In this document: positions 1-64,000 of the stretch, in pieces
Position numbering within the stretch: position 1 is the stretch's first letter
Layout: each line of letters starts with the position of its first letter
DNA from: an uncultured Acidimicrobiaceae bacterium
Lineage (GTDB): Bacteria > Actinomycetota > Acidimicrobiia > Acidimicrobiales > RAAP-2
NCBI GenBank assembly: GCA_903873395.1
Contig: CAIQOJ010000054.1
Location: 1-64,000, forward strand
DNA: 64,000 nucleotides
Direction of reading: 5' to 3'
Program-made: the position numbers and the translations under genes
The notes under the pieces: generated by a model
Told to the model about the DNA's origin: nothing
The model's database searches: none
Seen by the model: only the letters and a program-made list of their open reading frames with translations

Positions 1-2
1 GC

Positions 3-47
3 AGTGACCATCAGTCGAGTGACCATCAGTCGAGTGACCATCAGTCG
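3..47. repeat. 15-bp tandem repeat, 3 copies
   Basis: The unit agtgaccatcagtcg occurs three times head to tail (3-17, 18-32, 33-47) with no mismatch. It lies upstream of the first gene and may extend beyond the window edge. It is the first of several short arrays in this window that sit between genes and have unrelated units. Confidence 0.9.
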
Positions 48-146
48 CAAGGGTGAATCTGGCTGAAGCTGGGAGCACTCCCGATTGCTCAGGGTCGTCG
101 ATCGACGTCCCAACTCCGGGATGTCCACGAGTCGTAGGCTCGTGCC

Positions 147-1319
147 ATGTCACTCCTGCCGATGATGCCAGACACGGTGGACCGAGATCTGCTGGAGAAG
201 GAAGCTGGCCAGGTCGCCGCCACCGGTGGACTTACGTTCTACGTGGATGACGAGGTCCTGACCTACACCTCCGATGGGACCACGGTCCATTGCAAGATAG
301 GCATGGACACCGGAGAGACGGCCGTGCGACTGGGTCGGCGCGCCTGGGACGATCTGGTCGGTCAGATGCGTACCTTCGTTGGCCTCCTCCTCAGCGACGA
401 ACTGCACATGGAGCGGGGCGAGTTTGAGCAGTTGGCCGACTGGGAACCGGTGCTTCGGTACCTGCATGCCGGCATTCCCCCCTACGACCCGTCCCGTGTC
501 GACTTCGAGGATCGGGATCCCACAGCCACCTATTCCGTGGACACCGAGGACGCAGAGCTCGCCACCCAGCTGCAGACTATGGGCTACCTCCACGTGACAG
601 GTGTCTTCACGGCCGAGGAGATGGAGGCCGCCAACCGCGAGGTCGATCGGTTGGCGTCGCTCGCCGTTCCTGGGGACGACCGGTCGTGGTGGGTGGCGGA
701 CGAAGCCGGCGCCCCGGCCCTGTGCCGCCTGGTCTATGCCACCCTCCGTTCACCTCTGCTCGCTGCGTTGGAGGGCGATCCGAGGGTCCGGCGCCTCGGC
801 ACGCTGCTCGATCCGACACTGGCGATCGCCCCGGACAGGATGGAGGGCAGCCCGGTGCTGATCAAGGTGCCGGGTCGGACCAGCGGGCTGTCCAACATCC
901 CCTGGCACCAGGACTGCGGCACCGGCGGCCATGCCGTGTTCTGCCCCGCAGTCAGTGTGGGCATTCAGCTGACCGGATCCAACGCCGAAACCGGCAATCT
1001 CCAGGTGGTTCCCGGCAGCCACGGCCAGGCGCTCCGGTACCGCTGGCAGGACCGGGCCGACGTGCCGGTCGTCAGCATCGACACCGCACCCGGTGACGTC
1101 ACCGTGCACATCCAGGACGTCATGCATGCCTCGCCCCGACCGACCGGGGAGGGTAGGCGTCGGACGATGTATGTGACCCACTACCCATCGACCCTCTGGG
1201 AGCACATCGGCCCGGGCGAGGCGCTCAACGACCTCGTGCGTAACCGGACCGAGCAGGTCGCTGAACTCCAGCGGTCGTCATTGGCGACCTCCCATGAATC
1301 CGCGGGCGAGAGCGAGTAG
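147..1319 (+). CDS. Phytanoyl-CoA dioxygenase family protein with probable SCP2-like N-terminal domain
   Basis: 390 aa. The C-terminal two thirds (about residues 130-350) is a PhyH-type Fe(II)/2-oxoglutarate dioxygenase. It has the iron-binding H254-x-D256 in PWHQD, a distal His (H327 in DVMHASP) and a following basic cluster (RRR, 337-339) that could bind 2-oxoglutarate. Residues about 25-115 resemble an SCP2 sterol/acyl-CoA carrier domain in layout: a beta-strand pattern, a central W-D-D-L segment, and a closing W followed by L-x-x-G-x-P-P. The dioxygenase call is firm; the SCP2 call is inference. The family hydroxylates branched acyl-CoAs or other small substrates, and the substrate here is unknown. 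The ATG at 147 gives the full N-terminal domain. It appears monocistronic. Confidence 0.8.
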   Translation: MSLLPMMPDTVDRDLLEKEAGQVAATGGLTFYVDDEVLTYTSDGTTVHCKIGMDTGETAVRLGRRAWDDLVGQMRTFVGLLLSDELHMERGEFEQLADWEPVLRYLHAGIPPYDPSRVDFEDRDPTATYSVDTEDAELATQLQTMGYLHVTGVFTAEEMEAANREVDRLASLAVPGDDRSWWVADEAGAPALCRLVYATLRSPLLAALEGDPRVRRLGTLLDPTLAIAPDRMEGSPVLIKVPGRTSGLSNIPWHQDCGTGGHAVFCPAVSVGIQLTGSNAETGNLQVVPGSHGQALRYRWQDRADVPVVSIDTAPGDVTVHIQDVMHASPRPTGEGRRRTMYVTHYPSTLWEHIGPGEALNDLVRNRTEQVAELQRSSLATSHESAGESE

Positions 1320-1539
1320 TTCCGGCGGACGTCGCCAGATCCGCTGTGCTCGGCCTGGGCCATTGCGCTCACAGCCGGCTTGTCGGGCTGTCAGAGGTCG
1401 TCAGTCACATGGGCCTTCGGCCGCACGGTTCGACACGGCGGAGCTCGGTCTTGCACCCTCGCCTGCGGTTCGACGACAGAGGTTGCGGTGATGGGAGTAC
1501 GTTCCACCCCGCCCTCGGCGCGCCGATTGCGAGAGAGGC

Positions 1540-1854
1540 TTAGCAGTCGCTCATCATGCGCAGGGCCTCGCATAGTTCAGTGCTTCGAAGGCCGAGTTCA
1601 CCGATCTTGCTAGTGAGCGATGAACGTTGGATCCGCTGGAGGCTGTCAAAGTTGGCGACGCACTCGGCGGCGAGCCCCTCCTCAGCGCCGAGTCGGATCT
1701 CGGTAGGGATGGAACGGATCGTCCTCGTGACGGGGGCGACCACCACACCGGTCAGAACGGGTACCGCTTCCGACCGGGTGATCACCAAGACCGGACGACG
1801 AGCAGCTTCGATTTCTGCCCACCAAATGTCTCCTTGTCGTGGGATCGTCACCAC
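1540..1854 (-). CDS. mazF: MazF/PemK-type endoribonuclease toxin
   Basis: 104 aa, typical MazF length. It opens with the family hallmark R-Q-G-D-I-W-W-A and continues with R-P-V-L-V-I-T-R and the V-V-V-A-P-V-T-R-T-I-R strand-loop. The family cleaves RNA at short sequences and is neutralised by a cognate antitoxin. The GTG start at 1854 overlaps the end of the upstream antitoxin gene by 7 nt, so the two are translationally coupled. The RNA target cannot be read from sequence. Confidence 0.88.
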   Translation of the reverse strand: MVTIPRQGDIWWAEIEAARRPVLVITRSEAVPVLTGVVVAPVTRTIRSIPTEIRLGAEEGLAAECVANFDSLQRIQRSSLTSKIGELGLRSTELCEALRMMSDC

Positions 1855-2096
1855 GGCTCCTCGTCGATCAACGCTCTCGTGGCGGCATCGAGCTCATTGA
1901 GTTCAGAGTTCGATTCTGGGATTCGCTGATACGCCTTGGCGATCTGTAGACCGATCAGCTTTCGCCGGTGCTCATTGATGATTCGTTCGAGTCCCATCCG
2001 GACTAAGTCAGATCGGCTCGCAGCAACCCCTTGAATGACCAGCTGGTCGACTTCCAGCAAAAGTGCCTCTTCCACGCGTGTCACGAGTTGCGCCAT
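1848..2096 (-). CDS. Ribbon-helix-helix antitoxin of the MazF pair
   Basis: 82 aa. The N-terminal 45 residues fit a CopG/RHH DNA-binding domain: a short strand (QLVTRV), then a helix with V-D-Q-L-V and S-R-S-D-L-V-R-M-G-L. The acidic C-terminal tail (residues about 55-82, ending DEEPW) would be the toxin-binding arm. The gene precedes the toxin and overlaps it, which is standard antitoxin-toxin order. Its ATG lies 14 nt from an imperfect palindrome that probably serves as the autoregulatory operator. Confidence 0.82.
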   Translation of the reverse strand: MAQLVTRVEEALLLEVDQLVIQGVAASRSDLVRMGLERIINEHRRKLIGLQIAKAYQRIPESNSELNELDAATRALIDEEPW

Positions 2097-2110
2097 GCGA
2101 AAAGCATACC

Positions 2111-2129
2111 AAAACGCATTGCATTTTGC
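2111..2129. promoter_or_regulatory. Probable operator of the toxin-antitoxin operon
   Basis: Imperfect palindrome with 9-nt arms around one central T: CAAAACGCA-T-TGCATTTTG, one arm mismatch. It stands directly upstream of the antitoxin ATG in an AT-rich patch. RHH antitoxins usually bind such sites together with their toxin. The function is inferred from position. Confidence 0.5.
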
Positions 2130-2384
2130 TCAACAGGCGGAAGCGGATCGCAGTGAATCCGTCGTCTCGCCTGGCGAATTCAGTCAATGCCTGAAAGCCG
2201 TCTCATGAAGTGGCGAGCCGGTCACTCCGGCCGAGCAAGTGCGTGGCGCACTGTCCCACCGATCCGGCGGCAGGAGGCAGCCAGTGCCGGGTTACGTCGC
2301 CCCATGTGACGGACTGAATCCGGATTGAAGTGCTGACACCTGCGCTGTATCTCAGGGCACGTCTCGCGGGCCCATGAGAAGGAG

Positions 2385-3203
2385 TCAGCGCTCACCGAGC
2401 GTGTACCGAACTGTCTGGTCGAATCCAATGCGGCCCTGGTCGTCTCGGCACAAGTCAACTGCAGCGAACACTGCTGCTTTCACCTCGCCAAGTTGGTCAT
2501 CGGGGATAGCACGCCAGAACTGCCTTTGCCCCACGGACATTGACCACTCGTACCAATGCTCGCAACTCTCGAAACGGGGCTTCACGACCGAACGTTCGGT
2601 GCGAATCCCCTGGAAACCAGCATCGGCCAATAGTTGCTCCATCCCCTCGTCTGACCCAAATGGCCCCTGTCGACCATTAGTGCGCGCATCCTGAGTCCCA
2701 GTCGCGACATGCATTCGCAGGGCATCATCGACTGTTTGTGCCCAACGATCGTCGTAGGGGCCAAAGGTAGACACGCCGACTCGGCCGCCTTCCGCCAGGA
2801 GCTCGCGCCAAGCACGGAGTGCAGTGTGCGGATCAGGGAGGAAGAAGAGCACGAGCGACGAGGCCACCAGATCACAAGTTCCTGCAGGTAAGTCGGGTGC
2901 CATTGCATCGCCGATTCGTACTTCCACTTTCACGTTGGCCCGGACGGCATCGTCGATACAAGCCTGCACCATGCGAGGCGACACGTCGATTCCGGTGGCT
3001 GATCCGTTCGGCCCAACAGCCGCTGCAAGACGCAGCAACACTGCCCCTCGTCCACAACCGATGTCGAGCACCCGCTGTCCAGGTCGAGGTTCCAACGCCT
3101 CAACCAAACCCGACGCGATCGGCTGGAAGAAATCAACGCCGACCTCGTCATACGTATCAGCCAACTCATCGAAGAGTCGCGCCAGGCGCTGTTGCTGGTC
3201 CAT
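2385..3203 (-). CDS. Class I SAM-dependent methyltransferase (UbiE/COQ5-like)
   Basis: 272 aa. It has the SAM-binding motif I V-L-D-I-G-C-G-R-G (about residues 45-53), the motif II acidic end of strand 2 (G-I-D-V-S), and motif post I/III G-D-A and L-A-E-G-G-R-V. A tyrosine-rich N-terminal segment (F-D-E-L-A-D-T-Y-D) is typical of Methyltransf_11/25 proteins. The substrate is unknown. It stands alone between the toxin-antitoxin pair and a short plus-strand gene. Confidence 0.85.
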   Translation of the reverse strand: MDQQQRLARLFDELADTYDEVGVDFFQPIASGLVEALEPRPGQRVLDIGCGRGAVLLRLAAAVGPNGSATGIDVSPRMVQACIDDAVRANVKVEVRIGDAMAPDLPAGTCDLVASSLVLFFLPDPHTALRAWRELLAEGGRVGVSTFGPYDDRWAQTVDDALRMHVATGTQDARTNGRQGPFGSDEGMEQLLADAGFQGIRTERSVVKPRFESCEHWYEWSMSVGQRQFWRAIPDDQLGEVKAAVFAAVDLCRDDQGRIGFDQTVRYTLGER

Positions 3204-3414
3204 CGCGCGAAGTTACTGCCCATCGCGAGACGCAACGAACGATCGATTCCGACCTCAACCGCACCCGCTTCACCCGCTCGCTTGCGGAGCTCCGCGCCTG
3301 TCCCCGACGTGCCGGTAGTGGGCAGGCAACTTTCGCGAGCGCACCCTGGTATCTCCCTCGGAACTTCGGCTACTTGAGGATGACTCTGCACGGCCAACCC
3401 AAACGGGCACACTG

Positions 3415-3915
3415 GTGTCCGTGTACACGATCCATGGCACCAAGAAGCTGCTCGATCGAGTGAAGCAACCAGTCATACCCGCCGGGGAGCACCCGACGAC
3501 GGCCCTGGGGAACTGGTACGCCACCGCCATCTTCTGGCGACCACAGGTCGCCTTCTTCGTCAACGAGGCGACGCTGTTTCCGGTGCTTCTCCCGCTGGCT
3601 CCGGCGACCTCGATCGCAGCGCGGTTCCCTGATGCGCTCGAATCGATCCTCAAGGTCCTCGGGGTGAGCGCCGCATTCATCGCATCGGAGCGCTGGGCTA
3701 TGTCCGAGGCAAGCTTCTCCAAGACCGCCAATCGATCCGTGCTCGGCGTCATGAATCGGCTCGAGTTCGAGATGGACTACGTACGCGAACGTGTTGGGGA
3801 TGACCTGCTGGAACTGTCCCTGCAAGTGTCCGATCACCTCGTCGGTCCCCTGCGGGGAACCGAGTTCAGGACTCCTCAGGAGAAGCTGCTGGAGATCGTG
3901 CAGGCTCAGGTATGA
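3415..3915 (+). CDS. DUF6933-like protein of unknown function
   Basis: 166 aa. It begins with the characteristic T-I-H-G-T-K-K-L-L-D-R-V segment and has a hydrophobic stretch (R-P-Q-V-A-F-F-V-N-E-A-T-L-F) seen in short single-copy actinobacterial proteins usually labelled DUF6933. It has no signal peptide or membrane helix. Both GTG codons at 3415 and 3421 are possible starts; the second would begin the protein right at the conserved segment. Function unknown. Confidence 0.7.
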   Translation: MSVYTIHGTKKLLDRVKQPVIPAGEHPTTALGNWYATAIFWRPQVAFFVNEATLFPVLLPLAPATSIAARFPDALESILKVLGVSAAFIASERWAMSEASFSKTANRSVLGVMNRLEFEMDYVRERVGDDLLELSLQVSDHLVGPLRGTEFRTPQEKLLEIVQAQV

Positions 3916-4029
3916 CCTGGTTCGCTTGCTCCTGCGAATGAGGTTTGAAATAGGAGACAAACGTGCCCGAGCGATCGGACACGCGAAGTACGCCCTGAAC
4001 TGGTGGAACGTTGTATTTCTGACAACGAG

Positions 4030-4103
4030 TGGGCGCTACAGGACTCGAACCTGTGGCCTCAGCCGTGTGAAGGCTGCGCTCTAACCAACTGAGCTAAGCG
4101 CCC
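4030..4103 (-). tRNA. tRNA-Val (anticodon CAC)
   Basis: The minus strand folds into a full cloverleaf: acceptor GGGCGCT/AGCGCCC, D-stem GCTC/GAGC, anticodon stem CAGCC/GGCTG with loop TTCACAC, T-arm ACAGG-TTCGAGT-CCTGT, and discriminator A at 4030. CCA is not encoded. A weak hairpin (CGTTGT/ACAACG, 4009-4027) follows its 3' end. Confidence 0.95.
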
Positions 4104-4197
4104 GTGTGCGTAAGGGTTTCCCGTGGTGACCCAACTGCCGGGACGATCATGCTACCCGACCACGTCAGCCCGCACGACTGACAAACCTCGGTGACCC

Positions 4198-5610
4198 TCA
4201 CCCCAGCGGATACGGAGCCACCGGATCAAAGTCCAGGGCAGCCTCGATCGCGGCGGCAGCCCGAATGACCGCCACATCGGCATGCTGAGGACCCACCAGT
4301 TGGACCCCTACCGGAATCCCCGCTGACGTGAGGCCCACGCACACGGTGGCAACCGGAGAGCGGGTCATGTTGAACGGGTAGGTCATCTGCACCCAGTTGA
4401 TGTCAGGCTTCCCGTTGATCATCCCCTGGCCGCCCATCTCCCGCAAGGGTGCAGCAGCTGCGGTCACCGGGGTGACCAGCAGCCGTACATCGTGGAACAG
4501 GTCCACCAATTTGAGGTTGAGCGTGTGGCCGGCATCTTCGGCTCGAACCACATCGAGGGCTGACGCACTTCGGGCCCCATCGACGATCATGCGCAAGATG
4601 GGATCGACGAGTTCGTAGGTATCAGTGTCGACAACTCCGGCCAGGGAGCGCAGGTTGTAAGCGCCCGAGAGGAGCAACCAGTCATCGACGGGATCGGTGT
4701 CGAACACCGTCGGCACGTCGACAACCTCGCTGCCCAGGCCTTCCATCACGCCCACCACCCGAGAACAGATCGCCAACACCTCGGCATCGATCTCGGCATA
4801 GCCCAGCGTGGGCGACCACGCCACCTTGATAGGGAGCCTGGGCTCATCGAGGGCTGCCATCCACGATGCTTCAGGGCGAGGTAGCGATCGCAGGTCCGAC
4901 GGATCGGGGCCGACGACGGTGTCGAGTGCAGCCACGATGTCGGCCACCCGTGCAGCCATGGGGCCCTTGGTCGACAGATGATGCCAGTCAGGGGCGTGGG
5001 CTCCCCCGCTCGGGACTCGACCGAGTGACGGCTTGATGGAGGGCAGTCCACAGCAGGTTGACGGAATCCGCAAGGAACCACCTCCGTCGGAGCCCGTCGC
5101 CAGCGGAACCATCCCTGCGGCAATGGCCGCGGCACTACCTCCGGAAGAACCTCCCGGCGAGTACTCCGTGTTCCAAGGATTACGTGTTGCCCCGAAGCGA
5201 GGATTCTCCGTATCCGCCTTCCAGCCGAACTCTGGCGTATTCGTCTTGCCAACGACAACACAACCGGCCGCCACCAAACGCGCCACCAGTGACGAGTCAG
5301 AAGAAGCCGGGGCAACCTCGCCCAGTGCAGCCGATCCGTGGGTGGTGGGAAACCCTTGCGCGTCTTCCAGATCCTTTACGGCAAGGGGCACGCCGGCCAA
5401 CGGGCCTGGATCCCGGCCTGCAGCGACCTGAGCATCGATGTCGGCGGCCCGAGCGCGAGCGCGATCTTCGTCGACGGCCACGAAGGCGTTTATCTCACCA
5501 TTGGTGGCCTCAATGCGCTCGAGGGCGTGATCGACCAGAGTCGTTGCCGAGGTCTGTCCTGTACGGACCTGGGCGGCCAACTCCGTAACTGATGCGCGTC
5601 GGAAGTCCAT
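4198..5610 (-). CDS. Amidase signature family enzyme
   Basis: 470 aa, full family length. The Ser-cisSer-Lys triad is in place: K79 (L-A-V-K-D), cis-Ser S155 in the G-G-S-S-G-G-S loop and nucleophile S179 in G-S-D-G-G-G-S. The family includes GatA, but no gatB or gatC is nearby, and the protein diverges outside the signature, so a stand-alone amidase for small amides or aryl-amides is more likely. It is transcribed away from the VOC gene, with a 213-bp gap that holds a tandem repeat. Confidence 0.88.
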   Translation of the reverse strand: MDFRRASVTELAAQVRTGQTSATTLVDHALERIEATNGEINAFVAVDEDRARARAADIDAQVAAGRDPGPLAGVPLAVKDLEDAQGFPTTHGSAALGEVAPASSDSSLVARLVAAGCVVVGKTNTPEFGWKADTENPRFGATRNPWNTEYSPGGSSGGSAAAIAAGMVPLATGSDGGGSLRIPSTCCGLPSIKPSLGRVPSGGAHAPDWHHLSTKGPMAARVADIVAALDTVVGPDPSDLRSLPRPEASWMAALDEPRLPIKVAWSPTLGYAEIDAEVLAICSRVVGVMEGLGSEVVDVPTVFDTDPVDDWLLLSGAYNLRSLAGVVDTDTYELVDPILRMIVDGARSASALDVVRAEDAGHTLNLKLVDLFHDVRLLVTPVTAAAAPLREMGGQGMINGKPDINWVQMTYPFNMTRSPVATVCVGLTSAGIPVGVQLVGPQHADVAVIRAAAAIEAALDFDPVAPYPLG

Positions 5611-5668
5611 GGTCCGACCGTACTGGTGGTGCTGCCGTCCGACAAGAGCCTCATGGCAACTTCACGTG

Positions 5669-5713
5669 ACTGGCCATCTCGTAACTGGCCATCTCGCAAC
5701 TGGCCATCTCGCT
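5669..5713. repeat. 15-bp tandem repeat, 3 copies
   Basis: Unit actggccatctcgNN occurs three times (5669-5683, 5684-5698, 5699-5713), differing only in the last two bases. It lies between the divergent amidase and VOC genes, where promoters should be. Confidence 0.88.
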
Positions 5714-5823
5714 GATCCACGGTGCTCAACCAGGTTCACCTGCGTGCTCGACAATGTGTCCCCTGGCCGTCATGGGCTCCCTCAGTCGCCATGTCGACAA
5801 CGAAGCCCCGTGGGGTCCACGCT

Positions 5824-6717
5824 ATGGAGGTGACATCACCATCCGCCATCGTCGGTACCGTCTTGGATCACGTCGCCCAGGCGGTGCCTTCATGGCAGGC
5901 CGCCTGGGGCCGCTACGCCACAGATCTCGGTGCGGAGTGGTCGTCGGGCGGCCCCAATGTGGGCTTTGCCCCAGGCCAACTCCGTTTCGGAAACGGTGCT
6001 CGTATCGAACTGCTGATGCCCTTCGAACCTGAGCGAAACGACTTCCTGGCCCGCTTCCTTGCACGCAGTGGACCCGGCCCTCATCACCTGACCTTCAAAG
6101 TCCCGGATCTCGATGTAGCTCTCGACGTGGCCAAGGGTTCCGGGTATGTCCCGATCAACGAGGACAGAAGCGACCCGGAGTGGTTCGAGGCATTTCTCCA
6201 TCCCAAAGCAGCGACCGGGATCGTGGTGCAACTGGCCCAGTCCCCCATCACCTGGGTCAGCGATCCCCCTCCTGACTATCCGACCGATCGGCGCCTTCGC
6301 TCCGCTACTTCTCGACCCGCCAGTTCAGCTGACCTGCTGCGTGTGTGTCATGTGGTGGCCGACCTCGACGAGGCCCTAGCCCTATTCGTCACGCTGCTCG
6401 ATGGTCGGGTGGCCGACGAAGGGGACGCGGGTGGGATCCGCTGGGCAGACGTGACGTGGTCGGGACCACTCAGTCTGCGCCTGATTGCCTCCGCCCGTCC
6501 CGATGCAGACCCAGAGATCGACGCGTGGCTCGACGGTCGCGCCGGCCGAGTCCGCCACCTTGAGCTCGTTGTGCAAGACGCCAGTGAGGTATCTGGGGTG
6601 GTCACACCCGCCTCGAGACTGGCGGTCGTGGACAACACCGACGATCGAGGGCGACTGTGCGAAATCGGACCTGAGGCAAACTTCGGACTCGGGCTCGTCC
6701 TTGTCGATCGCCGCTGA
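5824..6717 (+). CDS. VOC / glyoxalase-like protein, two modules
   Basis: 297 aa from the ATG at 5824; earlier in-frame codons lack similarity. The first half (about residues 8-150) is a glyoxalase-like VOC module, with V-L-D-H-V-A near the start and P-H-H-L-T-F-K-V-P-D-L carrying metal-ligand-type residues. The second half (about 170-290) repeats the layout more weakly (C-H-V-V-A-D-L-D-E-A and R-H-L-E-L-V-V). VOC proteins catalyse metal-dependent isomerase, lyase or dioxygenase reactions; the reaction here is unknown. Confidence 0.75.
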   Translation: MEVTSPSAIVGTVLDHVAQAVPSWQAAWGRYATDLGAEWSSGGPNVGFAPGQLRFGNGARIELLMPFEPERNDFLARFLARSGPGPHHLTFKVPDLDVALDVAKGSGYVPINEDRSDPEWFEAFLHPKAATGIVVQLAQSPITWVSDPPPDYPTDRRLRSATSRPASSADLLRVCHVVADLDEALALFVTLLDGRVADEGDAGGIRWADVTWSGPLSLRLIASARPDADPEIDAWLDGRAGRVRHLELVVQDASEVSGVVTPASRLAVVDNTDDRGRLCEIGPEANFGLGLVLVDRR

Positions 6718-6819
6718 GCGCTGTCCCATCGTGCAATTGCTCCGAGATGCTCTCGGGCGCACGAGGCTCACGACGTGGGCCACGGGGGACACCTCGGTGT
6801 GCCGGTAACCTGAACGGTG

Positions 6820-7611
6820 ATGCCCGAGACCCCTGAACCGACCGCCGAATCCGGCTCCCGCCCCGAGGACACGGCTTCCGCCCCTGGCAAGCAGACGTTG
6901 CTGGAGCGGCTGTTCGCGCCCCGCAGTGGGCCTGCGGCCACATCAGTGACCACCGACGGTGTCGACGACCGAACCGCACCACGGTCACAGAACCCGAGGT
7001 CCCAGGGGTCAACCAGCCCTGGTCCGGAGGCGCCGACGACCAAGTGGCAAGTCGACCGCATCGACAAACAGGAGAGGCGATTTGGCTACGCCGCTGCGGC
7101 TGGGTCACTGATCTTTGCGGTGATGATCTACCTCGTCGAGATCAACAACAAGAACTTCCATCCCGTCAAGAACCAGTTCAGCCCGCAGACCGCATTGATC
7201 GTCGGGGCTGTTGCCGCGGTGCTGCTCGCCGGTGGGACCTACCTGGGGCGACGAGCGCCGTTGGGATTCATCGCCCTATTCACCGGCTTCACCTTTTCGA
7301 ACTCCGGAGGCCTGTTCCTGGCTCTTCCCTTCCTGCTCCTAGCTGGCCTTCTCCTCTGGCGCTCCTATAAGACCCAGAAGCGGGCAAACGCTGCAGCCCG
7401 GGAGGCACGTGCTTCAGGAGGTTCCGCTCCCTCCCCATCACGTGAGCGTCCCACTCGGGAGGGCAGATCTCGCAAGGCCAAAACCCCGGTGGGACCCGAA
7501 GCCAACAAGCGCTACACCCCGAAACGTCCGACACAGCCAACCCCGCCTCCCCCCAAGCTCTCGTGGATTGAGCGCCGTGCTGCAAAAGAGGCAGAGCAGA
7601 CCAAGGACTGA
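6820..7611 (+). CDS. Membrane protein of unknown function
   Basis: 263 aa. It has a disordered N-terminus rich in Pro, Ser and Glu (residues 1-85), then about three or four membrane helices (roughly 90-107, 125-142, 147-170, the last including F-L-L-L-A-G-L-L-L-W). A strongly basic Pro-rich tail follows (A-N-A-A-A-R-E-A-R to the end, with K-K-R runs and P-P-P-P). A GTG three bases upstream is an equal start candidate. No recognised domain; both tails should be cytoplasmic by the positive-inside rule. Confidence 0.7.
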   Translation: MPETPEPTAESGSRPEDTASAPGKQTLLERLFAPRSGPAATSVTTDGVDDRTAPRSQNPRSQGSTSPGPEAPTTKWQVDRIDKQERRFGYAAAAGSLIFAVMIYLVEINNKNFHPVKNQFSPQTALIVGAVAAVLLAGGTYLGRRAPLGFIALFTGFTFSNSGGLFLALPFLLLAGLLLWRSYKTQKRANAAAREARASGGSAPSPSRERPTREGRSRKAKTPVGPEANKRYTPKRPTQPTPPPPKLSWIERRAAKEAEQTKD

Positions 7612-7726
7612 CGGAGCGTCCGAGGACGTCGAGGTTGCCCTGACCACTACGACCCTCGTCAGTAGTTGCTGTGGCCGCTAGGGCGTTCGGCGCGGCACGA
7701 GGCGGCGCAGGTCAGACGCGCCTCGT

Positions 7727-8413
7727 TCAGTGCGGGTCGATGACCAGCGCTGACCGCAACAGGCCGAGGATCTCATTGCGGCGACGCACCAAGGAGCGGG
7801 CGGTCGGCTCCTCACCGAAGGCTCGCAGCACGTCGACCTCGGTCACCATGCCGATCACCGTCGAATAGATGGCCAACAAGAGCAGCCTGGGCTCGTGGCG
7901 GCGCATGTGACCAGCGTCCATCTCGGCCTCCAAGAACTCGGTAGCCCGGTCGACCAACGGTTCGAGGGCACGCACAAAGCGGGTCGACGCCGGAGTGCCC
8001 ATGCGTCCCATCTCCCGCACCAAACCGAGCAACTCGGGACGACGGGCGGCCAGACGAAACACCGAGCGCACGACGGCGTCGATCCGGGCCCATCCGGTGC
8101 TAGCTCTGGTCAGCGCCAGTTCGAGAGCGGCCGCCAACTCAACCGTGCTTCGGTCGATGACGGCCTCGAGCAGGACTTCTTTGCTCGGAAACCAGTAGAG
8201 GATGGTCTGCTTGGTGATGTCCAGCCCGGCAGCTAGGGCGTCGAGCGAAGTTGCCTCGTAGCCACGCGTGGCGAACGACCGCAGCGCGGCATCAATGATT
8301 CGCTCAGAGGTCGGAGCGCCGTCAGTGGACGTCTGAGTTGAGCGGGCTCGAGCTCGCGGAGTCGCTCGGTCCCGTCCCCCCGCCACCCCGTCTCCTCCAT
8401 TGGGCACGCTCAC
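7727..8413 (-). CDS. TetR family regulator of the divergent acyl-CoA reductase operon
   Basis: 228 aa. The N-terminal HTH (about residues 36-80) reads I-I-D-A-A-L-R-S-F-A-T-R-G-Y-E-A-T-S-L-D-A, then I-T-K-Q-T-I-L-Y-W-F-P-S-K-E, a typical TetR recognition helix. The C-terminal part is a ligand and dimer domain. The GTG start at 8413 abuts a perfect palindrome at 8415-8426, and the opposite gene starts 10 bp past it. The regulator therefore most likely represses itself and the lipid operon, with an acyl-CoA or fatty acid as plausible inducer (inference). There is no room for a Shine-Dalgarno site, so the transcript may be leaderless. Confidence 0.87.
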   Translation of the reverse strand: MSVPNGGDGVAGGRDRATPRARARSTQTSTDGAPTSERIIDAALRSFATRGYEATSLDALAAGLDITKQTILYWFPSKEVLLEAVIDRSTVELAAALELALTRASTGWARIDAVVRSVFRLAARRPELLGLVREMGRMGTPASTRFVRALEPLVDRATEFLEAEMDAGHMRRHEPRLLLLAIYSTVIGMVTEVDVLRAFGEEPTARSLVRRRNEILGLLRSALVIDPH

Positions 8414-8414
8414 T

Positions 8415-8426
8415 TACCATATGGTA
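8415..8426. promoter_or_regulatory. Palindromic operator between TetR and the lipid operon
   Basis: Perfect 12-bp palindrome TACCATATGGTA in the 23-bp gap between the divergent starts at 8413 and 8437. Such a short gap means one site can control both promoters. Its role is inferred from position and the adjacent TetR gene. Confidence 0.68.
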
Positions 8427-8436
8427 GACAGATCTT

Positions 8437-10932
8437 GTGAGCCGCGTTCGCGACGCCTTGACCGCCAAGCGATTCTTTGTGACCGGCGCAACCGGGTTCC
8501 TTGGAACAGCCCTGGTCGAGCGCATCCTGCGCTGCGTTCCTGAGTCCGAGGTCGTGCTGCTCATTCGTCCGGGCCGCCGGACCTCGCCCATGCAACGGGC
8601 CACCAAAGAGATCCTCAAGAACGACTGTTTCGATCGTCTGCGTGAGGAATTCGGCGACCGCTTCGATGCCGAGATGACGGCCAGGATCACCGCCGTTGGC
8701 GGCGATGTGGCCACCGACGGACTTGGCCTGGACGATGACGGTCTCGAGGCGTTGTCCCGCTGCGACATCGTGATCCACTCTGCAGCGTCGGTCTCCTTCG
8801 ATTCACCCCTCGACTCGGCCGTCGAGGTCAACCTGCTCGGCCCTTCCCGGGTGGCTCAGGCCTATGTCGCGGCCAGGGACCTGGCCGAGTCCGATGGTCG
8901 AGTTGGTCCACGACACTTCATCCCGGTGTCTACGGCCTATGTCGCCAGCACGCACCAGGGCGAAGCCAAAGAAGAACTCTTGTCGGCCAACCCCTTCACC
9001 TTGGACGTCGATTGGCGTCACGAGGTGACGGCGGCCCGTCGACAGCGGGGCGATACCGAAGCTGAATCGCGACGTCCTGAGCGGCTGCAGGCCTTCCACA
9101 AGGAGGCTCGCAACGAACTGGGAGGGGCTGGCCTCCACCTCTTGGCCGAACGGGCCGAGCGCCTGCGCGAGGACTGGGTCAAGAAGCAGATGGTGGAGAT
9201 CGGGCAGGCTCGAGCGATCTCCCTTGGCTGGCCTGATGCTTACCCGTATACCAAGGCGCTGGGTGAACGGGCCCTCGTCGAGCAGTTTGGAACCACCGTG
9301 CCCATCACCGTGGTGCGCCCCTCGATCATCGAGTCCGCCTTGGCTGAACCCCGCCCTGGTTGGATCCGCGGATTCCGCATGGCCGAGCCCATCATCATCA
9401 GCTACGCCCGCGGTCTGCTCAAAGAGTTCCCGGGCGTACCTGAAGGCGTGACCGACGTCATCCCGGTGGACCTCGTCGTGGCCGCCATCATCGCCGTGGC
9501 CGGCGATGCACTGGCCTCTGCATCTGAGTTCGAGGCAGGCGACTCCTCGGCGGAGTACGCGGGACCCTCGGTCGTGCATGTTGCTTCGGGCGTCCGCAAT
9601 CCTTTCCGCTACGGCAAGCTCGTCGAACTCGTCACCGAATGGTTCAAGGAGCACCCCGTCTACGACCAAGACGGCCAACCCATCGTGGTGCCCGAATGGT
9701 CGTTTCCGGGCCGCGGACGTGTCCAGCGCCAGCTGACTCGTGCTTCCAAGGCCATGGGGATGGCCGAGCGGGTCGTTGGGTCGCTTCCGATCCGAGGCCG
9801 GCAAGCCGAGTGGATGGCCGCTCTCGAGGAGCGCCACCTCCTGGCTGATCGTGCGCTCGGTTACGTCGAGCTCTACGGCGCCTACACCGAGACCGAGGCC
9901 CGCTACCGGGTCGACCGGCTGCTGGCGCTGTCCGACCGGATGGACGACGAGGACCGCATGCTGTTCTGCATCGATCCGGCTGCCATCGACTGGCCCACGT
10001 ACGTCCGCGAGATCCACCTGCCCTCGATCATCGAGCATGCTCGGGTGCGCACCACGCCAGGCAAGGCCATCCGCACGGACCGAGCCGAGCGTGCCCGGAA
10101 GAACATTCTCTCCCCCGATCGCCACCTGGCGGCCTTCGACCTAGAGAACACCCTCATCGCTTCCAACGTGGTCGACGCCTATGCCTGGCTGGCCACTCGA
10201 CACCTGCCGCCGGCTGAACGGAGCGCCTTCATCGCCGACCTGGTGGCCGAAGGACCTCAGTTGCTGAGCCTTGACCGCCGAGATCGCGGTGATTTCCTAC
10301 GCACCTTCTACCAGCGCTACGACGGGGCACCCGCTGCTCGACTGCGGGACGACGGATGGGACTTGTTCCACCACCTACTCCTGGCCAAGTCGTTCCCTGC
10401 CGGCATTGCACGGGTCCGCGAGCATCGAGCACTCGGGCATCGGACCATCTTGATCACCGGTGCGTTGGACTTCGTGGTGGAGCCCTTCCGTCCCCTCTTC
10501 GACGAGATCGTCTGCGCCCGTATGGACGAGCGCCCGGATGGCACCTTCACGGGTCGCCTGATCGATCTCCCGCCCATCGGCGAGGCTCGGGCGTTGGTGC
10601 TCGCCGATTACGCCGACGCCGAAGGACTTCGCCTCGACGAGAGCATGGCCTATGCCGACTCGGCCAGCGATCTCCCTTTGCTCGAGGCCGTGGGCTTTCC
10701 GGTGGCCGTCAATCCCGAGGCAAAGTTGGCCGCCATTGCCCGTCGCCGGGGCTGGCATGTCGAAACCTGGCACAAGGCAAAAGGCGGGGCCCAGCCGCCC
10801 CTGCCCCTGGGTCCGTTCGACCGACCCGGATCGGCTCGGCGAGGCCGCACTGCACCCGCCGCCCTAGCTGGACAGGCTCGGCGCCTGCGGGCCACCCTGA
10901 CTGCAGGCCCCACCCCTAGGGAGATCCGATGA
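8437..10932 (+). CDS. Fatty acyl-CoA reductase fused to a HAD-IB domain
   Basis: 831 aa. Residues about 10-480 form an extended SDR acyl-CoA reductase: Rossmann motif T-G-A-T-G-F-L-G (16-23), S-T-A-Y-V upstream and catalytic Y269-P-Y-T-K273. The family reduces long-chain acyl-CoA with NADPH to aldehyde or alcohol. Residues about 560-790 are a HAD-IB phosphatase-like domain with motif II I-T-G-A and motif IV Y-A-D-S-A-S-D-L-P. HAD motif I is D568-L-E570-N-T: the usual second Asp, the general acid, is Glu. The GTG start at 8437 lies 10 nt past the palindrome with no clear ribosome site. First gene of a four-gene operon with 4-bp overlaps. Confidence 0.88.
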   Translation: MSRVRDALTAKRFFVTGATGFLGTALVERILRCVPESEVVLLIRPGRRTSPMQRATKEILKNDCFDRLREEFGDRFDAEMTARITAVGGDVATDGLGLDDDGLEALSRCDIVIHSAASVSFDSPLDSAVEVNLLGPSRVAQAYVAARDLAESDGRVGPRHFIPVSTAYVASTHQGEAKEELLSANPFTLDVDWRHEVTAARRQRGDTEAESRRPERLQAFHKEARNELGGAGLHLLAERAERLREDWVKKQMVEIGQARAISLGWPDAYPYTKALGERALVEQFGTTVPITVVRPSIIESALAEPRPGWIRGFRMAEPIIISYARGLLKEFPGVPEGVTDVIPVDLVVAAIIAVAGDALASASEFEAGDSSAEYAGPSVVHVASGVRNPFRYGKLVELVTEWFKEHPVYDQDGQPIVVPEWSFPGRGRVQRQLTRASKAMGMAERVVGSLPIRGRQAEWMAALEERHLLADRALGYVELYGAYTETEARYRVDRLLALSDRMDDEDRMLFCIDPAAIDWPTYVREIHLPSIIEHARVRTTPGKAIRTDRAERARKNILSPDRHLAAFDLENTLIASNVVDAYAWLATRHLPPAERSAFIADLVAEGPQLLSLDRRDRGDFLRTFYQRYDGAPAARLRDDGWDLFHHLLLAKSFPAGIARVREHRALGHRTILITGALDFVVEPFRPLFDEIVCARMDERPDGTFTGRLIDLPPIGEARALVLADYADAEGLRLDESMAYADSASDLPLLEAVGFPVAVNPEAKLAAIARRRGWHVETWHKAKGGAQPPLPLGPFDRPGSARRGRTAPAALAGQARRLRATLTAGPTPREIR

Positions 10933-12185
10933 AGGCACTCATCCTGGAGCGGAACCTTCCCCGATTTGCCGCCTCTCGTGTCGCCTCGATCTTCGGGTCT
11001 GGCCGCGGTGCCGGCCTGGGCCCGTTGCAACTGCTCGATGCCGAGACACCAGAACTTCCAGGTGACGAATGGCACACGCTGACGCCACTCCTATCTGGCA
11101 TCTGTGGTTCTGACCTCGCCACCATCGACGGTCGCACCTCTCGTTACTTCGAGGACTTGGTCAGCTTCCCGTTCGTTCCCGGCCATGAGGTCGTCGGCGT
11201 CTTAGCTGACGGTGGCACCGACCACGCCGGCCGAGTTCTTGCCCCTGGAACCCGAGCTGTCATCGAACCCGTGCTCGGCTGTGCTCCTCGCCACATCGCA
11301 CCGCTGTGCCCGTCGTGTTCACAAGGTGCGACCGGCCTGTGCGGGAACACCGCCTTTGGCGCCTTGGAGCCGGGCCTGCAGACCGGCTACTGCGCCGACA
11401 CCGGCGGCGGGTGGTCCGAGGCTGGATTGGTGGCCCATGCCAGTCAGCTCCATGCCATCCCCGAGACCTTCAGCGACGAAGACGGCGTCATCGTCGAACC
11501 GGTAGCTTGCGCGACGCATGCCGTGCTTTCGGCCGGCATCCGTGCCGGTGACGTGGTGGCGGTGGTCGGTGCAGGCACCCTGGGACTCGCCTCCATCGCC
11601 GCTATCACTACCCTGATCCGACCGGTGGCTCCGTGCACGATCGTCGCTGGCGCCAAGCATCCCCACCAACGCCAGTTGGCCGACGACTTGGGTGCCGACC
11701 ATGTGGTCGCACCCGATCAATTGGCCCGAGCCGTGCGCCGCCAGGCCGCTTCACTTGTCCTCGGCGGTCGACTCACTGCCGGAGCCGACGTGGTCATCGA
11801 CTGCGTCGGCAGCGCGGCATCGATCACTGAGGCCCTTGGACTGGTACGACCCCGAGGCACGGTGGTGCTGGTCGGCATGCCTGGAGTGGTCTCTGTTGAC
11901 CTGGCCCCGCTGTGGCACCGCGAGGTTCGCCTTGTCGGCGCCTACGCCTACGGAGCAGAGAACGCACCGGGCCACGACTCTCCTGCATCTGCACTATCTC
12001 CCGAGCGGCGCAGTTTCGAATTGGCCATCGACCTGGTGGCCCAGGCTGGCCTGGGCCGTCTCGTCTCCGCTCGCTATCCATTGGAACGTTACGAAGAAGC
12101 CCTGGTTCACGCCGGGGCCGCCGGCCGCCGAGGAGCGGTCAAGGTGGCATTCGACCTCACCACTGTGAAAGGACGCACCCGATGA
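10929..12185 (+). CDS. Zinc-dependent medium-chain alcohol dehydrogenase
   Basis: 418 aa. GroES-like N-domain with the catalytic zinc signature G-I-C-G-S-D and G-H-E-V-V-G, and a structural-zinc-like Cys loop (C-P-S-C, then C-G-N). The Rossmann domain has V-V-G-A-G-T-L-G-L (about residue 215). It starts inside the stop of the reductase (ATGA overlap) and ends in the start of the LarA-like gene. Its likely job is interconversion of an alcohol and aldehyde or ketone made in the same pathway; the substrate is unknown. Long for the family because of an N-terminal extension and insertions around the Cys loop. Confidence 0.85.
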   Translation: MKALILERNLPRFAASRVASIFGSGRGAGLGPLQLLDAETPELPGDEWHTLTPLLSGICGSDLATIDGRTSRYFEDLVSFPFVPGHEVVGVLADGGTDHAGRVLAPGTRAVIEPVLGCAPRHIAPLCPSCSQGATGLCGNTAFGALEPGLQTGYCADTGGGWSEAGLVAHASQLHAIPETFSDEDGVIVEPVACATHAVLSAGIRAGDVVAVVGAGTLGLASIAAITTLIRPVAPCTIVAGAKHPHQRQLADDLGADHVVAPDQLARAVRRQAASLVLGGRLTAGADVVIDCVGSAASITEALGLVRPRGTVVLVGMPGVVSVDLAPLWHREVRLVGAYAYGAENAPGHDSPASALSPERRSFELAIDLVAQAGLGRLVSARYPLERYEEALVHAGAAGRRGAVKVAFDLTTVKGRTR

Positions 12186-13771
12186 GTGCCAGACCAGGAT
12201 TCGTGCTGGAGGTCGATCGCTCCACGCCGCCGACGCTCTTCTGGCGAGGCGAGCGGTTCACGTTGGAGAAGCTGCCCGAGGGCAGTCGGGTCATCTACGC
12301 CCCTGAGCCCCACGAACCACTAGATGATCCGCTGGCGGCCATTCGCCACGCTCTCGCCAACCCGCTGGGCGACTCCGAACCGCTCTCTGCCCTGCTCTTC
12401 CCCGGCATGAAGCTGACCATCGCCTTCGACGACATCTCTCTCCCTCTCCCCCCTATGGAGCGACCCGATATCCGCCAGATGGTCATCGAGCAGGTCCTCG
12501 ACCTCGCCGCCGAAGCCGGCGTCGATGACGTGGAGCTGGTGGTGGCCCTCGCCCTCCATCGGCGAATGACCGAGCCAGAGCTTCGCCACGCCATCGGTGA
12601 CCGGGTCTATGACGCCTTCGCCCCCAATGGGCTCCTCACGCAGCATGACGCCGAAGATCGGGACAATCTCCTGCATCTCGGGCAGACCGATGAGGGCGAA
12701 GACGTGGAGATCAACAAGCGGGCCGCCACCAGTGACCTGTTGGTCTACGTCAACATCAACCTGGTGGCCATGGATGGTGGCCACAAGAGTGTGGCCACCG
12801 GCTTGTCCAGCTACAAGAGCCTGCGCCACCACCACAATCCCGAAACGATGCGGAAGTCCAAGTCCTTCATGGACCAGCACCGCTCCGAGTTGCACAGCGC
12901 CAACTGGCGTATGGGCCGACTCATCCGTGACGCAGGGATCAAGGTCTTCCAGATCGAGACCACCCTCAACACCGACACGTTCCCCGATGCGTTCTCGTAT
13001 CTGCAAAAGCGGGAGTGGGAGTGGAAGGCGAAGGACCGTATCGGATTCCTCGGCGCCAAGGCAGCACTCGACCGCATGCCTGCCCGCTATGCCAGGCGTC
13101 TCTTCCACTCGGTCAAGGCACCTCACCGCATGACCTCAGTGCAAGCCGGCGAAGTGGAAGCCGTCCATAAGGTGACCACCGAGAACGTGTGGGCCCAACA
13201 AGGGGTGGTGGTCGAAGGTCAGACCGACATCCTCACCCTGGGACTTCCCTACATCAGCCCCTACAACGTGAACTCGATCCTGAATCCGATCTTGGTGGCC
13301 TGCCTGGGGTTGGGCTACTTCTTCAACCTCTATCGGAACAAACCCTTGGTTCGCGAGGGCGGGGTGCTGATCATGACGCACCCGACTCCTTGGGAGTTCA
13401 ACCCCGTCCACCATCCGAGCTACATCGACTTCTTTGAGCAGGTCCTGTCGGAGACGACCGATCCCAGCGAGGTGGCCTCCCGATTCGAAGAAGGATTCGC
13501 CACCGACCCGTGGTACATCCACCTCTACCGCACGGGCCACGCCTATCACGGCGTCCATCCGTTCTACATGTGGTATTGGTGCGCACACGCCCTCCAGCAC
13601 CTTGGGGCAGTCATCATCGTGGGAGGCGATCCGAAGTCCGTCCACCGACTCGGATTCCGGTCAGCCACGACTCTGGCCGACGCCCTGGAGATGGCTCGTG
13701 ACGTCGTGGGCTCGTCGCCCACCCTGACACACCTGCATGCTCCCCCGATCCTCATGGCGGACGTGCAGTGA
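12182..13771 (+). CDS. LarA-superfamily (lactate racemase-like, DUF2088) protein
   Basis: 529 aa from the ATG at 12182, which overlaps the previous stop (ATGA). Family marks: the D-x-x-R-P-type motif region at 83-90 (F-D-D-I-S-L-P-L-P), the H-R-R-M-T-E-P-E-L motif with H126 (LarA H108 position), and a His/Lys/Gly segment G-G-H-K-S-V-A-T-G-L-S-S-Y-K at about 199-212, where LarA carries its nickel-pincer ligands. The usual Arg of D-x-T-R-P is Leu here and the G-F-S-G-G-x-K segment is altered, so substrate and perhaps cofactor use differ. LarA enzymes racemise or epimerise 2-hydroxyacids with the NPN cofactor. No larB, larC or larE is in the window. Confidence 0.78.
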   Translation: MSARPGFVLEVDRSTPPTLFWRGERFTLEKLPEGSRVIYAPEPHEPLDDPLAAIRHALANPLGDSEPLSALLFPGMKLTIAFDDISLPLPPMERPDIRQMVIEQVLDLAAEAGVDDVELVVALALHRRMTEPELRHAIGDRVYDAFAPNGLLTQHDAEDRDNLLHLGQTDEGEDVEINKRAATSDLLVYVNINLVAMDGGHKSVATGLSSYKSLRHHHNPETMRKSKSFMDQHRSELHSANWRMGRLIRDAGIKVFQIETTLNTDTFPDAFSYLQKREWEWKAKDRIGFLGAKAALDRMPARYARRLFHSVKAPHRMTSVQAGEVEAVHKVTTENVWAQQGVVVEGQTDILTLGLPYISPYNVNSILNPILVACLGLGYFFNLYRNKPLVREGGVLIMTHPTPWEFNPVHHPSYIDFFEQVLSETTDPSEVASRFEEGFATDPWYIHLYRTGHAYHGVHPFYMWYWCAHALQHLGAVIIVGGDPKSVHRLGFRSATTLADALEMARDVVGSSPTLTHLHAPPILMADVQ

Positions 13772-14802
13772 ACAGTCGCCGGGACTCGTCCCGGTCGCTC
13801 CTTCCGACTCGCGAAGTGCGGGCTGATGCGGCCCTGGGTGGTCGGGTGGGATCGACCTTGCGCCGACTCCGCCCGTCGGCGTTGGCCAGCCGCGCCGGGA
13901 GTGCTCACTTCCCACTGGCCGCACCGACCTGGCCGGGCACGGTGCCCCGACCGGCTCCCACGCCCGAACTCGGCGTCCACTACGACACTGCATGGTCACG
14001 CCGCTACCCAGTCCGCCTGGCCAGGGCCATCGTTCTCGACAATGTGACCCGGCCCGTGGCCAAGGTGCTGGCCCAACCACGGCTTCGCGGCGAGGATGCG
14101 CTGGTCGGCCTCGACACCCCATTGATTTTCGCTGCGAATCACGCCAGCCACATCGACACCCCGCTGATCCTCTCGAGCCTTCCTCAGCACATCCGCCACA
14201 AGACCGTGGTTGCTGCTGCAGCCGACTACTTCTTCGATCGACGATGGAAAGCCGATGTCTTCACGTTCCTCCTGGGCGCCATCCCCATGGAGCGGACCAA
14301 GGTGAATCGAAAGTCGGCCCAAGCGGCGGCCGATCTGATCGCCGATGGTTGGAACCTGGTGATCTTCCCCGAGGGCGGACGGACACCGGATGGTTGGGGT
14401 CAGCCCTTCCGGGGTGGGGCTGCTTACCTATCGATCCGCACCGGTCGACCCGTGGTGCCGATCCATCTCGATGGCACCCGCCACGTCTTGGCCAAGGGTT
14501 CGAGCACGATCCGGCGTTCGCGGACCACGTTGACCTACGGACTTCCCGTCTGGCCGTCCAAGGACGACGATGCTCGCAGCATGGCCGCCCGTATCGAAGC
14601 CGCAGTTGCTGCCCTGGCTGAAGAAGCGACCACCGACTGGTGGACTGCCCGCAAGGCAGCTGCCCGCGGTGAGTCTGCTGCTCTCCAGGGTCCTGACGCA
14701 GTTGCCTGGCGCCGATCGTGGGCCCTTGGGCCTGCCCCAGAGCGCCAGGAAGACATTGCTGGCCCCGAAGAGAACTCGTGGCCACGCAAAACACGTCGAT
14801 GA
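13768..14802 (+). CDS. 1-acyl-sn-glycerol-3-phosphate acyltransferase (PlsC) family
   Basis: 344 aa. PlsC acyltransferase core with the catalytic N-H125-A-S-H-I-D130 (HX4D) block and the downstream F-P-E-G-G-R-T-P-D substrate block near residue 202. A basic N-terminal extension of about 80 residues precedes the core. The GTG start at 13768 overlaps the LarA-like stop (GTGA). As the last gene of the acyl-CoA reductase operon it probably loads an acyl chain onto a glycerol- or polyol-phosphate made or processed by the partners; the acceptor is not known. Confidence 0.85.
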   Translation: MNSRRDSSRSLLPTREVRADAALGGRVGSTLRRLRPSALASRAGSAHFPLAAPTWPGTVPRPAPTPELGVHYDTAWSRRYPVRLARAIVLDNVTRPVAKVLAQPRLRGEDALVGLDTPLIFAANHASHIDTPLILSSLPQHIRHKTVVAAAADYFFDRRWKADVFTFLLGAIPMERTKVNRKSAQAAADLIADGWNLVIFPEGGRTPDGWGQPFRGGAAYLSIRTGRPVVPIHLDGTRHVLAKGSSTIRRSRTTLTYGLPVWPSKDDDARSMAARIEAAVAALAEEATTDWWTARKAAARGESAALQGPDAVAWRRSWALGPAPERQEDIAGPEENSWPRKTRR

Positions 14803-14867
14803 ACGTTCCGATTGGCGTGACACTCCGCCACTGAGCGGGCCTTGTGGCCTACCTCACCAACCGCCCA

Positions 14868-14939
14868 CATCAGACCCTGCGCACCCATCAGACCGTGCGC
14901 AACCATCAGACCGTGCGCACCCAACAGACGGTGCGCACC
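14868..14939. repeat. 18-bp tandem repeat, 4 copies
   Basis: Unit catcagaccgtgcgcacc occurs four times (14868, 14886, 14904, 14922) with one to three changes per copy. It lies in the 280-bp gap between the convergent PlsC and gatD genes, which otherwise holds nothing recognisable. Confidence 0.88.
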
Positions 14940-15082
14940 CAGAGATGCGCCTCGAGGGAGGTGTATGTCGGTGGCCAACATTGCCGGCATCGCTTCGGCG
15001 CGACCAAGGGCCAACCAGGAGCGTCGTGACTACACGTGCACTCGCCACCTGAAACACCCGCCGTGAGGCCTGGCGTTCGGGA

Positions 15083-15898
15083 TCAACGCGGAGAGGTGCG
15101 TCGCCGCAATCGCCGAGCCGGACGGATGCGCTGCATGGCTTCGAGTCGTTCGGCTCGCAGCGACATCTCGTCGGCATCTTCCAAGGAGGCAAGTTGGGCG
15201 ACGGTTGCCTCCGGTGATCCCGCCGGAGCAAGCGCCCAGCCCAACAGCAGATCGGCCAAGGCCGTGTTGCGAGCCAGAACGGGCCCATGAAGGTAGGTGC
15301 CCAACACCCGACCAGACCAGGCTCCCTCCGTCTGATCTCCAGCCCCGTTGCCCACTCCGTGCTCGACATGAGCGAGTGGACGCACTCCTGGACCGAGCGA
15401 TGTCACCCCGCCATGGTTCTCGAAGCCAGTCAGTCGAGGGAGATGGTCCCCGGTGGCCATGCGAGGGGCATCGTGGGCGCACGAAGCGACCAACTCCCCC
15501 ACCGCACGCGGCCCACTTCCCTTGGTGGTGGTCACGTCCAACAGCCCGAGCCCCTCATGGGGTCGGCCTGTTGCGTCAGGGAACGAGCGTCCAAGCAACT
15601 GGAATCCCGCGCACACGCCGAGCACCACTGCTCCGTCGCCCACAGCTTCGACCAGGATGCCTTCCTCGATCAATGTGGTTGCGGCACGCACCTGGGGTCC
15701 GTCTTCACCACCACCCACCGTGTAGAGATCGGCCCGAGGCAGGGGCTCGTTGGATGGTGCTTGCAGCAGCTCTACATCGAGTCCCCGCCACGCAGCGCGT
15801 CGGGCCAAGATGAGGCCGTTCCCTCCGTCGCCGTAGGTTCCGAGAAGATCGGGATGAACCACGGCGATGGTCAGTCGACCCGGACGAGGGGTGATCAC
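15083..15898 (-). CDS. gatD: Lipid II isoglutaminyl synthase, glutamine amidotransferase subunit GatD
   Basis: 271 aa. Class I glutaminase with nucleophile C96 in G-V-C-A-G-F-Q-L-L-G, the H-P-D-L-L-G-T-Y-G-D-G-G-N start typical of GatD, and the late His in T-Y-L-H-G-P. It supplies ammonia to MurT for amidation of the alpha-carboxyl of D-Glu in lipid II. The start overlaps the murT stop by 4 bp, so the two are co-translated. Confidence 0.93.
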   Translation of the reverse strand: MITPRPGRLTIAVVHPDLLGTYGDGGNGLILARRAAWRGLDVELLQAPSNEPLPRADLYTVGGGEDGPQVRAATTLIEEGILVEAVGDGAVVLGVCAGFQLLGRSFPDATGRPHEGLGLLDVTTTKGSGPRAVGELVASCAHDAPRMATGDHLPRLTGFENHGGVTSLGPGVRPLAHVEHGVGNGAGDQTEGAWSGRVLGTYLHGPVLARNTALADLLLGWALAPAGSPEATVAQLASLEDADEMSLRAERLEAMQRIRPARRLRRRTSPR

Positions 15899-17337
15899 AG
15901 CGCACTCCGCAGGTCGGCGAACGCTGTGTAGTTGCCGAGGAACTGCACGGCACGGCCGCTGGTCGCACCATGGGATCCGGCCTCTCCTGTTCCACTGCCG
16001 TGATCAGCTCCACGGGGATGTTCGGCTCCTCCAGCCTCACCAACCCCGTCGGCGTGGCCATCGGCCTGATCAGCGGCTTCAGTCATGCGCACTGCATGAT
16101 CCAAGGCATCGAGGGGCGCAGCTACAACCGTGTGGGCGACCTCGGCATAGCGAAGCCGGACAGCAAGGTCGAGTCGCCGCTCCCCGGTGGCCACCACCGT
16201 CCTGCCCACCAGTCGCTCGAAGGGGACGTCCCACAGCCAACTCGTGTCCTTGCCGTCCGCCACCCGGGCATTGATGGACAACACCAGAGGTGGACATTCC
16301 GGCGCTGGAGGGCCGTCCTCGTCCACCAGGTCGAAGATGGCCGTCCATCCCGCAGGGTTCTTGGCCAACAGCAAACGCACGTCGTGGCCTGAACGCTGCA
16401 CCGTGGCGAAACGCCCGGCCACCTCTTTCACGTGGGCCACTCGAGACAACGCCTCGACGACGCCACCCCTTTCGTCGTCAATCATGACCGCACCAGCCAC
16501 GGCCACCATGGCTGCGTTGGCTCGATTGAACCGACCAGGCAGGGTGATCTCCACCGGGTGTCGCGACCCGTCGGCCAGCACCAGGTCGTCCCCGTCGAGT
16601 CGTGCAACGACCTCTGGCCGAGCGAACTCACATCGGTCGCACTCCCACCCACCAGCCTCTTCGAAGGTGATGCGACCACCGCAGGCGGGACAACCCACAG
16701 CGTCGTCCTGCCATACCTGACCCGCACCCACCCATCGAACATCGGGAGCCGGGTTGGCCGCCCACGTCACCATCGGATCGTCCGCATTGGCCACCACCAC
16801 GGTCCCCGGGCGGCCTGGAGCGGGCCGAGGTAGCGCTCCGAGGGCAGTGCGCCACCGGTCGACCAACATGCGGACCTCGCTGATCCTGTCGAGTTGGTCC
16901 CGGGACAAGTTGAGGAGGAGGACGACCTCTGGTGAGGTCGCCTCAACGACACGTCCGAGGTAGCCCTCATCCACCTCAAGCACCACAGGTGCACCAACTA
17001 CGCCTCCGGCCAATGCCGCCACATGCCCTGCCGGCATGTTCGCCCCCGTGTCGTTCGACACCACGGGATCGGTGCCGTTCGGCCCGGCCAGCACAGCGGC
17101 CAACATGCGAGTCGTTGTCGTCTTACCGTTTGTTCCGCTGACCAATGCGACTCGGTGCCCGTGGGCCAATGTTGCCAGGAGATCTGGATCGATGGCTAGG
17201 CCGGCTCGCCCACCAGCCACCGTGCCCGATCCGCGTCCCAGTGCACGCGACAACTGGTTCACGGCGGCCACGGCAGCCACGGCAGCCGATGCCCTCAGGG
17301 TCCGATTCGATGATGCCGGGCGCACCACGACGCTCAC
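15895..17337 (-). CDS. murT: Lipid II isoglutaminyl synthase, MurT subunit
   Basis: 480 aa. Mur-ligase central domain with P-loop G-T-N-G-K-T-T-T-T (68-76), the MurT-specific Cys4 zinc ribbon inserted in that domain (C-P-A-C-G-G ... C-D-R-C) and the C-terminal DUF1727 domain. With GatD it amidates lipid II. The C-terminal region carries a low-complexity Gly/His/Ala insert (about 425-465) that looks like an expansion. Its start overlaps the upstream HAD-PlsC gene by 4 bp. Confidence 0.93.
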   Translation of the reverse strand: MSVVVRPASSNRTLRASAAVAAVAAVNQLSRALGRGSGTVAGGRAGLAIDPDLLATLAHGHRVALVSGTNGKTTTTRMLAAVLAGPNGTDPVVSNDTGANMPAGHVAALAGGVVGAPVVLEVDEGYLGRVVEATSPEVVLLLNLSRDQLDRISEVRMLVDRWRTALGALPRPAPGRPGTVVVANADDPMVTWAANPAPDVRWVGAGQVWQDDAVGCPACGGRITFEEAGGWECDRCEFARPEVVARLDGDDLVLADGSRHPVEITLPGRFNRANAAMVAVAGAVMIDDERGGVVEALSRVAHVKEVAGRFATVQRSGHDVRLLLAKNPAGWTAIFDLVDEDGPPAPECPPLVLSINARVADGKDTSWLWDVPFERLVGRTVVATGERRLDLAVRLRYAEVAHTVVAAPLDALDHAVRMTEAADQADGHADGVGEAGGAEHPRGADHGSGTGEAGSHGATSGRAVQFLGNYTAFADLRSAL

Positions 17338-18716
17338 GCCGAAGGCCGGGTCCGGGCCAGCTCCTCGTCGGTGGGCACGTGCCGCTCGCGCGCCTGCGCG
17401 GGCAGTAAGTCGGCGATTGCAGCCATCAGCAGTTCCGTGTCGGCTACGGGATCACTACCAGCCAGCGTCATCGGCGGGCCAACCGTCACCGTCACTCGGG
17501 GCGGATGCTGGATAGTGAGCACGTGGGGGACCTTGGAGGAGCGGGGCCAGACTTCCTCGGTGCCCCAGATGCCGATGGGGATCACCGGTACTCCCGTAGC
17601 GGCGGCCAGCCGGGCCGCTCCAGTTTTTCCGGTGAGTACCGGTTCGAAGAATGCGTCGCCTCGGGGGATCGTTCCCTGAGGCAGGATCATGACGACTTCG
17701 CCCGCCCGCAAGGCGGTGACAGCCTTACGCATCGGTTCTCCGGTCCCGTTCCCTCGATCGACAGGGATCCCTCCTAAGGCCCGAGCAATCTGTCCCACCA
17801 CAGGGGCATCGAAGATCTCCTGTTTGCCCATGAACCGCATGGGTCGCCGGAGGCGAGCAGCCACCATGCCGAGTGCGGCCACGTCGAAGTAACTGCGGTG
17901 GTTCGAGGCGAGCAGCACCGGACCGGTCGATGGAATGTGCTCGATGCCATGAACGGTGAAGCGGGCGTAGGGGAAGGCCTCGGGCCGGATCAAGGTCCTG
18001 ATCACGTCGTAGGCCTCGACGCCCACCACGGCCGGCACTCCTTCTGGGCGCTCCCACTGCTCGATGGGCCACCGGCGGGCCAGGGCTACGGCCGCCAGGC
18101 GCGGATCCGCATGCAGCGGATGAGGGTGCCCGACCATTGAGAGCAGCGGGACATCGAAGACGCTGTCGGAGTAGGCATGCGACGCACGGAGGTCCGTGCC
18201 ATGGTCGTTGGCCCAGACGCGAACGGCATCACGTTTCCCCGTGCCCCAGATGAATCGGCCAGCAAGGCGGCCGGTGTAGAGCCCATCGACCTCCTCGTAG
18301 CGGGTGGCGATGATGTCGTCGAAGTCCAAAGCCTCCGCCAGCGGCCTGACAAGGTCATAGGGGGTGGTGGTAGCAAGCACGATGGGCCGGCCCGCCGCTC
18401 GATGGTCGCCAAGCACCTCGAGGGCATAGGGCTGGACCATGTCGATGAGTTGGTCGACCGCAGCCTGGCCAGCGCGGCGCGCGGCATCGGCGGACCGGTT
18501 GCGCATGAGCCGGGCGGCGGCCCGAGCCATGCCCATAGATGGGACCGTTTCGCCGAAGGCGTTATAGAAGCCGTAGAAGGCCCGCTCCCCGGGAAGCCTG
18601 TGTCCACCAGACAGCACACCCTCATCAACCATGGCCTTTTGAAGGACCGGCCCGCTGGCCGAACCCAAAAGGGTGCGATCGAGATCGACGAAGACGGCGC
18701 CTGCTTCGGTGGCCAT
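17334..18716 (-). CDS. HAD-IB phosphatase / PlsC acyltransferase fusion
   Basis: 460 aa. N-terminal HAD-IB domain (about residues 5-215) with intact motif I D11-L-D13-R-T, motif II A-T-T-T-P and Y-S-D-S-V-F-D. The C-terminal PlsC domain (about 230-440) has N-H-R-S-Y-F-D (HX4D) and L-P-Q-G-T-I-P. The same fusion occurs in mycobacteria, where it is annotated as phosphoserine phosphatase/acylglycerolphosphate acyltransferase. It heads the operon with murT and gatD, coupling phospholipid and peptidoglycan precursor genes. Unlike the HAD domain of the acyl-CoA reductase, its catalytic Asp pair is complete. Confidence 0.9.
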   Translation of the reverse strand: MATEAGAVFVDLDRTLLGSASGPVLQKAMVDEGVLSGGHRLPGERAFYGFYNAFGETVPSMGMARAAARLMRNRSADAARRAGQAAVDQLIDMVQPYALEVLGDHRAAGRPIVLATTTPYDLVRPLAEALDFDDIIATRYEEVDGLYTGRLAGRFIWGTGKRDAVRVWANDHGTDLRASHAYSDSVFDVPLLSMVGHPHPLHADPRLAAVALARRWPIEQWERPEGVPAVVGVEAYDVIRTLIRPEAFPYARFTVHGIEHIPSTGPVLLASNHRSYFDVAALGMVAARLRRPMRFMGKQEIFDAPVVGQIARALGGIPVDRGNGTGEPMRKAVTALRAGEVVMILPQGTIPRGDAFFEPVLTGKTGAARLAAATGVPVIPIGIWGTEEVWPRSSKVPHVLTIQHPPRVTVTVGPPMTLAGSDPVADTELLMAAIADLLPAQARERHVPTDEELARTRPSA

Positions 18717-19080
18717 GAATGCAACCTATCGCCCCGCTCGGATGCAAGGTGACGTCTCGTGGAATCACCTCCCAGCGGCCGAGGGATCACGAGTTCCAGC
18801 TTTGACCTCCCAGGAGATCCAACAGACGTGCGCCGATGGCGTGTGTCGCCCATCACTCGTGCAGCCGATGGTCGGTGTAACCGATGATCGGTGATGTGAG
18901 TCATCCGCACCTGGCGGACCAGAGCACGACATCGTTCTGAAACTCTCCGACCAACACTGCATCAGCGCCGGAGAATGCGCATGGGAAGTGACCACGCTCA
19001 TCAGATACGCGTGGTGGGCCGCAATGTCCAACCAGAGTTGCAACTGCCGGTAGGCAGAACCGAGTTGCCCAAGGGCGGTG

Positions 19081-19133
19081 GCGCAGCCCACGTGCAGGTG
19101 GCGTAGCCCACGTGCAGGTGGCGTAGCCCACGT
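19081..19133. repeat. 20-bp tandem repeat, 2.7 copies
   Basis: Unit gcgtagcccacgtgcaggtg, copies at 19081-19100, 19101-19120 and 19121-19133 (partial), with one substitution. It lies inside the gene-free stretch before the LysR gene. Confidence 0.88.
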
Positions 19134-19287
19134 CGGGAACTCGGCCGCACATCTCTGTGCGAGGCGCGTCATGACCTCTTCCCTTGCCGTGAGGAGGGGT
19201 CGCATGGGGAACTCCGTGGCGGCCTTCACCAACGCGTGCAACCCGTGCTTGCAACTGAACGCACTGCATCACTTGTCCCCGGACGCG

Positions 19288-19326
19288 GCAAAGGGACCGC
19301 CGGGGGGGATTGGGCGGTCCCTTTGC
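19288..19326. terminator. Strong orphan hairpin, possible terminator
   Basis: Perfect 14-bp inverted repeat GCAAAGGGACCGCC / GGCGGTCCCTTTGC around an 11-nt G-rich loop. There is no T-tract on either side, but strong stems without U-tails are usual terminator candidates in high-GC bacteria. No gene ends close to it on either strand, so it may end an unannotated transcript or insulate the LysR promoter. Confidence 0.5.
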
Positions 19327-19354
19327 TCTGACGCATCAGGTAGGAGGGGGATTC

Positions 19355-19381
19355 CTAAGTTCCTGCGGTCGTGGAACTAAG
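19355..19381. promoter_or_regulatory. Inverted repeat upstream of the LysR gene
   Basis: CTAAGTTCC-N9-GGAACTAAG, 8 of 9 arm positions paired, in the AT-rich 60-90 bp before the LysR ATG. The spacing suits a LysR-type autoregulatory site, but this is inferred from position alone. Confidence 0.35.
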
Positions 19382-19442
19382 TATAACTTCCGCGAGCAAT
19401 CAGTCAAGCAGAATCTTTAGATACTTGCTATCGTTTTTTCCG

Positions 19443-20357
19443 ATGGAGATTCGACACCTGCAAGCACTCACGGCAATTAGTGATCACGGCACCTTCTCGG
19501 CAGCAGCCGAGCACCTCGGTACGGTCCAGTCCAACGTGTCGGCCCACGTGGCTCGCCTGGAGAAGGAACTCAATGCTCCATTGATCGATCGCTCGGATGG
19601 GAGCCTGACCGAGGAAGGGACCGCTGCAGTGGCGAGAGCAAGGCGCATCCTCTCGGAGGTTGATGCTCTCGTGTCTGATGTGGCCGCCTGCAAAGATGCC
19701 GTTTCGGGGACCGTTCGGGTCGGGACGATCGGCACAACGGGTCGCTGGCTCGTCCCTCGCCTCATGGATGCTGTGCCTGCCCGACATCCAGACCTTCACC
19801 TCGTCGTGGTTGAAGGGACGACGACCGGCCTCGAGCCTCAGTTGGCCACCGGCCAGCTCGATCTCGCCGTGCTCCACCTGCCCGTTGCCGGGCGTGACCT
19901 GGTGAGTCGCCTGCTCTTCGAAGAAGATCTCTTGGTCGTCGTGCCCGAGGGTCATCCGCTGGGAGAACTCGAACACGATCTGACCTTGGTCGATCTGGCC
20001 AGGACCGAGTTGCTGCTCCCCTCCCCTGGGACCTCGCTGCGCAACGAGTTGGATGCGGTCACCCGGCCCTTCGGGATCACGTTGCGCCCAGCAGCAGAGA
20101 TCGACGGCTTGCGCCTGATCGCCTCGTTGGCCTTCGAGGGCATCGCACCCGCCGTGCTGCCGGCAACGGCAATTCCGAGCTTTCTGCGAGACAGGGTCCG
20201 GGCACTACCTGTTGCCGGACTCCCCCAACGACGAGTCGGTGTGGCACAGCGAAGCCGTGGGCTTCCTTCAGCACCCACCCGAGCTCTGTTCGATCTGCTC
20301 CGCACCGTGGTGTCCGAGGAGCACGGCAGGCCTCCCGGCATCCACCCGGTCGTCTGA
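19443..20357 (+). CDS. LysR family transcriptional regulator
   Basis: 304 aa from the ATG at 19443 (M-E-I-R-H-L-Q-A-L), the canonical LysR start; upstream in-frame codons lie in the AT-rich promoter. The N-terminal winged HTH carries G-T-F-S-A-A-A-E-H-L-G and Q-S-N-V-S-A-H-V-A-R-L-E-K-E-L. The C-terminal periplasmic-binding-like effector domain spans about residues 90-295. No divergent target gene adjoins it; the nearest neighbour downstream is convergent yqgE, so its target may be elsewhere. Confidence 0.9.
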   Translation: MEIRHLQALTAISDHGTFSAAAEHLGTVQSNVSAHVARLEKELNAPLIDRSDGSLTEEGTAAVARARRILSEVDALVSDVAACKDAVSGTVRVGTIGTTGRWLVPRLMDAVPARHPDLHLVVVEGTTTGLEPQLATGQLDLAVLHLPVAGRDLVSRLLFEEDLLVVVPEGHPLGELEHDLTLVDLARTELLLPSPGTSLRNELDAVTRPFGITLRPAAEIDGLRLIASLAFEGIAPAVLPATAIPSFLRDRVRALPVAGLPQRRVGVAQRSRGLPSAPTRALFDLLRTVVSEEHGRPPGIHPVV

Positions 20358-20369
20358 CTTCTGATCGCC

Positions 20370-21011
20370 CTAGTTGGAGGTGGGGTCCGCAGGGAATGCG
20401 GCAACGAGGGCAAGCGCACCACCCTGACGCTTGAGCACACGACGCCATAGGCCTTCGGGATCCGCTGAGATGGCGTCACGAGCCTCGGCCGGCACGACAT
20501 ACCACGACCCCTCGTCAAGCTCATCCTCGAGCTGACCGGGCGCCCAACCCGCACAGCCCGAGAAGATCCGCAGACCGACGATAGATGCGGCGACACTGTC
20601 TGGATCCGAGCTCAGATCGATCGTCCCGATCGGACGTTCGTCATCGATCAGGATCCGCCAACCGCTCGGGGGAACCGCACCGCCTGGGGAGTCATCGGGG
20701 CGAGAGGCAAGTCTGGCCACACCGACCAGGGAGTTGCGCGACACCGGTCCTCCGGTGAACAACTCAGGCGGAGCCGTGGCCATCGCGTGCCAGCGCGCCA
20801 TCGACCTGACGGCATCTACAGCGACGCCGCCCGGCCGATCGAGTGCGATACCCATCGCACCCTCCAAGCCGTGGTCCAGCACCAAGATCACCCGCCTCCA
20901 AAAGTTGGGGTCGTCCACAGCTGGAGTGGCCACCAGCAGGTGACCGGTCAGGGAGTCTGGTGCGGGTGCACCGCCATAGGGGTCAAAAGGGCTGAAGGGG
21001 TCCAACGGCAT
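20370..21011 (-). CDS. YqgE/AlgH family protein (UPF0301)
   Basis: 213 aa from the ATG at 21011. Hallmarks: L-T-G-H-L-L-V-A-T-P near the start, G-A-M-G-I-A-L-D-R-P, L-F-T-G-G-P-V and F-S-G-C-A-G-W-A-P-G-Q-L-E-D-E-L. The family is widespread, and its biochemical role is not settled. It ends 12 bp from the convergent LysR stop. Confidence 0.9.
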   Translation of the reverse strand: MPLDPFSPFDPYGGAPAPDSLTGHLLVATPAVDDPNFWRRVILVLDHGLEGAMGIALDRPGGVAVDAVRSMARWHAMATAPPELFTGGPVSRNSLVGVARLASRPDDSPGGAVPPSGWRILIDDERPIGTIDLSSDPDSVAASIVGLRIFSGCAGWAPGQLEDELDEGSWYVVPAEARDAISADPEGLWRRVLKRQGGALALVAAFPADPTSN

Positions 21012-21187
21012 CCCTCGATGATGGCGCACTCTGGCCGGTGCTGTCGCCCATGCGGGGTCACTGTTCGACCACGAGCCCCGATCTATCCCCAAGACTGCAC
21101 CCGTTCCAGGCCCAGACTCCGTGGGTGCGTCGAACGTGGTCCTCCGCCAGGATGACAGGAGGGACCGTCCTGGGGGAGGCTCCCCTC

Positions 21188-21988
21188 ATGGCCCTTGTCT
21201 CCATTACTACCGTGCGACCCCATGTTCGCCAGGTCACCCTGGACAACCCAGACCGGCTGAACTCACTGTCCTTTGCTCTGGTGGCGGATTTCTATGCCGC
21301 CCTCGAGGACGTAGGGAGCGACAATGACTGTCGGGTCGTCGTGCTCACCGGAGCCGGGCGCGCCTTCTGTTCGGGCCTGGAACTTGAGCACGCCGGCCTT
21401 CCTCCCAACAGCGCCGACTTGGGCCGCCACCTCATGGGGCTTCGGGCCATGGAGTTCATGGGGGGCATCGTGCCGGCCCTCCGAAATCTGCCTCAACCGG
21501 TAGTGGCAGCCATCAAAGGTCCCGCGTATGGCGGTGGCATGTGTCTCTCCTTGGGGGCCGACATTCGGATTGCAGGACGTTCTGCGGTGTTCTGCGGTGC
21601 CGGGATCACCAATGGACTGACCGGTTGTGAACTCGGCGTGAGCTGGCTCCTACCTCGCGCCATCGGCACGGCTAGGTCCAACGACATCCTCCTCACCGGC
21701 CGGAAGGTCGATGCAGACGAGGCCGGTCGCATCGGCCTGGTATCTGAGGTGACCGAGGACGACACCCTGATGACGCGGGCCTACGAGGTGGCCGAACAGA
21801 TGTGTGCCCTCAGCCCTCTCGGGCTCACGTTGACCAAGGACACGCTGTGGGGAGCCTTGGAGGTAGGCAGCCTGCAGACCGCCGTTGACCTCGAGAATCG
21901 CACTCAACTGCTGGCCGGCCACACCGGCAACCTGCGCGAGGCCGCATCTGCCTTTCGGGAGAAGCGTCGTCCCGTCTTCACGGAGTAG
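21188..21988 (+). CDS. Enoyl-CoA hydratase/isomerase family protein
   Basis: 266 aa from the ATG at 21188. Crotonase fold: L-D-N-P-D-R-L-N-S-L, the oxyanion-hole segments G-A-G-R-A-F-C-S-G-L-E-L and A-I-K-G-P-A-Y-G-G-G-M-C-L-S-L-G-A-D. At the positions where classical hydratases carry two Glu residues, the segment reads G-A-G-I-T-N-G-L-T-G-C-E-L-G-V-S-W-L-L-P; only one Glu is evident. It may therefore be an isomerase or other crotonase. It stands alone on the plus strand ahead of a small Cys protein. Confidence 0.87.
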   Translation: MALVSITTVRPHVRQVTLDNPDRLNSLSFALVADFYAALEDVGSDNDCRVVVLTGAGRAFCSGLELEHAGLPPNSADLGRHLMGLRAMEFMGGIVPALRNLPQPVVAAIKGPAYGGGMCLSLGADIRIAGRSAVFCGAGITNGLTGCELGVSWLLPRAIGTARSNDILLTGRKVDADEAGRIGLVSEVTEDDTLMTRAYEVAEQMCALSPLGLTLTKDTLWGALEVGSLQTAVDLENRTQLLAGHTGNLREAASAFREKRRPVFTE

Positions 21989-21993
21989 TTGGG

Positions 21994-22251
21994 ATGGCCA
22001 AAGCACGACGTGGACGGCGCCGGCCATCGGGTCATGGCCGTGCTGACGGTTCCCGAGAGCCAAACGATCCGAGGTTGGGCGGATCGCTCCGAGAGCACCA
22101 AGGTGGCGATGGAAGGCCCAAGGTGGCCTATGCGACCCTTGACGAAGCACAGCGCGCCTCGTTCGATCGACGCTTACACGATGGCATCGACCTCGATGTG
22201 TATCGGTGCTCGATCTGCTCGGCCTGGCACTTGGCCCGGCGCCGGGAGTAA
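21994..22251 (+). CDS. Small Cys-containing protein, possible zinc-knuckle family
   Basis: 85 aa. The C-terminal half reads K-V-A-Y-A-T-L-D-E-A-Q-R-A, then V-Y-R-C-S-I-C-S-A-W-H-L-A-R. This matches a pattern common in short actinobacterial proteins (basic start, Y-x-T-x-x-E-A, C-x-x-C-x-x-W-H-L). The N-terminal half is a basic, Gly-rich disordered stretch. It starts 5 bp after the enoyl-CoA hydratase stop. Function unknown. Confidence 0.55.
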   Translation: MAKARRGRRRPSGHGRADGSREPNDPRLGGSLREHQGGDGRPKVAYATLDEAQRASFDRRLHDGIDLDVYRCSICSAWHLARRRE

Positions 22252-22318
22252 GGCATCGACCCAGTTTTCAGCCGGGTCCACGGCCACGTGGGTCCGAGTG
22301 GGGCTGGGTCCGGCTTTC

Positions 22319-22346
22319 TTACTATACCGTCTGGACGGTATAGTAA
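22319..22346. promoter_or_regulatory. TetR operator of the efflux operon
   Basis: Perfect inverted repeat with 13-bp arms and a 2-bp spacer: TTACTATACCGTC-TG-GACGGTATAGTAA. It ends 4 bp before the GTG start of the TetR gene. It is an AT-rich island in GC-rich DNA and would overlap the promoter. Its length and symmetry fit a TetR dimer or double-dimer site. Confidence 0.75.
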
Positions 22347-22350
22347 AGAT

Positions 22351-22968
22351 GTGACCGTGACACCTCGTCGCCCCTTGGACGCCCACGCGCCGCGACAGCG
22401 TTCGCCGCGGCGCACGGCTGCCCAGACGCGAGCCCTGATCCTCGGATCGGCTGAGCATGTCGTCATCCGCGATGGCGTGGCCCACCTGACCCTCGATGCC
22501 GCAGCAGCCGAAGCTGGACTGTCCAAGGGTGGGGTCCTCTACCACTTCCCCACCCGTGATTCCTTGGTGGCGGGCATGGTGGAGGCGATGCTCGAACGTT
22601 TCGAACATGAGATCGCCGCCCATCTGCCCGAACCGGGCTCGGCCGACGCCGACGTTCCTGGCACCTACGCCCGGGCGTATGTAGCGGCCTCACTGGCACC
22701 CTCGCATCCCGGCGAAGAACGCTTGGGCACGGCCCTCTTGGCTGCGGCGGCAGCAGAGCCTGATCTCCTCGCCCCCATCCAGGCTGCTGCTGGTCAATGG
22801 CAAGCGAACCTGGTGGCCGATGGCCTTGATCCGGTTCAGGCCACAGTCCTGCGCCTGGCGTGTGACGGCGTCTGGCTATGTGATCTCTTCGGATTGGCCC
22901 CACCGTCCGGCGACCTGCGCGCTGGCATCGGCACCTTCCTCGAAGCACTGACGAGGACCCCGTCATGA
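22351..22968 (+). CDS. TetR family repressor of the adjacent MFS exporter
   Basis: 205 aa from the GTG at 22351 (V-T-V-T-P-R-R). A GTG further upstream would translate through the operator and is unlikely. HTH at about 25-65: A-A-A-E-A-G-L-S-K-G-G-V-L-Y-H-F-P-T-R-D, a typical recognition helix. The start is so close to the operator (4 bp) that the mRNA is probably leaderless or nearly so. Its stop overlaps the MFS start by 4 bp, so repressor and pump are co-expressed, which suits ligand-induced efflux. Confidence 0.88.
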   Translation: MTVTPRRPLDAHAPRQRSPRRTAAQTRALILGSAEHVVIRDGVAHLTLDAAAAEAGLSKGGVLYHFPTRDSLVAGMVEAMLERFEHEIAAHLPEPGSADADVPGTYARAYVAASLAPSHPGEERLGTALLAAAAAEPDLLAPIQAAAGQWQANLVADGLDPVQATVLRLACDGVWLCDLFGLAPPSGDLRAGIGTFLEALTRTPS

Positions 22969-24233
22969 CCTTGTCATCCCCTACCGGCGGGTCGACAGCG
23001 AATGACCGCTCGGCAGCACTCGTCCGAACGCTCGTCATCACGGTCTTCTTGGAGTGGTTCGGATCGACGGCCATCATCCCGATGCTCCCGATCTACATCA
23101 AGCATCTCGGGGGCTCGGACGTCCTTGCCGGGCTCGTCATGTCGGCCTTCTTCGCCACCGGCGTCCTCACCCAGTATCCAGCCGGCAAACTCGCCGACCG
23201 CATCGGACGCCGGCCTGTTCTCCTCGCCGGGCTGCTCACCTACAGCCTGTCCAGCTTTGCCTTCCTCCTCCCCATCAACGGTGTCGATGCCGTCGTGCTT
23301 CGTGGCCTGCAGGGCATCGGTGCTGGGGCGGCAACGGTGGCATCGCTCTCCCTGGTCGCCAGTGCAGTGAGCGTGGAGCGTCGTGGCCGGGCGTTTGCTG
23401 CCATCTACGGCGGACAGATCGCTGGGATGTCCATCGGCCCGCTCATCGGATCGATCGTGGGCGTCTCCCACATGCACGCCCTCTTCTTCGGGTCCGGCCT
23501 GGCCACGTTGGCTGCATGCATCCCGGCCTCCCGGATCGTCGAGGACCGCCCAGAACGCGCTCGGGACACGGCTGGGTCACCGGTCGTCCTCGAACGCATC
23601 GAGTGGTCACGTGCCACCGTGGGTGCATTGGTCGCTTCAGGAGGCTTCGGCCTCTTCTCCGGCGTCTATGACCTCTGCTGGACCCTGCTTCTGGTCGCTC
23701 GCGGGGCGTCGGGATGGCAGATCGGCGTGTCGTGGACGCTTTTTGCCATCCCGTTCGTCATACTGGCCCGCCCGTCGGGCTGGCTGGCCGACCACACGGA
23801 TCGCAAGATCCTCGTCTTAGGTGGCGCAGCGGTCGCCATCAGCTTCTGCACCATCTATCCGCTGCTCCATCAGGTGTGGCTGATCATCGCTCTCGGCGCC
23901 ATCGAGGCCGTCGGCTTCGCTGCAGCCATGCCTGCCCTCCAGTCACTACTGACCCAGGGCGTTCGCCATGACGAGTTCGGCCGAGTCCAAGGTCTCAATG
24001 CCACGATCCAGACGGCAGTGATCGCCGTCATGGCTGCGGCTGCCGGTGCGCTCTTCGCACTGGCCCCATGGGTCCCCTTCATCACCACATCCGTGCTGGC
24101 CACCATCTCCATGGTGGTGACAGCCGTCTTGTGGCGGTCGGTGCCCGGAAAAGCGGCCGTTGCCGAGATCACCCTCGACGTGGCGGATGACTCCGCTCAG
24201 GCGGCGACCGGCTCCAGCGTCGAGGTGCAGTAG
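22965..24233 (+). CDS. MFS transporter, DHA1-like multidrug efflux
   Basis: 422 aa, about 12 membrane helices. The loop 2-3 motif A is present (G-K-L-A-D-R-I-G-R-R-P, about residue 75), with a matching second-half motif (S-G-W-L-A-D-H-T-D-R-K). An acidic/aromatic L-E-W-F-G segment lies in helix 1. It is coupled to the TetR gene by an ATGA overlap. The 3' end runs 37 bp into the convergent mscL gene. The substrate is unknown; drug or lipid-like efflux is inferred from the repressor pairing. Confidence 0.87.
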   Translation: MTLSSPTGGSTANDRSAALVRTLVITVFLEWFGSTAIIPMLPIYIKHLGGSDVLAGLVMSAFFATGVLTQYPAGKLADRIGRRPVLLAGLLTYSLSSFAFLLPINGVDAVVLRGLQGIGAGAATVASLSLVASAVSVERRGRAFAAIYGGQIAGMSIGPLIGSIVGVSHMHALFFGSGLATLAACIPASRIVEDRPERARDTAGSPVVLERIEWSRATVGALVASGGFGLFSGVYDLCWTLLLVARGASGWQIGVSWTLFAIPFVILARPSGWLADHTDRKILVLGGAAVAISFCTIYPLLHQVWLIIALGAIEAVGFAAAMPALQSLLTQGVRHDEFGRVQGLNATIQTAVIAVMAAAAGALFALAPWVPFITTSVLATISMVVTAVLWRSVPGKAAVAEITLDVADDSAQAATGSSVEVQ

Positions 24234-24610
24234 GCGCACCGGGTGGCTGCTTCGGGCACCTTGGAAAGGCAAGACGGGCATTCGCGCACCGGATCTTCGT
24301 CCGGCGTACGGCCGAGGCGTGCCATCAGGCGGTTGACAGGCCGGATGATCAAGAAGAAGAGCACGGCGGCCACGATCACGAAGTTAAGCAGTGCGTTCAG
24401 GACCGACCCGTAGGCGATCACGGAGCCGTTAATGGTCACCGACAGATTGTCGAACTGCGTTGCCCCACCGAAGATGGCCTTGATCAGGGGCGTGATGATC
24501 CCTTTGGTGAACGAGGCGACTACGGCGGTGAAGGCCGCACCGATGACAACCGCCACCGCAAGATCCAGCAGGTTGCCCCGCAGGAGGAACTCCTTGAAGT
24601 CCTTGATCAT
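24197..24610 (-). CDS. mscL: Large-conductance mechanosensitive channel MscL with C-terminal zinc ribbon
   Basis: 137 aa from the ATG at 24610 (M-I-K-D-F-K-E-F-L-L-R-G-N). TM1 follows with L-A-V-A-V-V-I-G-A-A-F, then the periplasmic loop and TM2 with L-N-F-V-I-V-A-A-V-L-F-F. After the cytoplasmic helix it carries a C-P-S-C ... C-A-Y-C zinc ribbon, an addition seen in part of the family. The channel releases solutes on hypo-osmotic shock. Its last 37 bp overlap the convergent MFS gene. Confidence 0.94.
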   Translation of the reverse strand: MIKDFKEFLLRGNLLDLAVAVVIGAAFTAVVASFTKGIITPLIKAIFGGATQFDNLSVTINGSVIAYGSVLNALLNFVIVAAVLFFLIIRPVNRLMARLGRTPDEDPVRECPSCLSKVPEAATRCAYCTSTLEPVAA

Positions 24611-24738
24611 TGATCCCACTCCTTGTCAGCGTCTCGTCAACTAGGCACGTAGCGCAGAATCCTAGGAGTTCGATCGGTGAAATCGGAGGATCGTCACCCG
24701 GGCCACGACAGGACTTCACCGAGCATCGATCCTCTGGC

Positions 24739-25224
24739 CTAGGCGATACCGGGGTGGACCGTTGCCCGCCACCGACCCGTCATCGGGACCTGGCATGTCG
24801 CTTCTGCGGCACCGAGCAGCCAACCCATCACGTCGAGCGGTTCTGAGTCTGCAGGCACGGAGGCGACCAGGCCGCGTCTCGGATGGTCTTGAGTCACCCG
24901 CCACCCTTCTGGCACTGGACGTCCGAGATCCCGGAGCCGCCAGGCTAGGCGTGGGCCCGTGGCGTGTTGGAGGCCCACCGTCGTGTCCTTTGCGCCTCCA
25001 GCCCCTTGGTGTTTGCCCGGCATCCAGGTGACCACCGGCACCTTGTGGGTCGATCCCCCAAGAAAAGCGAACGGGCCCGGTTCGGGTGGCTGGAACTCGT
25101 CGTCGATGATCGGCTCCACGTTGATCCAGCCCGTTCCCCCCAGTGAGACCATGGCCAACTGGCCAGCCAGTTCCGGGTCGCTAGGTGACCCGAACTCGAA
25201 CTCGACGGGGCGAGGCCGACTCAC
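24739..25224 (-). CDS. Unknown protein coupled to an LLM oxidoreductase
   Basis: 161 aa from the GTG at 25224, whose first bases overlap the stop of the upstream LLM gene (GTGA). It begins V-S-R-P-R-P-V-E-F-E-F-G-S-P-S-D-P-E-L and contains L-G-G-T-G-W-I-N-V-E-P. The second half has G-R-P-V-P-E-G-W-R-V, and it ends T-G-R-W-R-A-T-V-H-P. The G+C-rich third positions and the coupling argue that it is real. No membrane helix or signal peptide; no recognised domain. Confidence 0.7.
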   Translation of the reverse strand: MSRPRPVEFEFGSPSDPELAGQLAMVSLGGTGWINVEPIIDDEFQPPEPGPFAFLGGSTHKVPVVTWMPGKHQGAGGAKDTTVGLQHATGPRLAWRLRDLGRPVPEGWRVTQDHPRRGLVASVPADSEPLDVMGWLLGAAEATCQVPMTGRWRATVHPGIA

Positions 25225-26111
25225 GTCTGCAGGTCGCCCAACGCCTCGGCCAGGGCCTCGAGTTCGGAACGCCACGACACAGGTCGGCCAATGGGACGGA
25301 CAACGAACTTGGAGAAGCCGACCTCCAGGAAGGATTCGATGGACGAGCGGAGTCCGTCGAGGCCCACCGGCACCACGGCAGCAGGGTCGACGCCCTTGCG
25401 CGACCGTCCGAGCGCGGCCATGGTCTTGGCATCGAGAGGGCCCGGTGCATAGGCCAGCGACACGCCAAAGTGTTCCCGGTCGATCGTCCGTCCGGCACGA
25501 TCGGCAGCCTCGTCGATCACCACTCTGCCTGCCGCGGCATCCGCCGGCGTGCATGCCGAGGGAAGCCAGCCGTCAGCGTAGGTTCCACACCGCTCGAGAG
25601 CTGAGGGAAGCATGCCGCCCATCCACAACTCCAGGGGATTCTGGACTGGTAGTGGCGCCAGCACCACATCGTCGAACCTCCCCACCACGCCATCGTGGGT
25701 GACCCGCTCCCCCGCCCACAGCCGGCGCAGCACGGGAATGGCTTCGTCCATCCATGCACCCTTGTCCCGGCCAGCCACTCCCACGGCAGTGGACTCAGGA
25801 AGTTGGGCCAGCCCGGGCACGAACGTCACGAGAAGGCGGCCCTCGCTGAGTTGGTCGACGGTGGCCAGGGCTTTGGCCAAGCGGAGCAGGTTCCGACCTG
25901 GCAGCAGCATGGTGGTGCCCAATTTCAGGTGAGGGTTGTGGGCGGCACAGAACGCCAGGCCGGCCAATGGGTCCGACGTTGCCGCAGTGAGCACCTCGGG
26001 CAGCCAGATGGAGTCAAACCCAAGAACGTCGAGGTCGTCGACCAGGGATCTCAGTGCGGCGGGGCCGGACTCGACGCCGATGCCGGTGCCGACACCGATG
26101 CGGACCTTCAT
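25221..26111 (-). CDS. LLM class flavin-dependent oxidoreductase (F420-type)
   Basis: 296 aa. Luciferase-like TIM barrel: N-terminal strand (V-R-I-G-V-G-T-G-I-G), the L-G-F-D-S-I-W-L-P-E segment, L-K-L-G-T-T-M-L-L-P-G-R-N, and L-E-L-W-M-G-G near residue 170. Members use F420 or FMN to oxidise or reduce small organics. It is the middle gene of a three-gene minus-strand operon with 4-bp overlaps on both sides (nitroreductase before, unknown 161-aa protein after). Confidence 0.87.
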   Translation of the reverse strand: MKVRIGVGTGIGVESGPAALRSLVDDLDVLGFDSIWLPEVLTAATSDPLAGLAFCAAHNPHLKLGTTMLLPGRNLLRLAKALATVDQLSEGRLLVTFVPGLAQLPESTAVGVAGRDKGAWMDEAIPVLRRLWAGERVTHDGVVGRFDDVVLAPLPVQNPLELWMGGMLPSALERCGTYADGWLPSACTPADAAAGRVVIDEAADRAGRTIDREHFGVSLAYAPGPLDAKTMAALGRSRKGVDPAAVVPVGLDGLRSSIESFLEVGFSKFVVRPIGRPVSWRSELEALAEALGDLQT

Positions 26112-26836
26112 TCCGGTGCGGACCCATCTCCCGAGGCAGGCTCAGTGCCTGCGGTGAGTGGCGCTCCGTCCAGGGTGTCCACGGTGGCGAACTCCTCGAC
26201 CGGCGCACGACGTAGTCGAGTCGGGCGACTGACCGGATGGCCGAGGGCCAGCAGGCCGGCCACCCGAAACGTCTCGGGCACATGGAGCAGGCGACGCACT
26301 TCGTCCTCACGGCGGACGACCATGGTGGTCATCACCCCACCGAGTCCCTCACCATGAGCGGCGAGCAGGATGCTCCATGCGAAGGGGTAGATCGAGGCGC
26401 CACCGATCATCGTGTAACCGTCGTGGTCACGGTCGACCGTGGCCAGGCGCTCGAGATCGGCCAGCAGGACCAGGATCACGGGGGCCTCGTCCAGATGCTC
26501 GGCAAAGCCTCCCGGCCCTGCCGCAGCGGCCTCAGCGAACTCCGGCGCTCGGGTGATGGCCTGCGCCTCAGCGTCGCGATCAGTGACCACGGCCCATGGC
26601 GTCAGGCCGGCCGCCCCTTGAGCCAGGTACTCATACCACCCAGGCAGATAGATATCGCGTAGACCACGACGGATCGCCGGGTCGTTGACGACCACGACCC
26701 GCCAGGCTTGGCGGTTGCCGCCGTTGGGAGCAAAGCGGGCCACATCGAGGAGCCGGGCGATGACAGCATCATCTACCGGCTCCTCGGTGAACTCCCGGAC
26801 CGCACCCGTCGTGCGCAGTGCCTCGGTCAGTTCCAT
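26108..26836 (-). CDS. Nitroreductase family protein
   Basis: 242 aa. FMN-dependent nitroreductase fold: T-T-G-A-V-R-E-F-T start, R-F-A-P-N-G-G-N-R-Q-A-W-R FMN-phosphate region, and late G-E-G-L-G-G-V-M-T-T and L-A-L-G-H-P-V motifs. It heads the operon with the LLM and 161-aa genes, so the three probably act on one reduced-flavin-dependent step. The substrate is unknown. Confidence 0.87.
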   Translation of the reverse strand: MELTEALRTTGAVREFTEEPVDDAVIARLLDVARFAPNGGNRQAWRVVVVNDPAIRRGLRDIYLPGWYEYLAQGAAGLTPWAVVTDRDAEAQAITRAPEFAEAAAAGPGGFAEHLDEAPVILVLLADLERLATVDRDHDGYTMIGGASIYPFAWSILLAAHGEGLGGVMTTMVVRREDEVRRLLHVPETFRVAGLLALGHPVSRPTRLRRAPVEEFATVDTLDGAPLTAGTEPASGDGSAPE

Positions 26837-26876
26837 GTGGCGCTACTCCGTCTCTTCGACTGTGCAGCCAGTCGAC

Positions 26877-27359
26877 TCAGAGGATCTCAAGGATGGCGTC
26901 GGCAGCACTCACGCTGACGCCGGGACCCGGCTCGATCTGCAGGGCCGTCACCACGCCGTCTTCGATGACCATGGCATACCGCTGCGAGCGCGTGGCCAAC
27001 CCGAACGCGCTGCCGTCGAACTGGAGTCCGAGGGCCTCGGCGAACTCGCCGTTCCCGTCAGCCAGCATCACGATCTGATCTCCGACATTCTGCGCCTCGC
27101 CCCAGGCCCCCATGACAAAGGGGTCGTTCACCGAGATGCACACGACCGAATCGACACCCTTGGCGGCCAGTTCCTCGCGACGAATCACGTAGGAAGGCAG
27201 GTGGTGATCCGAGCACGTCGGCGTGAACGCACCCGGCACGGCAAACAGCACGACCTTGCCGGAACCCAAGGCGGCTCCGGTCTGCACGGGCGCAGGCCCG
27301 TCCGGGCCCATCGTCATCACCTTGATGTCCGGAACGGTGTCGCCAACGGCGATGGTCAT
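26877..27359 (-). CDS. Peroxiredoxin, Prx5 subfamily
   Basis: 160 aa from the ATG at 27359, preceded by a clear GGAGG ribosome site. The peroxidatic Cys lies in P-G-A-F-T-P-T-C-S-D-H-H-L-P, the Prx5 signature. Later motifs W-G and R-S-Q-R-Y-A-M-V fit. It reduces peroxides; no partner reductase is nearby. It sits alone between the nitroreductase and NhaA operons on the same strand. Confidence 0.93.
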   Translation of the reverse strand: MTIAVGDTVPDIKVMTMGPDGPAPVQTGAALGSGKVVLFAVPGAFTPTCSDHHLPSYVIRREELAAKGVDSVVCISVNDPFVMGAWGEAQNVGDQIVMLADGNGEFAEALGLQFDGSAFGLATRSQRYAMVIEDGVVTALQIEPGPGVSVSAADAILEIL

Positions 27360-27485
27360 GTCTTCCTCCACAGGTCAGCCCGGTCTTCCGGGAACACGGC
27401 GCTCCGCCCACTGGCGGGCGCCTGCCCAGCATACGGTCCCGGCCACCATCCCCTGGCCCGTCACGCCAACCTGGCCCTTCGTGGA

Positions 27486-28763
27486 TCACCAGGGCAACGG
27501 CCGACCCTCGTCATCTGTCGGTTCCAAGCTGGTCCGGGAGCCAACGATCGGCGCTGGCGTGCGTTCGGCGTTGCGGCTGACCAGCCACAGCACCGTGGCT
27601 CCGAGAGCAACCGCAGCGAGCGATCCGGCCAGAAGTCCGAGTTCGGCAGCGATCACTAGGCCGGTATTGCCGACAAAGGCGTGTTCGGCCACCAACAGGG
27701 GGACAGTGAAGCCAATGCCCGCCACCGCAGCCCCACCCACCACGTGCCGCCACCGCAATCCGTCAGGTAGTCGAGCCCATCCACATCTGACGACGATGAG
27801 CGCGGCCAGAGGGATCCCGATGGACTTACCAGCAACACGAGCCACGGTCACTCCCCAGAACACCCCGGTCGCCCCTGCGGCACCCAGCATCCCGGCGTGG
27901 ATGGTGACGCCGGCATTGGCCACGGCAAAGAGGGGCAGGACGACGAATGCTGACCAAGGAGCCACCTGGCGCTCGAGACGAGCCGCTCGGTCCCGGTCGC
28001 CTGCCCCACGGCTGCCGGGCACCATCAAGCCCACCACCACGCCGGCCAGCGCCGGCTCGACACCTCCAGCCGCCATGCACGCCCACAACACGACTCCCCC
28101 GGCCAGATACACGGCGGTTGGTGTCCCGGCGCTTCGCCGGGCCACGACGAGGCCCAGCACCACGACGACAGCTACCACCAGAGGGATGATCGAGAGGTCG
28201 CTCGAATAGAAGATGGCCAGGACCAAGACGGATCCGATGTCATCAGCGACAGCCAGGGTCAGCAGAAAGACCCGCAGTCCAGAGGGGACGTGGCGGCCAA
28301 GCAGAGCGAGTGCCCCCAAGGCGAAGGCGATGTCGGTTGCCATAGGGATACCCCACCCCGAAGCACCCGGGCCGCCGCGGACCACGAGGGCATACGCGAG
28401 ACCTGCCCCCACCATCCCGCCGAGTGCCCCGGCTACAGGAGCCACCGCGGTGCGCACGTTGGCCAGGTCGCCACCACGCCGTTCACGTCCGATCTCCAGG
28501 CCAACGACCAAGAAGAACACGGCCATGAGGGCACCGTTGATCCAGGACCGCACATCGACGAGCCCACCGAAAGACTTCCCGTGGATGTGGACAGGAGCGA
28601 GCCACACTCCCGAATACGCCTCCGGCCAAAGGTTGGCCCAGACCATGGCCACGGCCAGTGCGACAACGAGGGCCACGCCTCCGGCCACGTCGCTATGGAG
28701 GAGCGCACCGACCCGGGCTACGCCTCGAGTCGTCGATGGAGTGTCGGGCACGAGTCCCGTCAC
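27486..28763 (-). CDS. nhaA: Na+/H+ antiporter NhaA
   Basis: 425 aa from the GTG at 28763, which overlaps the upstream LLM stop (GTGA). About 12 helices with the two functional blocks I-P-M-A-T-D-I-A-F-A-L-G and L-A-V-A-D-D-I-G-S-V (paired Asp of the transport site). Near the start it has F-F-L-V-V-G-L-E-I. It exports sodium for protons at alkaline pH. Translational coupling of an antiporter to an F420-type oxidoreductase is unusual. Confidence 0.95.
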   Translation of the reverse strand: MTGLVPDTPSTTRGVARVGALLHSDVAGGVALVVALAVAMVWANLWPEAYSGVWLAPVHIHGKSFGGLVDVRSWINGALMAVFFLVVGLEIGRERRGGDLANVRTAVAPVAGALGGMVGAGLAYALVVRGGPGASGWGIPMATDIAFALGALALLGRHVPSGLRVFLLTLAVADDIGSVLVLAIFYSSDLSIIPLVVAVVVVLGLVVARRSAGTPTAVYLAGGVVLWACMAAGGVEPALAGVVVGLMVPGSRGAGDRDRAARLERQVAPWSAFVVLPLFAVANAGVTIHAGMLGAAGATGVFWGVTVARVAGKSIGIPLAALIVVRCGWARLPDGLRWRHVVGGAAVAGIGFTVPLLVAEHAFVGNTGLVIAAELGLLAGSLAAVALGATVLWLVSRNAERTPAPIVGSRTSLEPTDDEGRPLPW

Positions 28764-29701
28764 GCTCGCTGTGTGGTGTCTGGATGTCGGACTGCGGCCA
28801 GGACGACGGACGCAAAACGCTCGATTGCTGCCAACTGTGCGGGCCGAGTGTCGCCCGGGAGGGCAACTGTTACCCAATCGACACCGACAGCTGCCAACTC
28901 CTCGATGGAGGCGATCACGCGTCCTTCGTCCACTGGCCCATCAGCCATGGACAGCCCTTCGGGCACGAAACAGACGGTCAGCGGTTCAGTTCTGGCTACT
29001 TCCTCGGCGTAGGTCTGGGCATAGGCCAGCGCGCTGACCAGGTCATCGATGGATGCCATCGGTGCCGTCCGGGTGTGCGACGCCATGCCTGCCGGAGCAG
29101 GAAACGGGCACCAACCGTCCGCCGATGCAACGGCCCGCCGGATGGCCCGATGGCTGTTCCCACCGATCCAGATGGGCGGGCGGGGCCTCTGGAGCGGGGC
29201 TGGAAGCATGGTGTTCCCCTCGGCCCGATAGCCGCTTCCCTCGAAGGTCACCGACTCGCCGGTCCATGCCGCGGACATGGCCGCCAACGCCTCGTCCAGA
29301 TAGTCGTTGCGTAGGGCGAAGTCCGCACCCAGGGCGTCAAACTCTCCCTCCAGATAGCCAGCACCCACGCCCACGATGAGGCGCCCGCCGGAAAGCACGT
29401 CCAACGTGGCCAGTCCCTTGGCAGCCAGGAACGGGTTGCGGTAGGCCGGCACGAACAAATTGGTGTGGATGCAGATTCGAGTTGTGGCGGCCGCGGCGAA
29501 GGCCAGAGCGACCAAGGGATCGAGCGCATGATGACCACCGTGGGCTAACCATCGGTCAACCGGGAAGGGATGTTCGGTGGTGTAGACCGCATCGAATCCA
29601 GCGGCCTCGGCAGCCTGCGCCAGTTCGCCCAACGCCCCAGGAGCCAAGAACTCGTCACCGAGATCGACCCGGTGAGCCGGAAGCCCGTAGGAGAATCGCA
29701 T
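28760..29701 (-). CDS. LLM class F420-dependent oxidoreductase
   Basis: 313 aa from the ATG at 29701 (M-R-F-S-Y-G-L-P-A-H). Barrel motifs: A-E-A-A-G-F-D-A-V-Y-T-T-E-H-P-F, T-T-R-I-C-I-H-T-N-L-F-V-P-A-Y-R-N-P, G-G-R-L-I-V-G-V-G-A-G-Y-L and P-P-I-W-I-G-G-N-S. The pattern resembles actinobacterial TIGR03619-type F420 enzymes. It lies 4 bp after the thioesterase gene and overlaps nhaA by 4 bp. Confidence 0.88.
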   Translation of the reverse strand: MRFSYGLPAHRVDLGDEFLAPGALGELAQAAEAAGFDAVYTTEHPFPVDRWLAHGGHHALDPLVALAFAAAATTRICIHTNLFVPAYRNPFLAAKGLATLDVLSGGRLIVGVGAGYLEGEFDALGADFALRNDYLDEALAAMSAAWTGESVTFEGSGYRAEGNTMLPAPLQRPRPPIWIGGNSHRAIRRAVASADGWCPFPAPAGMASHTRTAPMASIDDLVSALAYAQTYAEEVARTEPLTVCFVPEGLSMADGPVDEGRVIASIEELAAVGVDWVTVALPGDTRPAQLAAIERFASVVLAAVRHPDTTQRA

Positions 29702-29705
29702 GGGG

Positions 29706-30212
29706 TCAGGCCACGGCCCCAGGTTCCGTGGTTCCGGATCCCGGTGCTGCACCCTTGCGGCGTGCTGATCGGGTTGGTTGCGCCGACCCGTCCAACTCAC
29801 GCATCCAGTTCGGCAAGCGGGCAGGACGGCCGGTGGCATCGACGGCCCCGTGCACGGTGACCGCTGTGGCACGGGCTTGGCCATCGACCTCGAGTAGGTA
29901 GCCCACCTGGAACGTCGTCCGGGTGACATCCTTCACGACGACGTGAACAGTGACCAGGTCGTCGAAGTGCAGGGGCCGCCGATGGCGGACGTAGAGCTCG
30001 AGGACGGCGAAGTCCACACCTCCATCGGCTCGCACGTCGGTGTAGGCATGGCCTCCCGCTCGCAACAGGGCAACCCGGGCCTCTTCCAGGTAGGCCGGAT
30101 AGGCCCCATGGTGGATGATGCCCATCGCATCGGTCTCGGCGAACCGCGTGCGAAGGACGTGGACGAACGAATAGTCCCCAGGATCCAGGGTGGGCTGGAG
30201 GGAAAGCCTCAT
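29706..30212 (-). CDS. Acyl-CoA thioesterase, 4HBT hot-dog fold
   Basis: 168 aa. Hot-dog thioesterase of the 4-hydroxybenzoyl-CoA/YbgC type, with R-F-A-E-T-D-A-M-G-I-I-H-H-G-A-Y including the catalytic Asp-region motif D-x-M-G-x-x-x-x. Y-L-E-E-A-R-V-A-L-L-R and R-P-L-H-F-D-D-L-V fit the fold. A Ser/Arg/Gly-rich tail follows residue 140. Part of a minus-strand operon with a CrtC-like gene before it and LLM and nhaA after it. Confidence 0.87.
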   Translation of the reverse strand: MRLSLQPTLDPGDYSFVHVLRTRFAETDAMGIIHHGAYPAYLEEARVALLRAGGHAYTDVRADGGVDFAVLELYVRHRRPLHFDDLVTVHVVVKDVTRTTFQVGYLLEVDGQARATAVTVHGAVDATGRPARLPNWMRELDGSAQPTRSARRKGAAPGSGTTEPGAVA

Positions 30213-30221
30213 CCCCTGAGG

Positions 30222-31166
30222 CTACTGTCCGCCGGCACCACCCTCAGGCTGGTTCCATTCGATCCATCCGTGTCCTCGGCGACCGTCGTCGGCCTCCAGT
30301 TCAACCATGGCCCGGGGGAAGCGGCTGGAGCGACCATCGGGCGCCGTCAGCAGGACTGGTCCCCATGCCGTTGGGGTGACCCGTAGCCCGATACCCGAGG
30401 GTGCCATGACGATGCGAGCCACAGAGGCGAACCCGTCGGCATCCGTGTCTTCGCTGACCTCGAGCCTCTCGACCGGCTCGACGTCTCCCCATGGGTGCTG
30501 CACATAGCCAAAGGCCATCGGTGAGCCCGGGATGCGGATGTCGGCCCCATGGACCCGGGTCCCATCGTCGAGTCGGCCAGCAAACCAGCACCAGCCAAAT
30601 GCCCACCAATCACGTACACCCCAGGAGTGGTCGCGCTGACCCTGGCCCTCCATCGCATGGCTGGTGCCATCAATGGTGATCGACCCGCCGACCAGACAGG
30701 GAATCTCGTATCGAGACGTGATGTCGTAGTGATAGGGCACCCCGTCGGTCTCCCATGTCAGGTCGAACCCGAGTGTGGCCTTCTTCTCCGGAGTTGGACC
30801 GTAGGCATCGACCGGCCGGTCCAGGACGACTCCAGGTGCTGTTCCTGTCATACGCAGACGTTCCAACGGGGATTCGACCTCGACGGTCAGATCGAGCCCA
30901 CCAGCATCCAAGACGAGACCGGTGCCACCACCGACCGGTAGGCCATAGTCGGTCGACGAGACAGTCGGCAGACCAGGCCGGGTGACCGTGGTCGTCCACC
31001 AGGTCACGCCCAAGTTCGGATACAGGCCGATCCGGGCGTATCCACCCAACGAACCGTCTGCGGCCACAAAGTCGAGATAGACCGACTCGTTCCACAGCAG
31101 GTCAGATGGCGATGGATGGCGACCTTCATCGGCATGGTCGACGGCATGAGGGGCCAGATCGGTCAC
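30222..31166 (-). CDS. CrtC-like lipocalin-fold protein (DUF7064/7065-like)
   Basis: 314 aa from a GTG at 31166 (V-T-D-L-A-P-H-A-V-D-H-A); a GTG/ATG-type start 21 bp further upstream (31187) is also open. Recognisable traits are N-E-S-V-Y-L-D-F near residue 30, Y-A-R-I-G-L-Y-P-N-L, G-Q-R-D-H-S-W-G-V-R-D-W-W near the middle and G-H-G-W-I-E-W at the end. This pattern recurs in proteins linked to terpenoid or steroid metabolism and related to hydroxyneurosporene dehydrogenase. The reaction is unknown. It ends 9 bp before the thioesterase start. Confidence 0.68.
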   Translation of the reverse strand: MTDLAPHAVDHADEGRHPSPSDLLWNESVYLDFVAADGSLGGYARIGLYPNLGVTWWTTTVTRPGLPTVSSTDYGLPVGGGTGLVLDAGGLDLTVEVESPLERLRMTGTAPGVVLDRPVDAYGPTPEKKATLGFDLTWETDGVPYHYDITSRYEIPCLVGGSITIDGTSHAMEGQGQRDHSWGVRDWWAFGWCWFAGRLDDGTRVHGADIRIPGSPMAFGYVQHPWGDVEPVERLEVSEDTDADGFASVARIVMAPSGIGLRVTPTAWGPVLLTAPDGRSSRFPRAMVELEADDGRRGHGWIEWNQPEGGAGGQ

Positions 31167-31292
31167 ACGTCCTCCTGTTCGCTCCACTCGGCCTATCGGC
31201 TGTTGTAGGAGCAGTTGTAGCAGCCATCATCGGCCCCGTGCAGGGCACAGTTGCCCGTTGCCCTGGTTGGCCCGCACTGCTAGACCGGTTTT

Positions 31293-33083
31293 GTGGTCAG
31301 GCTCACTGCACCCCCTTGGGCACGAGTCGCTCGTCTGAGCATGGGGACAGTTGTGGCAATCGCGCTAGCAGTGGCGGTCATCCCGAACCAAGTTGTCGCT
31401 GGCACCAGCAAGCCTCGTATCGCCGTGCAGCCTGCGAGTACACCAGCATTCGGAGACAATGCTGGCGATCCCACCATCGTCAGTTCGAACGGCACGTACT
31501 ACGCCTTCACCACGGGCACGGTTCTCGGCAATCACATCCAAGCCTTGATCAACACCACCGGTGATCCCACCCGGGGATGGCGCAGCACGACCGGTCTCCC
31601 CTATGGCTCAACGGCACTGCCTGTCGTTCCCGCCTGGCAGCAGGCCGACACCCAGACAGCACCGGGCGTTGTGCAGCTCGGGGGCCATTGGGTGATGTGG
31701 TACGACGCAGCCAAAGCCGGACACGCAGGCTTCACCGGCTTCCAGTGTCTTGCTGTCGCCACCGCAGACACCATCACACCCTCGGCCCCCGTCTTCCATG
31801 ACGCAACCACGTCGTCTCCGTGGTGCCCCCCAGGTGGCGTGCTCGATCCGAGCCCATTCATCGACCCGGCCACCCACATTCCCTATCTCGTATGGAAGAC
31901 CAATGATGGAAGCTCACCAGCCGCCTCCCAGGTCTGGGGGGTCCGTCTCAGCGCTGATGGCACGAACTTTGCCGGATCGCCGAATCTTTTGCTGACGGTG
32001 ACCGTCGGCGAACGCACGCTCGACAACCCGCAGCTCGTGGCTTCACACGGCTCCTACCACCTGCTCTTCTCCGGTGGGGACTATCAGAACAGCTCGTATA
32101 ACCAGCAGATGGCGGACTGCCTCGGTCCACTCGGGCCATGCACCCACCCTGCCGGCCCGTTCCTCACCACCTACGGATCTGCCTACGGGCCGGGTGGCGG
32201 ATCGATCTTCGAGGATGGTTCCGGTCGACAGTGGTTGGCCTATGCCGCATGGAACCGCCCCTGCACGATGTGCGATCTGGACCTGGTGGCCAACCGCCGT
32301 CTGCTCTACGTCGCCCCCACCGACCTGGCGTCGTCTGCACCGCCTGTCGTAGTAACGGGTCTGGCCCCGACCCCCACGGGAGGTGGCTACTGGCTGGTCG
32401 ATTCTGCCGGTGGCATCCATGCCCATGGAGATGCCCGCAGTCACGGCTCCATGGCCGGATCGTCCCTCAACGCACCCATCGCTCACATCGTGGCGACGCC
32501 GGACGGAGGGGGCTACTGGATGGTCGCAGCCGACGGTGGCATCTTCGCCTTCGGTGATGCCAGGTTCTTCGGATCCATGGGGGGCCGGCCCCTGAATGCT
32601 CCCGTCGTCGACTTGGCTCCTACTCCAGACGGAGGGGGCTACTGGTTGGTGGCAGCCGATGGGGGCATCTTCGCCTTCGGTGATGCCAGGTTCTTCGGAT
32701 CCATGGGGGGCCGGCCCCTCAATCGACCCATCGTTGGCCTGTCGGGTGGGCCACATGGCGGGGGCTACTGGCTCGTCGCCGCAGATGGAGGCATCTTCTC
32801 CTTCGGAAGCGCCAGCTTCCACGGATCGACTGGAGCCCTCGTGCTTCGCCAGCCGGTGATCGGCATGGCTGTCGCACCTCAGGAAGGCGGCTACTGGCTC
32901 GTCGCCGCAGACGGCGGCATCTTCGCTTTCGGAAGCGCCGGCTTCCACGGATCGACCGGGGGCCTCACCCTGGCCGCGTCAGTGACCGGCATGGCTGCTG
33001 ATCCATTAGGGCGGGGCTATTGGCTCGTCGCCTCTGACGGCGGAGTGTTCGCCTTCGGCCCGCCGTTCTACGGTGCTGGGTGA
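31293..33083 (+). CDS. Secreted GH43-like beta-propeller with six C-terminal GGYW repeats
   Basis: 596 aa. An N-terminal signal peptide (hydrophobic V-V-A-I-A-L-A-V-A-V-I) is followed by a GH43-like five-bladed propeller (about residues 40-345): G-D-P-T-I-V after the signal, W-V-M-W-Y-D-A, L-D-P-S-P-F-I-D and W-L-A-Y-A-A-W. Six 42-residue repeats (about 350-596) follow, each with G-G-Y-W-L-V-A-A-D-G-G-I-F-A-F-G. Such repeats are common in exported proteins of Acidimicrobiia. The propeller suggests arabinan or related glycan hydrolysis; the repeats probably bind a surface or polymer. A second in-frame ATG at 31341 would also leave a signal peptide. Confidence 0.8.
   Translation: MVRLTAPPWARVARLSMGTVVAIALAVAVIPNQVVAGTSKPRIAVQPASTPAFGDNAGDPTIVSSNGTYYAFTTGTVLGNHIQALINTTGDPTRGWRSTTGLPYGSTALPVVPAWQQADTQTAPGVVQLGGHWVMWYDAAKAGHAGFTGFQCLAVATADTITPSAPVFHDATTSSPWCPPGGVLDPSPFIDPATHIPYLVWKTNDGSSPAASQVWGVRLSADGTNFAGSPNLLLTVTVGERTLDNPQLVASHGSYHLLFSGGDYQNSSYNQQMADCLGPLGPCTHPAGPFLTTYGSAYGPGGGSIFEDGSGRQWLAYAAWNRPCTMCDLDLVANRRLLYVAPTDLASSAPPVVVTGLAPTPTGGGYWLVDSAGGIHAHGDARSHGSMAGSSLNAPIAHIVATPDGGGYWMVAADGGIFAFGDARFFGSMGGRPLNAPVVDLAPTPDGGGYWLVAADGGIFAFGDARFFGSMGGRPLNRPIVGLSGGPHGGGYWLVAADGGIFSFGSASFHGSTGALVLRQPVIGMAVAPQEGGYWLVAADGGIFAFGSAGFHGSTGGLTLAASVTGMAADPLGRGYWLVASDGGVFAFGPPFYGAG
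32346..33074 (+). repeat. Six in-frame 42-codon repeats, two nearly identical in DNA
   Basis: Period 126 bp. Copies 2 and 3 share an identical stretch of more than 50 bp (from 32541 and from 32667), while the outer copies have drifted. The repeats encode x-x-G-x-G-Y-W-L-V-A-A-D-G-G-I-F-A-F-G-x-A-x-F-x-G-S-x-G. The identity points to recent unequal exchange or gene conversion. Confidence 0.9.
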
Positions 33084-33149
33084 GTCCCGACCACCACACG
33101 GTCCGTGCTGTGGCGAGAGCGGGGACGCTCCGGGGCGGACAGTGAGTGC

Positions 33150-33977
33150 CTAGTTCTGGAACCAGGACACACTAAATGCGCTGCCCCCACTGCTCAGAAT
33201 CGACGGGGCGGCCTTGACCGCCTTGGCTTTCTTGGTCGTCATGGTGATCTCGTGCTGAGCAAGGCCCGACGTGGCGATGGGCATGCCATTGACGGTTGCT
33301 CCCGTGAAGCCGATTGAGCCGAAGTCGGCCAATGGTGCCACCTTGCACTTCGTCCCGGTGCACAGGGTGGGCGCCTCGGTGATCCACTCCGCTGACGAGT
33401 TCTGCGGCTGACTCGCTGGGGTCTGCGTCGTATGAAATGTCCACCGACCGGCATCGACCAGCGTGATCACGTACGACGAGCCCGACACCTGGACCGAACC
33501 CGATAGGACATCACCGGGAACGACCGGATAGATGGCCGGAGGCAGAACGACCAGCCCGGCCGGATAGAGCTCAAACCACGCGTAGTGGACAGGGTGGCTC
33601 GGATTCTTCTTGGCCTTCTTGGTGCAGTCCGCGTCTGTGCCAACTTGCTCGACTGTCGGGTCAGAGGCAGCGAAGCCGTCGATTCCAACCCAAAATGCCG
33701 ACTGCTGCAGTTTCGTTCCTGGACAGGTGACGGTGGGCTGGACCCACGAGCCGCTCACCGAGGTCACCCCACTCCCTGTCACGGCGTAGCCAGCCCAATC
33801 GAGCGACGACGAGCCGGTGATGCCGAGGTTCCCGACCCGTGGCGCATGGAAATCGGCCGACGCAGCACCCGCCGTTCCGGCAATGGCGGACAGCGCACAC
33901 AGGGACGACGCTGACGCTGCAACGGCCACCGCTAGGGCCGTGAGGCACCTGCGGGGTGGGTTCCGCCTCGATGTCAC
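33150..33977 (-). CDS. Secreted G1 family (glutamic, eqolisin-like) peptidase
   Basis: 275 aa. A signal peptide (basic start, L-T-A-L-A-V-A-V-A-A-S, cleavage near A-G-A-A-S-A) is followed by a beta-sandwich protein with the G1 layout: N-W/D-W-A-G-Y near residue 60, F-W-V-G-I-D-G (95-101), V-E-Q111-V-G-T and S-S-A-E197-W-I-T-E-A-P. Q111 and E197 are the best candidates for the catalytic Gln/Glu pair; I assign them by motif, not alignment. G1 enzymes work at acid pH. The start overlaps the upstream anti-sigma-like stop by 4 bp, making it the last gene of a sigma factor operon. Confidence 0.85.
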   Translation of the reverse strand: MTSRRNPPRRCLTALAVAVAASASSLCALSAIAGTAGAASADFHAPRVGNLGITGSSSLDWAGYAVTGSGVTSVSGSWVQPTVTCPGTKLQQSAFWVGIDGFAASDPTVEQVGTDADCTKKAKKNPSHPVHYAWFELYPAGLVVLPPAIYPVVPGDVLSGSVQVSGSSYVITLVDAGRWTFHTTQTPASQPQNSSAEWITEAPTLCTGTKCKVAPLADFGSIGFTGATVNGMPIATSGLAQHEITMTTKKAKAVKAAPSILSSGGSAFSVSWFQN

Positions 33978-35068
33978 GGGGTCGACGAAGGTGGAGCGAC
34001 GGGAGCTGTCGAATCGGCCGGCGCATGGGCATCAGTCACACCCTGAGACGTCGTCGTTCCCGGAGTACGTGCGTGGTGATGACCGGTGCCCTTGTGCGTA
34101 CACCCTGCCGCATTGAGCGTCGATGCGTCAGGTGCCGCCGGGTCGGTTGATCCAGTGGGCGCAGAGTTCGTTGCTCCATCGCTCGCTGACGGCGTACCTG
34201 GAGTTGCAGCATCCCCCGTCGATGGTGCCGTCGAGGACGTTGACGTTGTCGAGGAATCGACCCCCCCGGTGCCTGCTCCACTGGTACAGGTGCCGCCCGT
34301 ACCGATGTTCCCGCCTCGCGTCGTCCCTCCGCCGATGGCCGAGGGATCGGTCGTTGGCGTCGTGGTTGGCGTCGTGGTTGGCGTGGTCGGCGGTGCGGTC
34401 GGGTTCCTCGGTGCCTTCGAAACTGCGGGCCTTCCCCCTGGTGCCAACCTCAGGTGCCGAGAGCTTGATTGCCCATGGCTCACCGTGGGTGTGGCCTGCG
34501 CCTCGCCATGCGTCGAGGCTGGGCCGACATGAACACCGCTCGTCGGCCGAAGTGCGTGCACCGTGCAGGCCGCCAACTGCTGCGTAGGGCCCGTAGCCGT
34601 GGACGATGCACAGTGGGCCGGCGCCAGGCCGGCTCGAGCAGCAACTCCTGCGGCGACATTGCCCGACGATGGTGTCGAAGTGCTCGCCGCCACGGGTGCC
34701 ACTGGGGCGCTCGGCCCAACATGGACACCTACAGCCCCCAGAACCCCTTGGGCCGTCCGGCCGGCCGGTCCAGGGAGGTCGGCAGCTGCAGCCAGTCCCG
34801 TCGAAGCAACAAGCAAGGTGGCCATCGTGCTCACCGCCACCGCTGCTGGAGTGCGAACAAGGCGTCGACGGCGCGTGGGCCATGATGCCGCGGCAGAACG
34901 GTAGGCAGTGCGAGCTGCGAACTCACCTCGCAACTCGTGCTCTTGTGCCGGGCCTGCGGCTGCAGCCAACAGGTCCGCCAACTCGCCGCTCATGAGATTT
35001 GGCAAGGCGACCACCGTACCGTCGAGCGATCCGATGTCGTCGGGTACGCCAGGTGTCAACTCACGCAT
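33974..35068 (-). CDS. Anti-sigma-like membrane protein with long Thr/Pro-rich outer segment
   Basis: 364 aa from the ATG at 35068, overlapping the sigma factor stop by 8 bp. The N-terminal about 70 residues are cytoplasmic (helical, with F-A-A-R-T-A-Y-R-S-A-A); one membrane helix lies at about 75-98 (A-V-A-V-S-T-M-A-T-L-L-V-A). Outside is a low-complexity region with P-T-T-P-T-T-T-P-type repeats, Gly/Ser/Thr runs and several Cys. Position and topology fit an anti-sigma factor, but no zinc-binding H-x3-C-x2-C motif is present. Confidence 0.7.
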   Translation of the reverse strand: MRELTPGVPDDIGSLDGTVVALPNLMSGELADLLAAAAGPAQEHELRGEFAARTAYRSAAASWPTRRRRLVRTPAAVAVSTMATLLVASTGLAAAADLPGPAGRTAQGVLGAVGVHVGPSAPVAPVAASTSTPSSGNVAAGVAARAGLAPAHCASSTATGPTQQLAACTVHALRPTSGVHVGPASTHGEAQATPTVSHGQSSSRHLRLAPGGRPAVSKAPRNPTAPPTTPTTTPTTTPTTDPSAIGGGTTRGGNIGTGGTCTSGAGTGGVDSSTTSTSSTAPSTGDAATPGTPSASDGATNSAPTGSTDPAAPDASTLNAAGCTHKGTGHHHARTPGTTTSQGVTDAHAPADSTAPVAPPSSTP

Positions 35069-35696
35069 GGATGACCTCCCGCTGCTCGGTGGGGACAGAT
35101 GCCGGGGCCCCCACACCTCGCTCAACTAGCCGCTGCTCGAGCTTGCGCAAACCTCGGTGGCACAGCACGCGAACCGACCCTGGGGTCCGCCCCATGATCT
35201 CGGCCACCCGGCCGACATCCATCCCGGCCACTATCCGGAGCATCACTGCTTCGGCCTGGTCCGGAGGGAGTTCACTGATCAGGGCCATCGCCGTATCGGT
35301 GGCGGAATGCTCGGCGGCCTCGTCCTCGACGTTGCTCGCTGACGGCAGGACGACCAAGCTGGCATGCTCGATCAGTTCCGGGCGACGGGACCCGGTCCGA
35401 TACCAGTCGGTGACCCGGTTGCGGGCTGTGGTGAAGAGCCAGCCCCGAAAGCCTGCTTCGTCACCGTCAAAGGTCGGCAAGGAACGCACCACGCGAAGCC
35501 AGATGTCGGCCGCCAAGTCATCAGCAACGGGTGCTGCCTTCATGCGTAGGTAGCGCAGCAAGCCGGGCTGGTACTCCCGCCAGAGGACAGCGAAGGCATC
35601 CTCGTCACCACGCTGTGCTGCGTTCAACGTCCCCCGGAAATCCACCACGTCGTCACCTGCTGTTCTCTCGTGGCATCGGGCGCCCCTGGCCCTCAT
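35061..35696 (-). CDS. ECF sigma-70 family factor
   Basis: 211 aa. Region 2 (about residues 25-95) contains R-Y-L-R-M-K-A, D-D-L-A-A-D-I-W-L-R-V-V and F-R-G-W-L-F-T-T-A-R-N-R-V-T-D-W-Y-R; region 4 (about 135-190) contains L-P-P-D-Q-A-E-A-V-M-L-R and G-R-T-P-G-S-V-R-V-L-C-H-R-G-L. It binds RNA polymerase core and directs it to its own promoter set. First gene of an operon with the membrane protein and the G1 peptidase. A start at an internal GTG (35645) is possible. Confidence 0.9.
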   Translation of the reverse strand: MRARGARCHERTAGDDVVDFRGTLNAAQRGDEDAFAVLWREYQPGLLRYLRMKAAPVADDLAADIWLRVVRSLPTFDGDEAGFRGWLFTTARNRVTDWYRTGSRRPELIEHASLVVLPSASNVEDEAAEHSATDTAMALISELPPDQAEAVMLRIVAGMDVGRVAEIMGRTPGSVRVLCHRGLRKLEQRLVERGVGAPASVPTEQREVIHA

Positions 35697-35982
35697 GCCT
35701 CAGTTCTACACTGGAAGCACTGTACCGTCTAGCACCTAAAAGCGTCGTAAGAACAACATAAATCTACGAATATCGCAGATGTAACGGATCTTCCATCAGC
35801 GTCGTTCTCTTCTGTGAGATCACCGCGCCCTTGGGTTCGAATCACGTCAATGCGCACTCTGTTCTGCCAGGATTTGTCCCTCGACAGCAGCACTCCCTGT
35901 GCCACTGATCGGCAACCGGTTGCGACAGGGAACGCAAAGGGCGCGATGGTACGCTCAACCCCTTGCATGGGACGAGGGGCAC

Positions 35983-37791
35983 ATGACGGAGCGTGAAATG
36001 GGGAGTGAAGGACCAGGGGGAACCGTCCAGGCGATCACCGATGGTGTGACCCATGGCGATCGCCCAAGGCCGCACCTCGTCGTCGGCGCCGCACTCCTCG
36101 CTCTTCTTTCCATTCTGGTGACGGCCTGTTCGGCCCCCACGGCAGCTCCCTCACCGCCACGTGCACCCTACGTTCTCCCCGGATCCGGCCTGATCGGCGT
36201 GTCCTGGACGCCATCTCGTCACCCGGCGAACGTCGATGGCTACACAGCAACCGCCCAGCCCGGCGGCCGGACGTGTTCGGCGAACCGTGGTTCAGCCAAA
36301 CTCTGCAACATCACCGGACTCAAGGATGGCACCACCTACAAGGTCCAGGTGGTGGCCCATGGGCCTGGGGGCACCAGCAAGGCCGTCAGCGCGGGATCCA
36401 CCGTGGCCGGGATTCCCTGGCCCGCACAGGACGTCAAGACCGTGGTCGGTGATTCGGCGGTGAGCGTCTCGTGGGTAGCGCCCTACACCGATGCCACAAA
36501 TATCTCGTCGTACGTGGTCACCGCCTCCCCCGGATCGGCGTCGTGCACAACATTCGCCACCACCTGCATCGTCAAGGGCCTCACGAACGGCACCCCCTAC
36601 CGGCTCACCGTCGTGGCCAACAATCCCTTCGGGGCAGGCTTGCCGACGCAACCCACCCCGTCGGTAACGCCAACGATCTCGGCGGGAGCCTCTCCCGGCG
36701 TGTACTACCTCGGCCCGTTGAATGCCGCCGCGGAGAACACGTCGACCACCGTGCTCCAACGAGATGCCGGATTGAGTGTCGAACTGCCCAATGGGCGCGA
36801 ACTGTGGATCTTCGGCGACACCTCTGCATTCTCCTCGGCTTCAGCGTCGAGTGGGCAGTTCGTGGGTGGGAGCACTGCAGCAAAGGGCCGTTTCGTCCCG
36901 GGCAAGGGCGCCGGACTGAGCGATGTGCGACCGGCTCGCTCGAGTCGATCAGCCGTCAGCAGCCAGTCCGGACAGTTTCTTCCTACGCCTACCAATACCT
37001 ACATACCTGATGGATCTGGACGCGCATGCACGCCGGCCAATGGAGCCCTCTATGCCGCCCGGTGGCCGACCGGTGCCACCGTCATGACCAACACGGCACT
37101 GGTCCTCATCACCTACACCGACGTGTGCGTCATGGCACCTGACCGCTTCCAGGTCGAAGGCTGGGGGTTCACCGAATACCAGTGGCAGGGCGGACGCACC
37201 CGGCTGGGACCGGTCGACGTCTTCCCTCCACAGTCCTCGGGTGCCGCACTTCCCGAGCGACTCGCCTTCCAGTCGCCCGTGGTCCTGGGCGGCAAGATCA
37301 CCTTCTACACCTCGGAGTGCTCCAAGCTGTTCATCGGTTGTGACTCAGGCACGGTGTCCACGACGACGGTGATCGACAACCCCTTCGCCCTAGTCAACCC
37401 CGCGAGCTACGTGAGCGTGCCCACCGTCCCGGTCAGCGGGTCCACCTGGAACCCGGTCAACATCTCCGTCGCCGCCTATCCCGGCGGGGAGTATCGGATC
37501 GTCGAGCAAACGTCAATCGCCGGGTCGTTCAGCGTATTCACGGCAACATCACCGACAGGCCCGTGGAGTCCACTGATCTCTGGCTTCTTGCCAGGATGCA
37601 ACCTCACCCCAACGGGGTTCTGTTACGCATTCATCGGACACCCCGAACTCAGCACCCCCACGTCGCTTCTGCTCACCTACTTCAAGCCAGACAGCGAGCA
37701 GAACCCGAAGATCGGTCACATCGTGGCTGCGTCGGCACAACTGCCGGTCAAGCAGACTCATCCGCCGGTGACCTTGCCTGCCCACTATTGA
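35983..37791 (+). CDS. FN3-containing lipoprotein with C-terminal beta-propeller-like domain
   Basis: 602 aa from the ATG at 35983. A lipoprotein signal follows a longer cytoplasmic-type lead: hydrophobic L-A-L-L-S-I-L, then lipobox V-T-A-C. Two fibronectin type III domains follow (about residues 60-145 and 146-235; V-S-W-x-P/S-W-V-A-P, then Y-T/Y-V-V-T-A near each middle). The C-terminal part (about 245-590) contains R-E-L-W-I-F-G-D-T-S and resembles DUF4185-type propeller proteins. It should be anchored outside the membrane and may bind or cut glycans. It is divergent from the ECF sigma gene. Confidence 0.75.
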   Translation: MTEREMGSEGPGGTVQAITDGVTHGDRPRPHLVVGAALLALLSILVTACSAPTAAPSPPRAPYVLPGSGLIGVSWTPSRHPANVDGYTATAQPGGRTCSANRGSAKLCNITGLKDGTTYKVQVVAHGPGGTSKAVSAGSTVAGIPWPAQDVKTVVGDSAVSVSWVAPYTDATNISSYVVTASPGSASCTTFATTCIVKGLTNGTPYRLTVVANNPFGAGLPTQPTPSVTPTISAGASPGVYYLGPLNAAAENTSTTVLQRDAGLSVELPNGRELWIFGDTSAFSSASASSGQFVGGSTAAKGRFVPGKGAGLSDVRPARSSRSAVSSQSGQFLPTPTNTYIPDGSGRACTPANGALYAARWPTGATVMTNTALVLITYTDVCVMAPDRFQVEGWGFTEYQWQGGRTRLGPVDVFPPQSSGAALPERLAFQSPVVLGGKITFYTSECSKLFIGCDSGTVSTTTVIDNPFALVNPASYVSVPTVPVSGSTWNPVNISVAAYPGGEYRIVEQTSIAGSFSVFTATSPTGPWSPLISGFLPGCNLTPTGFCYAFIGHPELSTPTSLLLTYFKPDSEQNPKIGHIVAASAQLPVKQTHPPVTLPAHY

Positions 37792-38015
37792 GGAATCCCC
37801 CCACTGGCACGTGGACTGGATTATCTGCCAGGTGGTTGAACCGGCCCGAGAGAACAGGCCTCGGGAAACGGAGTTGCGCTAGCAGACGTGCCTAGGCGGG
37901 CTGACCGGACGCCAGGTTTCCCGACGTCACGCAACCACCCCCGTTGCCATCACCGTCCCAGTTGCGTCGCCTCCGCACTGACCGTGCCAAGAAAGCTCGG
38001 CCGTAGAGACCGATG
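37792..38015. other. Intergenic gap with weak hairpin
   Basis: 224 bp between convergent genes. The only structure seen is a short inverted repeat CCCGAG/CTCGGG at 37845-37865, which may terminate the lipoprotein transcript. No gene evident. Confidence 0.35.
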
Positions 38016-38645
38016 TCAGTACGGCAGGGTGTAGGAGTTCTCGAGTTCGTCCTGGAGCACGGTGGCAATGGTCGCAGTGGTATCCACGACGATCTCCTCT
38101 TCCAAGATGCGAGTCCGATAGGACCAGCCCTCGGGCATCGACAAGCGATCCCCCAGCGTGGCGAGCGAATCCTCGGTCAGTTCGGGGTCCACGCCGATGC
38201 AGTAGGCCTGCATGATGTATGCCAGACCATCGGGATTCACCAGTTCGTAGACACGGGTTCCGGCATCGAAGAAGAAGACGGCGCCTCTGTTGACCTTCAT
38301 CTCACGGTAGGGGCCGACCGAAGATGGGTCACCGATGGCCACCGTGGCGATGCGACGCATGGTGATGCCATTGAAGTCACGGAAGACGGGCTCGATCACG
38401 GCGACCTTCGCTCCCAGAGCATCCAGCGTCCAATACCGTGGCCCGTTGAGCTTCACCATCACGGCATCCATCTCTTTGGCAATCACCCCGGCATCCAAAG
38501 TCTCCCAGAGATCCTGAGGGCAGTCGTTGAGCAACTGCGTGCCGTAGACCTCGGCCTCGAGGCCCGATTCCCGCAGGAACAAGGCGAGTACCTCGCCATA
38601 CCGCACACCCCGCATGTCCGGAACGGTCCGCTCTTGTGCAGCCAT
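38016..38645 (-). CDS. Conserved-looking protein of unknown function
   Basis: 209 aa. The ATG at 38645 is preceded by a good GGAGG ribosome site. It starts A-A-Q-E-R-T-V-P-D-M-R-G-V-R-Y-G-E-V-L and is rich in aromatic and acidic residues, with no membrane helix or signal. Late motifs include W-S-Y-R-T-R-I-L-E-E-E and T-V-L-Q-D-E-L-E-N-S-Y. The pattern looks like a compact single-domain soluble enzyme or binding protein, but I do not recognise the family. Confidence 0.75.
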   Translation of the reverse strand: MAAQERTVPDMRGVRYGEVLALFLRESGLEAEVYGTQLLNDCPQDLWETLDAGVIAKEMDAVMVKLNGPRYWTLDALGAKVAVIEPVFRDFNGITMRRIATVAIGDPSSVGPYREMKVNRGAVFFFDAGTRVYELVNPDGLAYIMQAYCIGVDPELTEDSLATLGDRLSMPEGWSYRTRILEEEIVVDTTATIATVLQDELENSYTLPY

Positions 38646-38815
38646 GGCACTTCCTCCATCAGGTCGCTGGACTCGGGGGACCCCCGAATCGATCGCTCAA
38701 CTTTTAGCACACAGACTGACAGAAGTTTCGCTCGAAGGTGATGGACTGGCCACCCTCCGACGAACGGTGCATCGATGCGCCCTGATGGAGATCCCTCGGG
38801 CGGCGGCAGAAAGCC

Positions 38816-40759
38816 TCAGGTCGTCCCGCCGTCTCGAATGATTCCGGCGATCACCCGCATGGCCAAGACCGACGCCGAGGCGAGCCCGATGTAGCCCAGT
38901 ACTTCGTTGATCGATGTTGATGTTCCCAGGCTCGGCCCATGGCCCACGCCCAGCAGGAGAATGGAACCCACGCCGATCGAGGCCGCCAGGAGAGACAAGG
39001 CGATCCGGTTCACCAACTTGGTGACAACGCGCTCGTTGTGTTCGTCCGAGAAGAGGGACAGACGTGCCGACAGGCGGCCTTCGGACGCCTGACCCAACAG
39101 GTCATCGATCCTGGCCGGCATCCGACGCAGCCTCGGCAGTTCCGTGAGAGCCAACTGTTCGATACCACCACGGATGCCATCGGGGCCCCCAAGTCCCGGC
39201 ACACCCGACGCATGATGTTGCACCGCTTCGACCAGGGAGAAGTTCGGGTCGATGCCGAGCAGGGTGCCTTCGAGGGTGACCATCGTGCGGATGAGCGTCG
39301 CCATCCAATCTGGAAGTCGAAGACCATAACTGCCAGTGACCACAGCAAGGTCCTGCAACGCGGCTGCGGTCAGTCCCCCGCCTGCACGCATATGGCGGGC
39401 CAAGAGTTGGTCGATGGCCCGGTCCAGGGCTCGCAGGTCAGCACTGTCGGCCACGGGAACGATCTCGGTAAGCACATGACGGAGGGCCACCGAGTTACCA
39501 GAAGAGGCAGCCACCAGCAGGTCGAGTGTTGCGCTGCGCTGCGAGGGGCTCATCCTCCCCACGGCACCGAGGTCGATGAAGACGATGGTGCCATCCCCCT
39601 CAACCAGGATGTTTCCTGGATGAGGGTCCGCATGGAACAGTCCGGCATCGAAGATCTGGGTGAGGAACGAGCGGATGATCCGGTCGGCGACCTCACTCGG
39701 CTCGACGCCCGCGGCACGCAACCCATCGACGTCGGCGACGCTGACCCCGAGAATCTGCTCCTCGGTCAGCACTCGACTACTGCTGCGTTCCGGATAGGTC
39801 GCAGGCACCCGGACGCCCGATGTATCACTCAGCAGCTGGGCCAGCTCTCGGGCATTTGCTGCTTCGATCCTGAAATCGAGTTCCTCAGCGACATTGTCGA
39901 GGAACTCGGATGCCAGATCCACAGGCCGAACTGTCAAGCCAAGCGGAGTTCGACGTTCGATGAGTGCGGCGATCTGAAGCACGGCAGCCCTGTCGACGAT
40001 CAACTTTTCGTCGAGGCCTGGTCGCTGCACCTTCACCACAACAGGCGTGGCGTCATGAAGTGTCGCCCGATAGACCTGAGCGATCGATGCGCTGGCCATC
40101 GGATCCCAATCGAAGGTGTGGAAAAGCTCTTCGATGGAACCGTTCAGGTCGCCTTCGATGAGCGGCCTGATCTGGTCGACCGACTCTGGCTCTGCCTTGC
40201 TCCTCAACAGGGCCAACTCGGTGGTCCACGCTTCGGGGAGAACATCAGATCGAGTCGATGCGACTTGGCCGAGCTTCACAAAGATGCCACCCGCTTGCTC
40301 AAGTGTGTGGCGGACCTCGTCGGGTAGCTCGTCATGGGCAATGTGGCGACCGACCAGACCATTCACTCGGGCCAAGTGAAGAATCTCCCTGAATCGAGCG
40401 ATCTGGGCCCGACGTTGGCGCCAGGATGCCAAGGGATTCTCAAAGGTGAAGAGGCCAGCTTCTTCACCTTTGGCCAGAGTGCCGGGAGGATTGAGGAAAT
40501 CGATCCCGAGTGCAAGGGCCATGGTGAGGACCGTCCCGAGGACCAACGTGGCAAGCACCATATTGAGGGAAGACCAGTCCCAGCCGGTGAGTTGACCAGC
40601 CAGCAGGAGCCCGACCAGCCAGCCGACCACCCCCGAGATCATCAGGGCTAGCCAACCGCGGCGGGCTCCCAGCAAGCGGCCGGCGACGAAGGTAACCAGC
40701 ACCATCGACGGCAGCCCCAAGACGATCCATCCGATTGCAACGGCCGGCGACATGGTCAA
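38816..40759 (-). CDS. ABC1/UbiB (AarF) family atypical kinase
   Basis: 647 aa. Two N-terminal membrane helices (about residues 5-27 and 35-80) precede the ABC1 domain. Family motifs: V-K-L-G-Q-V-A-S-T-R-S-D (the K-x-G-Q loop that suppresses ordinary kinase action), S-I-A-Q-V-Y-R-A, the active segment F-H-A-D-P-H-P-G-N-I-L-V and F-I-D-L-G. Two further helices close the C-terminus (about 585-645). UbiB-type proteins support isoprenoid quinone or lipid handling at membranes. Alone on its strand, no ubiquinone genes nearby. Confidence 0.93.
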   Translation of the reverse strand: MTMSPAVAIGWIVLGLPSMVLVTFVAGRLLGARRGWLALMISGVVGWLVGLLLAGQLTGWDWSSLNMVLATLVLGTVLTMALALGIDFLNPPGTLAKGEEAGLFTFENPLASWRQRRAQIARFREILHLARVNGLVGRHIAHDELPDEVRHTLEQAGGIFVKLGQVASTRSDVLPEAWTTELALLRSKAEPESVDQIRPLIEGDLNGSIEELFHTFDWDPMASASIAQVYRATLHDATPVVVKVQRPGLDEKLIVDRAAVLQIAALIERRTPLGLTVRPVDLASEFLDNVAEELDFRIEAANARELAQLLSDTSGVRVPATYPERSSSRVLTEEQILGVSVADVDGLRAAGVEPSEVADRIIRSFLTQIFDAGLFHADPHPGNILVEGDGTIVFIDLGAVGRMSPSQRSATLDLLVAASSGNSVALRHVLTEIVPVADSADLRALDRAIDQLLARHMRAGGGLTAAALQDLAVVTGSYGLRLPDWMATLIRTMVTLEGTLLGIDPNFSLVEAVQHHASGVPGLGGPDGIRGGIEQLALTELPRLRRMPARIDDLLGQASEGRLSARLSLFSDEHNERVVTKLVNRIALSLLAASIGVGSILLLGVGHGPSLGTSTSINEVLGYIGLASASVLAMRVIAGIIRDGGTT

Positions 40760-41260
40760 CTCCTAGGTGATCGAGGGGGACGGCCAGCGCTCGAGTCTGA
40801 GAGTGACGCAGGCCAAGCCCGTTGCTCTGGGGACGTCTGCGCTCCTGACGGTCATCACGCAGACATCCCACGACGTCGGAAACGCACCCGAGCTAGTGGG
40901 ATTGCTGATCATACGGCAGCCTCCACCGTCGGCTGCATGTCTGCAGTCACTCCACGACCATCTGCGCATGATTGCCGGAGATGTTCGGCTGCCAGGAAGT
41001 TTCGATTGGTCACCTAGCAACGATGACCACTGAGCTCCCGGAACCAGGCGAGTTCATCCGAGCTGCTTGGCCTTTTGCCCGAGTGTGTTTCGAGTGTGAG
41101 CGCATTAAGGCCCAACCCTTTCCAGGCCCGGATATTCGCTCCGATGACCACGAGGTCCTCCGAAGTGGTGCTTGAGGTGAACGTTTCGGGGTGCGCTTAC
41201 AGTACGGTTTCGATCCGGATCCCTCATCGGGACCCCTGCGCCATCTCCCAGGAGTTATTC
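40760..41260. other. 501-bp gap without a recognisable gene
   Basis: Short open frames exist on both strands but none has a plausible start with ribosome site or a recognisable product. The left end should carry the ABC1 kinase promoter and the right end the PPOX promoter, just upstream of the AGGAG site near 41250. Confidence 0.5.
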
Positions 41261-41668
41261 GTGACTACGACACTTACTGCAGCCGCCAAGGCCCTCATCG
41301 CCCGCCCGGTGCTGGCCGATATCGCCACCGTCGACCACCTTGGCAACCCCACCATCACGCCGGTGTGGATCACGCTCGACGGTGAGGACCTCATCTTCAA
41401 CACCTCCCGAGGTCGGGCCAAGCACACCAACCTGACCCGGAACCCCCATGTGGCGGTATCCGTTCTAGACCCCGATGATCCCTTCGGCCCCGTTGTCCTT
41501 CGGGGAGTGGTCGAGGCCACCGAGGAAGGCGCCGATGCGAACATTGACGCACTGGCCAAGAAGTACATGGGGGTCGACAGCTATCCCATGCGTCAGCCCG
41601 GCGAAGTCCGTGTCATCTTCCGGGTTAAGGCCGACACGATCCTCATGCAGCCGGGAGACCACGCCTGA
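41261..41668 (+). CDS. PPOX-class split-barrel, probably F420-dependent, oxidoreductase
   Basis: 135 aa from the GTG at 41261, chosen because AGGAG lies 7 nt upstream and the fold begins here. Split-barrel flavin/F420-binding pattern: P-V-L-A-D-I-A-T-V, P-T-I-T-P-V-W-I, D-L-I-F-N-T-S-R-G-R-A-K-H-T-N-L and N-P-H-V-A-V-S-V. Such short proteins in actinobacteria commonly bind F420 or reduce biliverdin and quinones. Substrate unknown. Confidence 0.87.
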   Translation: MTTTLTAAAKALIARPVLADIATVDHLGNPTITPVWITLDGEDLIFNTSRGRAKHTNLTRNPHVAVSVLDPDDPFGPVVLRGVVEATEEGADANIDALAKKYMGVDSYPMRQPGEVRVIFRVKADTILMQPGDHA

Positions 41669-41906
41669 CCTGACAGCGAGATCTTTGAGCACGGGCCGTC
41701 TGAAGTCACCGGGTCAACGCCGAGCCAGCAGTCCGCCACTACGAGAGGATCGCTGCCGGGTTCCTGCTCCTCCAACTGCGTGCAGGATCCTGCCTAACCA
41801 CCGGGTGGTCGGCGTCGATTGGGATCATCCTGTAGAACGTCGCAGGCACCGTGAACTGCGCCGACACGGCCGCCTCTAGCGAAGACCCCAACCCCTGACG
41901 CGACAA

Positions 41907-41939
41907 GTCCCTGGTCAGTCATGCAACCTGACCAGGGAC
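41907..41939 (-). terminator. Terminator of the tRNA-Val(GAC) gene
   Basis: Perfect 12-bp inverted repeat GTCCCTGGTCAG / CTGACCAGGGAC around a 9-nt loop, 8 bp beyond the 3' end of the minus-strand tRNA. A short T-rich tail (TTGT) follows in the direction of transcription. Confidence 0.78.
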
Positions 41940-41947
41940 GTTCTCGG

Positions 41948-42020
41948 TGGGCCGTGCGGGACTTGAACCCACGACCCCTTGCGTGTCATGCAAGTGCGCT
42001 ACCAACTGCGCCAACGGCCC
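41948..42020 (-). tRNA. tRNA-Val (anticodon GAC)
   Basis: Full cloverleaf on the minus strand: acceptor GGGCCGT/ACGGCCC, D-stem GCGC/GCGC, anticodon stem CTTGC/GCAAG with loop ATGACAC, T-arm GTGGG-TTCAAGT-CCCGC, discriminator A. A damaged second copy lies at 43936-44007. Confidence 0.95.
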
Positions 42021-42036
42021 GCAGGGTATGACGCTA

Positions 42037-42630
42037 TCACCCGTCCTCCACCGCCTCCACCGCCTCCACCGCCTCGAGGCAGGCATAGCCGATGCAGATG
42101 GCGGCCAGCACGAACAGTTGGGCCGGCGTGTAGTCGAACGCCTTGCGCAGGGAGCCCAGTACGCGACGGAACTTGAGGGCGGCTGCCCCGCCGCCGTTCA
42201 GCGCATTCATGATGTTCTGGTAGTCGGCGTGCAGCGAACGGTTGTGGGTGGCGAACGCAATGAAGGCGATGGCCAGGAAGGTGAGGGTGACCACGTGCAG
42301 CATGCGGTCCAGCTCGAGCAGTCGGAGCACGTACCGGTCACGCAGGGCGGGGGCCCGCAGAGGCAGGTCGATCTGGTCACGCCGCGGCACCTGCTCCTCG
42401 CTGGGGTCATCCGGGATGGGCACGGCGAACCAGCCGTCGCACCGCTGGCACCGGCACCAGCGCTGGGGGCCGACGTCCCGGACCACGACCGCGTCCTCGG
42501 GCGTGACCTCCGCCGTCTGCTGGCCCGCCAATTCGTGGCCATGCCAGGCGCAGGTGAACAGCTCGTACCGGTACTCCGGTCGCTTCTTGCCCGCTAGGAA
42601 CCCACCGTAGGCTGCAGGTGACAACGCCAC
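42037..42630 (-). CDS. Truncated DUF2127 family membrane protein
   Basis: About 197 aa if the GTG at 42630 is the start. The N-terminus has a Cys cluster (C-R-C-Q-R-C-D-G-W, zinc-ribbon-like); then a helix (V-V-T-L-T-F-L-A-I-A-F-I-A-F) and L-R-K-A-F-D-Y-T-P-A-Q-L-F. It matches the 274-aa gene at 44103-44927 along its length but stops at Y-A-C-L-E-A-V, where it runs into a V-E-A repeat and a stop 17 bp from the tRNA. The last two or three helices of the family are missing. It is far richer in G and C at third positions than the paralogue. It may be a dying gene. Confidence 0.65.
   Translation of the reverse strand: MALSPAAYGGFLAGKKRPEYRYELFTCAWHGHELAGQQTAEVTPEDAVVVRDVGPQRWCRCQRCDGWFAVPIPDDPSEEQVPRRDQIDLPLRAPALRDRYVLRLLELDRMLHVVTLTFLAIAFIAFATHNRSLHADYQNIMNALNGGGAAALKFRRVLGSLRKAFDYTPAQLFVLAAICIGYACLEAVEAVEAVEDG
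42045..42071. repeat. 9-bp repeat coding the V-E-A tail
   Basis: cctccaccg in three exact copies (42045, 42054, 42063), read on the minus strand as E-A-V. It forms the abrupt end of the truncated DUF2127 protein next to tRNA-Val, so it probably marks the scar of a deletion or slippage event. Confidence 0.85.
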
Positions 42631-42646
42631 GAGGAACGGGGGACCC

Positions 42647-43531
42647 ATGGGCGACAGCGGCAACACGGACACGGGCGCCGGCACGGACGGCGGCGGCGAC
42701 CTCGACCGCCACCTGCAGGCCATCGAGGAGCAGGGCTTCACCATCGTGGAGGACGCCGTCGACCTCGACCTCGTCGACGCACTAGTGGACGACCTCGACC
42801 GCCTGGTCCACGACCTCGGGATCACCCCGGCCAACAACGCGTTCGAGGGGACCCGGACCATCCGGGTCTACAACCTGCTGGCCCACGGCCCCCGGTTCGA
42901 GCAGATCCCGGTCCACCCGGCCGTCCTGCCCATCTGCCAGGGCGTGCTCGACCGCGGCCTACTGGTGTCGTCGCTCTCGTCGATCGACATCGGCCCGGGC
43001 GAGACAGCCCAGCCGATCCACGCCGACGACCAGGTGCTCCCCCTGCCCAAGCCCCACCCGGCCACCGTGTGCAACACCATGTGGGCGCTGACCGACTTCA
43101 CCGAGGCCAACGGGGCCACCCGGCTCGTCCCGGGCTCCCACACGGCCGACCACTCCCCCGACCTCACTCGCTCCTACGACACCGTGCCCGCCGAGATGTC
43201 CCGGGGCAGCGTGCTGGTGTGGCACGGCAGCCTGTGGCACGGGGGCGGCGCCAACACGACGTCGGAGCGGCGGGTCGGCATCGCCATGAACTACTGCGCC
43301 GGCTACATCCGCCAGCAGGAGAACCAGCAGCTCGGCCTGGACCGGGCCACCGTCGCCCGGTTCCCCCGCCGGCTGCAGGAGCTCGTCGGCTACGGCATCT
43401 ACCGGGGACTCATCGGCCACATCGACAAGCAGGTCCCGGCGAACGTGCTGCTCGACGCCGGTGCCGACCCGATGCTGCTGTGGGACCTGGCCACGCCGTC
43501 GACGACCGGTGCCGAGGACCCGGCCGGCTGA
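42647..43531 (+). CDS. Phytanoyl-CoA dioxygenase family protein
   Basis: 294 aa. PhyH fold: I-E-E-Q-G-F-T-I-V-E-D-A-V start, iron site H125-A-D127 and distal H198 (L-W-H-G-G-G), then R208/R209 for 2-oxoglutarate, plus the family motif L-V-P-G-S-H. The N-terminal 18 residues are Gly/Thr/Asp-rich and probably disordered. It is divergent from the truncated DUF2127 gene with only 16 bp between starts. Its base composition is visibly more GC-rich than the flanks, suggesting origin from a different genome or strain. Confidence 0.87.
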   Translation: MGDSGNTDTGAGTDGGGDLDRHLQAIEEQGFTIVEDAVDLDLVDALVDDLDRLVHDLGITPANNAFEGTRTIRVYNLLAHGPRFEQIPVHPAVLPICQGVLDRGLLVSSLSSIDIGPGETAQPIHADDQVLPLPKPHPATVCNTMWALTDFTEANGATRLVPGSHTADHSPDLTRSYDTVPAEMSRGSVLVWHGSLWHGGGANTTSERRVGIAMNYCAGYIRQQENQQLGLDRATVARFPRRLQELVGYGIYRGLIGHIDKQVPANVLLDAGADPMLLWDLATPSTTGAEDPAG

Positions 43532-43559
43532 CCGACGGCGGCGCAGGGTCGGGACTCAC

Positions 43560-43925
43560 CCCTGCGGCCACAGGTCCTTGAACTCCCGGCCCCGTACCCG
43601 TGCGCACCGAGCCCCGCGCCGCCCGCCGGAGCCGCTCGGCCAGCAGCGTGCAGTTGGGCAGGCCGGTCAGGTTGTCGTGCGGGGCCCAGTGGGAGAGGTT
43701 GGCCTGTTCCGTCCTGGAGGATGCTGCGGGTGTCGGCGAACGCCCGCTCTGTGCGCACCAGGCCGCCGTCGCTACCCAGGCGCACCACCGTGCGCGCCAG
43801 GAGGTCGGCGGGCAGTCTGAGTCGGGCGGCGTCTTCGTGGATGGCGGCCGTGCACAGGTCGCGCCAGTGCAGGTCGTCCTTGACGGCCATCCCCAGGTCC
43901 ACCTCCATCAACACCACCTGCTGCC
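43560..43925 (-). pseudogene. Remnant of a sensor-GGDEF diguanylate cyclase
   Basis: Reading the minus strand, a GC-rich frame gives M-E-V-D-L-G-M-A-V-K-D-D-L-H-W-R-D-L and R-A-F-A-D-T-R-S-I-L-Q-D-G (about 43910-43710). After a frame change it continues N-L-S-H-W-A-P-H-D-N-L-T-G-L-P-N-C-T-L-L-A-E-R-L (about 43700-43625). The latter is the invariant entry of GGDEF domains (HD-x-LTGLPNR). The rest of the GGDEF domain, including the active site, is missing. So this is a frameshifted, truncated relic; no intact cyclase remains. Confidence 0.6.
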
Positions 43926-43935
43926 GCTGACGCGA

Positions 43936-44007
43936 CGGCCGTACGGGACGTGAACCCACGACCCCTCGCGTGTCATGCGCGTGCGCTACCAACTGCGCCG
44001 ACGGCCC
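43936..44007 (-). pseudogene. Decayed tRNA-Val(GAC) copy
   Basis: Matches the intact tRNA at 41949-42020 with 7 differences in 72 positions. The changes break function: acceptor pair 1-72 becomes G-G, anticodon-stem pair 28-42 becomes G-A, and the near-invariant A58 of the T-loop becomes C. The anticodon GAC is kept. Same strand and same relation to a DUF2127 gene as the intact copy. Confidence 0.85.
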
Positions 44008-44102
44008 GTGCCTCTGGCGATACAACTCGGACCCCAGGGGACCCACAACCGTCATCGCTCCCGACCACCAAGGTTCAGCCGCCCAGGAAGCCGACCCTCA
44101 CG

Positions 44103-44927
44103 TCATGACCCTGTTGCAACCAACGGCTCAACGTCAGGCGTTGCCCGTTCGACAGCTTCCCAACCTCCTAGGTGACGGCGCCGCTCCTCTTCGGCGGCAT
44201 AGCCGCCACGGACACCGAAGAGGCGTTTGGCCCACAGGAGATAGGCCACAACCAGGACGTTTACCACAAAGGCTGCACCTTTCCAGATGCTCAGTCGCAG
44301 CGAGAGTTCGTAGATCTCGTAGGGGATCAAGAGCGTCGTGGCTACGAACGTCAGGTACTCGGCCCATCGGCGATTACGCCAGAGACCCACCATTTCCACA
44401 CCTTCCAAGACGGCATAGACAAGGACGATCGTGGCCAAGGTGTAGAGGTGTGAAGGCGTGTAGTCGAACGCCTTGCGCAGATAGCCCAGAACTCCTCGGA
44501 TCCGACCCGTTCCCGGGCCCCCTCCGTCAAGGGCAGTCATCAGATTCGTGTAGTAGGTGTGCAGGGCTGCATCGTGGCGAGCGAAAAGGATGAAGGCGAT
44601 GCCTAGCGAACCGAGCACCAGCACATGGAAGGCTCGATCCAAGGCGATCAGACGCAGCACGTAGCGATCTCGAAGTATCGGACCTCGCGCAGGGACGGTG
44701 ATCGCGTGTCGATCGGGCACTCGTTCCATGGATGGATCGGTGGGGATGGGCACCGCGACCCATGCATCGCAGCGCAGGCAGCGACACCACCGGAGACCTC
44801 CGTGCTCTCGCACAACGACCGCATCCTCGTGAGTGACAATGCGTGCGTCTGCCCCCACGGTGGCATGACCCTCAAGCGCGCACGTGAGGAGTTCGTACCG
44901 ATTGGTAGGGCGAGTCGCACGGGCCAC
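44103..44927 (-). CDS. DUF2127 family membrane protein, full length
   Basis: 274 aa from a GTG at 44927. The N-terminal domain has a C-R-C-L-R-C cluster like a small zinc ribbon (about residues 45-55). It is followed by four or more membrane helices: G-S-L-G-I-A-F-I-L-F, L-A-T-I-V-L-V-Y-A-V-L-E-G-V-E, Y-L-T-F-V-A-T-T-L-L-I-P and V-V-N-V-L-V-V-A-Y-L-L-W-A-K. The C-terminal pattern W-R-N-R-R-W-A-E-Y-L-T is typical of DUF2127. Function unknown. It is the intact relative of the gene at 42037-42630. Confidence 0.85.
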   Translation of the reverse strand: MARATRPTNRYELLTCALEGHATVGADARIVTHEDAVVVREHGGLRWCRCLRCDAWVAVPIPTDPSMERVPDRHAITVPARGPILRDRYVLRLIALDRAFHVLVLGSLGIAFILFARHDAALHTYYTNLMTALDGGGPGTGRIRGVLGYLRKAFDYTPSHLYTLATIVLVYAVLEGVEMVGLWRNRRWAEYLTFVATTLLIPYEIYELSLRLSIWKGAAFVVNVLVVAYLLWAKRLFGVRGGYAAEEERRRHLGGWEAVERATPDVEPLVATGS

Positions 44928-45039
44928 CCTCGTACGTTAGGCCGACTCCACCTGCCGAGGCACTCCCCACAAGTTCTGCGGCACGCTTTGACGTGAGAGT
45001 CGGCTCATCGCGTCGGCGGGTGGGAACCCATCGACCGGT

Positions 45040-46407
45040 TTAGGCGTGAGCTCCGAACTTGGTCACCAATCCTGCCGTCACGGCGAACTGAGGGCTCCCG
45101 AGCGGGGCGAGGTACTGGGCGTAGGCGGCCAGCGATCGAGGCATCTCCGTCAGCAACGTCCCGGATCCATCGGGCTTGAAGAAGTAGGCGTCGTAGATGA
45201 CGTTATGGGTGGCGATGAAGTCGGCAAGCCCTTGGATGTAGGTCGGATCGTCGCCCGCACCACCCATGGAGCCAACCGCGCACAGGCCCCATTCGGGCAG
45301 GCTCATGGGCTTCCCATGTGCCTGTGCATACGCACCCACCGCGTTCAAGGCATTCACACGTGTCGTCAGAGCCGTCCACCGTGCCTGAGGCGTCAACGAA
45401 GTGTTGCTGATACCGCTGTCATAGGCATCGATTCCGATGATGTCGACCACGTCGTCACCGGGGTACCACTGATCCAGCGGGATGGGGCGCCAGTAGGCGT
45501 TGACCGTCCAATCGAAGAGGAAGTGGGCACCGGGCACGGCGCGCATGGCCCGAACGATCCTGGCCCAATAGGCAGCCCAGGTGCCATACAACGCCGGATC
45601 CGTGCCGATGGTGGCCGCATACTGACTGGTGTCGTTTGCTTCCCAACCCAGTCGAATCACGGAGTCGCCGAGACCTTCGTTGACAAGGTTGGTGGCCAAC
45701 TGGGTGGCATAGCCGTCATAGGCACCAGCGGCACCCTGCTGGCGCCAATCAGCAGGGGCGGTGTCGGGCACCATCGGTTGGCTGATGATGAGGCGTCGGC
45801 CGGGGACAGCTTGCTTCCACGCCATCCAGTTCATGTCCTGGCTCGGCGGATGGACCCACCAGACATTGGTCCACGTCGCCCAACTCGGCTTGCAGTTGTT
45901 GAACAAGAGCACACAGTTGATCGTCGCACCTGTGGCCGCCACGAAGGTCTGCATGAGCGCCTGACTGTTCTTCGGGTAGATGCAGTTCGATGTAGTCGAC
46001 GTACCCGACGCCGTTGCGGCAAACGAGGCTGCTCGACCGATGGGACCAGTTGTTGACGCCGCAGGCACGGAGGTGGTTGTGGACGACCCAGCGATCGACG
46101 GGGAGGTTGTGCTTCCCGAGGAGTTCGCGGCCGACACAGAATTCGGGATCGCTGGCGTGGCACGTGTCGTCGTGGTGGATTGAGCAGCAGGTGTTGCGTT
46201 CGCTGCCATCCGTGGGGCAGACGGCGCTAGTCGGCCGCTTGCGCTCGATACTCCGGCAACGGGTCCAGACGTGGTCGACGCGGTTGCCTCCGAAGCATGT
46301 GGGCTGGAACCAACCGACGGGCCGGTTACAACGACGGCAAGGCTGGCAACGAGTGCGCCGATCACTACTGCCGTACGTACGTACACGCCTCCTCGCCCCA
46401 TCGCCAC
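45040..46407 (-). CDS. Secreted GH26-like glycosidase
   Basis: 455 aa. Signal peptide or anchor (V-V-I-G-A-L-V-A-S-L-A-V-V-V, residues about 14-30) and a Ser/Thr/Ala-rich linker to about residue 135. The catalytic barrel follows: V-I-R-L-G-W-E-A-N-D-T-S (candidate acid/base Glu), W-T-V-N-A-Y-W, G-D-D-V-V-D-I-I-G-I-D-A-Y-D and S-L-P-E-W-G-L (candidate nucleophile Glu). The layout fits GH26 beta-mannanase-type enzymes. Placed at the edge of the surface-glycan locus, it may trim that polymer or degrade plant or algal mannan. Confidence 0.8.
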   Translation of the reverse strand: MAMGRGGVYVRTAVVIGALVASLAVVVTGPSVGSSPHASEATASTTSGPVAGVSSASGRLAPSAPRMAANATPAAQSTTTTRATPAIPNSVSAANSSGSTTSPSIAGSSTTTSVPAASTTGPIGRAASFAATASGTSTTSNCIYPKNSQALMQTFVAATGATINCVLLFNNCKPSWATWTNVWWVHPPSQDMNWMAWKQAVPGRRLIISQPMVPDTAPADWRQQGAAGAYDGYATQLATNLVNEGLGDSVIRLGWEANDTSQYAATIGTDPALYGTWAAYWARIVRAMRAVPGAHFLFDWTVNAYWRPIPLDQWYPGDDVVDIIGIDAYDSGISNTSLTPQARWTALTTRVNALNAVGAYAQAHGKPMSLPEWGLCAVGSMGGAGDDPTYIQGLADFIATHNVIYDAYFFKPDGSGTLLTEMPRSLAAYAQYLAPLGSPQFAVTAGLVTKFGAHA

Positions 46408-46521
46408 AACCTCCTAGAATCTGGCCGTCTCTCCCCTATCGTCAGGACAACCAGAACCCTTGAGCACGAACTCCCGCATGTGGATCCAGCCGTTGGAAGA
46501 GGTCGGATCTGAGGTTGCGCC

Positions 46522-47610
46522 GTGAAGGTCATCTTTCATCCGAGAGCTCCGAGTAATCCCTACCAAGACCTGCTCGTTTCTGCCCTTGCCGACCAAGGGG
46601 TCGAGGTGACGTATCTGCCCGGACCAGGGCGTTCCCACACCCTCCTCCTCCTCGCGTTTCCATGGAAGCTTCTCCTTGCTCGGATGGCTGGCGCCCGCAT
46701 CCTGCATATCCACTGGACCTACTTCTTCGCCCCGGCCTGGGCCTACGAACTTCCCGGAGGGCGACGCATCATGGGGTTCTGGTTCAAGATGGTGATCAGG
46801 TGGGCCCGGCTGATCGGAATCCGGGTGATCTGGACGGCACACAACGTCACCCCGCATTACCCGATCTTCCATGACGACCGAGCTATGCGTCGCTGGCTGA
46901 TAGCCAAGTGCGACGCCATCGTGGCCCACGGAGTTGGCACTCTGGCCTCGTTGGCTGAACTCGGCGCCCACGATGTCGTAGTGATCCCTGTGGGTGCCTA
47001 CACCGACCACTATCCCGATGATCTTGACCGGCAGTCAGCTCGCAGGATCCTCGACGTCAATGACGACGCGTTCCTCATTGCTTCCGTTGGTGGGATCGCC
47101 CCCTATAAAGGCATCGACCTCCTACTTGACGCAGTGGTCAACCTGACTTCGGATGTCGATGTTCACGTGGTTGTCGCAGGGAACTGCGCTGACGTCGAGC
47201 TCGCCGATCGCCTGCAGTCACTCGCTGCCCAAGTGCCCGATCGAATCCTTGTCCGATTCGGGTTCGTTCCCGATGACGAGATTCAGATCTACTTGCGTGC
47301 TGCCGATGTCGGTGCGTTTCCCTTTCGGGCCATCACCAACTCCGGATCCGTGACCCTGGCCTTAACGTTCGGTCTACCGGTGGTGATCCCCGACCTTCCC
47401 GAGTTGGCAGACCTACCGAAGGAGGTCGCCATCCGTTACGAACCAGGAGAAGATGGGCTCGCCGATGCCCTCCGGTCAGCATCATCCATGGAGGCGGCCG
47501 AACTGGCTTCCATGGGGATCGCCGCTACTGCGTTCGCTGACTCGCTTACTTGGGAGGCCACGGCTCGAGCTACGGCCGACGTCTATCGAACAGTTGTCAA
47601 TCGCCACTAG
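46522..47610 (+). CDS. Glycosyltransferase family 4-like protein
   Basis: 362 aa from a GTG. GT-B fold: the N-terminal half has H-I-H-W-T-Y and T-A-H-N-V-T-P-H; the C-terminal half has I-A-S-V-G-G-I-A-P-Y-K-G-I-D-L-L and A-A-D-V-G-A-F-P-F with the donor-binding end S-G-S-V-T-L-A-L-T-F-G-L-P-V-V. It adds a sugar during surface glycan assembly; donor and acceptor unknown. Transcribed opposite to the rest of the locus. Confidence 0.85.
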   Translation: MKVIFHPRAPSNPYQDLLVSALADQGVEVTYLPGPGRSHTLLLLAFPWKLLLARMAGARILHIHWTYFFAPAWAYELPGGRRIMGFWFKMVIRWARLIGIRVIWTAHNVTPHYPIFHDDRAMRRWLIAKCDAIVAHGVGTLASLAELGAHDVVVIPVGAYTDHYPDDLDRQSARRILDVNDDAFLIASVGGIAPYKGIDLLLDAVVNLTSDVDVHVVVAGNCADVELADRLQSLAAQVPDRILVRFGFVPDDEIQIYLRAADVGAFPFRAITNSGSVTLALTFGLPVVIPDLPELADLPKEVAIRYEPGEDGLADALRSASSMEAAELASMGIAATAFADSLTWEATARATADVYRTVVNRH

Positions 47611-47764
47611 GTGACCGCTACAACTGCCGACGGGATGCTACGTGCCACAACGCTACGACCACGCCACCGCAAACACCGATGGATGCATGCACCGAGGCAG
47701 TTCCGGTGGCTGATCGCTCCCGCCGAGACGATGGGCCCGGCCGTGCGAGCCTCACCACGTTTTG

Positions 47765-48367
47765 TCAGCCTTCCCACTCCACGCGGGTCCACCGTCCATC
47801 GCGTGCCGCCTCCGATCGAATCCATCCCGGTGCCAACACGAGTTCTTTGACGACCTTCGCCGGACTTCCGGCGGCCAGAACGCCGGCCGGGACATCCCGG
47901 GTGACGACAGATCCTGCGGCAACCACCGACCCTTTGCCGATGGTCACGCCGGCAAGCACCGTCACTCCCCTGCCTAGCCAGACGTTGTCTTCGATCACGA
48001 CCTCGGCGAGTCTGACCGGAGTTTCGCTATCTACCTGGTGGTAGCTCGAATCTGTGATCGAACAGCCATCACCGATCATCACGACATTGCCGATGCGAAT
48101 GGAGTGCGCCGCCACGATGGTGCAGCCCTGGTTCCAGTTGGTCCCGCTACCGACGGACAGCGTCCCGCCTGCCACAGCCCCAATCTCCGACTTCCTCACT
48201 GCAGCCTCGGAGCGCACCCGGCGACCCAAGACGATCCTCCCTTTCCCCACCCATACGGGTTGGCGGCCCTGGATGACCACGGGCGTCCACCGACCCGTGA
48301 CCAGGAGTACGCGGATCGTTCCGATCAAGCTCCCCACGGCGGTGCCAACGGTCTGCCACGAGATCAT
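47765..48367 (-). CDS. Hexapeptide-repeat acyltransferase (maltose O-acetyltransferase-like)
   Basis: 200 aa from the ATG at 48367, which overlaps the flippase stop by 4 bp. Left-handed beta-helix with I-G-x-x-V-V/I-G-D-G-type hexads (R-I-G-N-V-V-M-I-G-D-G-C-S-I), V-I-E-D-N-V-W-L-G-R-G-V, I-G-K-G-S-V-V-A-A-G-S-V-V and P-A-G-V-L-A-A-G-S-P-A-K. It O-acetylates a sugar, probably of the polymer made by the neighbouring genes. Confidence 0.9.
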   Translation of the reverse strand: MISWQTVGTAVGSLIGTIRVLLVTGRWTPVVIQGRQPVWVGKGRIVLGRRVRSEAAVRKSEIGAVAGGTLSVGSGTNWNQGCTIVAAHSIRIGNVVMIGDGCSITDSSYHQVDSETPVRLAEVVIEDNVWLGRGVTVLAGVTIGKGSVVAAGSVVTRDVPAGVLAAGSPAKVVKELVLAPGWIRSEAARDGRWTRVEWEG

Positions 48368-49725
48368 GGCAGCACCATGGCAGCAAACGTCGCAGGTAGC
48401 TTGCGCACCCCCACATAGCGGGCAAGAACAATGATCGAGACGACGCAATAGCCCGCTTGGCCAACAAACCAACCTGGTCCCAGAGCATCAAGGCCAAACC
48501 CGAGCGCCACCCACACGCTGACGAGCACGGCCACGGTGCCGGCAACGTTCACCACCACGTAGGCCGCCACCCGCTTCCTGCCCAAAAGAACGATGTCGCT
48601 CACATAGTTGAAGCAGAAGAACACGCTCCCGGCTGCCCCCCAACGCAGAAAACCGACACTGTGCTCTGCATAGACGGGCCCGAAGAGCCCCAAGATCAAA
48701 GGTGCCGCCACCACCATGAGCAGGGCCAAGGGCAGCGTGACCAGATAGGCCGCCCGAAGTGCCTTGCGGATGGGCTCGAGGAAACCGTCCGGATGGGCGG
48801 CCAGTTCGGCGAACAAGGACGAAGCGGTCATCGAGGGCACGATGGTCAGTACGCCGAGAATTTGCATCGCCACGGCGACGAATCCCGCCGATGTCGCCCC
48901 CAGTCGGGCCAGGACAAAGACGGGCAGCAAGGAAGTAGGAAGCATGGCTACCAACGTGGCCACCTGAGCACCACCAGCAAACCGTGCATGTGTTCGCAGC
49001 CAGTGAAAGCCCAGGGTGAAGCGAGGGCGGGGTGCTCGATGCAGCCTCCACCGAATGAGTGCCAGATCGATGATTGCCGCCGTACAGGCGTAGATGAGGG
49101 CGATGAGGAACAGTCCCCGAGCTCCACTGCCGATGAGGGCAAGCATGGCGGCATAGCGAACAGCCATCGATGTCATGTCCTTGCCCACCGTCCAACCCAC
49201 TTCTTGGCGTGCCAGGAATGCCGGGTCGCATACCGCGACGATGAGTGAGCAAGCCACATATGCGGCAAGCATCGCCAGGGCAACGGGTGCCGCAAGTCCA
49301 AGCCGACTTACTGGTAGTCCGAGATGGTGCGGGAGGAACCACACGATGGCCAGCAAGATGACCCCAACACCGACAACCGCCGTCAGCGCCCCGCGCAGAG
49401 CCAAGGCCTGATCGCGTTCACCAGCTAGATAGGCAACGACGGTGCTCGGAAGCCCCAAGGCCGCAGCCGTCGTCAGGGGGCCCAACGCGCCGGTGATAGC
49501 GGCCACAACGCCGATTGCTGCAGGCGACCAGTGCCGAGCAACGATCAAGGTGAGCAATCCGCCCAAGAGTCCGAGTGCGAGATTGTCGCCAATGAGAAGG
49601 ACCGAGGTCCGATACACCCGGTCGCCGCGCACTGCTGACACGAGGCGTCGACCCACGCCGGGTCGATTTCCCGATTCGGCTTCTCCATCGCCGATCTCCC
49701 CAAGGGAGGTGTCGTTTCCCGCCAT
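48364..49725 (-). CDS. Polysaccharide flippase (Wzx/MATE-like)
   Basis: 453 aa from the ATG at 49725. About 12-14 membrane helices; the early helix L-I-G-D-N-L-A-L-G-L-L-G-G, P-V-F-V-L-A-R-L-G-A-T-S-A-G-F-V-A-V-A and the P-L-A-L-L-M-V-V-A-A-P block fit the oligosaccharide flippase superfamily. It would move lipid-linked repeat units across the membrane. It is in a minus-strand operon of five genes (53437 down to 47765). Confidence 0.87.
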   Translation of the reverse strand: MAGNDTSLGEIGDGEAESGNRPGVGRRLVSAVRGDRVYRTSVLLIGDNLALGLLGGLLTLIVARHWSPAAIGVVAAITGALGPLTTAAALGLPSTVVAYLAGERDQALALRGALTAVVGVGVILLAIVWFLPHHLGLPVSRLGLAAPVALAMLAAYVACSLIVAVCDPAFLARQEVGWTVGKDMTSMAVRYAAMLALIGSGARGLFLIALIYACTAAIIDLALIRWRLHRAPRPRFTLGFHWLRTHARFAGGAQVATLVAMLPTSLLPVFVLARLGATSAGFVAVAMQILGVLTIVPSMTASSLFAELAAHPDGFLEPIRKALRAAYLVTLPLALLMVVAAPLILGLFGPVYAEHSVGFLRWGAAGSVFFCFNYVSDIVLLGRKRVAAYVVVNVAGTVAVLVSVWVALGFGLDALGPGWFVGQAGYCVVSIIVLARYVGVRKLPATFAAMVLP

Positions 49726-49737
49726 CAACAACTCGCC

Positions 49738-52032
49738 CTACCGATACACCTGAGCATTGGGGCTCGAGTAGACCCGATTCTTGTTGTCTTGAAGAAAATT
49801 CGTCGGCGTGGCAAACGTCGACCCTTGGTTTTCTACCTGTCCATACGATCTGCCGGCCACATTCGCCCCAGTAAGGAGCACCCACGATCCCTGGTCGATG
49901 GTGGCCGGGGTCAGATCTTGGTGGTTCGTTGCCGCCCGTGGCGTGCCAGCCCAAATGCGCAGCGTGCCATAACGATCGCTCCAGATGAGTCCTGTTGTCG
50001 TGGCGTGTCGATCCAACCATCCTGCGGCCGCTACGTCCTGGTCGGTGATGTAGAAGTTGTCATAGGCGCGTCCCGCATTGGTCAGCACCGGACTTTGACC
50101 GCCGACAAGGCCGAATGACGACGCAAACAGCACCAGAAGCACGAACACGGCGATAGCTACCGCTGCCGCTCGGACCTTGGTTTCCAACCAGATGACGACA
50201 TACGCCAGAGGCACACTCAACACCATGGCGGCCTGCACTTGAGCCCGGTCCTGGTTGTAGAACTCGGCCAAGGTGCCGCTGATGCGAATGAGTCCGATAA
50301 GGGCCACAGTGACACTGGCCAGCACCGCCACTTCAAGGGGCACCGGAGTTCGACGATTGCGCAGAAGGATGATCGCCGTCCCCACGACGATGGCCACCAA
50401 GATCAACTGGGCGACCAGGGGCAGCACACTCGTGATGATGCCGTGCACGGAGGTGATCGGCGAGGCAGGAGCAGCGGCTGGGTATGCCGAGGTGATCGAC
50501 GTCGGGTAGGGATTGAGCCAGTGTTCTTTGGTCGAAGCTTCTTTGGCTACTTGGTAGAACGCCGACGGATCCAGGGTCTTGCTGACCCCGGCATTGATCC
50601 ACCTCGAAAGAAGTGAGCCATTTCCGGATGGCAACAGGCTCGGGCCTCTATTGGCAAAAGCTGTAGACACTCCCGTGACGTTCTTGGCCGTCCGGGTGAT
50701 GACCCCATCCCAGAGAACGACCATGGCAATGCCACCAAGTACCACGATCCCTGAAATGAAGGGTGGCCCCGAACTCTCTGCACCCCTGATAGTTCGGACT
50801 TTTCGCACGACCCAATAGCCGACCGCAGTTGCCAACAAGGTCTGCATGACGAGATACGAGGTCGTGTAGTGCGACACCACCAACGCACCCAGTACGAAGA
50901 GCGACGTCACGGTCCTGGCAGTCCGGGCCAGTCCAGCGTCAAAGAGCACGATCAGCAGGAGGGCGAGGTAGAAGAAGCCGACCTGCTGACGGGTGATGGC
51001 ACTGAGCTGGCCAGCGAACTGGGCGAGCACGATGATGTAGGCCGCTGCCACGACAGCCCCGCGGGCTGGAAGCCAGCGCCGAACGAACCCGAGCACCAAA
51101 GCCGGTACCGCCGCCAACAGAAGTGGATAGCAGCCCTTGAATACGGCCAGGCCAGACAGTCCGCTGACCTTGGACACGGCCACCGGCAATGCAGTGATGC
51201 TGAGCATGGCCGAGTACGGGTCACCGTTTTTGGGAGGCAGCCACCGTCCGGTGTTGGAGGCGAAGTTGAAGCGCTGGAACTCCTGTTGGATATCGAATCC
51301 GTACAGGTGGTTACTTCGGAAGGAATAGAGGTACACGACCGTCAGGGCAACGCTGTAGAGCACCCACTGGATGCGACCGATGGACCAGCGTTCCGCCCAC
51401 ACGACGGCCGCCACCACGGAAGCGGCGACGATGGCCAGGACCACGTACGTCACCATCGTTCCCAATCGGTTATTGAGACGTTCAGCTGCCACAAGTCCCA
51501 GAACAGGAAGCATGGCAAACCCGATGGCCGATACATACGACGGTCGAACGACACTAGATGGCACCAGTGCCAGCACCGGGTCGATTCCACGTGGGCAAGC
51601 CGCTGCGGCCACCAGCGAGATCACAATGATCCCGATGGCCAATGGAGCGGTGGCGAACGCCCGGTAGTTGCCAACGATCGCCACAAGCGCACCGGCGAGA
51701 GCGGACCATGCCATGACCACAGCAACGCCGGTCCCAGCCACCAGAGCCAACTGTGCTGCATGGGAGCTCAGTCGGATCCGTGCGGCACCCACCACGGTGG
51801 CCCCAGGAAGCACGATCAGTAAAGCGACCAGCGCAAGCCGGCTCAGCACCAGGTCGCTACGGGTGGCCAATGCCGCTACGAACAGAACGACGAGCACGAG
51901 GGTGGACCATCGCGTGATCCACCAGCCTTGGTGCATGCGGTGCGCAGGCCTCTTTGACGGCGGTCCGTCGACGGTGCTGTCTTCCGGAGGATCGATCGGG
52001 CTACGAGTATCGACTACAGACGTAGAACTCAT
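49738..52032 (-). CDS. Large multi-helix membrane protein, GT-C/DUF2206-like
   Basis: 764 aa. About 14 or more helices in the first two thirds, then a soluble C-terminal part of about 200 residues after two more helices (V-A-Y-V-V-I-W-L-E-T-K). The loop Y-G-F-D-I-Q-Q-E-F-Q-R-F-N with P-Y-S-A-M-L-S-I-T-A-L-P is like archaeal/bacterial DUF2206 GT-C proteins; the acidic residues there could be catalytic. It may transfer a sugar from a polyprenol donor or polymerise units. The ATG overlaps the previous stop by 4 bp. Confidence 0.75.
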   Translation of the reverse strand: MSSTSVVDTRSPIDPPEDSTVDGPPSKRPAHRMHQGWWITRWSTLVLVVLFVAALATRSDLVLSRLALVALLIVLPGATVVGAARIRLSSHAAQLALVAGTGVAVVMAWSALAGALVAIVGNYRAFATAPLAIGIIVISLVAAAACPRGIDPVLALVPSSVVRPSYVSAIGFAMLPVLGLVAAERLNNRLGTMVTYVVLAIVAASVVAAVVWAERWSIGRIQWVLYSVALTVVYLYSFRSNHLYGFDIQQEFQRFNFASNTGRWLPPKNGDPYSAMLSITALPVAVSKVSGLSGLAVFKGCYPLLLAAVPALVLGFVRRWLPARGAVVAAAYIIVLAQFAGQLSAITRQQVGFFYLALLLIVLFDAGLARTARTVTSLFVLGALVVSHYTTSYLVMQTLLATAVGYWVVRKVRTIRGAESSGPPFISGIVVLGGIAMVVLWDGVITRTAKNVTGVSTAFANRGPSLLPSGNGSLLSRWINAGVSKTLDPSAFYQVAKEASTKEHWLNPYPTSITSAYPAAAPASPITSVHGIITSVLPLVAQLILVAIVVGTAIILLRNRRTPVPLEVAVLASVTVALIGLIRISGTLAEFYNQDRAQVQAAMVLSVPLAYVVIWLETKVRAAAVAIAVFVLLVLFASSFGLVGGQSPVLTNAGRAYDNFYITDQDVAAAGWLDRHATTTGLIWSDRYGTLRIWAGTPRAATNHQDLTPATIDQGSWVLLTGANVAGRSYGQVENQGSTFATPTNFLQDNKNRVYSSPNAQVYR

Positions 52033-52547
52033 TGCTGGCCACCGGTCGAGGTCACCTGGACATGGAGCACCAAGGGCGCTAGTCCACTTCCGAGAGCCTT
52101 GACCTCGATGGTTGCCGTTCCCGATGATGCGGGCATGGTGACGGTGACGTTCTCTGGGGCCCGCCCGTTACCGGGCACCCTTACCGAGCCGCTGGCTACG
52201 GTCTTCGCTGCTCGTCCCGGTGCCGCCAGGGTGACGACCCACTGCTGATCGACACTCGTAGTTCCGACGTTGATGACGGTGAACGCAACAGGGAACTTGC
52301 TGCTCGGTGCGACCTTGCCCGCAACCGTCGGTGCACCATTGAGGGCCAAGGCAACGAATGTGGCCGGCTGGGCTGTCGCTCCCAGCGAGCGTGCCGCTCC
52401 TCCAGCGAACTGGACGAGCAAGGCAAGCGCGGCGAGCGCGATCACTGCGGCGACAACCGGTCCGTAGTGGCGACGCTTCGCACCCGCACGGGAGTCTGAG
52501 TCTTCCGTGGGCACCGGAAGCTCGGGCACAGCAATCGCCACACTCAT
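52029..52547 (-). CDS. Membrane-anchored Ig-like (CARDB-type) protein
   Basis: 172 aa. A short cytoplasmic N-terminus, one helix (V-V-A-A-V-I-A-L-A-A-L-A-L-L-V-Q-F), then an outer beta-sandwich with F-T-V-I-N-V-G-T-T-S-V and V-T-V-T-M-P-A. Such domains bind proteins or glycans. Coupled by ATGA overlaps to the GT2 gene before it and the GT-C-like gene after it. Function inferred only from neighbours. Confidence 0.72.
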   Translation of the reverse strand: MSVAIAVPELPVPTEDSDSRAGAKRRHYGPVVAAVIALAALALLVQFAGGAARSLGATAQPATFVALALNGAPTVAGKVAPSSKFPVAFTVINVGTTSVDQQWVVTLAAPGRAAKTVASGSVRVPGNGRAPENVTVTMPASSGTATIEVKALGSGLAPLVLHVQVTSTGGQQ

Positions 52548-53437
52548 CGACCAACCACCACCTTGGCAAATTCAGGCAACGCCCCTGCACCATGAGCCAG
52601 GTGGTCGGCGACCACGAGGACTGGCTGCTTGCGCTTGCGGGCTCGCCATAGGGGAATCAACAACAAGAGCAGATAGGAGCGATAGCGAAGGGCCAGGGGA
52701 AGCCCGAGCAGGAAGAGGGCGTAGGCCGCGGTCATCGGTTCAGCCCGTATGAACTCGATCGGCGAGGAAGTGTGCTTTGCCCCCAGTCGGACTCGTGCCG
52801 CCCCGTACTTACGAGCACGCTTCAGCTGACGCCGGACTGAGCCCCAGTCATGCACCACTACCGCCTCAGGTACATAGCGAATACGAAAGCCTGCCTTCAC
52901 CAAGCGCCGAGTGAAGTCGACATCGGAACCGTATTCGAACGACTCGTCAAAAGGCCCAACCGACTGAGCAGCCTGAGAGGTAAAGGCCAAATTGATGGTC
53001 GGCGCCTCTGACATGAATTCAGGGATGCCGCGTCCTGGCTCGGGACTGAAAAGGTTCTTGTCGCTCCAGGTATTCCCGCACGTCACCTGCTCCTCACCCG
53101 ACACGATGGGCTCGGTCAGCGCGGTCAGCCACCCGGCTTCAGGCATGCACCCCGCGTCCGTGAACACGATGATCTCGCCTTGTGATGCCTCGATGCCGGC
53201 ATTGCGTTGGTGCGGGATGGAGACTCCGACTCCAGCTGGCTTCGTGAAGTCGATCCAGCGAACATCGGCATGTCGCTCCTGGATGAACGCCAGGCGGCCC
53301 TCTGAAGCATCGACCACGATGACTTCCACACTGGGGGCGTCGGCCCTGCTGGTGTCGGCGTCGGCCCTGGTGAGGAGATCGAGAGTGCCGTCGAGCTGTT
53401 CCTCATCCTTAGAGATCACGACGATCGAGATGTCCAC
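52544..53437 (-). CDS. Glycosyltransferase family 2
   Basis: 297 aa. GT-A start I-S-I-V-V-I-S-K-D-E-E with an acidic V-D-A-S-E-G, N-A-G-I-E-A-S-Q-G-E-I-I-V-F-T-D-A-G-C (DxG-type metal site) and G-S-D-V-D-F-T-R-R-L. One or two C-terminal helices (Y-A-L-F-L-L-G-L-P-L). The D-A-G in place of D-x-D is common in this family. First gene of the five-gene operon. Confidence 0.88.
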   Translation of the reverse strand: MDISIVVISKDEEQLDGTLDLLTRADADTSRADAPSVEVIVVDASEGRLAFIQERHADVRWIDFTKPAGVGVSIPHQRNAGIEASQGEIIVFTDAGCMPEAGWLTALTEPIVSGEEQVTCGNTWSDKNLFSPEPGRGIPEFMSEAPTINLAFTSQAAQSVGPFDESFEYGSDVDFTRRLVKAGFRIRYVPEAVVVHDWGSVRRQLKRARKYGAARVRLGAKHTSSPIEFIRAEPMTAAYALFLLGLPLALRYRSYLLLLLIPLWRARKRKQPVLVVADHLAHGAGALPEFAKVVVGR

Positions 53438-53794
53438 TAGTTGCCTTTCTCACGCTGCGTGACATCCTGAGCATCCCACAGGACTACGTCAGTATCGGCG
53501 TGATGAGGCGCTATCTGGAGTACCTGCTGGCGAGGGCCGGGAAACGAGTTCACAGTGTTCCGAGAGGCAGTGGCAGCAATCTGCAGCCTCGCCACTGCAA
53601 GTGACAAGCCATATCGGCGGGGCGACGTGGTTGACGGAGAGGTGCGAAGACGTAGGGGTCAGGTGGCTCAACCGGATTGGAGTGTGCAACATGACCTCGA
53701 CTGCGCTCCGGGTGCGTCCTGCAAACGGAGTGGTTGTCGAATGCCAGCACCGGTGAGGCAGGTGTGTCTCCCCATGTTCTGACGTCGACGAGCG
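53438..53794. other. 357-bp gap, no gene seen
   Basis: No frame has a credible start and product. It should hold the promoter of the five-gene glycan operon (toward 53437) and the 3' end of the upstream GT4 transcript; no clear terminator was found. Confidence 0.5.
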
Positions 53795-54985
53795 TCATCG
53801 CCGCATGCCTTCATAGATCTCCACCAAGCGGGGCGCCAAGGTGTCCCAATCGCGCTCGACAATGGTGCTGCGGACGGCATCTTTGTCCACCGCCTGAGAC
53901 AGGCTGACCTCGATGGCGTCGGCGAAGGCAGTGGCGTCTGGACGGGCCAGATGTCCGTTCACCCCTTCAACGATCAGATACTGCGCCTGATTGTCCGGAT
54001 GATCGGTGGTCACTACCTGCGTGCCGCAAGCTAAGGCTTCGGCCACAGCCAAACCAAAGCCTTCTCGGATGGTCGGAAGGACGAAGCATCGGGCGCTCTT
54101 GATGAGACTGAAGACATCCTCCTGCGATTCAAGGCGGTCGACGAACGTCACCTGATCGCCGAGGTCGCCAGTCTGGACGAGATCCATGAGCCGCTGACGC
54201 TCGGGGCCATCGCCGAGAATCGTGCAGGTCGGCGTGACCTCCCGAGACCGCAGTATCAGCAGAGATTCGAGAAGCACATGGGCACCCTTGTGCTCGAGGA
54301 GTCGACCCACAAAGACGAGATCAGGACCTTCCTGAGCCGGCGGACAGCCATCGATGACCGCTCGGTCGACTCCACAAGAGAGGACCGAGATACGTGCCGG
54401 GTCCACGCCGCTTCCAGCCACCCGGTCGGCCGTACCAGGCGCGTCCGCCACGAGACGGTCGGCCATCCGCGCCGTTACCTTCTCGACGGCAGAGGCGACC
54501 ATGCCGATCCGACCCAGATAGGAGTTCCAGTAGTCGCTCCCCCACCATTCATGCCATGTGACGACAAGGGGTATCCGACGCACGAGACTGATCAACTTGA
54601 GAGGCAGGAGCTGCACGTAGGGCATGTGGTCGGCGTCGATCACATCGGCCTTGACTACAACGAGTCGAAAGCAGGCGAGTCCGAACATCGCCGCCTGCAT
54701 AAGGGACCGGCGTTGCCCGGCGTACATAGGCCAGTTCCGACAGATGGCGTGATACGTGATCCCTTCGTCACGACGAACTCTCGGCCCGTCCCACCACTTC
54801 ATCGTGTACACATGTACGTCCACGCCGCTGGCGGCCACCCGCCGAAGAAGCTGGTGGATGCGAACCTCCTTGCCGCCCTTGAAGTACGGGTAGATACCGT
54901 CACTCACCAAGGCGACGCGCAAGGGCCGGTCCGACCGATGCCGTGCTTGGCCTGTCTGGGCTGGCTCAGGCCCGACGGCCGTCAC
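53795..54985 (-). CDS. Glycosyltransferase family 4
   Basis: 396 aa. GT-B: N-domain I-Y-P-Y-F-K-G-G-K-E-V-R-I-H, C-domain L-V-F-V-G-R-L-L-E-H-K-G-A-H-V-L, C-T-I-L-G-D-G-P-E-R-Q and the donor motif P-T-I-R-E-G-F-G-L-A-V-A-E-A (E-x7-E). A retaining glycosyltransferase, probably of the surface glycan pathway. Confidence 0.9.
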   Translation of the reverse strand: MTAVGPEPAQTGQARHRSDRPLRVALVSDGIYPYFKGGKEVRIHQLLRRVAASGVDVHVYTMKWWDGPRVRRDEGITYHAICRNWPMYAGQRRSLMQAAMFGLACFRLVVVKADVIDADHMPYVQLLPLKLISLVRRIPLVVTWHEWWGSDYWNSYLGRIGMVASAVEKVTARMADRLVADAPGTADRVAGSGVDPARISVLSCGVDRAVIDGCPPAQEGPDLVFVGRLLEHKGAHVLLESLLILRSREVTPTCTILGDGPERQRLMDLVQTGDLGDQVTFVDRLESQEDVFSLIKSARCFVLPTIREGFGLAVAEALACGTQVVTTDHPDNQAQYLIVEGVNGHLARPDATAFADAIEVSLSQAVDKDAVRSTIVERDWDTLAPRLVEIYEGMRR

Positions 54986-55214
54986 CTGGCTCCGACCGCG
55001 GCGCCAAGGCGCAACGCAACTGCCGCTCGGCCAGAGGTAGCGACCGATCGCATCGAGACCTCACTGCTGTCGGAGCAGAGGCGTGCAGTGGCCTCTGGGG
55101 AGATCCACGCACGGGTTGCGGTGGTCTGGGCACCCAATGAGTTCATCGGGAGCTGGCCTTGGGTACGCCCGTTCGCAGGATTACACGGGAGCCTCCTGAT
55201 GGAACCAGTTCGGT

Positions 55215-56168
55215 TCAAGCCGACGCTTCCGCCCGGGAACCGCCATCCGCCTTGCGACGCCCACTCTCACGTCGCTCGCTCATTCCGTTGACCTCGAGAA
55301 GGGCCCTACTTGCCTGATCGGAGTTCCGACGACGATCGACTCCTCGCCACGGAAGCTGGCCGAGCGCATGCAGAGAGGGGTGGTTGGGGGCGACCTTGCG
55401 GCTGACGCGCCCGGTTGGCTGCAGGTCCATGCGACCTCGGAGGCGCACCCGCACGAGGACTCGCAGGCACTCGATCCCGTCACGAGCGGTGATCTTTTTC
55501 CCCTCGCCCCTTGTTCGACCCACATAGGAGATGGGGACCTCGAAGGGGCGATACCCACGTCGCAGAACCTCGCCGGTGATTTCGGAGTCAAGGCCGAACC
55601 CCGTCTCCGTCAACTCCAACGAGCGGAACAACTCGGTGGGCAACATCTTAAGGCAGGTGTGCAGGTCGGTCAGGTAGGAGTCGAAGATCAGATTGGCCAC
55701 GAAGGTGGTCACTCTGTTGCCCATGGCGTAGCGGAACGATGGATACAACGTGTGCGAACCGAACAGTCGAGCGCCGTAGACGACGTCGGCCTGCCCGCTC
55801 ACGATGGTCTGAAACATCCGAACCAGGTCAGTGGCCTCGTACTCGCTGTCTGCATCAAAGACCACAACATGGCTGCACTCGGCCAGTGCGACTCCGGTGA
55901 GCACGGCGGCACCCTTGCCTTGGTTGACCTCATGGCGACGAACCGTCAGTCGTGGATCGGCGAATGACCCGAGGATGCTGGACGTGCCATCGCTGCTCCC
56001 GTCATCGACCACGACGAGTTGGAGTCGGAACCCAAGATTGACGGCCAGGATCTGCTCTACCGCCGCGGCAATAGTCCGCTCCTCGTTGTGGGCTGGCATC
56101 ACCACAGTGAGCGAGGGACCAACCGGCTCAAGGTCGCCTTGTGGGAGACGCTTGCTGATGGAATCCAT
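55215..56168 (-). CDS. Glycosyltransferase family 2 (dolichyl-phosphate sugar synthase-like)
   Basis: 317 aa from the ATG at 56168; longer upstream frames run through repeat DNA and are rejected. GT-A domain: T-V-V-M-P-A-H-N-E-E-R-T, V-V-D-D-G-S-S-D-G-T, V-F-D-A-D-S-E-Y metal site and Y-G-A-R-L-F-G-S. The C-terminal 80 residues are basic and unstructured. DPM1-like enzymes charge a polyprenyl phosphate with one sugar, which would feed the GT-C-like membrane protein in this locus. Confidence 0.87.
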   Translation of the reverse strand: MDSISKRLPQGDLEPVGPSLTVVMPAHNEERTIAAAVEQILAVNLGFRLQLVVVDDGSSDGTSSILGSFADPRLTVRRHEVNQGKGAAVLTGVALAECSHVVVFDADSEYEATDLVRMFQTIVSGQADVVYGARLFGSHTLYPSFRYAMGNRVTTFVANLIFDSYLTDLHTCLKMLPTELFRSLELTETGFGLDSEITGEVLRRGYRPFEVPISYVGRTRGEGKKITARDGIECLRVLVRVRLRGRMDLQPTGRVSRKVAPNHPSLHALGQLPWRGVDRRRNSDQASRALLEVNGMSERRESGRRKADGGSRAEASA

Positions 56169-56548
56169 TTTTCTGCCCGCTCTTTCGATTCTTCCCGTAC
56201 CCGTACCCGAAAAGGTAGAAGGCCAAGATGACGTGGGTGTTTCCGGTCCGTTACGTATTCGGCAACGTTGGGCGACAACTTCAGGCATGAAGTCGGAGAA
56301 TGTCGCGACTCGCTGCAGAATTTTGTCGTTCCCGGTACAACTCAGGCTACGTGACCGGTGCGCGCCGCCGTAAGGCTGATGGGCGATCTGCCACCGAACT
56401 GCTCCCCCAAGGGGCACGAATTCACTGGACGGCGCAGACTTGTTCAGCCCACCGGCGGGAGCCAAACGAGAACTGCTGATGTGACGATGTACTGCCTGGT
56501 GCGAACGCTCCGAGACAATCACCGGGTCAATCACCGGGTCAATCAAAG
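56169..56548. other. 380-bp gap with short repeats
   Basis: It holds the promoter region of the GT2 gene, a small cccgta repeat near 56208 and, next to tRNA-Cys, a 12-bp repeat aatcaccgggtc (56517-56528, 56529-56540, then aatc). No gene evident. Confidence 0.6.
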
Positions 56549-56620
56549 AGGCGGCGGGCGGAATCGAACCGCCGTACGGGGCTTTGCAGGCCCCTGCCTA
56601 AACCACTCGGCCACGCCGCC
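56549..56620 (-). tRNA. tRNA-Cys (anticodon GCA)
   Basis: Minus-strand cloverleaf: acceptor GGCGGCG/CGCCGCC, anticodon stem GGGGC/GCCCC with loop CTGCAAA, T-loop TTCGATT, discriminator U as expected for Cys. CCA is not encoded. The 12-bp repeat follows directly at its 3' side. Confidence 0.94.
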
Positions 56621-56668
56621 AGGCGTTCGGTGATCCTAACCCGACAGCGCGGATGCTTAGATCTGTGC

Positions 56669-57694
56669 ATGCGCATCGGACTTATCGCTCCCCCATGGAC
56701 CCCAATTCCTCCAGTGCTCTACGGAGGCATCGAGCTCGTGGTCGACCAACTGGCACGCGGATTCCAAGAGGCAGGCCACGAGGTACTGCTCTACACAACG
56801 GGTGACTCCACCTGCCCGGTACCTCGCCAGTGGGTCCTCCCTCATGCCGAGGGGCAGCGCATCGGGATGGCCGTGCCTGAGCTGCGCCACGTCGTGCATG
56901 CCTACGAAGCCGTCAAAGAGTGTGATGTCGTGCACGACCACACCATCATGGGTCCCTTCCATGCCGAGCACTACCCGGGCCTTCCCGTAGCCACCACCAT
57001 TCACGGACCGTTCAACGACGAACTGACCGACCTCTATCGGGTCACAGCAGACCGCGTGCCTCTCATTGCCATCTCGCACGCTCAGCATCGTGCCGCTCCG
57101 CAGATTCCGGTGGCACGGGTCATCCACCACGGCGTCGAAGCCTCGCAGTTCCCCATGGGGGACGGCCAAGGCGATGCGCAGGGTCCCTATCTGCTCTTCT
57201 TGGGCCGCATGGCGGAGGACAAGGGTTGCCACCGAGCGATCGAGGTGGCGAGGCGGGCTGGCATGCGCATCCTCATGGCAGCCAAGATGCGCGAGTCGTG
57301 GGAGCGGGACTACTTCGCTGAGTTCGTCGAACCTCTCCTTGGTCCCGATGCCGTCTACTTGGGCGAGGTGTCACATGAACGCAAGCTGGAGCTGTTGGCC
57401 GGTGCGTCAGCGCTGCTGTTCCCCATCCGTTGGAACGAGCCGTTCGGCATGGTCATGATCGAGGCCATGGCCTGCGGGACGCCAGTCCTCGCCTTTCCCG
57501 AAGGCGCTGCACCCGAGGTCGTGGTCGACGGCACGACGGGGTTCTTGTGCGCAGACGAAGACCAGATGGTCGAAGCGGTGGGCCGGCTCAGCGAACTCGA
57601 ACGTCAGGACTGCCGACTCGCCGTCGAGGGCTACTTCTCAACACGCCGCATGGTGGCCGAGCACATCGAACTGTTCGAGTCGATGGCTCGCTGA
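56669..57694 (+). CDS. Glycosyltransferase family 4
   Basis: 341 aa from the ATG at 56669 (M-R-I-G-L-I-A-P-P-W), a typical start of this subfamily. N-domain: Y-G-G-I-E-L-V-V-D-Q-L-A-R-G, H-D-H-T-I-M-G and T-T-I-H-G-P-F. C-domain: L-F-L-G-R-M-A-E-D-K-G and P-I-R-W-N-E-P-F-G-M-V-M-I-E-A-M (E-x7-E). Possibly of trehalose- or mannose-type glycan assembly; acceptor unknown. A 16-bp duplication covers its stop codon. Confidence 0.9.
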   Translation: MRIGLIAPPWTPIPPVLYGGIELVVDQLARGFQEAGHEVLLYTTGDSTCPVPRQWVLPHAEGQRIGMAVPELRHVVHAYEAVKECDVVHDHTIMGPFHAEHYPGLPVATTIHGPFNDELTDLYRVTADRVPLIAISHAQHRAAPQIPVARVIHHGVEASQFPMGDGQGDAQGPYLLFLGRMAEDKGCHRAIEVARRAGMRILMAAKMRESWERDYFAEFVEPLLGPDAVYLGEVSHERKLELLAGASALLFPIRWNEPFGMVMIEAMACGTPVLAFPEGAAPEVVVDGTTGFLCADEDQMVEAVGRLSELERQDCRLAVEGYFSTRRMVAEHIELFESMAR

Positions 57695-57713
57695 GTTGAT
57701 GGCTCACTGAGTC
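57682..57713. repeat. 16-bp tandem duplication over the GT4 stop
   Basis: gatggctcgctgagtt (57682-57697) and gatggctcactgagtc (57698-57713). The duplication includes the stop codon and its first copy encodes the last residues (M-A-R). Confidence 0.8.
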
Positions 57714-57718
57714 AGGTA

Positions 57719-57735
57719 CCCCGGAGTGTCCGGGG
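57719..57735 (+). terminator. GC hairpin between the GT4 gene and glnD
   Basis: CCCCGGA-GTG-TCCGGGG, 7-bp perfect stem with a 3-nt loop, 20 bp before the glnD start. No T-tract follows. It may end the GT4 transcript or be a leader structure that tunes glnD. Confidence 0.45.
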
Positions 57736-57755
57736 TCGGGTGGTACGGTCCGCCC

Positions 57756-60107
57756 GTGTCCCTCCGTGCTCGCCGTGACGAGCTCATCAAGCAGTCCGAG
57801 CTCGTGGGTGATGCCTTCTGCCAGGCCTATGCAGCGGCCGCCGACGAGTGGATCACCAGCTTGTTCCACGAGGCGACCGGTGGAGACGACAGAGGTCTGG
57901 CCCTTGTGGCCGTGGGGGGCTATGGCCGCGGTGAGCTCTGCCCCTATAGCGATCTCGACCTCGTGCTCGTCCACCGAGGCAGACGTGACGTGGCTGCACT
58001 GGCCGACCGCATCTGGTACCCGATCTGGGACGAGGGGATCTCACTCGACCACAGCGTCCGCAGGGCGAGCGAAGTCCTCGCCATGGCCGGTGCTGACCTT
58101 CGGGTGGCACTCGGCCTGCTCGACGGTCGGGTCATCTGCGGTCAGGCCAAGGTGGCCGAGCCCGTGCTCAGCGATGCCCGGACGCGCTGGGTGCGTCAGC
58201 GTCCTCCGTGGCTGGGAGTCCTGTCCGATCAAGTCGCCGAGCGGCACGCCACCCATGGCGACCTCGGATTCCTTCTCGAGCCCGACCTCAAGGAGTCCCA
58301 TGGCGGACTCCGGGACATCGGTGCCCTGCTCGCCCTCATGGAAGCCGTCCCGACGCTGGCCGAGACCGTCGACACTGGTGCCCTCGAGCGCGCTCGCAAG
58401 GTGCTGACCACCACTCGCGTCGAACTCCATCGCCACGCCGGACGCGAGCTCAACACCGTCCTCCTCCAAGAGCAAGAGCAGGTGGCGGTGGCCTGCGGTC
58501 ACTCGGACGGTGATGCCCTCATGCGCACCTTGGCCACGGCGGGACGCACGGTGGCATGGGAAACCGACGATGCTTGGCGTCGGCGTAGTGCGTGGTCACG
58601 TGCCCAGGGTCGGACGGGACGCCAGCGCAGGCGAGCGACCGATGACGGTGCCGTGGTGCCGGTCGAAGGTGAGCCTGGCGTTGGGGTCACCGAAGATGAA
58701 GTGGTGCTGCTCGATGGGGCCGATGTTGCTGGGGACCCGATGCTGGCCCTGCGGGTCGCCTCGGTGGCCGCCGAACGAGATCTCCCGATCGCACGGTCCG
58801 CGCTGGACATGCTCGCTCGCAAAGCACCTGATGCCCCTGAACCATGGCCCGACGAACTTCGGGCGCTCCTCGTGCGGGTGCTTGCCACCGGACCTGCCGG
58901 CATCATCGCCCTCGAAGCACTCGACCAGCGCCATCTTCTCGAGCGCTACCTCCCCGAATGGGCGACCGTACGCAACAAGCCTCAGCGCAATCCGTACCAC
59001 CGTTTCACCGTGGACCGACACCTTCTCGAAGCCACCGCCAACTCAGCGACCATGGTGCACCGGGTCGCTCGGAGCGACCTCTTGTTGATCGGGACCTTGC
59101 TCCATGACATCGGCAAGGGCTATCCCGGCGATCACACCGACGTGGGCATGGAGGTGGCCGCGGCCATCGCTGCCCGAATGGGCCTCCCGCCCGAAGACGT
59201 CGCCGTCATCGTCACGCTGGTCCGGCTCCACCTGCTGTTGCCCGACACAGCGACTCGACGAGACCTCGATGATCCCGCCACGGCGAGCAGGGTGGCCGAG
59301 GCCGTGGGCAGTCGCACCACTCTCGACCTGCTGACGGCCATGGTCGAGGCCGACAGCCTGGCCACCGGCTCGTCAGCTTGGGGAAGTTGGAAAGCGGGAT
59401 TGGTGGCCGACCTCGCCGAGCGAACTCGGCGATTGCTGGCGGGCGAGCCACCGCCCGAACCGGCACCGGTGATCACCGATGATCTCCAGATCGTGATGGA
59501 CGCCGTGCGGGCTCGAGGAGTTCCGGCTCTGTCCATCGATGGGACGACGGTCACCGTGGCCGCCCCTGATCACCCTGGCCTACTCGCCGAGGTCACCGGC
59601 GTGCTCGCACTCCACGGCTTGGACGTGCGGTCAGCCGTCGTGGCCGGCGAGAACGGTGTCGCTGTAGAGATCTTCGATGCTGAGCCGACCCGAGGCCGAT
59701 GGCCCCAAGCAGCTCGGCTATCCGATGATCTAGGTGCCGTGATGCAAGGGGCGTTAGCCCTTGAGACGCTGCTCGACGAGCGAGCGCAGACCTACCGACG
59801 CTCATCTCGGACCATGACCCACCTGCCGATCGCTCCCCAAGTCATCGTGGACAACGACGCCTCCGCCTCGGCCACCGTGGTGGAGGTCCGAGCCGAAGAT
59901 GCCATCGGCCAGCTGCATCGCATCACCCTCGCCCTCGCGGAGTGCGGACTCAACGTCAACTCGGCCAAAGCCTCCACGTTCGGCATCATGGCCGTCGATG
60001 CCTTCTACGTCACGGGCCCCGATGGCGCCAAGGTGGTCGACAATTCCCAGATCAGCCGGATCGAGAACACCATCCTGGAAAGCCTCGGCTCCGTAAGGCG
60101 CCAGTAG
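57756..60107 (+). CDS. glnD: [Protein-PII] uridylyl- or adenylyltransferase GlnD
   Basis: 783 aa from the GTG at 57756 (V-S-L-R-A-R-R-D-E-L). Nucleotidyltransferase domain with G-G-Y-G-R-G-E-L-C-P-Y-S-D-L-D-L (about residues 53-68); HD domain with L-L-H-D-I-G-K-G and D-H-T-D-V-G (about 450-465); two C-terminal ACT domains (V-A-A-P-D-H-P-G-L-L-A-E near 605, and E-D-A-I-G-Q-L-H-R-I near 715). It modifies PII in response to glutamine; in actinobacteria the modification is usually adenylylation. The usual neighbours amtB and glnK are not here. Confidence 0.92.
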   Translation: MSLRARRDELIKQSELVGDAFCQAYAAAADEWITSLFHEATGGDDRGLALVAVGGYGRGELCPYSDLDLVLVHRGRRDVAALADRIWYPIWDEGISLDHSVRRASEVLAMAGADLRVALGLLDGRVICGQAKVAEPVLSDARTRWVRQRPPWLGVLSDQVAERHATHGDLGFLLEPDLKESHGGLRDIGALLALMEAVPTLAETVDTGALERARKVLTTTRVELHRHAGRELNTVLLQEQEQVAVACGHSDGDALMRTLATAGRTVAWETDDAWRRRSAWSRAQGRTGRQRRRATDDGAVVPVEGEPGVGVTEDEVVLLDGADVAGDPMLALRVASVAAERDLPIARSALDMLARKAPDAPEPWPDELRALLVRVLATGPAGIIALEALDQRHLLERYLPEWATVRNKPQRNPYHRFTVDRHLLEATANSATMVHRVARSDLLLIGTLLHDIGKGYPGDHTDVGMEVAAAIAARMGLPPEDVAVIVTLVRLHLLLPDTATRRDLDDPATASRVAEAVGSRTTLDLLTAMVEADSLATGSSAWGSWKAGLVADLAERTRRLLAGEPPPEPAPVITDDLQIVMDAVRARGVPALSIDGTTVTVAAPDHPGLLAEVTGVLALHGLDVRSAVVAGENGVAVEIFDAEPTRGRWPQAARLSDDLGAVMQGALALETLLDERAQTYRRSSRTMTHLPIAPQVIVDNDASASATVVEVRAEDAIGQLHRITLALAECGLNVNSAKASTFGIMAVDAFYVTGPDGAKVVDNSQISRIENTILESLGSVRRQ

Positions 60108-60167
60108 AACTGCGTCGTGCGCCGCCTGATCACACACGCCGGCTGATAGTTTTGGTAGCGATCAGCC

Positions 60168-61325
60168 ATGGCGCATCCCCACGCACACAGCAAGCACCAT
60201 CGGCGACCAGCCCGGTCGGCCCGCTTGGCCGTCCTCGTTGTTGCCGCTGTAGCCCTTGCCGGCACCGTCGTGGCTCTTGTCAGTCGCACGGCGGACGCAA
60301 CCCAAGCAACTGCCACGACGACCACAATGACCACACCTCGAGTTGCTCCGGTTCCCTTCGGAGTGGCAGCCATCAGCCCGACCGACGGTTCGACAGATGT
60401 CACCAGTGACGCCGTTCTGACGGTGCGCTTCACTCGCCCATTGGCTCCCGGGTCACCTATGCCAACCCTGTCTCCTGCCACTCCGGGCAACTGGGAACAG
60501 CTCACCCCAACGACGGTGGCCTTCGTGGCCTCACAACCTTGGATTCCGGCGTCAAAGGTAGACATAGCGATTCCCGATGGCCCCCAGGGCGTCACCGGAC
60601 GGCTCGGCGGCACCCTCACCCAACCCGTGACTGCGCACTTCACCGTGGCCGCTGGTTCGACGCTTCGCCTGCAGCAGCTCTTGGCCCAGTTGGGCTACCT
60701 ACCTGTGTCCTTTGCGGCGACAGCCCCTCTCGCATCTCCCCAAGAGGCCGCGCAGCCCCAGGAGGGATCCTTCGCTTGGCGATGGGCCGAGCCCGCGTCA
60801 CTCGTGTCCCTCTGGACCCCGGGAAGCCCCAATACGATCACCAAGGGTGCCGTGATGGCCTTTGAAGCGCGCCATCACCTCCGCACGGATGGATCGCCCG
60901 GACCGGCCGTGTGGAGCGCTCTGCTCGCTGATGCTGCTGCCGGTAGCGCCACCAGCGACCCCTACAACTACGTCTACGTGTCCAGGCCCGTCCCCCAGAA
61001 GGTCACGATCTACTCGAATGGTGCACCGGTCTACACAACGCCGGCCAACACCGGGATTGCCGCTGCCCCCACCGACATAGGCACCTTCCCCGTGTACTTG
61101 CGCTACGAGTCCCAGACCATGACCGGCACAAACCCTGACGGTTCTAGATACTCCGACCCTGGTATCCCTTGGGTCAGTTACTTCAGCCGCGGAGACGCAC
61201 TCCATGGATTCGTGCGAGGCAGCTACGGCTGGCCGCAGAGCGTGGGTTGCGTGGAGTTACCTCCAGCCAACGCAAAAATCGTCTATCCGCTGACCCCCAT
61301 CGGCACCCTGGTCACCGTCTCCTAG
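60168..61325 (+). CDS. Secreted L,D-transpeptidase (YkuD) with Ig-like and peptidoglycan-binding-like regions
   Basis: 385 aa. Membrane anchor or signal at about 18-40 (L-A-V-L-V-V-A-A-V-A-L-A-G), then an Ig-like domain (about 62-160: V-A-A-I-S-P-T-D-G-S-T-D-V). A peptidoglycan-binding-like helical part follows (L-R-L-Q-Q-L-L-A-Q-L-G-Y-L-P). The YkuD domain at the C-terminus has the active-site block H-G-F-V-R-G-S-Y-G-W-P-Q-S-V-G-C-V-E-L. The nucleophile Cys sits in G-C-V; the usual final Arg is Glu. It forms 3-3 cross-links in peptidoglycan. Confidence 0.9.
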   Translation: MAHPHAHSKHHRRPARSARLAVLVVAAVALAGTVVALVSRTADATQATATTTTMTTPRVAPVPFGVAAISPTDGSTDVTSDAVLTVRFTRPLAPGSPMPTLSPATPGNWEQLTPTTVAFVASQPWIPASKVDIAIPDGPQGVTGRLGGTLTQPVTAHFTVAAGSTLRLQQLLAQLGYLPVSFAATAPLASPQEAAQPQEGSFAWRWAEPASLVSLWTPGSPNTITKGAVMAFEARHHLRTDGSPGPAVWSALLADAAAGSATSDPYNYVYVSRPVPQKVTIYSNGAPVYTTPANTGIAAAPTDIGTFPVYLRYESQTMTGTNPDGSRYSDPGIPWVSYFSRGDALHGFVRGSYGWPQSVGCVELPPANAKIVYPLTPIGTLVTVS

Positions 61326-61533
61326 GGCTACCCGTTCCTCGAAGGCCTCAACTGCCAGGGCTTCCTTCCTCATTGGATCCTGTGGCGTGATGGGTTTCCC
61401 CATGCCACGATCGCCTACCTGCCAGGTGCTCACCGGGTCGCCCGGCTGCCTCACGTCGTGGGTCCCGAGACGGACATGGTCAGATGACCAAACGGTGAGT
61501 CAGGACTCACACGACTGGTTTCAAGCACGTCCC

Positions 61534-61569
61534 ATGACTCGAAGCCTGACTCGAAGCATGACTCGACTC
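61534..61569. repeat. 12-bp tandem repeat, 3 copies
   Basis: Unit atgactcgaagc at 61534, 61546 and 61558 with one to three changes. Lies in the 250-bp gap between the convergent L,D-transpeptidase and enoyl-CoA hydratase genes, which otherwise shows no gene. Confidence 0.82.
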
Positions 61570-61574
61570 TGGGC

Positions 61575-62399
61575 TCAGCGGGCTGACGGAAACTCCGGTG
61601 GACGCCGCTCCTTCACGGCGGCAACGCCTTCAGTTGCATCGGGACCAAGGAAGCCCAGCATCTCGAGCGCCAACGACTCACCGAAGATGGGTGCGGCTTG
61701 GATCATCCACTGGTTCATGATCCGCTTCGTCCACTGCACTGCCGTCCGACTGCCCGCAGCCAACCGTCCGGCGATCTCGAGTGCCTCAGATACGACCACG
61801 TCGTCGGGAACGCATTTGGTGACAAGTCCGATCCGCTCAGCTTCGGGTCCGTCGACGAAATCTGCGGTCATCAGGTAGTACTTGGCACGAGCCATGCCAC
61901 ACAGCAGTGGCCAGAGGAGTGCCGCATGGTCACCAGCGGCCACGCCAAGGCGGGCGTGGCCATCGGACAGGCGGGCCGAGGTGGCCATGATGCTCACATC
62001 GGCCAGAAGGGCCACAGCCAGGCCAGCACCGACAGCCACTCCATTGATTGCCGAGACAATGGGTTTGACCGAGGCCAGCATGCAGTCGACCACGGCCTTG
62101 GCGTCTCGCCACTGCTCCAACATGACCTCGTAGTCCGTCGTCATCCGCTCGACCATGGCGAGGTCGCCTCCTGCACTGAAGGCTCGACCCGCTCCGGTGA
62201 TGACCGACACGGCCACCGAGTCGTCGACATCGACGACCGACCAGACCCCAGCGAACTCCCGGTGCAGCCGCTCGTTCGCCGCGTTCAGGACCTCGGGGCG
62301 ATCGATCGTGATGAGCAGCACCCCTGGCGTAGGACGTTCGAACCGCAAGTGGGCGAAATCGTCGTAGGTGGCAAAGATGGAAGGTCCGGCATCGGTCAT
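61575..62399 (-). CDS. Enoyl-CoA hydratase/isomerase family protein
   Basis: 274 aa. Crotonase: [10 protein letters not shown], oxyanion-hole segments [11 protein letters not shown] and [28 protein letters not shown]. The segment where canonical hydratases carry catalytic Glu reads G-V-A-A-G-D-H-A, which points to a non-hydratase crotonase. Substrate unknown. Confidence 0.87.
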
Positions 62400-62457
62400 G
62401 CCTGCATCATGGCCCGCCCACGGTGTGGCGAGGGGGTTCGTCGCCAGTTGCGGCTCG

Positions 62458-63456
62458 TCAGGTACCGACCAGGGGGTGACGAAGTCCCAACTCGGCCAAG
62501 GTCCGCTCGGGTTCCCGGGGCTCGGTCACCGAGGGATCCGCCCCGGACGCGCGGAACACATACAGGTTCCAGTAGGGGGCGAGGTTTGCTGGCTCGATAT
62601 CTGCATAGAGCCGCTCCTCGACGTCGATGCACCTAGTGAAGCCTGCCTCTGTGAAGCGAGCCGTCCACCACTCGAACGAGGCGATGCAGAGGTGGCCCTC
62701 GACGAGTTCACCGTCGGCGTCGACGGCCAGATCGGCCTCTGGCACAGGGCCGAAATAGTCAGCCCCGAGGCCTTGGTAGTGCGCCACCCGCTCGGGACGC
62801 ACCTTGCCCTCGAAGTGTCCGTCTGGGCCGGATCGATTTGGCCCGAACGAAGGAATCGTCGCATAGAGGTGCCCGCTGCAGACCCGGGCCAACTCGGACA
62901 GGGCATCGGGCACCCGATCGGGCGGCAGATGCTCCAGGATCTCGAGCGCGGTCACGAGTTCGAAGGTTCCATCGGGCCAGGGCAGACCCGCAAAGAGATT
63001 GGCCACACGAATGTGCCCTTGCGCACCCGGCGCGGCGTGATCGATGGCGTAGGGAGATAGGTCGCAGCCCTCGGCCTCGAGGCCCAGTTCCCGGAGCACC
63101 TCGACCAGGTAGCCAGTGGCGCAACCGACATCGAGCGAGCGCGTGATCTGGAAGTTTCGCCACAGGAGCCAGCCTGCGATATCGGCGTTGGAAGCGACCC
63201 GGTCGTAGCGGGCATAGCCCGAGCGTCCCTCGCGGTCACCTGAAGCATCACGGCCTTGGCCGAAGTAGTTGCCCCCGTAAGCATCAGGGACGCCGGCACG
63301 CCGGGCCTCGGCCTCGGACGCTGCCCGGTCGGCGACATTGGTGAGCTCGGCTCCCGTGCGGGTCAGCACGGCGCGGAGCGTGTTGCTGCGGGCCGCCATG
63401 TCGACAAGGTTCCGGCGAAGAGTCCCAGCAGCAGATCGCACGATCGGCGAGGTCAT
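62458..63456 (-). CDS. Class I SAM-dependent methyltransferase
   Basis: 332 aa from the ATG at 63456, which overlaps the rdgB stop by 4 bp. Methyltransferase core: S-L-D-V-G-C-A-T-G-Y (motif I, near residue 120), E-G-C-D-L-S-P-Y-A-I-D, and L-E-I-L-E-H-L-P-P-D-R-V. The N-terminal 80 residues are a helical extension; the C-terminal 100 hold W-W-T-A-R-F-T-E-A-G-F typical of the family. Target unknown; coupling to a nucleotide-pool sanitiser is probably incidental. Confidence 0.85.
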   Translation of the reverse strand: MTSPIVRSAAGTLRRNLVDMAARSNTLRAVLTRTGAELTNVADRAASEAEARRAGVPDAYGGNYFGQGRDASGDREGRSGYARYDRVASNADIAGWLLWRNFQITRSLDVGCATGYLVEVLRELGLEAEGCDLSPYAIDHAAPGAQGHIRVANLFAGLPWPDGTFELVTALEILEHLPPDRVPDALSELARVCSGHLYATIPSFGPNRSGPDGHFEGKVRPERVAHYQGLGADYFGPVPEADLAVDADGELVEGHLCIASFEWWTARFTEAGFTRCIDVEERLYADIEPANLAPYWNLYVFRASGADPSVTEPREPERTLAELGLRHPLVGT

Positions 63457-64000
63457 GACGGCATGCTTCCCAGGCGTTCGGCCAGTGCCCTGAACGCTCG
63501 GCCTCGATGGGACACGGCGTGCTTCTCTCCGGCGGACATCTCGGCAAACGTTCGGCCGTCGAATCCCTCGGGAGCAAAGATCGGGTCGTAGCCGAATCCT
63601 TGTTCCCCTCGAGGTTCGTCGGTGATCACGCCCTCGATCGACCCCTCTACCCAAAGTTCGGTGCCATCGGGATAGGCGACAAAGGCCACCGAAGCGAACC
63701 GAGCCTTGCGGTCGACGCCCCCAACGGCACCGACCCGTTGGAGTTCGACGAGCATCTTGGCCACATTGTCGGCGTAGGTGGCACCTTCGCCGGCAAACCG
63801 GGCCGAGTACACACCCGGTGCTCCGTCAAGGGCATCGACTTCGAGACCGGTGTCATCGGCCACGGCAGCCAGTCCGGTGGCTTGACAGAGTGCTCGAGCC
63901 TTGAGCCTGGCGTTCTCCACCAAGGTCTCCCCCGTCTCCTCGACGTCAGCAACGTCATCGGGACGAGGAACCAGAATCAGGCCAGGGACGCTGGCGAGGA
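63453..64000 (-). CDS. rdgB: RdgB/HAM1 non-canonical purine NTP pyrophosphatase (5' end outside window)
   Basis: At least 182 residues are visible; the frame stays open to the window edge and the start lies beyond it. The visible part includes E-E-T-G-E-T-L-V-E-N-A-R-L-K-A, A-D-D-T-G-L-E-V-D-A-L-D-G-A-P-G-V-Y-S-A-R and G-F-G-Y-D-P-I-F, followed by M-S-A-G-E-K-H-A-V-S-H-R-G-R-A. These are the full catalytic and substrate-recognition motifs of the ITP/XTP pyrophosphatase family. Only the N-terminal strand (about 20 residues) is missing. Confidence 0.94.
   Translation of the reverse strand, partial: LASVPGLILVPRPDDVADVEETGETLVENARLKARALCQATGLAAVADDTGLEVDALDGAPGVYSARFAGEGATYADNVAKMLVELQRVGAVGGVDRKARFASVAFVAYPDGTELWVEGSIEGVITDEPRGEQGFGYDPIFAPEGFDGRTFAEMSAGEKHAVSHRGRAFRALAERLGSMPS

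Follow-up and report, generated by a model that had tools for sequence, protein, structure and literature searches.

What lipid could be made by an operon that joins a fatty acyl-CoA reductase (FAR) fused to a HAD-IB phosphatase, an alcohol dehydrogenase (ADH), a LarA-like nickel-pincer-nucleotide enzyme and a PlsC-type acyltransferase? The question is raised by a locus in a 64,000-nucleotide stretch of DNA (the window) from an uncultured Acidimicrobiaceae bacterium. On balance, we favour the reading that this TetR-controlled operon makes 1-O-alkyl-glycerol-3-phosphate for mixed ether/ester phospholipids, with the LarA-like protein as the likeliest ether-forming step.

Organization and conservation of the operon

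The preliminary description of this locus gave four genes with 4-bp overlaps and a divergent tetR, a layout that proved exact and whose coordinates we reproduced (Table 1). The overlap is ATGA between FAR-HAD and ADH, ATGA between ADH and the LarA-like gene and GTGA between the LarA-like gene and PlsC. Pfam and NCBIfam profiles confirmed the domains of the operon proteins. A perfect palindrome had also been described in the 23-bp gap between tetR and FAR-HAD, and we found it there. Its core recurs: among 50 orthologous gaps between tetR and FAR-HAD, 48 contain ACCANNTGGT, where shuffling would be expected to give 0.08, and the extended consensus over these gaps is TCTACCANNTGGTAGA. Judged by this recurrence far above chance, the palindrome TACCATATGGTA is a conserved predicted operator. 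A divergent tetR orthologue was found at approximately 50 loci. If tetR starts at the GTG that the ORF finder called, its start codon abuts the operator. As TetR residues 1 to approximately 35, ahead of the HTH, show no conservation, the annotated GTG start is only putative.

Table 1 Features of the operon in the window
Feature	Position	Strand	Details
tetR, TetR-family repressor, divergent	7727..8413	-	PF00440 7.9e-14
Predicted TetR operator CTTACCATATGGTAGA	8413..8428	.	perfect core TACCATATGGTA at 8415-8426
FAR-HAD, fatty acyl-CoA reductase and HAD-IB phosphatase fusion	8437..10932	+	GTG start; NAD_binding_4 1.5e-56, HAD 7.4e-25
FAR reductase domain	8479..9489	+	S165/T166 and Y269xxxK273 invariant (88/88)
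HAD-IB domain	10129..10686	+	D568 invariant; +2 residue Glu in 77/88, Asp in 11/88
ADH, Zn-dependent medium-chain dehydrogenase, sorbitol/ketose-reductase like	10929..12185	+	C59, H86 and E87 invariant
LarA-like, LarAH14/15/16-family nickel-pincer-nucleotide enzyme	12182..13771	+	NF052592; single catalytic His H126
PlsC-type acyltransferase	13768..14802	+	PF01553 6e-18; HxxxxD (H125/D130) and PEG (201-203) conserved

We compared 80 related loci from named, mostly Acidimicrobiia, metagenome-assembled genomes and 40 stretches of other genomes, a set in which contamination of the assembled genomes may affect single loci. FAR-HAD, ADH, LarA-like and PlsC genes stand in the same order and on the same strand in 89 loci, from Acidimicrobiia and other classes. 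The loci outside these 89 are nearly all cut by a contig end, carry LarA proteins of distant groups or come from Rubrobacter. The preliminary description had left room for scattered homologues; we found instead a neighbourhood that is conserved across actinobacterial classes. A literature search for the gene set of the operon returned no description of it. Among 396 actinobacterial genomes, LarAH14 was found in 80, FAR-HAD in 82 and both in 79 (p = 1e-78, a value that is overstated, as the genomes are related), and the pairing of the two is close to obligate. The only genome with LarAH14 alone (G194) has it on a short contig or at a contig end, as do two (G224 and G040) of the three genomes with FAR-HAD alone. 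Pairwise protein distances correlate over all loci, with r between 0.76 and 0.90 (0.90 for FAR-HAD and the LarA-like protein), and the LarA-like protein is the slowest-evolving member of the operon.

Residues 6-536 of FAR-HAD align (4e-59) to 7eoz, a fatty acyl-CoA reductase of solved structure, and the FAR of the operon is grouped with it on sequence grounds. The Rossmann motif, the YxxxK motif (Y269/K273) and the C-terminal Sterile domain of fatty acyl-CoA reductases were all found, the last with 30.1 bits, under its 35.4 cutoff. We had considered the DxE motif of the HAD domain as a sign of inactivity; as Rubrobacter and several further lineages have DxD there, we draw no conclusion from it. 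The nearest solved structure to ADH is a ketose reductase (1e3j, 1.5e-24). As wax ester synthesis also uses FARs, the fatty alcohol from the operon might go into wax esters or neutral lipids of another kind, with no link to ether bonds, and the HAD domain could then provide diacylglycerol. However, no wax synthase was seen among the annotated neighbours, and PlsC, or PlsY in its place, and the cofactor-demanding LarA are fixed partners of the reductase. We therefore consider a neutral-lipid role quite improbable.

The LarA-like protein and genes for its predicted cofactor

The LarA-like protein matches NCBIfam NF052592 (LarAH14/15/16) with 892.6 bits (cutoff 740) over profile positions 1-520. 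We mapped its residues by alignment to the LarA of Streptococcus plurextorum (LarA_Sp), using the key residues given in PMC12611868. The first catalytic histidine, H126, is kept in 108 of 108 operon-type LarA-like proteins, as are the cofactor lysine K202 and the nickel-ligand histidine H218; Y361 and H459 are conserved as well. The lysine of the thioamide link and the histidine that binds nickel place the protein, by sequence, among the nickel-pincer LarA enzymes. Neither mark of a LarA hydroxy acid racemase, two catalytic histidines and a carboxylate-binding Arg/Lys, was found. The second catalytic histidine occurs in none of the 108 proteins, and its region holds N191 (108/108) and N193 (106/108). 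The carboxylate-binding Arg/Lys is replaced by Leu, Ile or Cys across the operon-type proteins; at this position, that of LarA_Sp K76, where the Arg/Lys binds carboxylate and cofactor phosphate, the window protein has L87 (Leu in 103/108).

An AlphaFold model of the protein (pLDDT 82.9) had 9q3k as its best fold match (Z 37.0, rmsd 2.8 over 454 residues), and the closest folds are those of the single-histidine LarA enzymes of S. plurextorum and Blautia wexlerae (9q2u, 9q3k and 9q3j). The residue set of this subfamily is present, with counterparts for LarA_Sp His115, Asn185, Lys195, His211, Tyr307 and His401. The proteins differ in that identity is 27%, His306 is replaced by Pro360 and Lys76 by Leu87, and the single-histidine enzymes lie in a context of sugar metabolism, whereas the LarA-like protein lies among lipid genes. 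In the classification of Desguin et al. (2020), NF052592 is group 14. The LarA-like protein lacks His174, as excerpts of that paper (PMC7583248) state for groups 14/15, and these excerpts give LarAH14/15/16 neither a function nor a lipid context. They report that Frankia LarAH14 was inactive in all seven racemase/epimerase assays, and suggest that LarA groups without His174 may run another hydride-mediated reaction. A plasmid search for the LarA-like protein gave no match.

These residues bear on whether LarAH14 might be a true epimerase, inverting a hydroxy carbon (in a 2-hydroxy acyl chain, or between glycerol-phosphate sn-1 and sn-3) for an unusual lipid. The characterized LarA enzymes in the excerpts of PMC7583248 and PMC11770544 are all 2-hydroxy acid isomerases, and Gatreddi et al. 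(PMC12611868) allow one-directional epimerization by a single histidine. The missing second histidine, the lost carboxylate Arg/Lys and the inactivity of the Frankia protein nevertheless make an epimerase unlikely. Stereo-inversion of a hydroxy group, which had been suggested at first, thus found no support in a protein without the second histidine needed for racemization.

The window genome encodes LarC and LarE. The LarA-like protein of the operon is its sole LarA, so the nickel-pincer machinery of this genome seems to serve that protein. The gene adjoining larE was considered as LarB and proved HemQ-like instead. In four loci (L120 and L124-L126), PlsC is followed directly by genes that fall into the LarE and LarC clusters. 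LarC was found in 73 of the 80 operon carriers and was undetected in seven, which are draft genomes. LarC is also absent from close relatives that lack the operon, namely nine genus g3 genomes and others of family f1.

Rubrobacter loci and known ether-forming enzymes

Four genomes of one family, f34 (G051, G073, G174 and G208), have plasmid contigs that match plasmid records of R. radiotolerans, R. indicoceani, R. tropicus and R. marinus with full identity across the 15 kb compared, which identifies the family as Rubrobacter. Sinninghe Damste et al. reportedly proposed, in 2023, a putative operon for 1-O-alkyl-glycerol-phosphate in Rubrobacter; its organisms and product are those considered here, and it may well be the same operon. 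The Rubrobacter loci read PlsY-FAR-HAD-ADH-LarAH14, with the G3P acyltransferase PlsY standing in for PlsC and heading most of the loci that have an intact upstream flank. We set aside the chorismate-binding, histidine-biosynthesis, sulfatase and protoglobin genes near these loci as ordinary neighbours.

Mixed ether/ester membrane lipids dominate in five Rubrobacterales species, according to the title of a 2023 paper cited in PMC11150832. Such lipids do not fit a product of the long-chain 1,2-diol kind, for which LarAH14 would handle a 2-hydroxyacyl chain and reduction by FAR would yield the diol. Some LarA enzymes do accept hydrophobic 2-hydroxy acids (PMC11770544), but the operon includes no hydroxylase and the carboxylate anchor is gone in LarAH14, and we regard diol lipids as very improbable.

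A further genome of the Rubrobacter family (G041) is one contig of 3,225,748 bp. The FAR of its operon is its only strong FAR match, with no second strong NAD_binding_4 protein, and its three FAD-oxidase_C proteins are all D-lactate or glycolate oxidase-like. The PlsA/Ger domain DUF2229 (PF09989) was absent from ten of ten operon genomes, G041 among them, with positive controls in four genomes including Thermotoga maritima, and PlsA/Ger was rejected as the ether-former. Of the 80 operon carriers, 50 had no AGPS-like protein at 1e-60, and every Rubrobacter listed was one of these 50. Thus, in the group with dominant ether lipids and this operon, none of the known ether-forming enzymes that we tested was found.

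The window genome (G000) does carry an AGPS-like gene, L193 on contig C56, and it is conceivable that the FAD enzyme encoded there forms the ether bond, the operon providing fatty alcohol and acylation and LarAH14 having a side role. The best PDB matches of L193 are AGPS structures (2uuu, 163 bits), and the gene sits between GlpD-like and GlpK-like genes in a GlpD-AGPS-GlpK cluster. However, AGPS-like proteins are also present in genomes without the operon, relatives among them, and a genome of the same family (G306) has no more than a glycolate-oxidase-like protein. Together with the 50 carriers that lack it, this distribution led us to reject AGPS as the partner of the operon, and an ether bond made by AGPS from elsewhere seems distinctly unlikely.

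Proposed pathway

The conserved neighbourhood, the near-perfect co-occurrence, PlsY in place of PlsC and the ether/ester lipids named in the Rubrobacterales title all argue for an ether-lipid pathway. The operon is probably such a pathway, with product and step order inferred from this context, and the same evidence gives good support to an initial suggestion of a route to an unusual (alkyl or ether) lipid. We propose more tentatively that the LarA-like protein is the ether-forming catalyst, a role that we infer; we know of no reaction of the nickel-pincer cofactor that forms ether bonds.

In the proposed pathway, FAR would convert acyl-CoA to a fatty alcohol (or aldehyde), and 1-acyl-G3P would be supplied by PlsY in Rubrobacter or by housekeeping enzymes. 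The nickel-pincer cofactor of the LarA-like protein would abstract a hydride, with C2 of the glycerol backbone as its probable source. Hydride loss would activate the adjacent C1, where the ester-bound acid would be swapped for the fatty alcohol, placing the ether bond at sn-1, and the LarA-like protein would then hand the hydride back without inversion. Because the hydride would return to the same face, a second histidine would not be required, and because the substrate would not be an acid, nor would the carboxylate anchor. The eukaryotic FAD enzyme AGPS requires a C2 ketone beside the carbon at which acyl is exchanged for alkyl, and a transient C2 ketone on the G3P ester would be the nickel-pincer counterpart. 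That LarAH14 is a nickel-pincer-dependent alkylglycerol-phosphate synthase working in this way, the hydride shuttle of the cofactor oxidizing the glycerol backbone transiently, is a possibility that we hold with still less confidence than its role as catalyst. Alternatively, the LarA-like protein might use the hydride to reduce a hemiacetal formed from the fatty aldehyde. PlsC would acylate sn-2 after ether formation, and the HAD domain may take a phosphate off a lipid intermediate.

The peroxisomal ether pathway (FAR1, GNPAT, AGPS and acyl/alkyl-DHAP reductase) shares with the operon a FAR, glycerol-phosphate acylation and an enzyme capable of redox chemistry at C2. It differs in that the operon has no FAD-dependent AGPS, and in that PlsY acylates G3P whereas the peroxisomal acyltransferase acylates DHAP. 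The bacterial PlsA/Ger and ElbBDE/AGPS routes lead to the kind of product proposed here; unlike the latter, the operon has neither a PKS-like ElbD nor AGPS. If the proposal is true, several actinobacterial classes would have a route to bacterial ether lipids that is new and needs no FAD. An orphan group of nickel-pincer enzymes, those without the second histidine of racemases, would gain a function, and the reach of the cofactor could extend from isomerization to bond formation. Ether lipids are also predicted for Acidimicrobiia and for further, mostly uncultured, Actinobacteria from soil, peat and freshwater, with consequences for the ‘lipid divide’ and for the origin of bacterial ether biomarkers. 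A literature search found no description of ether lipids in Acidimicrobiia.

Points counted against the proposal include the AGPS-like gene of the window genome, the seven carriers in which LarC was undetected, the fact that LarA-family enzymes are known for hydroxy acid isomerization only, and the absence of ADH from three loci, L077 and L079 of Microthrix and L176 (G235). The loci without ADH indicate that the core of the operon consists of FAR-HAD, the LarA-like protein and an acyltransferase.

Surroundings and variants of the operon

The genes that come next after the operon encode a GatD-MurT-like pair together with a protein that fuses HAD to PlsC, and this synteny is kept in many Acidimicrobiia loci. 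Three loci have the operon without ADH: L077 and L079, both from Microthrix, and L176 of genome G235. Besides the operator itself, two other sites in the window match the TetR operator consensus, each with 2 mismatches; by chance, the window should contain approximately 0.04 sites that match as well as these.

Features outside the operon
Feature	Location	Strand
GatD-MurT-like pair and HAD-PlsC fusion	window 15083-18716	-
Operator-like site	window 37824-37839	
Operator-like site	window 48030-48045	
Distant or solo LarA, DAC/DACNV-type neighbour	L133:6856-8316	
Distant or solo LarA, DAC/DACNV-type neighbour	L142:10650-12098	
FAR-HAD without LarA (G347)	L168:7989-11861	
GlpD-like, AGPS-like and GlpK-like genes (G000 contig C56)	L232:5603-10343	

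LarA and FAR-HAD apart from each other

Distant or solo LarA genes adjoin DAC/DACNV-type (DisA-related) proteins in two genomes. In genome G347, FAR-HAD lacks a LarA partner and is flanked by two paralogous genes of approximately 270 amino acids, one of which has weak ferritin/desaturase matches. This arrangement perhaps represents another use of the same reductase.

Relatives and the AGPS-like gene

FAR-HAD, LarAH14 and the nickel-pincer cofactor biosynthesis protein LarC are jointly absent from the small-genome relatives of genus g3 (nine genomes), which belongs to the same family (f1) as the window organism. Elsewhere in that organism's genome, GlpD-like, AGPS-like and GlpK-like genes form a single run; this actinobacterial AGPS-like protein is shared with relatives that do not have the operon.
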